Below are positions 1 to 37,221 of a stretch of DNA of 37,221 nt, piece by piece. The notes beneath the pieces are model-generated. The model worked only from the letters and a program-made list of their open reading frames with translations, made no database searches and was not told where the DNA came from. The position numbers were made by a program, and so were the translations under genes. The DNA comes from a virus, in IMG/VR virus record IMGVR_UViG_2162886007_000037, positions 1 to 37,221 of that record. One strand, written 5' to 3'. Position 1 is the first letter of the stretch, and the number at the start of each line of letters is the position of its first letter.

Positions 1-117
1 AATATCCTCTAATGTGACTTGATCATTGCGAACAACTTTTACTTCCTGATCCAACTCGCCAAAATACTGGACGATGTTGTAGGTAAAAGAGTCGTAATTG
101 TCGATCATTAGAAGCAT
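1..117 (-). CDS. trpG: TrpG, anthranilate synthase glutamine amidotransferase subunit (N-terminal part, host)
   Basis: Translating the reverse strand from the ATG at 117-115 gives 39 residues beginning [20 protein letters not shown], the characteristic N-terminus of the class I glutaminase subunit of anthranilate/aminodeoxychorismate synthase. That subunit releases ammonia from glutamine for tryptophan or folate precursor synthesis. The gene continues off the left edge. It is a host gene: its first 17 bases lie inside the attL repeat, so the prophage sits immediately at the start codon and leaves the reading frame intact. A second in-frame ATG (codon 4) could also start it. The name trpG rather than pabA is the usual one for this bifunctional subunit and is slightly uncertain. 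Confidence 0.9.
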
Positions 118-222
118 TTTAGATTCAACTCACTAATAAATAAGGGGATTTTATTTTGTGGTGGTTTTGATACTCAATTTGGTACTCAAGATTGAGAAAG
201 TACCTATGTCATTGTATAAAAT
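101..222. repeat. attL: left copy of the attachment-site direct repeat
   Basis: These 122 bases match 37100-37221 with a single difference (t at 159, g at 37158). The base before the repeat differs (g at 100, t at 37099), which sets the left boundary. The repeat covers the first 17 bases of trpG and 105 bases upstream of its start. It is long for a core site, so the phage carries a copy of the trpG upstream region and replaces it on integration. The crossover point within the repeat cannot be placed. Confidence 0.92.
148..177 (-). promoter_or_regulatory. Candidate trpG promoter inside attL
   Basis: On the minus strand TTGAGT (177-172) and TAAAAT (153-148) are separated by 18 bp and would start transcription about 25 bases before the trpG ATG at 117. 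The site lies wholly inside the att repeat, so trpG would keep it after integration and an identical copy would sit in attR facing int. It was called from sequence match only. Confidence 0.4.
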
Positions 223-244
223 AAAGCCACCTCAATAGGTGGCT
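215..244 (-). terminator. Rho-independent terminator ending the left early operon
   Basis: Read on the minus strand, a 7-bp perfect stem (GCCACCT / AGGTGGC, 243-237 and 233-227) with loop ATTG is followed by a T-rich tail (TTTATTTTAT). The stop codon of the gene ending at 232 lies within the hairpin. The T-tail runs into the att repeat, whose right edge is 222. Confidence 0.75.
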
Positions 245-501
245 ACTTTATCAGATTCTTTTGTGTCTGTAACGACAGATTGCACATACGACAACAACCA
301 AAAACTTTTTCGCCCATCCTTGTGTGGCCTTTGGTATCTGCCTTCACGTATCCGAGCATCTAGAGTTTCAGGCTCAATATTGAGCATATGGGCAAATTCT
401 TCACGACCAACACGTCGCTCTTCTTTGCTTTGAGCTATTCGTTCGGCTACTGCAACAATTTTCTCAAGAATACTAGCTTCAATTTTAACTACGTGTCCCA
501 T
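232..501 (-). CDS. Small putative DNA-binding protein next to attL (excisionase candidate)
   Basis: This 89-residue protein is the last gene of the left operon, 10 bases from the att repeat. The segment REEFAHMLNIEPETLDAR followed by a basic stretch (RYQRPHKDGRKSFW, about residues 34-68) looks like a short winged-helix/AlpA-Xis-type DNA-binding fold. That fold and its place beside the attachment site are why I suggest a recombination directionality factor. A strong ribosome site (GGAGGGG) precedes ATG 501; the upstream gene stops 3 bases before. Family assignment is inference and the basic N-terminal helix could also suit a generic regulator. Confidence 0.55.
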   Translation of the reverse strand: MGHVVKIEASILEKIVAVAERIAQSKEERRVGREEFAHMLNIEPETLDARIREGRYQRPHKDGRKSFWLLSYVQSVVTDTKESDKVATY

Positions 502-502
502 T

Positions 503-766
503 TCACCCCTCCTTACTTTCCGCTTTGCTAAACTTCACCTCTACGACCTCTTCACCCATTGTGGCTTTTACCGTCACATCTTTTTTGCCGTCATCTTCCC
601 AAGTAAAAGATTTAACTTCATTGCCTGTAGGTTCTAAGCCAAAATTATCTAATGTTTGACGTATAGCAAATAAATGTTCACTAAGTTCTGCTAAACAATC
701 TTTGATTCGGTCGGAAGGGATTTTAAGAAAGTCGCCTAGTGACTCTATTCTGTATTTTTCACTCAT
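503..766 (-). CDS. Hypothetical protein, left early operon
   Basis: This 87-residue acidic protein is not a family I recognise. It has no membrane segment. Its N-terminal half is helical (about residues 1-42), and a beta-like C-terminal segment is rich in Val, Lys and Glu. Its ATG overlaps the TGA of the preceding gene (ATGA at 766-763), so the two are translationally coupled. Lying between the recombination genes and the putative excisionase, it may be an accessory to recombination or anti-host functions, but nothing in the sequence proves this. Confidence 0.6.
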   Translation of the reverse strand: MSEKYRIESLGDFLKIPSDRIKDCLAELSEHLFAIRQTLDNFGLEPTGNEVKSFTWEDDGKKDVTVKATMGEEVVEVKFSKAESKEG

Positions 767-1170
767 CCCTCAGCTCCCGATTCACTTTCTACTATCATTG
801 CCTTATCTATTGCTTCACGTTTTGTTTGATGAACTGTCTCTGTTAAACGTTCCCATCCACTAATCCAATAAACATCATTTACACAAAATCCTTCACCAGT
901 TTTGTCATAGTTTTCATCATAATTAACATCAGTTGTGACCAATCTTGGTTCTTGTAGCATGAAATCTAAGCGCGCTGTATCTTTTGCTTGATCCTCGGTA
1001 ACGAGTACACCCTCTGGCACCGCCTGAGTATTAGCTTTTATCTGCCATAATTCCCAACCTAGCTGAGACTTAGAATTTGTATATTCACCATCTTCAAGTT
1101 CGAGTTCACGTTGCTTACCGCCAACACTTAAATAAGCTTCTTCAAAAGCCTCTCTTTCATTCAATGTCAT
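763..1170 (-). CDS. Hypothetical phage protein downstream of the exonuclease
   Basis: This 135-residue protein starts at ATG 1170 with ribosome site GGGAGC and overlaps the exonuclease stop by four bases. The N-terminal region (FEEAYLSVGGKQRELELEDGEY, then LGWELWQ, about residues 8-45) resembles a short module seen in many phage proteins of unknown role, with an aromatic WELWQ motif. The remainder is acidic, with a WISGWERL segment near residue 103. No catalytic motif is visible. Operon position suggests an early function linked to recombination. Confidence 0.6.
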   Translation of the reverse strand: MTLNEREAFEEAYLSVGGKQRELELEDGEYTNSKSQLGWELWQIKANTQAVPEGVLVTEDQAKDTARLDFMLQEPRLVTTDVNYDENYDKTGEGFCVNDVYWISGWERLTETVHQTKREAIDKAMIVESESGAEG

Positions 1171-1775
1171 GCTGCTGCTCCCAATTCTTTTAATGCCTCA
1201 TCAATGCTTTTGTTGAATTGGCGAACATCGTTTTCAATTGCTTCAATGCCTAAATCCTTAGCAAACACACGTATAATGATTAGCTGCAAAGCTTCTGGCA
1301 GACGTGGGTCATAACTAATAAAGTCACACCATTCACGACGAGTACAAGATAATTGACTTGTGATCTGTGGAATATATTCGTCTGGCACTTGCTTGGTTAA
1401 AAGCGTATTTAAATGCGTTGTAGTGTCAGGGCATTTAGCTTCGATCTGACCATCTGTACCCACAAGTCCATCTGGAGAAGACCCAAACATTTCAATAAAA
1501 GGGTGGTCAATTAAACCCGTGCCAACTACAAAGTTGCCTGTTTCATTTTCATAAGCAGCGATTGCATAAGGTTCGTTGTCGATACCCCATTGCATTGCAG
1601 CATTAGTGAAGAATTCCTTCTGAACGCCAGTTAGGCGCTCAGCTAGAATTGTTAAACCTAATGCATTTAAAGCTTTTCCTTTGGCAGGCTTAGCATTTAA
1701 ATCTTTGATGCGACTAGCAGTTACTTTGCCGCATCGTTCTGAATGCCAATCATCACTACGCTGGAGAATGTTCAT
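1167..1775 (-). CDS. YqaJ/lambda-type 5'-3' exonuclease
   Basis: The 202-residue product has the lambda-exonuclease/YqaJ pattern: RSDDWHSERCGKVTASRI at the N-terminus, GSSPDG with Asp102, then IEAK with Glu112 and Lys114 (the PD-(D/E)XK catalytic set), and QITSQL about 30 residues later. Such enzymes resect double-stranded ends to give a 3' overhang for the partner annealing protein encoded just upstream. ATG 1775 is chosen because AGGAG lies 6 bases before it; an upstream in-frame start at 1820 has no such site. The gene overlaps the end of the annealing-protein gene by 20 bases, which fits a two-gene recombination pair. Confidence 0.9.
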   Translation of the reverse strand: MNILQRSDDWHSERCGKVTASRIKDLNAKPAKGKALNALGLTILAERLTGVQKEFFTNAAMQWGIDNEPYAIAAYENETGNFVVGTGLIDHPFIEMFGSSPDGLVGTDGQIEAKCPDTTTHLNTLLTKQVPDEYIPQITSQLSCTRREWCDFISYDPRLPEALQLIIIRVFAKDLGIEAIENDVRQFNKSIDEALKELGAAA

Positions 1776-2637
1776 AAGTTTCTCCTTGGCGTTGTAGGGC
1801 TTGGTCAGCAAACTGCGCAATTTCTTTTAAGCTAATTGAGTGAGTAGACCAGAAGTGAGCAGACCAAGTATTTTTTGGTAAGGTTGCATGAGCTTCTGCT
1901 AAACGCTTTGTTCCGTACTGTGCTTCTTGTTTGAAAAAAGGTAAGTGCTCATCTTCAAAGGCTTGGTAACCTTCTGGAATGCTGTCTGATGGTGATGAGA
2001 AATTTTCAGGTACAGCTTCAGTTCCAGTTACATCGAGGGTCTTACCATGCATTTCTTCAGCTGTGTATTCGTTGCCAAGTTCTTCAGAAAATGCTTTCCT
2101 TAGGGCACCTGCTTCAGCACATTTAGATAGTTGCCCACGCTTACGCTTTGTCCACATTGCATTTAATGAACCATCTTTGGTAGTTGCACAAGCCTCTTCA
2201 AAATATTCTGTGTGCGACCATTTGGTCAAAACGCCATTCACAATCTTATGAACAACTACTGTGCAATATTCTGGAACTGTGTGAGTTTTATTCCCAAATT
2301 GCATTTGTACCATTGGGCCGAAAATTGGCTCATCTTGTCCAGCATATTGTCCAGTGCGGTGAGCAGTAATCCGATGTTCGGTAATTGATGGCATGATTGT
2401 GTCACGCCATTCAGTGTTTCCTGTTTGAGCATTTTTCACTGACATTGGTACAATATGGCAAGGCTTCTTCATAATGTCTAAGCTACGTGCTTTTGCATAC
2501 TCAACTGCCATGATTATTGATTCAGGCTTTGCACCAGGAAAGATAGAAGAAGTAAGGGCAGACCACATAGCCTCATCAATGTTGTAATCTTTAATACTCA
2601 AACCTAATTGGCTTTCAACTTTAGCTATAGCATTCAT
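1756..2637 (-). CDS. RecT/Redbeta-family single-strand annealing protein
   Basis: This 293-residue protein resembles phage Bet/RecT proteins. An N-terminal region lists residues typical of the family (AVEYAKARSLDIMKKPCHIVPM, about 45-66), and there is a conserved basic helix, WTKRKRGQLSKCAEAGALRKAF, near residues 160-180. The protein anneals complementary single strands produced by the exonuclease encoded directly downstream, driving recombination or concatemer formation. GAGGT lies 8 bases before ATG 2637. The C-terminal 90 residues (after about 200) are variable and acidic, as is usual for the interaction tail. Confidence 0.87.
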   Translation of the reverse strand: MNAIAKVESQLGLSIKDYNIDEAMWSALTSSIFPGAKPESIIMAVEYAKARSLDIMKKPCHIVPMSVKNAQTGNTEWRDTIMPSITEHRITAHRTGQYAGQDEPIFGPMVQMQFGNKTHTVPEYCTVVVHKIVNGVLTKWSHTEYFEEACATTKDGSLNAMWTKRKRGQLSKCAEAGALRKAFSEELGNEYTAEEMHGKTLDVTGTEAVPENFSSPSDSIPEGYQAFEDEHLPFFKQEAQYGTKRLAEAHATLPKNTWSAHFWSTHSISLKEIAQFADQALQRQGETYEHSPA

Positions 2638-2649
2638 CTTGTAGACCTC

Positions 2650-3702
2650 TTAGTATTTGATAGAAATGTTTGGCACTTCATTCTTCGCAATTAAACGAAT
2701 CAATTCTTTTGCCATTTCTTCTGTTAAGCCCGGAACGCCATACATCATTGCTGACAAGGCTTCATTGTTAATTTTTTTCATGTGATTGCGGTTAGCTAAA
2801 CGAGCTTCCTCCGCGTTACGATCTGCCTCTAGCTTTGCAGCTTGTTCAGCCTCAATACGCTTACGCTCAACTTCAGCGGCATGTTGTGCACGCAACTCAG
2901 CAGCTTCTTTTTCAGCAACAAGACGAGCTTCACGTTCAGCAGCGTCACGTTTTTCACGCTCAGCTTTAGCAATAGCTTCTTGCTTTTCTCGTTCTACGCG
3001 ATCTGCTTCCGCCTTGGCTTTTTGCTCAGCTTCGATGCGGGCTTTCTCAGCCGCTTCACGTGCTATACGTTCTTCGTGCTCACGCTGTAATCGCTTTTGC
3101 TCAGCTTTACGTAGACGTTCCAATTCGGCTTGTTCCGCTTCATACTTTTCACGACTGGCTAAGCGACCACGTAGCGCCTCAATAGCTTCAAACTTTGCAA
3201 CTTTTGCTTCTTGTTCGTACTCTTCAAAAGTTCCATCAATTACAAGCTGTTCAACCCAAGAGAGAGAGACCTTGATTCTTTCTACTGTTTCTTCTACAAA
3301 TGGATGTGCAGCAGTTCGAATGCTTTGAATAGCTTCAATGTGTTGAGCAACACGATCTTTCTCAGCCTGTTCCCATGCATCACGTGGTGCCAAGATTTCA
3401 TCACGCAATAAATCAAACTTCTTAACGATTGCGATTCGATCATCATCAATTACTTTGATTTGAGCCTTTTGTTCAGCTACTAACTCTTTGCCGCATTTCT
3501 CAACCAAAGTCTTTGATTTACTAATTTTCAAAGCTAGTGAGCCAATAGCATCACGACCTTTCTTTGTGCTTACATCTGGAACATGAGAACGAACCTCTTG
3601 AGCAATACGCTCGAACAATTCATCTGTACCACCACGTTTACCAAAAGCAGCAACAATCACATTTTGTTCTAATACTTGTACTTCGTTAATTTGAGCATTC
3701 AT
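2650..3702 (-). CDS. Long coiled-coil protein (DUF1351-like) of the recombination cluster
   Basis: This 350-residue protein has an N-terminal domain (about 1-115, including GRDAIGSLALKISKSKTLVEKCGKEL) like that of phage DUF1351-type proteins found beside recT. A very Ala/Glu/Arg/Lys-rich helix follows (about 185-310), with many EAE and KAEAD repeats forming a continuous coiled coil. The compact C-terminal end is GVPGLTEEMAKELIRLIA. The composition of the coil is TolA-like. Its place directly upstream of the annealing protein, 12 bases apart, suggests a recombination or DNA-scaffolding role. AGGA precedes ATG 3702. Confidence 0.7.
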   Translation of the reverse strand: MNAQINEVQVLEQNVIVAAFGKRGGTDELFERIAQEVRSHVPDVSTKKGRDAIGSLALKISKSKTLVEKCGKELVAEQKAQIKVIDDDRIAIVKKFDLLRDEILAPRDAWEQAEKDRVAQHIEAIQSIRTAAHPFVEETVERIKVSLSWVEQLVIDGTFEEYEQEAKVAKFEAIEALRGRLASREKYEAEQAELERLRKAEQKRLQREHEERIAREAAEKARIEAEQKAKAEADRVEREKQEAIAKAEREKRDAAEREARLVAEKEAAELRAQHAAEVERKRIEAEQAAKLEADRNAEEARLANRNHMKKINNEALSAMMYGVPGLTEEMAKELIRLIAKNEVPNISIKY

Positions 3703-3711
3703 AATCTTTTC

Positions 3712-3960
3712 CTAATTCTTTTCTACAGGGCGTTTACGTAAAGAAGTCTTCCAATCACCTTGGTATCCAAAAGTTGGTGCAGCATCGATGAGTCTGCCAA
3801 AATCCCAATATCTTCCACACTCATGCAGCTCAGGTTCATTTTCCCACCAGTCTGCACGATCAATTTCTTCATCATGTGTCCAGAAATTGGCATTCTCAGG
3901 TGCTTCTGACCAATCAGGCTCAAAGTGATCATCTGTTAAATATTTAGAAAAAACTTCCAT
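3712..3960 (-). CDS. Small acidic hypothetical protein
   Basis: This is an 82-residue, strongly acidic and Trp-rich protein (for example FWTHDEEIDRADWWENEPEL). I do not recognise the family. The ATG at 3960-3958 shares one base with the upstream TGA (TGATG) and sits 6 bases after GAGAGG, so it is preferred over a GTG three bases earlier. Small acidic early phage proteins are often DNA mimics that block host nucleases or regulators; that is only a guess here. Confidence 0.6.
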   Translation of the reverse strand: MEVFSKYLTDDHFEPDWSEAPENANFWTHDEEIDRADWWENEPELHECGRYWDFGRLIDAAPTFGYQGDWKTSLRKRPVEKN

Positions 3961-4343
3961 CACCCACCTCTCAACTCTTCATCTGCCAACTCTTCGGCGT
4001 AGTATTTAAGCTGCTCGTTTAAGCTGTTTACTTGTGTTGTTGTTAGTTGGAATAGAAGACCTATTGGAGCTTCCACATATTCAGCACCCACCACTTCAAC
4101 ATGAGTGCGGTCATCTACAACGAGTTGGTCATAAAACTGATCTTTGCTGTCTTCTGGATGAAGGATTGAGCCTACAACTCGTACTTCTCTAACAACATCT
4201 GCAACAATCTTGCATTTCAATGTTGCGCAACCACTTTCCAATTCAAATGAAACAGTGTTGTCTTTAACCTCAAATTCACCAGACACTTGAAGCATTGGGA
4301 AAGAAGGGCACAACAGCTCAGGTTTGGTAACGAACATATTCAT
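3960..4343 (-). CDS. Hypothetical protein, left early operon
   Basis: This 127-residue protein is of unknown function. A predicted beta-rich N-terminal half (VSGEFEVKDNTVSFELESG) is followed by a helical C-terminus (LNEQLKYYAEELADEEL). Its start overlaps the upstream stop (ATGA at 4343-4340) and it ends in TGATG with the next gene, so it is part of a coupled chain. No membrane or catalytic motif is visible. Confidence 0.6.
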   Translation of the reverse strand: MNMFVTKPELLCPSFPMLQVSGEFEVKDNTVSFELESGCATLKCKIVADVVREVRVVGSILHPEDSKDQFYDQLVVDDRTHVEVVGAEYVEAPIGLLFQLTTTQVNSLNEQLKYYAEELADEELRGG

Positions 4344-5005
4344 GAGTTGTTACCTCTCAGCTTGTCAGCAAATGCATTGCGTTCTTCACGTGAACTGAAC
4401 TCATAAGTGACAGAGTAGTTCTGGTTATGAAGCGTTGTATTGCTCGGCTTTGGCAGTTCAGCGTTTACTGTTAGGGTGGTTGGTTTGAGGCGAAAATCAA
4501 ATCCATCATTTAAGATGTCACAAGCTGGTAAATGTTTTGCATCTTGCCACTCATATGAACCATCTATTAGTTCACAGTAAGCTTCAACTTCAACTCGTTT
4601 GCCAATGAGATCGTACGCCTCAGCCCCGATAATCAAGCCTTGGTCTTGGGTTTGGGTAATAGGTTGTATATCAAGATCAGAACTAAATTCCGATTGTCTC
4701 CAATGATTTCCAGACCACCAATGTCCTGTGCTTTTCTCAAAATCAACACAAGTCCATTTACTTCCATCTCGATCAATATGAGTGGCATCCCTCACATCAT
4801 TACGTTTCAACACAACAAGGTCATTTAGTTTTGCAATACTTATTAATTCATACTGTTCTGGATGCAAGACACCATTAAAAACATTCTTATCTTGAGCTTT
4901 TACATATAAGAAACTAGAAATTTCATTTAACCCAGTAGTGTCATAGCCAAGTTCATCTAACAGACTTATAGCCTCGTCGGTGTTTGGAATTTTGTAGTTA
5001 TCCAT
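4340..5005 (-). CDS. Hypothetical protein, left early operon
   Basis: This 221-residue protein has no family I can name. The central region contains WTCVDFEKSTGHWWSGNHWRQSE (about 84-106), an aromatic cluster, and the C-terminal half has FDFRLKP, a short motif frequent in phage proteins of this size. AAGGAG lies 8 bases before ATG 5005, and the gene overlaps the upstream one by 8 bases. It could be a composite of two small phage domains. Confidence 0.6.
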   Translation of the reverse strand: MDNYKIPNTDEAISLLDELGYDTTGLNEISSFLYVKAQDKNVFNGVLHPEQYELISIAKLNDLVVLKRNDVRDATHIDRDGSKWTCVDFEKSTGHWWSGNHWRQSEFSSDLDIQPITQTQDQGLIIGAEAYDLIGKRVEVEAYCELIDGSYEWQDAKHLPACDILNDGFDFRLKPTTLTVNAELPKPSNTTLHNQNYSVTYEFSSREERNAFADKLRGNNS

Positions 5006-5189
5006 GAGAGGGCTCCTTGTCTTGTTCTAACTTCTTAAGAGCTAAATCCCATGCAGCCTTTTCAGTTTTAGCTGAGTTAGCAAAGAAGTATTGACCTTCA
5101 AAGATTTGGTAAAACTGGAACATTCCACCGCCAATTGATTTGCAATAAAGGTTAGGGTTTGCTCGTCGGCATAAAGCTTTAGAATTCAT
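4998..5189 (-). CDS. Small hypothetical protein
   Basis: This 63-residue protein starts with MNSKALCRRANPNLYCKS and ends in a helix (TEKAAWDLALKKLEQDKE). It contains a YYF-like aromatic core (MFQFYQIFEGQYFF). ATG 5189 follows GAGGGGG and overlaps the upstream TAA (TAATG). It is a typical early phage small protein and I cannot assign a function. Confidence 0.55.
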   Translation of the reverse strand: MNSKALCRRANPNLYCKSIGGGMFQFYQIFEGQYFFANSAKTEKAAWDLALKKLEQDKEPSHG

Positions 5190-5395
5190 TAGTTAGCCCC
5201 CTCAACCTGAACGCGGACATAAAGGTTTTCTTTTGCTTTGAGTTCGTTGACGTGTTGCTCGTCGGCACAGCCACGTAAGAAGCCAAATACAATGAAAGTG
5301 ATAACCCAGAAAGCTATGAAAGCTTTTGAGCCATCCTTAAAGGCTTGGCTAAGCTTGTACTTTTCAATTCTTTGTTCCATAATCTTCTCACTCAT
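5189..5395 (-). CDS. Small single-pass membrane protein, first gene of the left operon
   Basis: This 68-residue protein has one clear transmembrane segment (about 24-41, KAFIAFWVITFIVFGFL) after a basic N-terminus. It is the first gene after PL, where lambda has N, but it has no arginine-rich RNA-binding motif. Two starts are possible: ATG 5395, whose ribosome site lies in a leader hairpin, or ATG 5380, with GAGAAG just upstream and outside the hairpin. Being expressed first from PL, it might act at the membrane early after infection, for example in exclusion; this is inference. Confidence 0.6.
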   Translation of the reverse strand: MSEKIMEQRIEKYKLSQAFKDGSKAFIAFWVITFIVFGFLRGCADEQHVNELKAKENLYVRVQVEGAN

Positions 5396-5400
5396 TGAGT

Positions 5401-5436
5401 AAAAGTCCCTCTCCGTCGAAAGCTAGGGGCTTTTTT
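5401..5436. terminator. Hairpin in the PL leader (terminator-like in both directions)
   Basis: AAAAGTCCCT (5401-5410) pairs with AGGGGCTTTT (5425-5434) around a 14-base loop, giving a 10-bp stem with one G-U pair. On the plus strand it ends in six T, a good terminator against rightward transcription into the control region. On the minus strand the tail is only ACTTTTAC, so it could be a weak attenuator in the leader of the left operon. Confidence 0.6.
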
Positions 5437-5452
5437 GTTATCTGGTGAGATA

Positions 5453-5481
5453 AATATAGAATATTCTATAAAAGTAATCAA
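5453..5481 (-). promoter_or_regulatory. PL, promoter of the left early operon
   Basis: On the minus strand TTGATT (5481-5476) and TATATT (5458-5453) are 17 bp apart, a close match to the sigma-70 consensus. One operator palindrome overlaps the -10 and the spacer and another starts at the -35, as expected for a repressor-controlled early promoter. Transcription would start near 5446 and read into the genes at 5395-232. Confidence 0.75.
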
Positions 5482-5514
5482 TAGAAATTTCTATATATTG
5501 TCTATAATTTCTAT
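5456..5514. promoter_or_regulatory. OL: left operator cluster for the CI-type repressor
   Basis: ATAGAATATTCTAT (5456-5469, extendable to a perfect 16-bp palindrome 5455-5470) and ATAGAAATTTCTAT (5481-5494) are perfect palindromes and recur identically on the other side of the repressor gene. A third site (5501-5514) keeps only a perfect right half (AATTTCTAT). The first two overlap PL, so bound repressor would shut the left operon. Confidence 0.8.
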
Positions 5515-5578
5515 ATTTTCTCTATTAAATTCTTAATTATATAGAGGATATTTTTGTAGTTATTTTATAAAAGGCAAT

Positions 5579-5601
5579 AAAAAACCCGCTCAAGGCGGGC
5601 A
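5579..5601 (-). terminator. Terminator after the repressor gene
   Basis: On the minus strand CCCGC-CTTGA-GCGGG is followed by six T (5584-5579). It lies 16 bases beyond the repressor stop codon and would separate repressor transcription from the PL region that follows in the same direction. Confidence 0.85.
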
Positions 5602-5616
5602 TGTTTCTATATTTTT

Positions 5617-6309
5617 CTATCCAGCTCTATAAAACTGTCTTCCAATCACTCTAAAACTAGCACCATTATCAGCCGAAACAGTCTTATCTCTATATTTTGG
5701 ATTAAGGCTATGTAGAGTTAATTTTCCACCCTCTTCCTTGAAGATCTGTTTCAACATTGCTTCACCCTCAAAATAAACAGCATAGAACTCATTATCTTTG
5801 ATTTCTGTGTCTGCTAAATCAATGGCAAACACATCCCCCGTACAAACATACGGTTCTTGTGAGTCACCTGAAGCAATTGCCAGCTTAACATTCTCTGGCT
5901 TAACACCATGTTTTTTAAAAAACTGTGGAGGGAAGTCGTATTTACCAATAACTTCATCAAAATGAAATTCAATGGATTCCCCGTCCCCACAGGCAAACCG
6001 TATATTCACCAAATCAATCCAAATTCTTTCGTCTTTTTCTTCTTCTGAGATTACCGTAACTTTCGGAGAGTTTTCAAGAATTTGACTTAGACTTTTGTCG
6101 GTATCTTCAACGGATTCGCCAGTTCTCAGCCAATATGGATCTACATTCAAAACTTTAGCTATCTCAGCTAAGTGAGATGAGCCGTGCTTTGCCGACTTTT
6201 CTAGGTAGGCATAAGAAGGCTGCCTCATTCCCACAGCTTCAGCAACTTGTTTTTGTGATAGTCCAGCTTTTAAGCGTGATTCTTTCAATCTTTCAGATTG
6301 GGTGGACAT
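5617..6309 (-). CDS. CI/LexA-type phage repressor with S24 self-cleavage domain
   Basis: This 230-residue protein (from ATG 6309) maintains lysogeny. An N-terminal helix-turn-helix (SRLKAGLSQKQVAEAVGMRQPSYAYLE, about 11-37) is followed by a C-terminal S24 peptidase domain: cleavage pair Cys107-Gly108 in FACGDGES, catalytic Ser150 in GDSQEP, Lys187 in AMLKQIF. RecA-stimulated autocleavage on DNA damage is the known behaviour of this family. A longer in-frame reading to TTG 6342 lies at or before the predicted PRM start, so 6309 is preferred; ATG 6327 remains possible. No strong ribosome site is visible, as is common for repressors. Confidence 0.93.
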   Translation of the reverse strand: MSTQSERLKESRLKAGLSQKQVAEAVGMRQPSYAYLEKSAKHGSSHLAEIAKVLNVDPYWLRTGESVEDTDKSLSQILENSPKVTVISEEEKDERIWIDLVNIRFACGDGESIEFHFDEVIGKYDFPPQFFKKHGVKPENVKLAIASGDSQEPYVCTGDVFAIDLADTEIKDNEFYAVYFEGEAMLKQIFKEEGGKLTLHSLNPKYRDKTVSADNGASFRVIGRQFYRAG

Positions 6310-6341
6310 GCTTTGAATCTCAAACATATAGATCAAACTCA

Positions 6342-6370
6342 ATAATATATAAACATTTCTATCACCTCAA
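6342..6370 (-). promoter_or_regulatory. PRM, repressor maintenance promoter
   Basis: On the minus strand TTGAGG (6370-6365) and TATTAT (6347-6342) are spaced by 17 bp. Transcription would start near 6335, 26 bases before the chosen repressor ATG. A 12/14 match to the operator lies in the spacer (6349-6362), allowing repressor to control its own synthesis. Confidence 0.7.
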
Positions 6371-6437
6371 ATTTTAACAGGAACAATAAAATAGAAATTT
6401 CTATTGCTTTTTGTTGACTAAATATAGAATATTCTAT
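6349..6437. promoter_or_regulatory. OR: right operator cluster (three sites)
   Basis: ATAGAATATTCTAT (6424-6437) lies in the PR promoter. ATAGAAATTTCTAT (6391-6404) lies between the promoters. ATAAACATTTCTAT (6349-6362, 12 of 14 matching) lies in PRM. The first two are identical to the left operators. Centre distances are 33 and 42 bp. The arrangement parallels lambda OR1-OR3, with the weakest match at the repressor's own promoter. Confidence 0.8.
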
Positions 6438-6442
6438 AAATT
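6414..6442 (+). promoter_or_regulatory. PR, promoter of the right early operon
   Basis: TTGACT (6414-6419) is followed by TATAAA (6435-6440, 15-bp spacing) or TAAATT (6437-6442, 17 bp). The operator palindrome 6424-6437 fills the spacer. A further inverted repeat (CTATA-AAA-TATAG, 6446-6458) lies between the promoter and the ribosome site of the first gene. Confidence 0.7.
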
Positions 6443-6469
6443 AGTCTATAAAATATAGAGGAGATGGTT

Positions 6470-6694
6470 ATGCCAACAAGCCAAATAAGTGAGGTGGTTT
6501 CCTACTTTGGCAGTCAACGTAAGACAGCTACAGCTTTGGATATCACTCAGCCAACCGTTAACCACATGGTCTCAACTGGTCAGGTTTCTGTTAAGTCGGC
6601 TCTGATAATCCAGAAGAGAACAAATGGACTATTTAAAGCATTGGACTTATGCCCTGAATTAAAAAACTACTTCTCAGAATTAACTGTCGTTTAG
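6470..6694 (+). CDS. Cro/YdaS-like transcriptional regulator
   Basis: This 74-residue helix-turn-helix protein (SEVVSYFGSQRKTATALDITQPTVNHMV, about 7-34) is the first gene from PR, divergent from the repressor gene. By position and size it is the Cro equivalent, expected to bind the shared operators and favour lytic growth. ATG 6470 is chosen over 6464 because AGAGGAG abuts the latter with no spacing but lies 6 bases before 6470. The fold resembles the YdaS family of small toxin-like Cro proteins; YdaS identity is inference. Confidence 0.82.
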   Translation: MPTSQISEVVSYFGSQRKTATALDITQPTVNHMVSTGQVSVKSALIIQKRTNGLFKALDLCPELKNYFSELTVV

Positions 6695-6702
6695 GTGATC
6701 CC

Positions 6703-7026
6703 ATGTCTGAGAAATTAACTGCAAGCATCACGCTGAAATGCACAGATGAAGAAAAACTCAAGTTAGAGCGAATAGCGCGTTCTAGAAAAATGTCACTTTC
6801 AGAACTTATGAGAGTGTTAGGCATGGATGCAATCTTCGAAACAGAGGAGATGCTCAAATTATTCCAAGTGCCATTCGATCTGACCACAGATACAGAAGAT
6901 ACAAGGAATACACCCGAACCCTTCGAATTAGAAATGGCACCAAATCCACATAAAACACAGGCACAAAAAAAGCCCAATTGTCGCAACCAATTGAGCCTTA
7001 TCTGCCATTCCACTGCAAAGCAATGA
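6703..7026 (+). CDS. Ribbon-helix-helix protein in the cII position
   Basis: The 107-residue protein begins SEKLTASITLKCTDEEKLKLERIARSR, then MSLSELMRVLG: a beta strand and two helices as in Arc/MetJ/CopG-type ribbon-helix-helix DNA-binding proteins (about residues 4-42). The rest is Pro/Thr-rich and probably disordered. It occupies the place of lambda cII, so a role in the lysis-lysogeny decision is plausible but unproven. A minus-strand terminator lies inside its 3' end. Confidence 0.7.
   Translation: MSEKLTASITLKCTDEEKLKLERIARSRKMSLSELMRVLGMDAIFETEEMLKLFQVPFDLTTDTEDTRNTPEPFELEMAPNPHKTQAQKKPNCRNQLSLICHSTAKQ
6965..6996 (-). terminator. Minus-strand terminator inside the 3' end of the ribbon-helix-helix gene
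   Basis: Read leftward, GCTCAATTG and CAATTGGGC form a 9-bp stem (one G-T pair) with loop GTTGCGA, followed by seven T (6971-6965). It faces against the gene that contains it. No minus-strand protein gene lies to its right, so it would end an antisense RNA. Confidence 0.65.
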
Positions 7027-7040
7027 AATAGGATCGAACA

Positions 7041-7508
7041 ATGAATTTAGCACATAAACACCAAATTGGAAAGCATCCTTCTTTATCAAGAGATAACTCA
7101 ATTTTAGATAAATTATCTCTTAAAGAAGTGGTGAAAATTAATAGTCAAGGCCATGTATTTTCACAAGCTTTTAGAAAGTTGCTTTGGCTATCAAGCGACA
7201 AGGCTTGTGCGTACTGTGGGGATCAATTGACCACATACGAAGAAATGAGAGTTGATCATTTTATTCCAAAGAACTCAGTCAATTGTGAAGAAATCAACAA
7301 TTACGTGAGTTGCTGTAAATCCTGCAATTCAATCAAAGGGAATAAATCAGTTGAGGAATTTAGATTTAGGTTGGCCGTTTACAAGTCTCAGTTAAGGGGA
7401 GTTGTTTCTCCCGGACAAGCTAAGCAGTTGGTCGACTTAGGGGTGAAGCTACCAATTTCCTTGCCTGTATTTTACTTCGAAAAAATGGCTGAGAGGGAAT
7501 GCTTATGA
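7041..7508 (+). CDS. HNH endonuclease
   Basis: This 155-residue protein has a standard HNH core: CAYC (56-59), RVDHFIPKN with the Asp-His pair (72-73), and a second zinc pair CKSC (92-95) followed by NSIKGNK. Such enzymes nick or cut DNA. Free-standing copies in phages may be homing endonucleases or packaging/anti-host nucleases. The gene sits between the early regulators and the replication initiator, and its stop overlaps the next start (ATGA at 7505-7508), so it is integrated in the operon. It has no intron or target clue nearby. Confidence 0.87.
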   Translation: MNLAHKHQIGKHPSLSRDNSILDKLSLKEVVKINSQGHVFSQAFRKLLWLSSDKACAYCGDQLTTYEEMRVDHFIPKNSVNCEEINNYVSCCKSCNSIKGNKSVEEFRFRLAVYKSQLRGVVSPGQAKQLVDLGVKLPISLPVFYFEKMAERECL

Positions 7509-8386
7509 GCGCATTAATTAAATTCCCTCGGCAGCTTCAAACCGAGAAAGAAAAACCTATGTTCAGCGATAAATTTGACAATGGCTACATCATGTCAAGT
7601 CGCTTGTATCGCAAAGAGGTTATGCCTTTTCTAAGTGATGCAGCGCGAAACGTGTATGCAGAACTTGAAAATAGAATTAACGGTTTTCAAAAGGAAACAG
7701 ACTTTGTTAGTTACAGCCAATTGCAAGGCGACAAGGCGTTAAAAGGTTCTCGAATTTTAGGGCGTGCAACTGTTTCAAATGCCTTAAAAGAGCTTTTGGA
7801 ATTGGGCGTAATTTCTGTAATTGAGACTGGGAAACAAGGCACAAAATCCTACCGTTTAAATGAAATATCACTAACAGATAAGTTCAAAAACAAAACTAGT
7901 TCAAATAAGAAACCAGTTCAGTTAGTGAACCAATCTAGTTCAGTTAGTGAACCGAAACCAGTTCAGTTAGTGAACCGAAACCAGTTCAGTAATGAAACTG
8001 ACAATAGATATATAGAGAAAAATAGAAATTCTTTAGAAATATGTGAGGAAAATTCAGTTGATTCGGTTTTAAAACTTTGGGTTCCAAAACTTGAAATTTT
8101 GAATGCTTGGTTGCAACGAGCAGGCATCGCAAAAATGACTCAAGCGGAAGCTGAAACTTGGTTGCTTGAAATCAACGGGTATTACTCATCAAAAATTGAA
8201 GCTGATCTTTTGAATGACACCCAGATGTACACAAACTTCGTGAAGTGGATCAAACGCAGTTACTCAACTCGTAAACCAGCACCACAGCAAATGGATTCTC
8301 GAAACGTGAATGACGCGTGGAAGAACAATCCAGTTCAGTACGGAAAAACACTTGAGGAAGTGGAAATACCGGAGGACTGGGTATGA
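7505..8386 (+). CDS. Replication initiator, lambda O-like, with winged-helix N-terminus
   Basis: The 293-residue product has an N-terminal winged-helix region (about 35-115: LSDAARNVYAELENRI, then RATVSNALKELLELGVISVIE). A repetitive linker, with PVQLVN occurring twice (about 125-160), is encoded by DNA iterons. A C-terminal helical domain (about 170-260) resembles phage replication proteins that contact the helicase loader. It would bind the origin inside its own gene and recruit the DnaC-like protein encoded next. ATG 7505 is chosen because GAGAGGG lies 8 bases before it; ATG 7499 is too close to that site. Confidence 0.8.
   Translation: MSALIKFPRQLQTEKEKPMFSDKFDNGYIMSSRLYRKEVMPFLSDAARNVYAELENRINGFQKETDFVSYSQLQGDKALKGSRILGRATVSNALKELLELGVISVIETGKQGTKSYRLNEISLTDKFKNKTSSNKKPVQLVNQSSSVSEPKPVQLVNRNQFSNETDNRYIEKNRNSLEICEENSVDSVLKLWVPKLEILNAWLQRAGIAKMTQAEAETWLLEINGYYSSKIEADLLNDTQMYTNFVKWIKRSYSTRKPAPQQMDSRNVNDAWKNNPVQYGKTLEEVEIPEDWV
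7913..7998 (+). repeat. Iterons inside the initiator gene
   Basis: The 19-bp unit CCAGTTCAGTTAGTGAACC occurs at 7913-7931, 7935-7953 (one change) and 7958-7976, with a degenerate fourth copy at 7981-7998. A possible half unit lies at 7896. Spacing is 22-23 bp, about two helical turns. Each unit holds an inverted repeat, GTTCA-gttag-TGAAC, suitable for a dimeric initiator. Confidence 0.88.
7999..8060. other. Probable replication origin: AT-rich stretch beside the iterons
   Basis: Directly after the last iteron the sequence becomes very A/T-rich (tagatatatagag, aaaatagaaattc and similar). This matches the lambda ori layout of iterons followed by an easily melted region within the O gene. Function is inferred from this arrangement. 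Confidence 0.65.
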
Positions 8387-9126
8387 ACGCAATGCTTAAT
8401 CCGGAAGTTCTGCAAGGCTCAGGCTTTTGCACTAAGCACAACACAAAAGAAATCATTATGGGTGGTTTTCAAGGGTGTCCACAGTGTGCAATCGAATATG
8501 TGAATGCGGCTAACAAGCAACATGATTTCGAAGTTCAAAAATCTGTACGTGAAAAACATTTTGCTGGCGCAATGATTCCTGATCGTTTCAAAAATGCAGG
8601 ATTTAAAAATTATCGTCGTGATCATGATGGGCAAATTGAGGCTTACAACCAAACAACTGCCTATGCACGTGAAATCCTCAAATGTGAAGTTAAAAACCTC
8701 GTCATGGTCGGCAGTACTGGTACAGGTAAAACACATTTGGCATGTGCAACTGCAAGAACGCTTTTAGCGAAAGGCAATTATGCACGTTACATCACAAGCG
8801 AAGAATTGGCTCAACGCATCATGAAAGCGTGGGACAAGGACACGAAAGATCAATCAGAGCAATCAGTAATTTATGAGTTCACTCAATACGATTTATTAAT
8901 TCTTGATGAGTATGGATTGCATGACCGTGAAAAGCGCTTAGAGCTTGTGCATAAGGTTCTTTACTCACGTTATGACGATGCCAAGGCAACAATGCTTATT
9001 TCAAACATGACGCTTGAGCAGCTAAAGGCTGATCTAGGGGATCGTCTATGGTCTCGTTTCCAACATGGCGGCTTAACAGTGGTTGAGTGCAATTGGAATG
9101 ATGGTCGAGTGGGAGGTGCAGCATGA
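8383..9126 (+). CDS. DnaC-like helicase loader ATPase
   Basis: This 247-residue AAA+ protein has an N-terminal cysteine cluster (FCTKHN ... GCPQC, 15-35). Its Walker A is GSTGTGKTH (110-118) and its Walker B is LLILDEYG (171-178), in the order seen in DnaC/IstB-type loaders. It is expected to load the host replicative helicase at the origin through the initiator encoded just upstream. The genes overlap by 4 bases (ATGA) and GGAGG precedes ATG 8383. Confidence 0.9.
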   Translation: MNAMLNPEVLQGSGFCTKHNTKEIIMGGFQGCPQCAIEYVNAANKQHDFEVQKSVREKHFAGAMIPDRFKNAGFKNYRRDHDGQIEAYNQTTAYAREILKCEVKNLVMVGSTGTGKTHLACATARTLLAKGNYARYITSEELAQRIMKAWDKDTKDQSEQSVIYEFTQYDLLILDEYGLHDREKRLELVHKVLYSRYDDAKATMLISNMTLEQLKADLGDRLWSRFQHGGLTVVECNWNDGRVGGAA

Positions 9127-10232
9127 AATACGGATCAGTATGTTCTGGTATAGAAGCGGCCACTGTTGCTTGGCATGAACTTGGTTTAACACCTGCGTGG
9201 TTTTCAGAGATAGAGAAGTTCCCAAGCCAATTGTTAGAGCATCACTATTCAGAAACTCCAAACTTAGGTGATATGACGCTCATTCGTGACCAGGTTAAGT
9301 CAGGGGAAGTTCAGGCGCCCGATATTTTAGTGGGTGGTACACCTTGCCAAGCATTTTCTATTGCTGGGTTAAAAAATTCATTAGAAGACGATCGAGGTCA
9401 GTTAACACTTGAGTTTGTGAGATTAGCGGATGAAATTGATTCAGCAAGAACTGTTTGCGGACTTAAGCCAGCCATCATTGTTTGGGAAAATGTACCAGGA
9501 GTGCTTAACACCAAAGACAATGCTTTCGGCTGTTTTCTGGGAGCACTGTCAGGTTCGGGGTGTGAACTACAACCGGCAGGGAAAAAGTGGACAAACGCTG
9601 GTTGTGTGTTTGGACCATCTAGACAAGTCGCTTGGAGAGTCCTTGATGCTCAATATTTCGGAGTTGCCCAACGACGCAAAAGAGTCTTTGTTGTCGCAAG
9701 TGCTAGAGCAGGAAGTGTTGCCAAAGTACTTTTTGAGCAAGCAGGCTTGCCTGGGAATCCTATTGAGATCAGAGAAAAGAAAAAAGCTAATTCCGAAGGT
9801 GTTGCGAAGGGCCTTACAAGACGTGGCGCAGGTGGACAAAACCTAGATGCTGAAACAGCCACGTTTGTAATTCATGGAGCACAAGATCCACTTGTGAATG
9901 AAGATACGGCTCACTGCCTAGGAAGGAAACGAGGACAAGAAAATGCAGTTTTTACAATAAACAAAACCGCTGCGACTCTTACTCGAGGATTTGGTGATCG
10001 AGGAATTGATTCGGATCAAATCACAAATGGGAACTGTGCAATTCATTTTAAAGGAGTGAGAAGACTTACACCTTTAGAGTGCGAACGTCTTCAAGGGTTC
10101 CCAGACAACTATACAAACATTCCAAATGCTAAGGATAGTCCGCGTTACGCAGCGCTAGGCAATTCTATGGCTGTGCCAGTGATGAGATGGATTGGGGAGC
10201 GTTTGCTTGAGACTTTTGGAGAGATTGCATGA
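9123..10232 (+). CDS. DNA (cytosine-5) methyltransferase
   Basis: This 369-residue protein has the ordered C5-methyltransferase motifs: SVCSGIEAA (5-13, SAM binding), GGTPCQAFS with catalytic Cys75, ENVPG (122-126), and QRRKRVFVVA (183-192). A target-recognition region follows (about 195-310), then LTPLECERLQGFP and ALGNSMAVP near the end. It transfers a methyl group to C5 of cytosine at an unknown site. No restriction enzyme lies beside it, so it is probably an orphan enzyme protecting phage DNA from host restriction. It overlaps the loader and the next gene by 4 bases each. Confidence 0.93.
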   Translation: MKYGSVCSGIEAATVAWHELGLTPAWFSEIEKFPSQLLEHHYSETPNLGDMTLIRDQVKSGEVQAPDILVGGTPCQAFSIAGLKNSLEDDRGQLTLEFVRLADEIDSARTVCGLKPAIIVWENVPGVLNTKDNAFGCFLGALSGSGCELQPAGKKWTNAGCVFGPSRQVAWRVLDAQYFGVAQRRKRVFVVASARAGSVAKVLFEQAGLPGNPIEIREKKKANSEGVAKGLTRRGAGGQNLDAETATFVIHGAQDPLVNEDTAHCLGRKRGQENAVFTINKTAATLTRGFGDRGIDSDQITNGNCAIHFKGVRRLTPLECERLQGFPDNYTNIPNAKDSPRYAALGNSMAVPVMRWIGERLLETFGEIA

Positions 10233-10645
10233 TGCTTTCAGAAATTAGAAACAACTTGATGAAGCTCGCTGAATTAAAAAGACGACCAGCTTATGACTTG
10301 TGTGTTGCCAAGGCCGTGAGAGATGCATTTGCAGATGGCACACCAAATGATTTGAAAGAAGAGTTGATCTGTCTTTTGCGTATTCAAATACAGGAGAAGA
10401 AAGATGAATCCGAAGTCTTTTTAAGCCAAGCACAAAAGCGCATGCCAGCTAAGAAAGATGACGTTAAAAAGCTAATCAAATGGGTATCAATGGAGACAGG
10501 TAGGGCTGAGCGATTAGCTGATGCTGCTGGACTTGATTCTAGTTTGATCTCGGCAATGAAGAAGAATGGACGCTGCACAATCGATCTTTATAACCGGTTG
10601 ATGAAAGGCAAAGCAAAAATGATGTTGGGGGAGTTGGAAGCATGA
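10229..10645 (+). CDS. Small protein with a C-terminal helix-turn-helix-like region
   Basis: This is a 138-residue, Lys/Arg-rich helical protein. Its C-terminal part (GRAERLADAAGLDSSLISAMKKNG, about 91-114) resembles a Cro-type helix-turn-helix, and residues 1-70 form an unrelated helical region. It starts at ATG 10229, overlapping the methyltransferase stop by four bases. It may regulate transcription of the right operon; no partner or site is evident. Confidence 0.6.
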   Translation: MMLSEIRNNLMKLAELKRRPAYDLCVAKAVRDAFADGTPNDLKEELICLLRIQIQEKKDESEVFLSQAQKRMPAKKDDVKKLIKWVSMETGRAERLADAAGLDSSLISAMKKNGRCTIDLYNRLMKGKAKMMLGELEA

Positions 10646-10884
10646 AAACTCAACAAAAACAATTCGCAATATTTGAACGTTACATGGATGTCCTTTTGTA
10701 CGCAGCCAATGCCACTAAGCCGTTCACAGTAACTGAGATAGTCGAGCTTGTCATGAATGGCAGTCGAGCTTGTGCATACCAATGCTTAGCGAATCTGCAC
10801 AAGGAAGGTTACTTAACGAAGACCACAACGATTCGTTTTGAGGCTACGCAGAAAACAAAAGAATTATTTGGGGCTAAATCATGA
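10642..10884 (+). CDS. Small winged-helix-like protein
   Basis: The 80-residue protein (YAANATKPFTVTEIVELVMNGSRACAYQCLANLHKEGYL) looks like a minimal winged helix, with an FTVTEIV helix, a turn and a recognition helix before a TKTTT wing. It is probably DNA-binding. The gene is coupled on both sides by 4-base ATGA overlaps, and GGGGGAG precedes the start. Confidence 0.6.
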   Translation: MKTQQKQFAIFERYMDVLLYAANATKPFTVTEIVELVMNGSRACAYQCLANLHKEGYLTKTTTIRFEATQKTKELFGAKS

Positions 10885-11387
10885 GAATGACTGAACAGCA
10901 GTTTGAATCGATACAAAACAAGCGAAATAACGCAGAAAAACGCACATTACAGCTCGATAAAACGAAAAGTGATGTGTGTGTACCACAATTAAATAAAAAC
11001 GTCTCTACGGGCGAATTAAAGCGAATTAGCGAACGTGACTCAAAAACTATTTTGAAGTGTGAAATTAGCGGTATGGCTCCTTCAGTAAATCACTACTGGG
11101 TAGCTAGTGGAAAGAAACGATTTTTAAGCAACAAAGCACGCGATTTTCATGACCTGATCAGAAGCATTGTTCCAGCTCATAAGTCAATTGCACGATTAAA
11201 ACTTGAAGTCACTTTTCATTTTCCAAATCGTCAATGTCGAGACATCGATAATTACTTGAAAGCGACCATCGATAGCTTAGTGAAATGTGGCCTGTGTGTA
11301 GACGATGAACAGTTCGATGAACTAGTCGTTAAGCGCGGAAATATTATTAAGGGCGGACTCATTCAATTACATGTGAGCGAGATCTAA
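10881..11387 (+). CDS. RusA-like Holliday junction resolvase
   Basis: Residues from about 58 to 168 match the RusA family: APSVNHYW near the start, then the acidic signature CRDIDNYLKATIDSL (Asp121, Asp123, Asp131) and CVDDEQFDEL (Asp141-142). These residues bind magnesium for symmetric cleavage of four-way junctions formed in phage recombination or replication. An unusual N-terminal extension of about 57 residues (Gln/Lys/Arg-rich, no alternative Met before residue 65) precedes the domain and has no evident function. Confidence 0.87.
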   Translation: MRMTEQQFESIQNKRNNAEKRTLQLDKTKSDVCVPQLNKNVSTGELKRISERDSKTILKCEISGMAPSVNHYWVASGKKRFLSNKARDFHDLIRSIVPAHKSIARLKLEVTFHFPNRQCRDIDNYLKATIDSLVKCGLCVDDEQFDELVVKRGNIIKGGLIQLHVSEI

Positions 11388-11397
11388 GGGGATGAAT

Positions 11398-11826
11398 ATG
11401 TTGGTTGATAATAGCGTTTTTCTCGAATCTCCTCGCGCGCGCGCGCGTTTTCAAAACCTTGAAACGAAAAAGAAAGTAAAACAGTTTCGTGTTGCGATGC
11501 GTGGTTACAAACGACCTGACTTCAACCGCATGATTCTAGACCTACTTAATCTTGGATGGACGCATGAAAAAATTGCGTTTGTTCTGCCAGTTGCAGGGGC
11601 TTCTACAGTGTCAGAGTGGGCACGTGGTGGCGTTCCAAATTTTGAAAACGGTGATGCATTTATCTTGCTTTGGCAGACAGAGACAGGATTGCAGCGTTTT
11701 CCGCGTGAGGATGAGTGGTTGACATACAAATACACAGTTGGTCAGCAGGATTTACTAGGCGTTTTAGATGATTTTGCTGCGCAGTTAGATAGCGAACTGG
11801 ACAAACGTGACGGGGTGAAGGGATGA
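11398..11826 (+). CDS. HTH-like protein at the end of the early operon; possible late regulator
   Basis: The 142-residue protein contains NRMILDLLNLGWTHEKIAFVLPVAGASTVSEWARG (about 43-77), a likely helix-turn-helix, followed by a helical acidic C-terminus. ATG 11398 is preferred because AAGGGG lies 6 bases before it, whereas ATG 11392 abuts that site. It is the last sizeable gene before the late region, the place of antiterminator Q in lambdoid phages, so late-gene activation is a reasonable hypothesis. No Q-family motif is recognisable. A 14-base alternating CG tract encodes its PRARAR segment. Confidence 0.6.
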   Translation: MLVDNSVFLESPRARARFQNLETKKKVKQFRVAMRGYKRPDFNRMILDLLNLGWTHEKIAFVLPVAGASTVSEWARGGVPNFENGDAFILLWQTETGLQRFPREDEWLTYKYTVGQQDLLGVLDDFAAQLDSELDKRDGVKG

Positions 11827-11966
11827 AAACAATACCTACGCAAATTAAAGAGAAAGCAGGAACAACTGCTGCCGAAGGGAGAAGTGACTTAGTGAGTTTT
11901 GCATGGTTTGCCCTTGGAATATTCATGATTGTGGCACCTGCAATCCAGTTTATTACATGGAGCTAA
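11823..11966 (+). CDS. Small membrane protein (47 residues)
   Basis: The short gene starts with an ATG overlapping the previous TGA (11823-11826) and ends with TAA at 11964-11966. The product starts MKTIPTQIKEKAGTTAAEG and ends with a hydrophobic helix (SFAWFALGIFMIVAPAIQF) that could span the membrane. Coupling by overlap and a plausible protein profile support expression. Function unknown. Confidence 0.6.
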   Translation: MKTIPTQIKEKAGTTAAEGRSDLVSFAWFALGIFMIVAPAIQFITWS

Positions 11967-11969
11967 CCA

Positions 11970-12173
11970 ATGACCACATTCAAAGATGTTCAAAACGAAG
12001 TGGTAGTAGTTGAGTCGGTAGAGGGTGAATATCTCACTGCCGATGAGTACTATTATGAAAGGATTGATAAGCTCAAACAAGAAGAGATGCGACAAAGAAA
12101 GGAAGTGGCAGCAATTGTGGAAAAACATATGATTTTTGCAGCCACAATCGCTTTAGGTGGTTTGGGATGGTAG
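11970..12173 (+). CDS. Small protein with hydrophobic C-terminus
   Basis: This 67-residue protein begins 3 bases after the preceding stop. An acidic N-terminal half is followed by a charged helix (ERIDKLKQEEMRQRKEVAAIVEK), then a short hydrophobic end (MIFAATIALGGLGW) that may be a membrane anchor. Together with the preceding small membrane protein it closes the right early operon. No family is recognised. Confidence 0.55.
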   Translation: MTTFKDVQNEVVVVESVEGEYLTADEYYYERIDKLKQEEMRQRKEVAAIVEKHMIFAATIALGGLGW

Positions 12174-12185
12174 ATCCTAATTAAT

Positions 12186-12250
12186 CACACAACAAACCTA
12201 AACACTAGACAGCAAACACTAGCCCTATTCACAACGAATGGGGCTTTTTT
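12186..12250 (+). terminator. CA-rich leader plus terminator hairpin abutting a start codon (copy 1)
   Basis: The CA-rich stretch CACACAACAAACC (12186-12198) precedes a 9-bp hairpin (GCCCTATTC / GAATGGGGC, 12222-12244) and six T (12245-12250). The T run is directly followed by the ATG of the next gene. It marks the border between early and late genes. Confidence 0.8.
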
Positions 12251-12604
12251 ATGGCTGGCAAACGACAAATTCAGACACCGGGTGTAACTGTTGAGCAGAA
12301 TCAAGAACAACAAGCAGAAACACCAGATGTAAACCAAGACACATCAACTAAAGAACAAGCTGATGCTGCATTGGAACACATCACTAAAACTGATGAGAAA
12401 CCAGATATTCAGAACGCTGAACATGAAGGCTCTTACATTCCTCAACTGCCTGATTGGGTTTCTCAAATTCTCGAAAACCAAGAGCGTATCGAGCAAAAAC
12501 TTGATGCTGTTCTGTCTCAATCTTCTCCTGAAGCTCCAAAGGCTAAAGCTAAAGGCCGATTCAAAATGGTTGAAGGCAAAGGTCACGTTTGGGTGGAGGA
12601 ATAA
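12251..12604 (+). CDS. Hypothetical protein, first late gene
   Basis: This 117-residue, Gln/Glu-rich, mostly disordered protein has a helical segment in its second half (DWVSQILENQERIEQKLDAVLS, about 75-96) and a compact end (KGRFKMVEGKGHVWVEE). It starts immediately after a U-run with no ribosome binding site. Its place before the connector gene suggests a minor capsid or assembly role, as with small proteins that open podophage structural operons. Function not shown. Confidence 0.6.
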   Translation: MAGKRQIQTPGVTVEQNQEQQAETPDVNQDTSTKEQADAALEHITKTDEKPDIQNAEHEGSYIPQLPDWVSQILENQERIEQKLDAVLSQSSPEAPKAKAKGRFKMVEGKGHVWVEE

Positions 12605-12606
12605 CC

Positions 12607-12792
12607 ATGTGCGGACCTTCAAAGCCAGTACAGACCGATCCAGAGGCTGAAGCACAAGCGGCAGCAGACAAGGCAGCTCAAGAAGCCAACAAGAAAAAAG
12701 CTCAACGCAAAGTTTGGAGCCAAGAAAGCGTGCTCTCTAGTGCAGCAGCTCCAACACAGCCAAACGGCAAAACAACTTTAGGCGGTGGTTAA
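12607..12792 (+). CDS. Short Ala/Lys-rich protein before the portal
   Basis: The 61-residue product (MCGPSKPVQTDPEAEAQAAA ...) starts at ATG 12607 with GGAGGA 7 bases before; an upstream in-frame start would lie within the previous gene. The MCG-P start and the Ala/Gln/Lys helix followed by GKTTLGGG are seen in short proteins of podophage head operons. Its stop overlaps the portal start (TAATG). A virion role is likely, unspecified. Confidence 0.6.
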   Translation: MCGPSKPVQTDPEAEAQAAADKAAQEANKKKAQRKVWSQESVLSSAAAPTQPNGKTTLGGG

Positions 12793-14453
12793 TGGATATT
12801 CAGGCTAAGCAATTATGCGCTCGGTTGGGGCAAATGAAGCTCAGCCGATCTATTTATGAGGCGCATTGGGGTGAGTGCTACAAGTACGGTGCTCCAGAGC
12901 GTCAACAATCATTTGTAGGTTCCGATCCTAAATCACAGCGTGAAAAAGAACGTGCAGACCTAGTTGATTCAACAGCAGCCGAAGCAATCCAGCTACTTGT
13001 ATCAATGATCATGTCAGGTGTTACGCCTGCCAATTCTATTTGGTTCCAAGCTGCGCCCGATGGTGTTGATGATGTATCCGAACTAACAGACGGTGAACGT
13101 TGGTTGGAAGAAGTTTGTCAATTCATGTGGCGTAATATTCATGCTGCAAACTTTGATAGTGAAGCTTTTGAAACTATCACAGACGTAACCGTTGCAGGCT
13201 GGGGCGTTCTCTACACCGATATTAATCACAAAGAGGGTGGCGGCTATGTGTTTGAAGCATGGCCTACTGGTAATTGCTGGATAGGTTCAAGCCAACCTAA
13301 CGGCATGATTGACATCATTTACCGCGAACATGAAATGACAGCCGAAGCGATGGTAAATGCTTACGGTGAAGATAAGTGCGCAGTTGATGTTGTTAATGCT
13401 GCAAGCACTGAGCCTGAGCGCCGATTCAAGTTATTACATGTGATTCAGCCACGTAAAACAAAAGGAGCAGGGCAGCTCAATAAAGATATGCCTTTTGCTT
13501 CTTATCATGTGGATATTTCTCACCAAGTTATTTTGAAAGAATCAGGCTATCACGAATTTCCATGTTCAATTCCACGCTTAAGACGTTTGCCTAATTCATC
13601 TTATGGCAATGGTCAAATGTCTGTGGCTTTGCCGGATGCTAAGACTTGCAATGAGTTAGTACTTCAAACAATTCGTGCAGCAGATATGCAAATTTGCGGC
13701 ATGTGGATTGCACAAGATGATGGGGTGTTAAATCCGCATGTTGTGAGTGTAGGTCCACGCAAAGTCATTGTCGCTAATGATGTTGACTCAATGAAGCGCC
13801 TAGATGATGGCGTGAACTTCCAAATCGCTGAGTATTTATTGAATAGCCTTCAAAACGGTATTCGTAAAAAGCTCATGGCTGACCAGTTGCCGCCGATTGG
13901 TGCTCAGCAAATGACAGCAACAGAAATCAATACACGTGTCGAGATTATTCGCCAGCAATTAGGGCCTTTATATGGTCGTTTGCAGTCTGAATTTTTAATG
14001 CCGTTGTTAGATCGCTGCTTTGGTCTTGCTTTGCGCTCAGGTGCGCTTAAGCCACCTCCAAAAGAGTTATGGGGTGCAAACCTATCTTTCAAATTTATTT
14101 CCCCTCTAGCACGCGCTCAACGCCTAGACGAGGTGCTTGCGACCGAACAATTCGTAATGTCTCTAAGTCAATTTGCTCAAGTAGATAAATCCGTACTCGA
14201 TGTTGTCGATTTTGATGCAGCAGCGAATGTGGTGGCACGTGGTCGTGGCGTTCCTCAATCAATTCTCCGTACTGATGAAGAAGTCGCTGAGTTACGTGAT
14301 GCCCGTCAAAAGGCATTGGAAGAGGAAAAACAAAAAGCAGCGCAACAACAAATGGCACAGCAGATGGGTGGCGTAATCGCTGACGGTGCTAAGGCCGCAA
14401 TTAATCAAGATCCAAGCCTTATTACAGGGATGGCAAGCGGGGTAATGCAATGA
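12792..14453 (+). CDS. Head-tail connector (portal) protein, T7 type
   Basis: The 553-residue protein matches the T7-like head-to-tail connector family in length and in motifs such as the N-terminal YEAHWGECYKYGAPERQQ and DSTAAEAIQLLVSMIMSGVTP (about 60-80), the ATEINTRVEIIRQQLGPLYGRLQSEF segment (about 377-402), and an Ala/Gln-rich C-terminus. It forms the dodecameric ring through which DNA enters and leaves. It heads the structural set portal-scaffold-capsid and overlaps the next gene by 4 bases. Confidence 0.9.
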   Translation: MDIQAKQLCARLGQMKLSRSIYEAHWGECYKYGAPERQQSFVGSDPKSQREKERADLVDSTAAEAIQLLVSMIMSGVTPANSIWFQAAPDGVDDVSELTDGERWLEEVCQFMWRNIHAANFDSEAFETITDVTVAGWGVLYTDINHKEGGGYVFEAWPTGNCWIGSSQPNGMIDIIYREHEMTAEAMVNAYGEDKCAVDVVNAASTEPERRFKLLHVIQPRKTKGAGQLNKDMPFASYHVDISHQVILKESGYHEFPCSIPRLRRLPNSSYGNGQMSVALPDAKTCNELVLQTIRAADMQICGMWIAQDDGVLNPHVVSVGPRKVIVANDVDSMKRLDDGVNFQIAEYLLNSLQNGIRKKLMADQLPPIGAQQMTATEINTRVEIIRQQLGPLYGRLQSEFLMPLLDRCFGLALRSGALKPPPKELWGANLSFKFISPLARAQRLDEVLATEQFVMSLSQFAQVDKSVLDVVDFDAAANVVARGRGVPQSILRTDEEVAELRDARQKALEEEKQKAAQQQMAQQMGGVIADGAKAAINQDPSLITGMASGVMQ

Positions 14454-14899
14454 TTTATCTAATGTTCGTAGGGGTTTCAATTATTTTGGTGGGCATCATT
14501 GCCTACCAGCAAATTAAGTATGAAGAAGTAGAGGTATTACTTTGGGAAGAAGTCCGTGATCATGCGGAAACTCGTAAGCAAATCACTGAATTACAGCATC
14601 AAAAGAAAGTTGATATTCAAACAGTGCCAGATAAAGCCATTAGACAGCGATACCAGCATAAGCCATCGGCAGAAGACTACTACTCAATCTTTGAAGCACA
14701 CCCAATTGGCAGAGTCATTTTAGATGATCTGATCAATAAATTTGGCGGTGTGACCTATGTTCGGGGCGGTCATGACGCTGATCGTGAAACTTGCTTCAAG
14801 TCAGGCAAGAAATACGTAATTGACCACATTCTTATCCAAACAAATAACGCTCACAAAGTTCCACAAATTCAATCTGAGGTAACAACTGATGACAACTGA
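14450..14899 (+). CDS. Bbp19-like phage protein with N-terminal membrane segment
   Basis: This 149-residue protein has an N-terminal hydrophobic helix (about 2-18, IYLMFVGVSIILVGIIAY), then a charged stretch. The C-terminal domain (SIFEAHPIGRVILDDLINKF ... GKKYVIDHILIQ, about 75-130) resembles the Bbp19-type domain found near portal and capsid genes of BPP-1-like podophages. Its role in virions is not known. A membrane anchor on this domain is unusual. It overlaps both neighbours by a few bases. Confidence 0.65.
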   Translation: MIYLMFVGVSIILVGIIAYQQIKYEEVEVLLWEEVRDHAETRKQITELQHQKKVDIQTVPDKAIRQRYQHKPSAEDYYSIFEAHPIGRVILDDLINKFGGVTYVRGGHDADRETCFKSGKKYVIDHILIQTNNAHKVPQIQSEVTTDDN

Positions 14900-15554
14900 A
14901 GCCCAAGCACCAGAACAAACAACAACTGAAACAGACGTAACGACTACGCCGACGGACACCACTGTATTAGGAGGTGATGGAAATCAAGGTGGTGATCAAT
15001 CTGTAGAGCAAACTACAACACCTGCAACTGTAGCTACACCAGATGATTATGCAGTTGAATTAGAAGGTTTTGACTTTGAAGAGTTCAAAGCAATTGACGA
15101 AAACAAAGACTTTCTAAAAGAAGCTCATGAAGCTGGTTTATCAAATGAGCAGCTTGGCTTTGTGCTTGGGAAATATAACGAAATCATCCCTAAAGTCATG
15201 GGCCAAATGGCTGAAATGCAAACTGAAAATTGCAAAGAAGCATTGAATCAACTATGGGGCGCCGAGACTCAAGCAAACATTGGTTTAGCTGTCAAAGCAG
15301 CTCAAGCGGCTGGTCTTACAGAAGCAGAAATTCAAAGCCCTGCAATTGGCAACAATCCCGCAGTCATCAAGATGCTTGCTCATTTCGGTAAACAACTTGG
15401 TGAAGATGTGCCACCTCAGAACACACAGCAAAGCTCTGGCTTAAGTCGTGAAGAATTGATGTCAAGCGAAGCGTACATGGATGCAAACCACCCAGATCAT
15501 AAACGGGTTTATGCACAAGTTGCGCGCTTATACGAAAAAGAGTTTAAGGGGTAA
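14889..15554 (+). CDS. Capsid scaffolding protein, T7-like
   Basis: This 221-residue acidic protein has a Thr/Gln/Gly-rich disordered N-terminus (1-50) and a helical body. Its C-terminal part, ELMSSEAYMDANHPDHKRVYAQVARLYEKEF, is characteristic of podophage scaffolding proteins (DPNHPDHK-like motif). It directs capsid assembly and leaves before DNA packaging. Position between connector and capsid genes supports this. GAGG precedes the start. Confidence 0.85.
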   Translation: MTTEAQAPEQTTTETDVTTTPTDTTVLGGDGNQGGDQSVEQTTTPATVATPDDYAVELEGFDFEEFKAIDENKDFLKEAHEAGLSNEQLGFVLGKYNEIIPKVMGQMAEMQTENCKEALNQLWGAETQANIGLAVKAAQAAGLTEAEIQSPAIGNNPAVIKMLAHFGKQLGEDVPPQNTQQSSGLSREELMSSEAYMDANHPDHKRVYAQVARLYEKEFKG

Positions 15555-15557
15555 CCT

Positions 15558-16463
15558 ATGGCAACAGTAAATCAAAATCAGATTACGTCTGCGTTCATTC
15601 AGCAATTCCATGATACCTTCGATCTGGCTACCCAGCAGATGGAATCACGGTTATTGAAGACTGTAACCAATCGTGGTCGTATTCAAGGCGCTTCATTCAC
15701 CATCAATGATTTAGGCACAGTGGAGATGGAAGACTATGCGCGCTTCTCTGATACTACTTGGCAAATTCCACAGGCTGGTGTTCGTACTGCAATCATGAGT
15801 GATAAAAAATTATTTATCCCGATTGAGCATTCAGACGTTCCAAAGCTTAAAGCAAGTCCTCAAGACAAGTACGCAAAATTGTGGTTAGCAGCACGTGAAC
15901 GTAAAGTTGATGATGTCATCTATAAAGCAATCTTGGGTTCAATTTCTCGTAAAACTGTTGATGATGCTGGTGACGAGCAAACAAGTGTTGTTTCTCTGCC
16001 ATCTTCACAAATCATTTTGGCGGGTGCAACTGGCTTCACAAAACAAAAACTTATTAAGGCGAAATCTATTTTCCGCGATAACGAGTGTGATGAAGAGAAC
16101 GGTGAAGAAATTACCATTCTTTATAACTCCACAATGCTTGAGCAAATCTTGCTTGATACCACTCTTACAAGTGTAGACTTCATGGCAGTTAAAATGCTTC
16201 AGGAAGGCTCATTAAGTAAGAAATGGTTAGGTATCAACTGGGTTCCATATAACAAATTAAACAATGGTGCAGGCGGTGCAACTGAACGTCGTACTGTTAT
16301 GTATACAAAAACTTCAACACATTATGGCGATGCTCCAATCGCTCAGTTCAAAATCAATGAACGTGCGGACAAAAACAACATCATGCAAATGGGTGGTGTT
16401 CAGTCTATGGCGGCAGGTCGTGCAAACGAAGACAAAGTGGTTGCAATTGACTTCTTGATTTAA
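15558..16463 (+). CDS. Major capsid protein
   Basis: This 301-residue protein starts at ATG 15558 after AAGGGG. It follows scaffold and is closed by a strong terminator, as expected for the most abundant structural gene. The sequence (SAFIQQFHDTFDLATQQMESRLLKTV, then ARERKVDDVIYKAILGSISR) resembles the capsid proteins of BPP-1/P22-like podophages with an HK97 fold. I see no decoration domain or frameshift signal. Confidence 0.85.
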   Translation: MATVNQNQITSAFIQQFHDTFDLATQQMESRLLKTVTNRGRIQGASFTINDLGTVEMEDYARFSDTTWQIPQAGVRTAIMSDKKLFIPIEHSDVPKLKASPQDKYAKLWLAARERKVDDVIYKAILGSISRKTVDDAGDEQTSVVSLPSSQIILAGATGFTKQKLIKAKSIFRDNECDEENGEEITILYNSTMLEQILLDTTLTSVDFMAVKMLQEGSLSKKWLGINWVPYNKLNNGAGGATERRTVMYTKTSTHYGDAPIAQFKINERADKNNIMQMGGVQSMAAGRANEDKVVAIDFLI

Positions 16464-16469
16464 CACTTT

Positions 16470-16505
16470 CACCCCACTGTATGGGCATGCGGTGGGGTGC
16501 TTTTT
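16470..16505 (+). terminator. Terminator after the capsid gene
   Basis: CACCCCAC (16470-16477) pairs with GTGGGGTG (16492-16499) in a perfect 8-bp stem followed by C and five T. It is 6 bases beyond the capsid stop and would raise capsid yield relative to downstream genes. Confidence 0.85.
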
Positions 16506-16507
16506 AT

Positions 16508-16565
16508 ACCCAACAAAGCAACTCAAAACCTCAGTCAACATAACCAAAATGGCTGAGGTTTTTTT
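16508..16565 (+). terminator. CA-rich leader plus terminator hairpin abutting a start codon (copy 2)
   Basis: ACCCAACAAAGC (16508-16519) is followed by CCTCAG (16529-16534) pairing with CTGAGG (16553-16558), extendable outward with AAA/TTT. Seven T then run into the ATG at 16566. It lies directly after the capsid terminator, making two in tandem. Confidence 0.75.
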
Positions 16566-17126
16566 ATGACTATCACAAATACAAGCATCTGCAATGAGGC
16601 TTTAAACCTTTGTGGGGCTAAGTCGATTAATAATTTAGAGGATGGTACAGATAACGCAAGACGTTGTGCTGCCTTATATGATTCAACACGTAAAGCACTC
16701 TTACGCATGCATCCGTGGTCGTGTGCAAAAAAGCGTGTAGTACTCGCACCAACTACAACACATCCAACCTTTGGATATAAAAATGCATTCCCATTGCCAA
16801 AGGATTTCTTGCGAGTTTATGACCCAAATACACAATGTTTTGAGATAGAAAACCGCCACATTCTTTCTAATCAAGATTCAATTCAATTGGTATACATCTA
16901 TGACAATGACAACGAAGAAACATGGGATTCCTTACTCGTTGAGGCTATGGCGTTATATCTATGTTCCAAAATCGCTAAGCCAATTACAGGAAGCCAAGCG
17001 GAGTCGGACAGCGCATATCAAAAACTAATGAACCTTTTGAAACAGGCTAGAGCTATCAATGGTCAAGAGCGCCCAGCTCAAGACTTCTTTGTGGGTGAAG
17101 CCAACTTAGTAGAGGTGCGCTATTAA
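16566..17126 (+). CDS. Tail tubular protein A (T7 gp11-like adaptor)
   Basis: This 186-residue protein is similar in pattern to T7 gp11-type tail tube proteins: ICNEALNLCGAKSINNLEDGTDNARRC at the start, a ...YDSTRKALLRMHPWSCAKKR helix, and AMALYLCSKIAKPITGS later. It forms the ring below the connector. The start follows a U-run directly and has no ribosome site. Stop and next start overlap (TAATG). Confidence 0.82.
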   Translation: MTITNTSICNEALNLCGAKSINNLEDGTDNARRCAALYDSTRKALLRMHPWSCAKKRVVLAPTTTHPTFGYKNAFPLPKDFLRVYDPNTQCFEIENRHILSNQDSIQLVYIYDNDNEETWDSLLVEAMALYLCSKIAKPITGSQAESDSAYQKLMNLLKQARAINGQERPAQDFFVGEANLVEVRY

Positions 17127-19204
17127 TGAAAACTTCAGTCATTAAGAATAATTTCAGCGCTGGTGAATTGTCCCCATTTCTTGAGACGAGAACAGACATA
17201 CAGCAGTATGCGAATGGTGCACGTGAACTAACTAATGTCATCCCATTGGTTGAGGGCGGTGTCAAGTCAAGACCAGGCACGTTTTTTAGATCCTTATTTG
17301 CAGGTGCTATTCGGTTAATCCCATTTGTAGTGAACTCAGAGCGCACATATCTAGTTATTTTTAAAGCAAGTCAGATCGTTGTTTATGACCCTAGAACGTA
17401 TGCAACCGTAACAACTCTGACTTCACCATATACATCGGCACAAATCAATGATGTGCAATTTGTACAGTACCGGTACAGCATGTTCATGACGCATAGTGAA
17501 GTGCCTGTATATCGATTCAGATGTTCAGATGACTTTACTAATTGGGAGATGGATGTATTTAACTACACCCATCCGCCTTTAGATGATGAAAACTCACGAA
17601 GTCCTTTTCGTAAAGGAACCCCAAGCGGGAAAGAGTTAGGGTCAGCAGTTACTTTCACACTTAGCCCGATTCCTATTTGGTCTGAAACGGTTGACTATTT
17701 AAAGGGTGATGTAGTCTGGTTTGATGACAAGTACTATCAATCTTTACGTGCCAATACTAATAAAACACCTCCTTTGAATGCCACAGATTGGGTGGAGGTT
17801 CCTGCGTCAGAGGCTACAGCAGTATTTACTAGTGCAGATATTGGAAGCTATCTCGATGTGAATGGGGGGATTATTAAGATTACTAAGCTTAATAGCCCTG
17901 AAGAAATTGTAGGCGATGTTGTTAAAGAGCTTGAATCAGATACTGTTGCTATTGAGCGTTCATGGACTATTACACCGCCTGCATTTAATACTACAAATGG
18001 TTATCCGCGTTGTGTGACATTCTTTAAACAACGTCTAGTCTTAGCTAATACAAAGGCTTCGCCTAATAAAATTTGGTTAAGTGCTGTTGGTGGAATTTCT
18101 AGCTTCTTGGAAACTACAGAAGATGCAGATGCATTTAGCGTTGTTTCTGCTTCAGGCTTATCTAATTCAATTCTTTTCCTTGAGTCTACGCGTGGAATTG
18201 TGTGCCTAACTTCTGGTGGTGAGTACATGATAAGCGCCGATGGAGCACTTACGCCTACCACAGTTGAAATCAATGAACATACCTCTTATGGGGCATATCC
18301 ACTAACTCGACCTTGCCGAGTTGGTAATGAACTTTTGTTTGTACAGCGTGGCGGTGAAAGACTTAGAGCCTTGTCATATCGATATGAGGTTGACGGATTG
18401 GTGTCGCCCGAAATTAGTGTAATGGCTTCGCATATTGGTGAAGCGCACGGTGGTATTGATGAGATTACATACCAGCAGGAGCCGCAATCAATTGTTTGGT
18501 GCAAGTTGGGTGATGGAAAAGTTGCATCAATCACATTCAACCGAGATCAAGAAGTGTTGGCTTGGGCGCAACATGACTTTGGTGGTTCAGTAATTTCAAT
18601 GTGTTCACTTCCTACAAAATTGGGTAGTGATAAGTGCTTCATGTTGATCAATCGAAATGGATCTATTTGCCTTGAAGAGGTTCATGAAGATGCGAACATG
18701 GATTCTCAGCGTGATGTAGCTATTGTGAATAATGCTGTAGATGTGTCGAATGCGATTTATCTTGGTAGTTATTCACTGTTGATGAACCCTGAAAACTCTT
18801 TTTACACAGTATCTTATGAGCAAGAAGGCAACAGCTTAAAGATTCTTAATGGTACAGAAACAGGAACTATTCAGCTTGGCAAAGCATTTAATGGCGTTGT
18901 GGATTTATTCCCGCCAGAAGTGGCACAGAACCCAGCTACCACAATGTTTAGTAAAGCCAAAGTATCTCGCGTTGCATTTGTATTTAGAAATACTCTAGGC
19001 CCACTTTTTAATGGACAGATTTTAGAGTTATTTGACTTCAGCCATACCCCTATGGATGGGCAAAAACTCTTTACTGGCAGACATCTTTATGAGGGTGGAA
19101 GCTTTGATGATATCTATAAAACACAGCTTCGAATAACACTCAACAAACCGCTACCTTTCCACATGCAAGCTTTAGCTATAGAGATTTCAGTTAATGAGCG
19201 ATAA
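17126..19204 (+). CDS. Tail tubular protein B / nozzle (T7 gp12-like)
   Basis: This 692-residue protein has the family N-terminus KNNFSAGELSPFLETRTDIQQYANGARELTNVIPLVEGGVKSRPGT and long beta-rich repeats consistent with the nozzle that forms the podophage tail. It follows the adaptor gene directly. Length is within the usual range (about 650-800). GAGG precedes the TAATG-coupled start. Confidence 0.87.
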   Translation: MKTSVIKNNFSAGELSPFLETRTDIQQYANGARELTNVIPLVEGGVKSRPGTFFRSLFAGAIRLIPFVVNSERTYLVIFKASQIVVYDPRTYATVTTLTSPYTSAQINDVQFVQYRYSMFMTHSEVPVYRFRCSDDFTNWEMDVFNYTHPPLDDENSRSPFRKGTPSGKELGSAVTFTLSPIPIWSETVDYLKGDVVWFDDKYYQSLRANTNKTPPLNATDWVEVPASEATAVFTSADIGSYLDVNGGIIKITKLNSPEEIVGDVVKELESDTVAIERSWTITPPAFNTTNGYPRCVTFFKQRLVLANTKASPNKIWLSAVGGISSFLETTEDADAFSVVSASGLSNSILFLESTRGIVCLTSGGEYMISADGALTPTTVEINEHTSYGAYPLTRPCRVGNELLFVQRGGERLRALSYRYEVDGLVSPEISVMASHIGEAHGGIDEITYQQEPQSIVWCKLGDGKVASITFNRDQEVLAWAQHDFGGSVISMCSLPTKLGSDKCFMLINRNGSICLEEVHEDANMDSQRDVAIVNNAVDVSNAIYLGSYSLLMNPENSFYTVSYEQEGNSLKILNGTETGTIQLGKAFNGVVDLFPPEVAQNPATTMFSKAKVSRVAFVFRNTLGPLFNGQILELFDFSHTPMDGQKLFTGRHLYEGGSFDDIYKTQLRITLNKPLPFHMQALAIEISVNER

Positions 19205-19206
19205 GC

Positions 19207-19662
19207 ATGAAAGTTCGTGTGGCTACCCTTGATGATATTCCTACATTAGTCGAGTTTGGCAAATCATTTATGAGTGAGGCGCCAAACTATCGTGACCGTG
19301 AATACATTCCAGAAAAAGCAGAAGAACACTACAAAGAACTCCTTAAAAATGGCGTGATTTTCGTTGTTGAGCATAACGGACATGTTTGTGGTGGCTTTGC
19401 TGGTGGAATTGGTAAGGAATGGTTTAACGACCAAAGAATTGCTTTTGACTACGTAATGTATGTCATTCCTGAGTTTCGTAAGACAAAGATTGCTTACATG
19501 CTCGTTGATGCCTTCATCAACTGGTGCAAGCTCATGAAAGCTGACCGCATTCAATGCGGCACTACAACAGGTATTGAATCTCTAGGGTGTATTCGTCTTT
19601 ATAGGCATTTTGGCTTTCGCGAATACGGCACTGTACTTGATATGGGGCTAAACCATGAGTGA
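19207..19662 (+). CDS. GNAT-family N-acetyltransferase
   Basis: The 151-residue protein has a GNAT fold: RVATLDDIPTLVEFG at the start, beta strands 2-4 (VIFVVEHNGHVCGGFAGG, FDYVMYVIPEFR), the acetyl-CoA helix RKTKIAYMLVDAFINWC (about 97-113), and LYRHFGFREYG near the end. The usual (R/Q)xxGxG/A loop is degenerate. Its substrate is unknown. Such a gene in a podophage tail operon, followed by a cupin-like gene, recurs in related phages; it may modify a virion or host protein. Confidence 0.85.
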   Translation: MKVRVATLDDIPTLVEFGKSFMSEAPNYRDREYIPEKAEEHYKELLKNGVIFVVEHNGHVCGGFAGGIGKEWFNDQRIAFDYVMYVIPEFRKTKIAYMLVDAFINWCKLMKADRIQCGTTTGIESLGCIRLYRHFGFREYGTVLDMGLNHE

Positions 19663-20167
19663 AATTATTTCGCCAGATAATACCGAACTTCTCACTTATG
19701 TTTTAGGTGAGATTCATAACAAACTTTATATCGATGTCGTTCGGGATCTTAAGCAGCAAACAGAGCAAAAATTAGAATCTGGTGAGCTTGAACCAGCAGA
19801 GTTTCCTATTACCCATCACTTTTCAGATGGTGTCTACATGCGGCAAATGGATGCCAGTGCGGGAACATTCTGTGTAAGCAAAATGCATCGTACTGAGCAT
19901 CAAAATATCCTGCTAAAAGGTGCTTTAACCATCATTACTGAAGACGGCTTGGTGTACTTAGAAGCGCCGCAAGTGATTAAGTCAAAGCCCGGGACTATGC
20001 GCGTAGGTTATTTCCACCAAGATACAACTTGGATAACCATTCATCCGACCCATGAAACAGACCTTGCAGCTATTGAGCGTGAAGTAATAGTTCCAGATGA
20101 AGAGATTGAGCAGTTCCTAGCATCAATTGGGCATGAACCTAAGGAGATTTTACTATGTCATGGTTAG
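19655..20167 (+). CDS. Cupin-like protein paired with the acetyltransferase
   Basis: This 170-residue protein has a beta-barrel core (MHRTEHQNILLKGALTIITEDGLVYLEAPQVIKSKPGTMRVGYFHQDTTWITIHPTHE, about 77-135). Spaced His residues and a G-rich turn are typical of cupins. A catalytic or metal-binding role is possible. It overlaps the acetyltransferase by 8 bases and the next gene by 13, so the pair forms a fixed unit between tail-tube and internal proteins. Substrate unknown. Confidence 0.7.
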   Translation: MSEIISPDNTELLTYVLGEIHNKLYIDVVRDLKQQTEQKLESGELEPAEFPITHHFSDGVYMRQMDASAGTFCVSKMHRTEHQNILLKGALTIITEDGLVYLEAPQVIKSKPGTMRVGYFHQDTTWITIHPTHETDLAAIEREVIVPDEEIEQFLASIGHEPKEILLCHG

Positions 20168-20574
20168 CAACTGGTGCTGCCGTGGCAAGTGCAGCTTTGG
20201 CAGCATATTCATCTTATTCACAATCAAAAACAGCAGAGTGGCAGGCCGAAGCGGATGCGTCTGCTCAAGCTTCACGTGGTCGGCTTGAGGCTGAGCGAAT
20301 CTTAAAGCAAAAAGCTAAACAGCAATCTATTGCGCGTGCTGCGGCTGCCGAAAGTGGGCTAGATGTCAATGAAGGTACGGCAATTAAAATTAATGATGAA
20401 ATTGAACGCGCTGGTCAATACGATGCTGAAATTGCGCGGCAAACTGGATTTAACGCATCTCAGCGGTTAAAGGCAGAAGCTGATCAGTATGGTAAGAATG
20501 CAAATACCGCTTTGGCTTCTGGTGCATTAAACATGGTATCAGCGGGTGTTTCAGCTAAGAAGGGGTGGAAATAA
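20155..20574 (+). CDS. Internal virion protein (T7 gp14-like)
   Basis: This 139-residue, Ala-rich helical protein has a short hydrophobic N-terminus (about 2-18, SWLATGAAVASAALAAY), then a helical region (QAEADASAQASRGRLEAERILKQKAKQQ). Small size, Ala/Gln composition and a place before two large ejection proteins fit the T7 gp14 group, which inserts in the outer membrane as the channel opening. AAGGAG lies 8 bases before ATG 20155. Confidence 0.72.
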   Translation: MSWLATGAAVASAALAAYSSYSQSKTAEWQAEADASAQASRGRLEAERILKQKAKQQSIARAAAAESGLDVNEGTAIKINDEIERAGQYDAEIARQTGFNASQRLKAEADQYGKNANTALASGALNMVSAGVSAKKGWK

Positions 20575-22640
20575 TGGCACGAATCCCTATGGGCAATTTT
20601 GGTAATGCTTTGCCAGATGTGCAAGAAACTCGATTGCCTGCAAGTAATATAAATATGCTTGCTGATGCTGTTGGTAATTTTGGGCAAGTTGTCACACAGC
20701 AGGCACGTATCAATGATGAAAAACAACGTCAAGAGGAAGTAACCAATAAAAATATCGAGCTTTACAATAACAAGATTGCCGAAAAGGAAGGGCAATTAAA
20801 GCTTGATGAGTCATTATCTACTGACTTCAATGACAAAGTGGTTGATATAAAAAACCGTCTTGGTAATGGTGTTATCAATGCCAAGCAGGCTGATGAGGAA
20901 TTAAATACTTTCTCAACGCAAAAGTTTGCTGAATTGCAGCCTAATTTACCCGGTCATGCACAAGATGAATTAAAAAAATATTGGGATAGTAATGTGGTGC
21001 GCCAGCGTTCTTCATTCATGCCTTTGCAATTGCGTGCCGATGAACAAAAAGGCGGGGTGTTGGCCGACCGCTTTTTTAATGTTGCTACACGTATGGGGCG
21101 TGAAGAAGGAAAAAAATATCTATCCGACAACTTAATCGGCCTGCCGCTGTCAGAAGCTCAAAAAAGTGAACTTGCAATTAAGTATGAAACGGCCCGTGAT
21201 GTAAACGATGTCAACTCAAAAATCACCGAAGCCATTGCAGCAAATGATATTGACGCCCTAAAAAACACAGCTACCAGTTTAAAAGATTACAAGTTTATTG
21301 ATGGCGGAACAGTTCAGAAATTCCAGACCGAAATTCAAAGTAAAGTTACTACTCTTCAGCAACGTCAACAAGTTAATGAAAACAAGCGGATCAATGAAGC
21401 TGAAAAAGTAGTTAATGATTATATTCAAAGCACTTTAACAGGGCGACCACTTGATTTGACCTATCAAAGCAATGTTGAGGAAGCTGTGAAGGGCACACCA
21501 TCAGAAGCAGAGTTTCAATTTTATAAAAAACAATCTGCCGATTTCATTCGTTTTCAAGCCTTGCCAACTGATCAACAGCTTGCGGAAATCAATAGCCGTA
21601 AAGCGAAGATGAAAAATAGCTCATCGGCTGATCCTGTAGCAGAAAACAAAATCATGACTACCTATCAGAGCATTTATGACAATAAATTAAAAACTGCTAA
21701 AGAGAATCCCACTCAAGCTTTGCGTGAAAAGGGTATTCAACTACCAGAAATAACACCACAAACTGTCAAGTCAAATCCTGATGATTTTGCAAAAAGGATT
21801 ATAACCATAGGTTCTTATCAAGTTGCACAACGTGACAAGGATCCGAACGCCACTATTAAGCCGATTCCAAATGAAGCATTGCCAGCTGCAAAACAAGCTT
21901 GGGAAGAAGCGACTGTAGATCAAAAGCTTAACCTGATTAGCTCTATGATCACTCAAACTAAAGGCATTAAAAATGGTGCGAAAATTTGGGGCGAAGCTTT
22001 GGGTCAATTGGGCAATGGTGATGCAGCCTATCAAATGGCTGGTTATGCGCGTGCAAACAATTTCCGCTCGGATGCTGGCTTAGACGTAGCAACGGCAATT
22101 GTTGCAGGGAAACAGGCACTTAAAAATAAGCAAATGATTCAACCTAAAGATGCTTTGCTGAAAGAAAAGTTTAATCAGTATGTAGGGCAATCTGTTTCAG
22201 GTGAAACAGCTAATCTTAACTATGCTGCATTCCAGTCTATCTATGCTTATCTCACCGAAGCACGTGGGCAAACTCACAAGGATGCAGACGAATACAAAGA
22301 CGAGATAGGTCGCACCGCATTGGGGCTGGCTACTGGTGGAGTTTATACGCAAAAGGGCGGGTTTAAGGATTATACAGATCGCGGTATTTCAGATTGGAAA
22401 GTGTCTAAACCATACGGAATGACTGACTCAACTTTTGAATCGAAAGTCCAGAAAGGCTATTCAGATATTTCTAAAGCAACAGGTATGTCTGTAAATGATC
22501 TTGATAACTTTCGTTTATCTCGTTCAACTACTAAAGCGTCTAATGGCGACTTGATGTACGACCTTATTAACGAGCGTGGTCGTCCTCTGGTTGTAAAAGG
22601 TGCTGTTTGGCGTATTCGCATGAGTGGGGTAACTAAATAA
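20574..22640 (+). CDS. Internal/ejection virion protein (T7 gp15-like position)
   Basis: This 688-residue, mostly helical, Gln/Asn/Lys-rich protein starts at ATG 20574, which shares a base with the upstream TAA (TAATG) and follows GGGGTGG; an in-frame ATG nine bases upstream is not favoured. It lacks enzymatic motifs. By order (after gp14-like, before the transglycosylase protein) it is probably the gp15 equivalent, ejected into the cell to form the periplasmic tunnel. Assignment rests on position and composition. Confidence 0.72.
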   Translation: MARIPMGNFGNALPDVQETRLPASNINMLADAVGNFGQVVTQQARINDEKQRQEEVTNKNIELYNNKIAEKEGQLKLDESLSTDFNDKVVDIKNRLGNGVINAKQADEELNTFSTQKFAELQPNLPGHAQDELKKYWDSNVVRQRSSFMPLQLRADEQKGGVLADRFFNVATRMGREEGKKYLSDNLIGLPLSEAQKSELAIKYETARDVNDVNSKITEAIAANDIDALKNTATSLKDYKFIDGGTVQKFQTEIQSKVTTLQQRQQVNENKRINEAEKVVNDYIQSTLTGRPLDLTYQSNVEEAVKGTPSEAEFQFYKKQSADFIRFQALPTDQQLAEINSRKAKMKNSSSADPVAENKIMTTYQSIYDNKLKTAKENPTQALREKGIQLPEITPQTVKSNPDDFAKRIITIGSYQVAQRDKDPNATIKPIPNEALPAAKQAWEEATVDQKLNLISSMITQTKGIKNGAKIWGEALGQLGNGDAAYQMAGYARANNFRSDAGLDVATAIVAGKQALKNKQMIQPKDALLKEKFNQYVGQSVSGETANLNYAAFQSIYAYLTEARGQTHKDADEYKDEIGRTALGLATGGVYTQKGGFKDYTDRGISDWKVSKPYGMTDSTFESKVQKGYSDISKATGMSVNDLDNFRLSRSTTKASNGDLMYDLINERGRPLVVKGAVWRIRMSGVTK

Positions 22641-25504
22641 TGAGCAACTGGTTATCAGATTTATCTAGCGAAAATCAACAAGACTTTGAAGAACTCAATA
22701 GCAAAGGCTTGCAACATCCTGACATTCGACCAAATGAACCTAGCGCTTTCTCTGGTGCAATCTCTTCACCTTTTCGTGGTGCTGCAATTGGTTTAAACAA
22801 AGTTGGTGATGCGATTTCGGCACCGATCGATGCAGTTGTAGACCGTGTTAGCTACAGCTTAAAAGATGTATCTACAAACGAATTTATTGAACCGTACGAA
22901 GAATACAAAGCTAAGCGCGAAAAGGCTCGAGATAATCTTGTTTATGGAACTATTGATAAGCTAGAAGATAAAGAAAATACAGGGGTAGTAGGTCGTTTCG
23001 GGGTTGGTGCTGGCGATTACTTATTTCGCGGTTCTTTAGGTGCGGTCACTGGTGGTATGGTTGGGGCTGCAACACTTACGGGTGGCTCTACAGGTAACTA
23101 TGTTTACACTGATTTAACTCGTAATGGAGTTGATGAAAATACAGCTTTGCAGGTAGCTGGTGTGAATGCTGTAGGTGATGCTGTCGGTACAGTTTTGCCA
23201 ATGAGTTACGGCTTTCGTGGTACAGGTGGAATAATTAAGGATGCTGCCTTATCAATTGGTGGGGCGACTGGCTTAAATACTGCTACGCAATATGCTAGTA
23301 ATCAGATTCTTGAAGCGGCTGGCTATGACAAACAAGCTAAACAATATGAAGTTACGGGCGAATCAGTAGCAACTGACTTGCTTTTAAATGCTTTGATGTT
23401 TGGTGGTGCACGTTATTTAGGTTCAAAACAAAACAAATTAGACCAAGATGTTGATACAGAAATAAATCAATTAAATACCGATGATTTTGAAACCCGCAAT
23501 GATGCGATAAATGACACCTTGGTTAAAAATAGTTTTGAGTTTGAAGATACGACATTGCCTGTGCGTACAACAGATCCAGTTCAACAAAACAATCATTATA
23601 AAAATTTAGATGCTGCTACCGACCAGATTCTAAAAGGGCAGACTGTTAGTGTACCGTCCAAAGTGCAAGGAGAGCCGCGCAAAACCACATTTGACTATGC
23701 GAATAGCTCTTTACCTACCAATGCAAAACAAATTGCACTACGTGCAAAACAGGACGGAGTAGACCCTAGCGTTGCGCTAACGATTAGCCATATCGAAACA
23801 GGCGGACAATTTAGCCATACCGCTAAAAACCCAACCTCAAGTGCTTATGGCCTTTTTCAGGTTTTAGATGACTCTTGGAAAAACTTAGGCGGCAAAGATC
23901 GTAATAACGTAGATGAGCAAATTCGCATTGGCTTAAAGCATATTAAACAAGCCAATAGTTACATCCGTAAAAGCTTAGGTCGCGAACCTGTAGCACATGA
24001 GCAGTATTTGGGGCATTTGCTTGGACCAGGGGGAGCAGTCAAAGTACTTGAGGCAGACCCAAACCGACCATTAATTGATGTAGTTCGTTCATACGATAAG
24101 AAAAATGCAGATGCCATTGTTAAAAATAACGGCATGGCTGGCATGACTGTAGGTCAAGCTATCGATAAATGGCGCAACAAGTGGAACCAGTTAAGCTCAC
24201 GGTATGGCGAGGCTAGTCCAGCTTTTGGGATGGATGGCTCAAGTTACGACTTTGCCTATGAAGTAAAGGACTGGGGCGATTTAATCGCGTCTAACGACCG
24301 CTTGTACGGTGTAAACCCGCTTTACCCAAGTGAGTTACAACCACGTGACCGAACCCGTGAAGCATCACGCCAACAAATTGAGCGCATGGCCGATGACTTA
24401 AAGCCTGAACTATTGGGTGAATCTTATAAGCTTTCAGATGGTGCGCCAATTATTGGCCCTGACAATATCGTTGAATCTGGTAACGGTCGAACTTTAGCGA
24501 TTGGACGAGCTTACGAAAATGGTCGGGCAATTGCATATCAAGACTTTGTGAATAATTGGGCTAATCAACGTGGCATGGATATAACAGGCATGAAACAGCC
24601 TGTTTTAGTGCGTACACGTCTTAGTGATGTTGACCGTGTGCAATTCGCTAGACTTGCAAATGAAAGTGATGTGGCGCAATTCAGCGCGACTGAGCGTGCT
24701 ATGAGTGATTCAGATCGTTTACCAGATTCAACGCTACTCAAAATTAATAGTGATGGTTCTATTAATATCGATGGCTCAATGGATTATGTCCGAAGCTTTG
24801 TTGATCAGTTGCCACAGTCTGAGCGTGGATCAGTAATTACTGGTGTTGGCCGCTTATCACAAGAAGGTAAGCGCCGAATTGAATCGGCAATTGTACAGCG
24901 TGCTTATGGTGATTCAAATTTAGTAACTCGACTATCTGAAAACTTGGATGATGATAGTAAGAATGTTTTAAATGCTTTACTCCGTTCGGCTCCGCAATTG
25001 TCACAGCTTAACGATTTAGTGAAGCAGGGCGGACGCTTTGAAAATTCAATTTCAAAAGACTTGGCACAAGCCGCGCAAAAGCTTTCCGACATTAAAGCCA
25101 ATGGGCAAACCGTCCGCGATTATTTAGATCAAGGCCAACTTATTGATGATGGATTAAGTGATGGAGCAAGAAGATTTCTTGAGGTATTTGATAATAACCG
25201 CAAGAGCGCAAAGGCAATTAGTGAATCCATTAGCTCTGAGATTCAGTCCATTGAAAAAATGGGCGACCCGCGACAAGGTTCATTGTTTGGCGACACGCCA
25301 GAAGGACAAGCTGCTCTTGATGTAATCTTCTCAAATCCAGATCAACCAATTGCAGTGAATCGTATTAATTCACTTGGTGAGCCAGAAGAATTTACGATGA
25401 CATTACGTGACTATCACGCTGAACTTGAAGCAGAAATTAAGCAAGCGGATATGGATATTTTAGCAACTCAAACCGCATTGAACTGTGCTTTGCAATTTGG
25501 CTAA
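22640..25504 (+). CDS. Ejection protein with lytic transglycosylase and DdrB-like ParB domains
   Basis: This is a 954-residue virion protein. The N-terminal third has glycine-rich hydrophobic stretches (about 115-260). Residues about 360-500 form an SLT-type lytic transglycosylase: catalytic Glu386 in SHIETGG, then SAYGLFQVLDDSW. Residues about 555-690 match the DdrB-like ParB-superfamily domain (SELQPRDRTREAS, VESGNGRTLAIGRA, ANESDVAQFSATERAMSD). The first domain would open peptidoglycan during DNA entry. The second is known from DarB/DdrB-type antirestriction and toxin-like proteins, so a role in protecting incoming DNA is possible (inference). The gene is coupled to its neighbour (TAATG). 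Confidence 0.85.
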   Translation: MSNWLSDLSSENQQDFEELNSKGLQHPDIRPNEPSAFSGAISSPFRGAAIGLNKVGDAISAPIDAVVDRVSYSLKDVSTNEFIEPYEEYKAKREKARDNLVYGTIDKLEDKENTGVVGRFGVGAGDYLFRGSLGAVTGGMVGAATLTGGSTGNYVYTDLTRNGVDENTALQVAGVNAVGDAVGTVLPMSYGFRGTGGIIKDAALSIGGATGLNTATQYASNQILEAAGYDKQAKQYEVTGESVATDLLLNALMFGGARYLGSKQNKLDQDVDTEINQLNTDDFETRNDAINDTLVKNSFEFEDTTLPVRTTDPVQQNNHYKNLDAATDQILKGQTVSVPSKVQGEPRKTTFDYANSSLPTNAKQIALRAKQDGVDPSVALTISHIETGGQFSHTAKNPTSSAYGLFQVLDDSWKNLGGKDRNNVDEQIRIGLKHIKQANSYIRKSLGREPVAHEQYLGHLLGPGGAVKVLEADPNRPLIDVVRSYDKKNADAIVKNNGMAGMTVGQAIDKWRNKWNQLSSRYGEASPAFGMDGSSYDFAYEVKDWGDLIASNDRLYGVNPLYPSELQPRDRTREASRQQIERMADDLKPELLGESYKLSDGAPIIGPDNIVESGNGRTLAIGRAYENGRAIAYQDFVNNWANQRGMDITGMKQPVLVRTRLSDVDRVQFARLANESDVAQFSATERAMSDSDRLPDSTLLKINSDGSINIDGSMDYVRSFVDQLPQSERGSVITGVGRLSQEGKRRIESAIVQRAYGDSNLVTRLSENLDDDSKNVLNALLRSAPQLSQLNDLVKQGGRFENSISKDLAQAAQKLSDIKANGQTVRDYLDQGQLIDDGLSDGARRFLEVFDNNRKSAKAISESISSEIQSIEKMGDPRQGSLFGDTPEGQAALDVIFSNPDQPIAVNRINSLGEPEEFTMTLRDYHAELEAEIKQADMDILATQTALNCALQFG

Positions 25505-25510
25505 TGCATA

Positions 25511-25569
25511 ACACAACAAACCCCCACAAATTAAATGCTCAGATAGCTAAAATTATCTGGGCATTTTTT
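25511..25569 (+). terminator. CA-rich leader plus terminator hairpin abutting a start codon (copy 3)
   Basis: ACACAACAAACCC (25511-25523) precedes a 12-bp hairpin (AATGCTCAGATA, 25534-25545, with TATCTGGGCATT, 25554-25565) whose six T (25564-25569) meet ATG 25570. The upstream TAATG at 25504 opens the same reading frame, so this hairpin could be translated through. Confidence 0.8.
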
Positions 25570-28500
25570 ATGAAAGAACAATGCAAACAAACCGTAGCTA
25601 AAGCACTTGGCAAGCAATCACTGTCCGCTCAAGAGGCAACAGATATCGAAGCACGTATCAACGAAACTATGCGTAATATGGCGCGCAAGGACCGTGATAA
25701 ATGGCGCAATCTTTCTGATGCTGAAAAACTGACAGAGGCATCAAAGCAAGTTGCTATCGATATTCAAGAACAATTAAAACGCAAACATAAAATTGCAGCT
25801 CAAGACATTCTTAAACAATCCCAAAATATTGCAACACTAGACCATGGCAAGCTTTCATCAATGGAGGTTGTAGACCGTATGGTTGCGGCACATGGTGATA
25901 TGTCGGGCATTCAGTCTATTGATTCAAAAGCGCGTGGTATTGCAGCTATTTACCGTGGTGAGCTCGTGGATTTCTACACCAATATTAAAGGGGGTTTAGG
26001 AATTTTCACAGATCAAGAATTAGTGCATAAAATTGTGCGTGAGCGTTTCGGCGACAATACAGGCGACCCATTAGCCAAAAAAATTAGCGATAAGATGGGC
26101 GATGTTTTTGAAGCCATGCGTGACCGTTTTAACCGGAACGGGGGCGACATTGGAAAGCTTGATAATTGGGGATTGCCACAAACGCATAACTTAGAAAAAA
26201 TTGCTAAGGCAGGTAAAGAGGCTTGGGTGAGTAAATCTGAATCACTAATCGACACACGTCAATATGTGCATGAGAACGGTGATTACTACTCACAGCAAGA
26301 AATACGCTCATTACTAGATTATACCTATGACACCCTATCAAGTGACGGAGCAAACAAAATCGAAGTGGGCCGACAAGCTACAGGTGCAGGCACATCAAAA
26401 GTGACTAATCGCCATGGTGAAAGTCGGGTTCTTCATTTTAAAGATGCTGATGCATGGCTTGAATATCAATCTGAGTTCGGCGGCATGCAATTTGTGGATC
26501 TGGTGGAAGCTCATGTAAATGGTCTTTCTAAAGATATTGCCATGGTAGAAAACTTGGGAAGCAATCCAAAAACAGCTTTAAAAATTTTAATGGATGCTGC
26601 AGCAAATAAAGACTGGGAAAAAGGGATTGAAGACAACAAAACTAAATCTTCTCGTAAACGTGCACAAGTCATGTTTGATGAGTTTAGCGGGGGTAATTCT
26701 CCTCAGTCTCAAGTGCTTGCAAACTTAGGTCTAGCGTATCGATCAATGAATGTGGCCTCCATGCTAGGCGGCACTACCATTGCATCGATCGCAGATCAAG
26801 CAACTATTGCAAAAACAACTAGTGTGCATGATTTGTCATATCGTAAAGCTTTTGGAGAATTAATCGGGCAACTAAACCCCGCCAATAAAGCTGATCGAGA
26901 ACTAGCGCATAGTTTAGGTCTGGCCACAGAAGAAATGCTAGGCTCAATTGCACGCTGGTCAGATGATGGGCTCACAGCTACTTATGGTAAATCAGAGAAA
27001 TTAGCTCGTATATCAAGTGGTGTTGCAACCCAAGTAATGCGAGTGTCTTTTTTAAATGCTCTTACTTCTGCTTCAAAGGTTGGATTTACTAAACAGCTTA
27101 TGGAGAAGTACGGCCGTTTAAGTCGATCAAAAGCTTGGAATGACTTAGATCCACAAGATCGTGAATTGCTTTCAAATACTGGTTTAAATGAACGTGCTTG
27201 GCAGGTATTTCAATTGGCTGAACCAGTTGTGGACCGCAAGGGCAATCAATTAATGTCAGCTCGATCTATCTATGAAATTCCTGATGAAAAACTACTAGCG
27301 ACAATGGATAGTGATGTTAAAACTCTGGTAAATAATATCGATAGTCAAATTAAAGAACTTGATAGTCGTAACGCTTTAGATGACCAGCGCATTGCTAACA
27401 AATCACAACGCAATGATGAGATTAAGCGCCAATTGTCTCAACGCTTATTAGACTATGCGAATCGAAAAGACAGTAAAGCGCAGGCAGAAAAGCAGGCTTT
27501 ACAAGATCGTATTGATTTATTAGATGCTCAACAAGAATTTGCCAAAGCTCGTGCAGATATAAATACTTACTTGCAGGCAGAAAAGCAGGCTAATAGGGTT
27601 CAAGACTTCCTTCAGCAAGTTGAAGAGGGGCGACACTCTGACAAAGTTGCGCAAGATACCCGTAGAAATGTTGAACGTAATGCCCGTCAGTTTGGAAATA
27701 ATGCGGAATCGTTAGGATATCGCTTAGGAAATAGTGAGCGCAGAATCACTGAGCTTAGAGCAAGAATGCGCAAGGCTGACAGCGAAGCAAATAAAACGAT
27801 TTCAAAAAAATATAAAGATCTAGATAAACAGGTAAATGATCTAGATAAAGAATTTAATGAATATCAGTCTAAAGTTAATGAAAGACAAGCTCGAAGAAAC
27901 TCTATTTCACAACGCTTAACAGATAGCATTGATAGTGAAAAGCAGCTTCTAGCAAAACAAATTAAGGATCAAGTAGCCTCACAGCTTCAAGCACACTTAC
28001 TTGATGAACAGGGCATGGCAGTAATTGAAGCAGGTCTACGCGAACGTACATGGTTTAATGTAGGTGCAAAAGGAACAATCTCTGGAGAAATTTTTAAAGG
28101 GATTATACAGTTTAAATCGTTCTCAGCAGCATTCTTAATGCGGCAAGGTAGTCGAACCATGGCTCAAGAAGGTTTAAAAGGTAAAGCTGCCTATGCTATC
28201 CCTTTGGCTGTAACTATGACTTTACTTGGAGGGCTTGTTGTTCAGTTGCGTGAATTATTAAACGGCAATGACCCGCAAACGATTTATGATAGTAATGACC
28301 CTAAGAAGGCTGGGAACTTCTTTATGCGATCACTTGTTGCTGGTGGAGGATTGCCAGTACTTGGTGACATTTTAGTTGCTGGTACTGATACTTCTGGCCG
28401 TGATGCTAACTCTTTTGTGTCTGGTCCATTTGGCGGTGACTTCTCTGGATTACTTGGCTTAACTGTTGGTAACTTAACCCAATACAATGAAGGCAAAGAC

Positions 28501-28737
28501 ACAAATTTCGGCAACGAAGCTTTCAAATTTGTGAAAAGCAAAATACCAGCACAGAACTTATGGTATACAAAAGCAGCAATTAATCGTATGTTCTTTGATG
28601 AAATTCAAGATACCATTGCCCCCGGCTATCGAGAGAAAGCTTTACGAAAAGCAGAACGGCAACAAGACCGTGAGCGCTTCTGGGGTGATGATATTAATGA
28701 TATTAGAGCGCCTAATTTTGAGAGAGTAGTAGAATGA
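25570..28737 (+). CDS. Large internal/ejection protein (T7 gp16-like position)
   Basis: This 1055-residue protein (from ATG 25570) is the third large internal protein. It is mainly helical, with a long coiled coil around residues 590-800 (NNIDSQIKELDSRNALDDQR, then RRITELRARMRKADSEA) and one hydrophobic helix near 880 (YAIPLAVTMTLLGGLVVQL). It has no transglycosylase motif; that function lies in the previous gene. An in-frame ATG at 25504 would add 22 residues encoded by a leader/hairpin that is non-coding elsewhere, so I favour 25570. Likely ejected into the host cell. Confidence 0.78.
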   Translation: MKEQCKQTVAKALGKQSLSAQEATDIEARINETMRNMARKDRDKWRNLSDAEKLTEASKQVAIDIQEQLKRKHKIAAQDILKQSQNIATLDHGKLSSMEVVDRMVAAHGDMSGIQSIDSKARGIAAIYRGELVDFYTNIKGGLGIFTDQELVHKIVRERFGDNTGDPLAKKISDKMGDVFEAMRDRFNRNGGDIGKLDNWGLPQTHNLEKIAKAGKEAWVSKSESLIDTRQYVHENGDYYSQQEIRSLLDYTYDTLSSDGANKIEVGRQATGAGTSKVTNRHGESRVLHFKDADAWLEYQSEFGGMQFVDLVEAHVNGLSKDIAMVENLGSNPKTALKILMDAAANKDWEKGIEDNKTKSSRKRAQVMFDEFSGGNSPQSQVLANLGLAYRSMNVASMLGGTTIASIADQATIAKTTSVHDLSYRKAFGELIGQLNPANKADRELAHSLGLATEEMLGSIARWSDDGLTATYGKSEKLARISSGVATQVMRVSFLNALTSASKVGFTKQLMEKYGRLSRSKAWNDLDPQDRELLSNTGLNERAWQVFQLAEPVVDRKGNQLMSARSIYEIPDEKLLATMDSDVKTLVNNIDSQIKELDSRNALDDQRIANKSQRNDEIKRQLSQRLLDYANRKDSKAQAEKQALQDRIDLLDAQQEFAKARADINTYLQAEKQANRVQDFLQQVEEGRHSDKVAQDTRRNVERNARQFGNNAESLGYRLGNSERRITELRARMRKADSEANKTISKKYKDLDKQVNDLDKEFNEYQSKVNERQARRNSISQRLTDSIDSEKQLLAKQIKDQVASQLQAHLLDEQGMAVIEAGLRERTWFNVGAKGTISGEIFKGIIQFKSFSAAFLMRQGSRTMAQEGLKGKAAYAIPLAVTMTLLGGLVVQLRELLNGNDPQTIYDSNDPKKAGNFFMRSLVAGGGLPVLGDILVAGTDTSGRDANSFVSGPFGGDFSGLLGLTVGNLTQYNEGKDTNFGNEAFKFVKSKIPAQNLWYTKAAINRMFFDEIQDTIAPGYREKALRKAERQQDRERFWGDDINDIRAPNFERVVE

Positions 28738-29087
28738 TTAAGGCTTTAAGTTTAATAACAATATGTATTTCAATGGTTGCTTGTGCCACTGTTGGAAAAT
28801 TTGAAAAAAGAATGGATGCAAAAAAAGGGCTAACCAAATCAGAATTAATAAATGATATGGGGATCCCAGCAAGAGAATACAAAACGGAAGACTTTGAGAT
28901 ATTGGAATATTATCAGAGTGATAATGTGAATTTACCAAGGTCAAGCACATCATCTATAGTCGGAAGTACAGTATTAACAAACACTACGGGCGGATCGTAT
29001 AGTGTTGACTGCAAACTAGAGTTTAAATTAGTGAATGGCGTTGTAACTAACTATCGTTATAAAGGAGATTTATGTAGGTCTAACTAA
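28734..29087 (+). CDS. Lipoprotein with a possible BamE/SmpA-like fold
   Basis: This 117-residue protein begins with a lipoprotein signal peptide (MIKALSLITICISMVAC, lipidation at Cys17). The body (LTKSELINDMGIPAREYKTEDFEILEYYQSD ... CKLEFKLVNGVVTNYRYKGD) follows the BamE/SmpA outline, a small alpha-beta fold. It overlaps the ejection gene by 4 bases. Phage-encoded lipoproteins can exclude other phages or alter the envelope. Being within the late operon, it may act at release or be carried as an accessory gene; this is inference. Confidence 0.75.
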   Translation: MIKALSLITICISMVACATVGKFEKRMDAKKGLTKSELINDMGIPAREYKTEDFEILEYYQSDNVNLPRSSTSSIVGSTVLTNTTGGSYSVDCKLEFKLVNGVVTNYRYKGDLCRSN

Positions 29088-29090
29088 ATC

Positions 29091-29149
29091 CACCCAACAA
29101 ACCGCCACACAAGCCCTTGTATATATGGCATATATGCGAGGGCTTTTTT
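29091..29149 (+). terminator. CA-rich leader plus terminator hairpin abutting a start codon (copy 4)
   Basis: CACCCAACAAACC (29091-29103) precedes a nearly continuous stem of about 14 bp (outer arm AGCCCT at 29112, closing AGGGCT at 29139-29144, inner arms TATATAT/ATATATG). The T run 29144-29149 touches ATG 29150 of the small terminase gene. Confidence 0.8.
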
Positions 29150-29458
29150 ATGCGTGATGATCAAATAGAAAAAATCAAAAAAATGTCAGAAGACATTGCC
29201 GACGACATGCTCGAAACTGCTTATGTTGCCTTGGGTACGCCACTTGATAGTAAACAGAATCGTGGTGATAAAGGATTTATGTACAAGATCGTTAAAGATC
29301 AAGCGGGAGTCATCGCAACAATTCAGCGAATTCTAGATATTAAGTCGGGGAAAATTCCACCTATTAGTGCAACACAAGCCACGCAAGAAAAGTATGAACA
29401 GTCATTAATAGAAAAAGCAGAAAGAGAAGCAGAGAAACTTAGACAACGGATGAGCTGA
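29150..29458 (+). CDS. Terminase small subunit candidate
   Basis: This 102-residue protein is encoded immediately before the large terminase (TGATG coupling at 29456-29460). Helical segments (EKIKKMSEDIADDMLETAYVALG, and the basic C-terminus EKAEREAEKLRQRM) fit a small DNA-recognition subunit of T7-type terminases. No clear helix-turn-helix is seen, so the name depends on position. An in-frame ATG at 29117 lies inside the hairpin leader and is rejected. Confidence 0.62.
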   Translation: MRDDQIEKIKKMSEDIADDMLETAYVALGTPLDSKQNRGDKGFMYKIVKDQAGVIATIQRILDIKSGKIPPISATQATQEKYEQSLIEKAEREAEKLRQRMS

Positions 29459-31134
29459 TGAATAAACCAAAAATCAGCTTTCTAGCTTTCTTTCTTCTAT
29501 GGGCTGATGTTCAAAAATGGAAAGTGCCGGATTTCCATGTGCGCGTGTGTGATTTTTTAGAGGCATTCTATTTAATCGTAGGCTGTGTTGCGCTCTTAAT
29601 GATGCCGCGTGGACATTCTAAATCTACGATTCTGGACGTCTTTAACGCTTGGGTAATTTATTGTTGGCCTGAAACTCAAATATTACATCAAGGCACCACC
29701 GATTCAGATGCTTATAAGTGTAGTAGTGGCACTAGGGATGTGCTTGCACGACATCCGTTAACAATTGATTGCCATGATGTAAAAATTAAAAAAGGGGAAA
29801 CAGAGCGTTGGTTTGTAAATGGCACAAATGATGTGCGTTATGGAACGATGCTAGCTAAGGGTATTTTATCTGGTGTGACTGGACATCGTGCGCACTTCAT
29901 TCAAAACGATGACGTAGAAACGCCTAAAACTACAGGCACACCTGAAGCTAGAGAAAAGCTACCACAACGACTTACAGAGCAAACACACATTGCAATACCT
30001 GGTGCACGCGAATTGTGGATTGGTACACCTCACACATATGATTCACTTTATGAGCAAATTAAAAAACTAACTGACGTAAAGTGCTTAATTCTAAAAATGT
30101 TTGAGCATGAGAAGCGTGTAGAAAACAGTGAAAAAGGACAAAAAGTCTTATTGGATTTTGAGCCTATTCACTCATTCACTGGCATTGGAAAAGGTTCAAA
30201 ATACTTCAAAAAGGATGAAGGTTACACCTGTATTCAAAAAGGTAATCTTTGGGAAATTACTATTCATGAAGAACATTATTTAATTGATTTCTATTCTGAA
30301 GGTATTTGGCCTGAACGTTTTACTGCAAAGGAGATGACCAAAAGACGTGAGAAATGTAAAACCCTCAATGAATGGGATTCGCAATATCAAATGCATGCCA
30401 AGCCAATTGGTGATGTGCGTTTAGATCCTGACAAGATTCTTGCCTATGACTGTGAGCCGCACTTAAGGCGCGCTAATGGTGAAATCATTCTTATGCTAGG
30501 TGAGCGTCAAATGGTTGGCGCATCTCTCAAATGGGACCCATCTTCAGGCAAACTAAAATCGGATGTCTCATCAACAGCGCTATTTTTTCATGATGCTCTA
30601 GGTAATAGATATTGGCATAGATCAGTTGCATTAACTGGGCCTGATGTAGTGACAGATGATGCTGGAAATATTGTTGGTGGTCAGGTTTGGCAGCTTTGCG
30701 ATTTAATCCAAGAATTTAATGTTCCAAGAGTTGTTATAGAAACTAATGGCATCGGAGGTTTTGCTCCTTCATCGCTTAAAGGGGCGCTAAAAAAACGTGG
30801 AATCCAGTGTGGTGTGACTGAGCAACACGCAAGTCAAAATAAAAACAAACGTATCCTTGAAGCAATGGAAGGACCTTTAACATCAGGTCTTTTATGGGCG
30901 CACATTTCAGTTTTAGAAGATGATAAAGGGGAGGATTCACCACAAGTCAAACAAATGCGTGAATGGAACCCAGCCATTAGCAGTCAACCTGATGATTTTC
31001 TTGATTCTGCTGCTGGTGCAATTGTGGAACAGCCTGAGCGCATCGGGAAAATACACAACAAAAATGCTGTTAAGGAAGCCGTTAATTGGAGGACAAACGG
31101 TGGCGTGTATGAAGCCACAGTAGACTTTGATTAG
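29458..31134 (+). CDS. Terminase large subunit (DNA-packaging ATPase/nuclease)
   Basis: The 558-residue protein has an N-terminal ATPase with Walker A-like RGHSKST (51-57), a Walker B-like acidic cluster FIQNDDVE (148-154), and a C-terminal nuclease domain with RVVIETNGIGG and a closing DDFLDSAAGAI. It pumps DNA into the prohead and cuts concatemers. T7-like gene order (ejection proteins, terminase, fibre, lysis) supports this. The start overlaps the small-subunit gene by one base. Confidence 0.9.
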   Translation: MNKPKISFLAFFLLWADVQKWKVPDFHVRVCDFLEAFYLIVGCVALLMMPRGHSKSTILDVFNAWVIYCWPETQILHQGTTDSDAYKCSSGTRDVLARHPLTIDCHDVKIKKGETERWFVNGTNDVRYGTMLAKGILSGVTGHRAHFIQNDDVETPKTTGTPEAREKLPQRLTEQTHIAIPGARELWIGTPHTYDSLYEQIKKLTDVKCLILKMFEHEKRVENSEKGQKVLLDFEPIHSFTGIGKGSKYFKKDEGYTCIQKGNLWEITIHEEHYLIDFYSEGIWPERFTAKEMTKRREKCKTLNEWDSQYQMHAKPIGDVRLDPDKILAYDCEPHLRRANGEIILMLGERQMVGASLKWDPSSGKLKSDVSSTALFFHDALGNRYWHRSVALTGPDVVTDDAGNIVGGQVWQLCDLIQEFNVPRVVIETNGIGGFAPSSLKGALKKRGIQCGVTEQHASQNKNKRILEAMEGPLTSGLLWAHISVLEDDKGEDSPQVKQMREWNPAISSQPDDFLDSAAGAIVEQPERIGKIHNKNAVKEAVNWRTNGGVYEATVDFD

Positions 31135-31143
31135 GGGTAGGCT

Positions 31144-34100
31144 ATGGCAGTACCAGAACAAACGCCATATATAGAATATATAGCAAATGGGGTTACCACA
31201 ACTTTTGGGCTGGGTTATGAATGTGATAATCCAGAAGAACTAATAGTTACCAAAGATGGACATGAGCCGCTTGTAGGTAGTTGGAGCTTGGTTAGTAACA
31301 GTGTAGTTTTTAATGAAGCACCCAGCATTAATACTAAGATAGTTATTGAAAGAAGCACGAAGTTAAATCGCGTTACTGACTATCAAAGTTATGACAATTC
31401 ATTTAGACCAGGCCCTGTTAATTCTGATTTCGATAGAATTATTTTTATGATTCAGGAAATCTCTGCTCGATTAATTCGGGAGATTAATGGACGAGAACTT
31501 AGTGATTCAGAATTAACCCAGTTTGTTAAAGACTATGTAGAGTCTATTTTATCAATCAATAATCCTGAGGCCATTACTCTAGTACTTGCTGATATTGTTC
31601 AAACCACTATTGATGGAAACACTCAGACTCAGCAAGAGTTTAATGAATATATTCTTGAATATATTAATATTAAATACCCAAGTATTACTGAATTTATTGA
31701 ACAAATTCAGGATGCTTTTGACACTTTTAAAGATGATACTTTAGCCACAGTAAATGCAGCAATTGAAGCTATTCCGCCCGCAGTCGATGCAGCAGTAGCA
31801 AACGCTGGCAATATGATTGGTGCCGCTAACAAGGCAGCTTTAGATTTAATTACTGATAAGCCAGTAGGTCAAAATGCAATGCTTGATAACGGTGATATTT
31901 ACCGTTGGAATGGCACATCTTGGGTTTTTACTGGACTTAACTATCTAAACGCATCATTAGAAGAACGTCGAACCGTAGAATCCAATCGTCCGCAAAACCC
32001 TAACAAGCTTGATTTTAAGCAAGTGACATTTTTAACAGCACCAACTGTTCTTGTTGGTACTGCTACATATCCATATAGGAACGGGCTAAAGCAATTAAAG
32101 CTTGTCAGTGCATCAACCGGTTCGCCTATTACTGTCTATTGGGAATTTCCAGTATCTCAATTCACCCGAGATTTCTCTGGTTCCATCACTGTTGAAGGCT
32201 TAACAAGTGGTTCAAACGGTGTGGTTGGAATTGAACAGCGAAATGATGCTGGTTCTTTAATTTCTTCACATTATGCAGCTACAGGTATTACAGCAGCAGT
32301 CACAAAACAAACCTACAAAGTGAATGTGCCAAGCGTGACAGCTGGAGCCACAAAGATTCGCTTAATCGTGAACATGCTCACAACTGGAACACGTGAAATG
32401 TACGTTCACAGCCCATTCATTGCAGATGGAGCAAACGCAGAGTTTATTTCGCCCCGAGATACGAGGAATGAAAACTTGTTATTGGCATCTTTTATTAAAA
32501 CCATTGGGAAAAATCAATTTAACAAAGCATTAGCAGAAGATGCCAAATTAATTAGCTTTCAGACTGGTGCAACAGTAACTTTTGCAAATGGTATCGCATT
32601 TGGAAAACAGGCAGTACAGGCGGGAGGAACATATACTTTCTGGATGCCTTTAAGTACATCATTTGCATTCAAGCGAATCATTTATACATATGATAAGAAT
32701 GGCGCTTTCTTGGGCATGGACGCTGCACAGGGTTCGGCTGGCGAAATAGTAAACCCAAACCCACCAACCGGCATTACATACGCAGATAGTGACAAGACGG
32801 TGACTTTCACAATCCCCGATAACTCTACTATTGCTTTCATCTCAATGATGATTGTTTATGCAGCTCATACCACAACGGATTTTAATAACTTAGTAAATGG
32901 TATGCAGCTTGAGTTGGGTTTTAAACGCACTGATTATGCTGCTTATGACCCAAACGGCCAAGAAATGCTTTGGTTAAAACCATCAGCATTGATTGACACG
33001 CCAGATAATGGTGGCGGCACAACTGTTGTCACTGCAGGGAATACATTTACACTCTACATCGATGGCACTTATGCATATATCCGCACACCTTTCAGCGATA
33101 CAGTTGATATGGTTCAACTTGTGCAATATGGAACTACTACAAAGTGGAATAACAATGTAATTAACCCATATCAGATTAAAACCATACCTAAGTCTACCGC
33201 TAAAGAAAACTTAGTTACTGCATATAATGCAGGAACTTTGGTTGTGAATCATGGTGATGATGCAGCACCGATGAATTACAACGGTACATACATTGGAGCA
33301 AACCATGGTGCTTTCATTGTTCATGAAATCACACAAACAGGTCACGGAAAAGGTTATGTTGATGTAGGCTCGAAGTGGTCAAATGGTACACGAGAATATA
33401 CTTTAGTTCGCATTGTTGACGCGAATAAACTGTGGTTTGTTTCTGACAATACTGGTACTTCTGCACAGTGGGTGTACAACAATACCTTATTGACTGGTAA
33501 TACTTTAACTCATGTTAGTGGTGCAACTAATACTGCTAGTATTGCAGTTGCTAGTGATGCAATTACTCAGTTATATACTGCGATTAACAATCATATTAAA
33601 AAGATTGTTGTTGACGGCTATAAGACAATTACAACTTCTGGCTTTTATGATGTCGAAAGTGTCGAGTTTATTGACACATACAATATTATGAATGTGCCAG
33701 CGATTATTAGTTATCTTCAAGCTCATGTCGGCACAGCAACAGAACAAGAGCTTAGTGTTCCTGCAATTGACTACGATGTGAATGTGCAAGTTAGCTATAA
33801 GTATGTGCAAAATGGCGCCTTAACTATTAATACTCAATTTCAGAAGAAATCGAATATTAATTTTAACTTCGCTGGTTTAACTCAAGCTTTGCCGCTCAAC
33901 TACACAGGTAAGACACTACTTTACTATGTGCCAAAAATGAACCCTGTAACTGTGGGTTCAAACACATACAACCTGAGTAATGTAGTTGATGTAACAGCCG
34001 TTACTGATGTTATTAGCATGCTCAAGGCAAGCTGGTTATATGAAACAAACCCACCTGACCGAATGGCCCAGATTGTCAAAAACGGTGCAACTAAAGAGTT

Positions 34101-34521
34101 TGGCCATGTAGTTGGCTATAGCTTAAGCCGTGGTGCAACGCAATCAAGTATTCGAGCAAATACCACAGATGCAGGTTTCTTTAATGGACCAACTCGTAAG
34201 ATGTACCCAAAGGCATTGGTTGCCAATCTAAATACTGTAGTGAATACTATTACTTATCGCTCTTTGTTCAATCCGAACCTTTTGCCTGAGTCGACTGTTT
34301 TCACTTGGTATGAAGATAACGGTTCGATCTATGTCGTGTTAGATATCCATCAAAATGCATCAATGCTTAAACTGCCTTTGCCTTCGATGTTTAACGGTAA
34401 ATCAGCTACAGTTGTTGATGATAACGATAACTTTACTTTGTACAGCGAAATAGTCAGTGACGGTGGCTTGCTCTGTTCTGTTGTAAACGGCTATGCCCAA
34501 GCAACGATCAAACTAAGCTAA
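31144..34521 (+). CDS. Tail fibre/spike protein with a T7-fibre-type N-terminus
   Basis: This is a 1125-residue protein. Residues 1-110 (QTPYIEYIANGVTTTFGLGYECDNPEELIV, RVTDYQSYDNSFRPGPVNSDFDRIIFMIQEI) are the conserved particle-binding domain shared by T7-like fibres and many Acinetobacter phage tailspikes. A helical linker (about 120-230) follows, then a beta-rich carbohydrate-binding-like part (about 285-420), and a long variable distal region (about 640-1125). No polysaccharide-lyase or SGNH motif is evident, so the distal part may bind a receptor or be a divergent depolymerase. AGGGG precedes the start. Confidence 0.87.
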   Translation: MAVPEQTPYIEYIANGVTTTFGLGYECDNPEELIVTKDGHEPLVGSWSLVSNSVVFNEAPSINTKIVIERSTKLNRVTDYQSYDNSFRPGPVNSDFDRIIFMIQEISARLIREINGRELSDSELTQFVKDYVESILSINNPEAITLVLADIVQTTIDGNTQTQQEFNEYILEYINIKYPSITEFIEQIQDAFDTFKDDTLATVNAAIEAIPPAVDAAVANAGNMIGAANKAALDLITDKPVGQNAMLDNGDIYRWNGTSWVFTGLNYLNASLEERRTVESNRPQNPNKLDFKQVTFLTAPTVLVGTATYPYRNGLKQLKLVSASTGSPITVYWEFPVSQFTRDFSGSITVEGLTSGSNGVVGIEQRNDAGSLISSHYAATGITAAVTKQTYKVNVPSVTAGATKIRLIVNMLTTGTREMYVHSPFIADGANAEFISPRDTRNENLLLASFIKTIGKNQFNKALAEDAKLISFQTGATVTFANGIAFGKQAVQAGGTYTFWMPLSTSFAFKRIIYTYDKNGAFLGMDAAQGSAGEIVNPNPPTGITYADSDKTVTFTIPDNSTIAFISMMIVYAAHTTTDFNNLVNGMQLELGFKRTDYAAYDPNGQEMLWLKPSALIDTPDNGGGTTVVTAGNTFTLYIDGTYAYIRTPFSDTVDMVQLVQYGTTTKWNNNVINPYQIKTIPKSTAKENLVTAYNAGTLVVNHGDDAAPMNYNGTYIGANHGAFIVHEITQTGHGKGYVDVGSKWSNGTREYTLVRIVDANKLWFVSDNTGTSAQWVYNNTLLTGNTLTHVSGATNTASIAVASDAITQLYTAINNHIKKIVVDGYKTITTSGFYDVESVEFIDTYNIMNVPAIISYLQAHVGTATEQELSVPAIDYDVNVQVSYKYVQNGALTINTQFQKKSNINFNFAGLTQALPLNYTGKTLLYYVPKMNPVTVGSNTYNLSNVVDVTAVTDVISMLKASWLYETNPPDRMAQIVKNGATKEFGHVVGYSLSRGATQSSIRANTTDAGFFNGPTRKMYPKALVANLNTVVNTITYRSLFNPNLLPESTVFTWYEDNGSIYVVLDIHQNASMLKLPLPSMFNGKSATVVDDNDNFTLYSEIVSDGGLLCSVVNGYAQATIKLS

Positions 34522-34524
34522 TCA

Positions 34525-34573
34525 CACAATCAATCTTTATAAGCCCTAGTTTTTAATAGCTTAGGGCTTTTTT
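34525..34573 (+). terminator. Terminator after the fibre gene (degenerate copy 5 of the leader-hairpin)
   Basis: A CA-rich stretch (ACACAATCAATC) precedes AAGCCCTA (34551-34558) pairing with TAGGGCTT (34562-34569 region) and six T, ending TTTTTTATT instead of TTTTTTATG. The holin start lies 23 bases further on. Confidence 0.78.
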
Positions 34574-34596
34574 ATTACTATTAAATTGAGAATGCT

Positions 34597-34974
34597 ATGC
34601 AAGAGAACGCGATTCCATGGGTGTTAAAGATTTTTCCAGCTGTTATTGGGGCAATATTGGCACTTGTGTTAAGTGGTGATATTGATAAGAATGGTAAAAT
34701 TCAAGTTTCAGCAAGTGTTATTACCAAATTTGTATGTAGTGTGACTGTTAGCTTATATGGTGGTTCAGCTTTTATAGAGCACTACGGATATCTAACAACA
34801 TCAACTATGTTTCAAGGATTTATCATGTTGATGTTCGCTGTATTTGGTTTGCTTTTTATTGGCATTGCATACCAGTCAGTTGCATTGCTAAAAGGCAAGT
34901 CAATGGCAGAAGTTATTGCCGAAGTGAAATCCGCATTTGTCTCAATTATAAGTGGCAAGGGTGGTGATCAATGA
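34597..34974 (+). CDS. Holin
   Basis: This 125-residue protein has three hydrophobic helices (about 8-26, 40-58 and 70-92) and a charged C-terminal tail (KGKSMAEVIAEVKSAF), the class I holin outline. It sits directly before the lysozyme and overlaps it by 4 bases. Holins form the timed membrane hole that releases endolysin. Only a weak ribosome site (GAG) precedes the ATG, consistent with low early translation. Confidence 0.85.
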   Translation: MQENAIPWVLKIFPAVIGAILALVLSGDIDKNGKIQVSASVITKFVCSVTVSLYGGSAFIEHYGYLTTSTMFQGFIMLMFAVFGLLFIGIAYQSVALLKGKSMAEVIAEVKSAFVSIISGKGGDQ

Positions 34975-35414
34975 AGATCAGTAATGTTGGAATCAATCTA
35001 ATCTCAAGCTTTGAAGACACAAAACTCAAAGCTTATGACGATGGTGTTGGAGTCTGGACAATTGGCATTGGCACCACAGTTTATCCAAATGGCGTGAATG
35101 TCAAAAAAGGTGATACTTGCACACTAGAGCAAGCCAAGGCTTACTTTAAACATGACTTAGCCAAGTTTGAAAAGGCAGTGAATGACTCTGTCAAAGTAAC
35201 ATTAACTCAAAATCAATTTGATGCTTTAGTATCACTGGCTTACAACATTGGATCTAGTGCATTTAAAAGTTCGACGTTGCTTAAAAAATTAAATAAACGT
35301 GACTATCAAGGTGCTGCTGATCAATTCCCATTATGGAATAAAGCAAATGGTAAGATCCTTAACGGCTTAACCCGTCGTCGTACTTCTGAACGAGCACTCT
35401 TTTTAAAGAAGTAA
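34971..35414 (+). CDS. Endolysin, GH24 (T4 lysozyme-type) muramidase
   Basis: The 147-residue enzyme has the T4-lysozyme catalytic triad at its exact spacing: Glu15 (SFEDTKLKAYDD), Asp24 and Thr30 (GVWTIGIGTT). Conserved QFDALVSLAYNIGSSAF and LTRRRTSERALF follow near the end. It hydrolyses the glycan bond in peptidoglycan. There is no signal-arrest helix at the N-terminus, so export depends on the holin encoded just before it. Confidence 0.95.
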   Translation: MKISNVGINLISSFEDTKLKAYDDGVGVWTIGIGTTVYPNGVNVKKGDTCTLEQAKAYFKHDLAKFEKAVNDSVKVTLTQNQFDALVSLAYNIGSSAFKSSTLLKKLNKRDYQGAADQFPLWNKANGKILNGLTRRRTSERALFLKK

Positions 35415-35419
35415 CTTAT

Positions 35420-35539
35420 ATGTGTAAACGTACTAAAGTTGCATCGATCATCACAATGCTGTGCTTAATCTTCTCAGGTTGCACAGCTCACACAATTAAT
35501 AGTAATGTGAACGTCTCTATTTGTGTGAGAGCGCTTTAA
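35420..35539 (+). CDS. Tiny lipoprotein of the lysis cassette (outer-spanin candidate)
   Basis: The 39-residue product starts MCKRTKVASIITMLCLIFSGC, a lipoprotein signal with lipidation at Cys21, leaving an 18-residue mature peptide. Small Rz1-like lipoproteins act as outer-membrane spanins, and a position right after the lysozyme fits. The mature part is much shorter than a usual spanin and no inner-membrane partner is seen. The stop overlaps the next start (TAATG at 35537-35541). Confidence 0.62.
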   Translation: MCKRTKVASIITMLCLIFSGCTAHTINSNVNVSICVRAL

Positions 35540-35733
35540 TGTCTACACAACTAATTAAGATCTTTAAAAATGGAAGCACCAACTTTGTGGATCTACCAGC
35601 CGAGCTAGATAAGAATGGTGAGGTCACAAAAATTTATGACTACAATAGGAATGAATTAAAAATTAATTTCTTGCGTAATGAAGTTTACTATAAAGGCATC
35701 TGGTGCCAGTTTCAGAAGAAACAAGGCGGTTAA
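35539..35733 (+). CDS. Small hypothetical protein at the end of the late operon
   Basis: This 64-residue protein (MSTQLIKIFKNGSTNFVDLPAELDKNGEVTKIYDY ...) starts at ATG 35539, which shares a base with the lipoprotein stop; a TTG 18 bases upstream in the same frame is unlikely. Beta-rich with no membrane segment or signal. Its stop codon lies in a palindrome shared with the stop of the convergent integrase gene. Function unknown. Confidence 0.58.
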   Translation: MSTQLIKIFKNGSTNFVDLPAELDKNGEVTKIYDYNRNELKINFLRNEVYYKGIWCQFQKKQGG

Positions 35734-35739
35734 ACCGCC
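35725..35739. terminator. Palindrome carrying the stop codons of both convergent genes
   Basis: GGCGGTT-A-AACCGCC is an inverted repeat with 7-bp arms. The plus-strand stop is 35731-35733 and the minus-strand stop 35732-35730. It may act as a bidirectional terminator, but the loop is too tight and no U-run follows on either strand, so this is weak. Confidence 0.4.
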
Positions 35740-36926
35740 CAACTATCAACAATATCTGCCCAGTCCTGTAGCATTTTTCGTCTGCTTTCTAGGTATTTTG
35801 CATGGTTATATGTAGCTCTAGTTTTATTTCCATCTGCATGTGCCAATTGCTTTTCAATCCACTTGTCGTCGTAATCCTTTTCATTTAGTAGGGTAGATGC
35901 AGTGGCACGGAAATCATGAGCAGTAACATCAGATAATCCAATGTAGTCAAGCATTTTGTTCAGGGTAGTAGCTGAAAGCATTCCATCTTGATAAATCGCT
36001 GGAAACACATATTCACGATTACCAACTATCTTGCGTTGCTCTTGAAGAATATTGAAAACCTGGTCAGACATTGGAACGATGTGAATGCGCTTCTTTTTCA
36101 TCATCTCTTTTGGGAATGTGATTGTTCTTGCTTCAAAATCTACATATTCCCACTTCATGCGACGGATCTCGATAGTCCTAAGCATAGAGTAGAGCATTAC
36201 TAACCCAGCATTTTTAACTGTAGTAGATCCACCGTAGTTGTTTAGCTTATTTCGAAGTTGTACAGCCTCATGTTTTTCCATTGGCCTTGCGTGTTCTATT
36301 TCTGGGCGCTCAACTACATTTTTAACTGCATAAGTAGGATCATAATCAGCTCTAAGTGTGGCGATTGCATAACGCATTACACCGCCAATAAATGTACGAT
36401 TTTGGATTGCAGAAACTTCGCCGGTACCATGGTTTTTTTGACGCTTAACTCGTGCAATTGTTTTTTTCATAATTGTTAAAACATCTGCTGAGGTAACCTC
36501 TTTAATATCCTTATCTCCAATAACTTTTAAAATATCTTTATCAAGAGCTCTCTGAAAAGCTTCTTGATATCGCTCTGATCGATTATTTAATTTTTCTTTT
36601 TTATATTCAGCGGCAACATCTTTAAATAGGACCCTATTGTCATACTCATCATGTTTGGCTTTTTTCTGATTTTCCTTTTCTTCGACTGGATTTATACCAC
36701 TCGCTACTAATGATTTAGCTTCATCTCTTTTTGTACGAGCTTCAGCTAAGCCAACAATAGGGTACTCGCCCAAACTCATCATTTGAGTTTTTTTAAGCCA
36801 CTGAAAACGATAGCGCCAATACTTCTTACCATTGGGTTTAATTTCAACACATAAGCCGTCGGAATCACCAATTCGATAAAGCTTTTCTTTTGGTTTTGCA
36901 CTTCTGATTTTTGAGTCACTTAACAT
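35730..36926 (-). CDS. Tyrosine integrase, P4/DUF4102 type
   Basis: The 398-residue recombinase (from ATG 36926) has the DUF4102-type N-terminus (SDSKIRSAKPKEKLYRIGDSDGL, about 3-24, and GEYPIVGLAEAR). Its catalytic set is Arg250 in LRTIEIRR, His337-Arg340 in HDFRATAST, His363 in LAHADG and Tyr373 in RATYNHAKYL. It joins attP to the trpG start region and, with a directionality factor, excises the prophage. ATG 36926 is chosen because family members begin near MxxSDSKIRxAKP; a TTG 54 bases upstream is in frame. Confidence 0.95.
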   Translation of the reverse strand: MLSDSKIRSAKPKEKLYRIGDSDGLCVEIKPNGKKYWRYRFQWLKKTQMMSLGEYPIVGLAEARTKRDEAKSLVASGINPVEEKENQKKAKHDEYDNRVLFKDVAAEYKKEKLNNRSERYQEAFQRALDKDILKVIGDKDIKEVTSADVLTIMKKTIARVKRQKNHGTGEVSAIQNRTFIGGVMRYAIATLRADYDPTYAVKNVVERPEIEHARPMEKHEAVQLRNKLNNYGGSTTVKNAGLVMLYSMLRTIEIRRMKWEYVDFEARTITFPKEMMKKKRIHIVPMSDQVFNILQEQRKIVGNREYVFPAIYQDGMLSATTLNKMLDYIGLSDVTAHDFRATASTLLNEKDYDDKWIEKQLAHADGNKTRATYNHAKYLESRRKMLQDWADIVDSWAV

Positions 36927-36959
36927 GAAATCTTGAGTATCCGATTTGATTTTTGAGGC

Positions 36960-36985
36960 GGTACTCAAAATGATACTCAAGATTG
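36960..36985 (+). repeat. Second copy of the att-internal GRTACTCAA double motif
   Basis: GGTACTCAA (36960-36968) and GATACTCAAGATTG (36972-36985) are spaced as in the att repeat (169-194 and 37168-37193), where GATACTCAA and GGTACTCAAGATTG are also 12 bp apart; 22 of 26 positions match. An inverted copy, AATCTTGAGTATC, lies at 36929-36941. Likely integrase binding sites. Confidence 0.6.
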
Positions 36986-36990
36986 GTGAT

Positions 36991-37091
36991 TTTGCATAGT
37001 TTGCCTAGATTTGCTTAGATTTGTATTTTTGATATTTTTCAATAATTTGAGGATTTTAAAATTTTGCTAGATTTTTTTAGATTTGCTCAAT
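36991..37091 (+). repeat. Two clusters of 10-bp phased repeats in the integrase arm
   Basis: The unit TTTGCYTAGA occurs in tandem at 36991-37019 (TTTGCATAG, TTTGCCTAGA, TTTGCTTAGA) and again at 37062-37091 (TTTTGCTAGA, TTTTTTTAGA, TTTGCTCAAT). A 10-bp period puts all copies on one face of the helix, and the 42-base AT-rich gap between clusters could be bent. They are probably arm sites for integrase or an accessory protein. Confidence 0.6.
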
Positions 37092-37116
37092 GACTCTTTT
37101 CGATCATTAGAAGCAT
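37087..37116 (-). pseudogene. Remnant trpG start at attR (9-codon decoy)
   Basis: The att copy at the right end keeps the trpG start codon (37116-37114). Phage sequence replaces the rest, giving ATG followed by eight codons (MLLMIEKSH) and TGA at 37089-37087. It is a leftover of the split gene rather than a functional one, but it sits ahead of int in the same direction. Confidence 0.7.
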
Positions 37117-37221
37117 TTTAGATTCAACTCACTAATAAATAAGGGGATTTTATTTTGGGGTGGTTTTGATACTCAATTTGGTACTCAAGATTGAGAAAGT
37201 ACCTATGTCATTGTATAAAAT
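37100..37221. repeat. attR: right copy of the attachment-site direct repeat
   Basis: It matches 101-222 with one difference and reaches the last base of the window, so its true end may lie further right. It contains the trpG start codon and the candidate trpG promoter (TTGAGT and TAAAAT on the minus strand), now pointing at int. Confidence 0.9.

Follow-up and report, generated by a model that had tools for sequence, protein, structure and literature searches.

A probable cassette operon with short linkers at its gene joints in the early left region of an Acinetobacter-type temperate phage

Genes and control signals of the early left region

The window, by which we mean the whole stretch of DNA analysed, is a 37,221-base virus record. 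It is best matched by Acinetobacter phages and by one that bears the label Alcaligenes phage Piluca. L001 (MZ326864.1), whose label gives Alcaligenes faecalis as host, shares about 80% identity with the Acinetobacter-like phage of the window across 31% of the 25 kb used as query. Models of phage tyrosine integrases matched the one window integrase that was scanned, and neither a tRNA nor an Rfam match was found in the window. The minus strand carries, in this order, cI (an S24 repressor), a PL-like promoter, five genes (g1 to g5), a coiled-coil protein (2650..3702, phrog_1376) that is the first gene of the recombination module, a RecT/Bet-type annealase (1756..2637) and a YqaJ-type exonuclease (1167..1820).

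The PL-like promoter (TTGATT-17-TATATT, 5453..5481, minus strand) came from a consensus scan that as a whole returned 17 sites against 16.6 in shuffled sequences, so there was no excess. The palindrome TAGAAWWTTCTA, in contrast to its mean of 0.03 in shuffles, occurs at four positions in the window (5457, 5482, 6392 and 6425). The palindromes at 5457 and 5482 overlap or touch the promoter-like site, and therefore we take this site as PL; here lie two repressor-type operators, ATAGAATATTCTAT and ATAGAAATTTCTAT (5456..5494), with twins at 6391-6404 and 6424-6437. The palindromes at 6392 and 6425 are situated at the divergent promoter beside cI, and the arrangement of two per promoter would be consistent with a single repressor controlling both PL and the divergent promoter. 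A simple consensus scan of the minus strand within 3712-5395 gave no further promoter-like site.

Between PL and g1 lies a terminator-like leader hairpin (5401..5436, minus strand), and relatives have other stems in its place. No fewer than five different stems occupy this position (CCGCC/GGCGG, AGTCCC/GGGACT, AGCCCC/GGGACT, GCACGC/GCGTGC and GCACACC/GATGTGC; 82 leaders were taken, and 10 that did not fit the A-run/T-run pattern were left out). Since the structure is kept while the stem sequence is exchanged, we suggest that the hairpin has a function, perhaps attenuation. In two relatives, a large gene absent from the window is located between cI and g1 (Ab11510-phi, L002:5820-8087; Acba_3, L257:7684-9951). 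The Ab11510-phi gene encodes 755 aa with HSDR_N, N6-methylase and specificity-like parts, and is a candidate for a single-chain restriction-modification enzyme at the edge of PL. Elsewhere, the window encodes a C-5 cytosine DNA methylase (9123-10232) in the rightward early region, adjoining the replication genes, and a GNAT acetyltransferase (19207-19662) within the structural region, where Piluca has an N-acetyltransferase at a like place.

All five reading frames of the original prediction exist on the minus strand, and their proposed coupling is borne out by overlaps of 1, 8, 4 and 1 nt between successive frames. Gene g1 (5189..5395, phrog_11843, 1e-39) is read as 68 aa from its first start, g2 (4998..5189, phrog_30813, 5e-44) as 63 aa, g3 (4340..5005, phrog_7617, 6e-34) as 221 aa and g4 (3960..4343, phrog_12104, 1e-51) as 127 aa. 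Gene g5 (3712..3960), with 82 aa from its ATG or 83 aa from an upstream GTG, belongs to a family with the pattern DWS...W..SL..RP and weakly matches phrog_14495 (6e-9). Comparing relatives of at least 60% identity, we found dN below dS in every comparable pair of g1 (83 of 83, median ratio 0.28), g2 (3 of 3, ratio 0.24), g4 (21 of 21, ratio 0.10) and g5 (the single pair, ratio 0.16), while g3 had no relative that close. We conclude that g1 to g5 are real genes.

The true start of g1 is probably the ATG at 5380 (63 aa, MEQRIEK...), as relatives retain this methionine, often without the upstream one. The gene had been predicted to encode a membrane protein, in agreement with the one strong hydrophobic stretch present in 106 of 106 members of its main cluster, and we describe it as a single-pass membrane protein. 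Its C-terminal tail is kept, and the membrane segment is variable in some relatives.

The view that none of the five belongs to a known family also held: Pfam, NCBIfam and PADLOC gave nothing credible (for PADLOC, no match of the five at E<=1), and the PHROGs matches are all to families of unknown function. Homology to structural or housekeeping proteins was not found in these profile searches. An assignment of g1 to the superinfection immunity proteins (PF14373) was rejected, with Pfam giving only DUF3278 at E=0.095, below its cut-off. Some of 48 g3 relatives gave weak Pfam matches, Tail_spike_N and SPOR among them, each in 1-7 of the 48 and with a best E of 0.002; we regard these as chance.

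Structure prediction covered g3 and g4. One g4 model reached a pLDDT of 79.6 and a pTM of 0.68, but the four further models of g4 scored 37-51; the g3 model had a pTM of 0.37. Foldseek returned no match below E 0.28 for the g4 model, for which the best VIA Z was 4.8, among unrelated folds, and none below E 0.54 for the g3 model. A PDB sequence search with the g3 and g4 profiles gave nothing at E below 0.2. Of the sensitive searches that had been suggested for these genes, the profiles thus led to PHROG families of unknown function, and the g3 and g4 predictions to no usable fold.

Linkers, slots and traces of gene exchange

To compare the block with relatives, 165 loci were assembled, of which L006-L165 came from four protein queries of a viral collection and three are pieces of the window itself. 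Gene g1 was present in 150 of them, g4 in 143, g3 in 95, g2 in 7 and g5 in 4, the counts of g1 and g4 being inflated because these two were productive queries. As several loci share one contig, distinct intervals were counted instead of loci in what follows. Among 50,697 phage records, relatives of g1 were found in 27, of g3 in 87, of g4 in 9 and of g5 in 48, nearly all from Acinetobacter phages; g2 was found in none of these records. A g3 relative is present in Obolenskvirus AP22, a lytic phage, so the g3 family is not restricted to temperate phages. The g4 profile and a 28-mer linker had no match in bacterial contigs sampled at one genome per species, though named phages with these genes infect Acinetobacter baumannii.

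Across the loci compared, g1 and g4 appear as the frame common to most fetched relatives, g2 and g5 as swappable cargo and g3 as a mosaic. The original prediction of a block of first genes after PL stands, while its picture of five unrelated unknowns gives way to frame, mosaic and cargo. We refer to the places of g2 and g5 as slots P2 and P5.

At every joint, we identified a short linker of its own, consisting of the ribosome-binding site and the start of the downstream gene and constant while the neighbouring genes vary. L1 (5378..5393; all linkers are on the minus strand) reads GAGTGAGAAGATT followed by ATG, and is likely the ribosome-binding site and true start of g1. L2 (5187..5209) encodes the tail VQVEGAN of the upstream gene together with the Shine-Dalgarno sequence and ATG of the next gene, and L5 (3957..3977) the tail ELRGG with the Shine-Dalgarno sequence and ATG of g5. 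L3 (4989..5018) consists of AAGGAGCCCTCTC and ATGGATAACTACAAAAT, with the tail KEPSHG; L4 (4335..4358) of GAGAGGTAACAACTC and ATGAATATG, with the tail LRGNNS; and L6 (3695..3723) of GAAAAGAATTAGGAAAAGATT and ATGAATGC, with the tail EKN and a next gene starting MNAP or MNAQ. The pattern recurs where the operon ends (window 763-1170; also L007 and L052), with SGAEG as the common tail of different genes ahead of the next start.

The place of g2 between g1 and g4 is taken by one of many unrelated small genes, which fall into 26 clusters when their tails are masked. We kept 20 of these; the six dropped comprised a cluster whose tail differs, three short reads (17-18 aa), a read in the wrong frame and a methyltransferase truncated by the contig end. 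The 20 families terminate in about the same DNA, AAGGAGCCCTCTC followed by ATG, with the tail KEPSHG. Nearly all P2 genes end in this way because their last codons also supply g3 with its ribosome-binding site and start (AAGGAGCCCTCTC followed by ATGGATAACTA). Slot reading frames were tiled automatically, so that some short genes will be misread, and families were clustered by BLAST, so that some that we call unrelated may be distant relatives.

Counting only loci fetched by protein query, in order to avoid circularity, we obtained 77 distinct g1-g4 intervals, 47 of them with a g3-type start. The exact 16-mer AAGGAGCCCTCTCATG was present in 33 of the 47 and absent from the other 14. With one sequence taken per slot class, identity of L3 across 17 classes (two of which are intervals without a called slot gene) was 0.82-1.00 at positions -13 to -1 and 0.29-0.59 at -40 to -14. 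The exact L3 lies upstream of the g3 family in 32 of 49 junctions, which derive from 21 upstream families. Scanning the viral collection with the 28-base L3 linker yielded 96 stretches.

L6 was found at 52 junctions, in 40 pairings of 21 upstream with 7 downstream families. The downstream genes belong to different families, all starting MNA. Clusters of genes in the downstream slot, obtained by rough tiling of reading frames, did not enter these family counts. Since neither side is homologous, the sharing of L6 is not explained by descent together with the downstream gene. Taking all 183 family pairs of the operon's joints together, junctions with the same downstream family but different upstream families agreed at 63% of positions from -21 to -1, the control stretch from -60 to -40 giving 27%. 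For L4, the evidence is weaker, with 43 junctions and only 2 upstream families.

Further, families found in several places carry the tail that goes with whichever gene comes next. Members of the MNNF/MDNF family end in KEPSHG before g3, in LRGNNS or LRGTNS before g4 and in QVEGVK before another slot gene, and those of the MERSF family in KEPSHG or QVEGVK. The DWS family, to which g5 belongs, ends in KEPSHG in P2 and in RPVEKN in P5. Tandem P2 genes joined by the QVEGVK linker occur at L129/L192.

We also searched for slots in which different families lie between the same flanks. Using flanks of 200 nt and 300 nt, and leaving out slots whose flanks were too short (63 of 75 retained), both abutting flanks were at least 90% identical in 11 of 1835 slot pairs of different families. 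Nine families are involved, among them that of g2 in the window, which occurs in the pair L020/L249. The best pair is L020/L130: on one side its flanks stay together as far as the start codon, and on the other they meet again at the linker. Unrelated genes between near-identical flanks are a direct trace of exchange.

The genes g3 and g4 are mosaic as well. Relatives of g3 have common seams (MDNYK, LISGAEA, RLKP and LRG.NS) with variable stretches between them, the window's g3 carrying MDNYK...ISGAEA...FRLKP...LRGNNS, and g4 relatives form allelic groups with both ends in common. Two homing-endonuclease-like genes, recognised by eye (L116:6448-7044 and L077:5338-5955), have MDNYKIK at their start, which looks like an insertion immediately after the start seam of g3. 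After its L3 linker, L131 has g3 replaced by a 25-aa membrane peptide with the same MDNY start codons, and the same was seen in L012 and L025.

Proposed cassette operon and alternative readings

We consider it probable that the block forms the promoter-proximal end of a cassette operon whose genes are exchanged at the linkers, this operon belonging to the early left transcription unit of a temperate phage of Acinetobacter type. The operon would run from PL through the leader hairpin, g1 (frame), slot P2 with g2, g3 (mosaic), g4 (frame) and slot P5 with g5 to the recombination module. Each linker would unite the downstream gene's ribosome-binding site with that gene's first codons, and would overlap or adjoin the end of the gene upstream. 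Because the linkers carry these elements at the upstream gene's end, crossing over in two linkers and their flanks could place an incoming gene into a slot in the correct frame, with its translation coupled and its transcription under PL. This reading builds on the conserved linkers, their independence from the neighbouring genes, the swaps between near-identical flanks, the tail switching and the purifying selection; from these we infer that the linkers are used as recombination sites.

The likely agents would be the annealase and exonuclease encoded by the same operon. A minimal homology of around 30 bp for RecA and Red is given in the part of PMC2327257 available to us, and the accessible part of PMC3945230 describes Rad52-like recombinases as acting on short homology stretches. 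Together with the boundary sequences of lambdoid phages, an idea cited in the accessible part of PMC3029335, these statements make annealase-driven exchange at the linkers plausible. Against this reading, exact identity in L3 spans only about 25-30 bp, and longer flank similarity is needed to clearly exceed the Red minimum of about 30 bp; the 14 g3-type starts without the exact 16-mer and the missing matches in bacterial contigs also count against it.

What the cargo does is a separate matter. An anti-host or anti-defence function, as put forward in the original prediction, is suggested by position and turnover. In 24 P2-slot proteins, the window's g2 included, Pfam recognised an N6 DNA methyltransferase (L141, 1.2e-8) and one DUF7446 match, and PADLOC at E<=0.01 recognised the methyltransferase only; no other cargo family resembled a known host-interaction function. 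In AP22, a superinfection-immunity protein (ORF82, PF14373, 1.7e-14) is encoded two genes before the g3 relative. The methyltransferase, AP22 and the large genes of Ab11510-phi and Acba_3 would all be compatible with early host-interaction cargo, which may act on the host soon after infection begins. The accessible part of PMC12373910 reports tests in E. coli of accessory genes taken from variable phage regions, some of which have counter-defence functions. Our best guess for g2 and g5 is conditional counter-defence or host takeover, for which the chances seem roughly balanced for the cargo as a whole and lower for each single gene. More tentatively, g1 may serve membrane-level exclusion or takeover, and g3 and g4 may have general early functions.

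The same observations could be taken to mean that the five genes make up an island devoted to anti-defence or anti-host functions, each of them inhibiting some host system. Such an island would account for the location directly after PL, the high turnover of g2 and g5, the methyltransferase among the P2 cargo and the immunity protein of AP22. However, with one PADLOC match among the 24 slot proteins and none among the window's five, and with g1 and g4 kept in most fetched relatives, as one would sooner expect of a general function than of an arms race, we regard this reading as possible but not favoured.

Alternatively, the linkers might be conserved only as good overlaps of ribosome-binding site and start, cargo turnover being illegitimate and the survivors being those that keep the downstream start. 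A Shine-Dalgarno-like stretch is indeed present in every linker, together with the start codon that follows, and as the linkers also serve translation, part of their conservation is owed to selection for ribosome binding. Yet in L3 neither the spacer CCCTCTC nor the codons behind the start vary more than the Shine-Dalgarno sequence, and conservation ends at the same base (-13) across slot classes, where random breakpoints would leave ragged remnants. Additionally, other joints of the same operon work with different Shine-Dalgarno sequences, and we consider this explanation unlikely to suffice. It is very improbable that g4 and g5 are accessories of the adjoining recombination module rather than host-interaction genes, in the manner of lambda, where gam adjoins bet and exo: their position directly upstream of the module fits, but 7 downstream families, mostly recombination-type first genes, follow the same linker after varied P5 genes, and g5-type genes also occur in P2, while a specific partner should travel with its module.

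The cassette operon with exchange at its linkers therefore remains our preferred reading. As a bolder and more speculative extension, which may well be wrong, the linkers could act as addresses, the operon's annealase and exonuclease dropping pre-wired in-frame early genes from co-infecting phages or resident prophages into defined slots during infection. If true, this would be a natural assembly standard for early host-interaction genes, and the tandem cassettes at L129/L192, connected by copies of one linker, would be its arrays. The linkers are sharp and specific to their position, and many relatives have them, which opens the boundary-sequence model to a direct test by crossing. The 28-base L3 may also serve as a search key, most of the 96 stretches naming a candidate early host-interaction gene.

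Comparison with known systems

In the literature, as far as its text was accessible, we found no description of such slots or linkers in Acinetobacter phages. The accessible part of PMC9122126 describes defence hotspots in P2-like phages and P4-like satellites. As in those hotspots, variable cargo lies here between conserved flanking genes; unlike them, as far as that part of the source describes them, the slots are inside an early lytic operon, hold single small genes and have almost no matches to defence models, with 1 of 24 P2-slot proteins giving a PADLOC match at E<=0.01.

In the mobile regulatory cassettes of T4-type phages, the module boundary is at the same time a regulatory element, containing an early promoter. 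Here, too, a regulatory element marks the module boundary, but it is translational and overlaps coding sequence, and the simple scan of 3712-5395 placed no promoter in it. Integron-type gene cassettes carry attC sites at their ends and come with an integron integrase; the integrase scanned here matched models of phage tyrosine integrases.

The closest parallel is provided by the lambdoid phages, in which short conserved sequences lie at the joints between exchanged non-homologous genes. Both have short conserved joints between non-homologous genes and a phage annealase nearby, and the replacement of genes between two near-identical flanks was also found here. In contrast to the lambdoid boundaries, the joints described here consist of ribosome-binding site and start codon, have a distinct sequence at each operon position, and are accompanied by C-terminal tails that change with the place of the gene. 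The linker-bounded cassettes are in our view a clear-cut variant, open to testing, of the modular phage operon with conserved boundary sequences.
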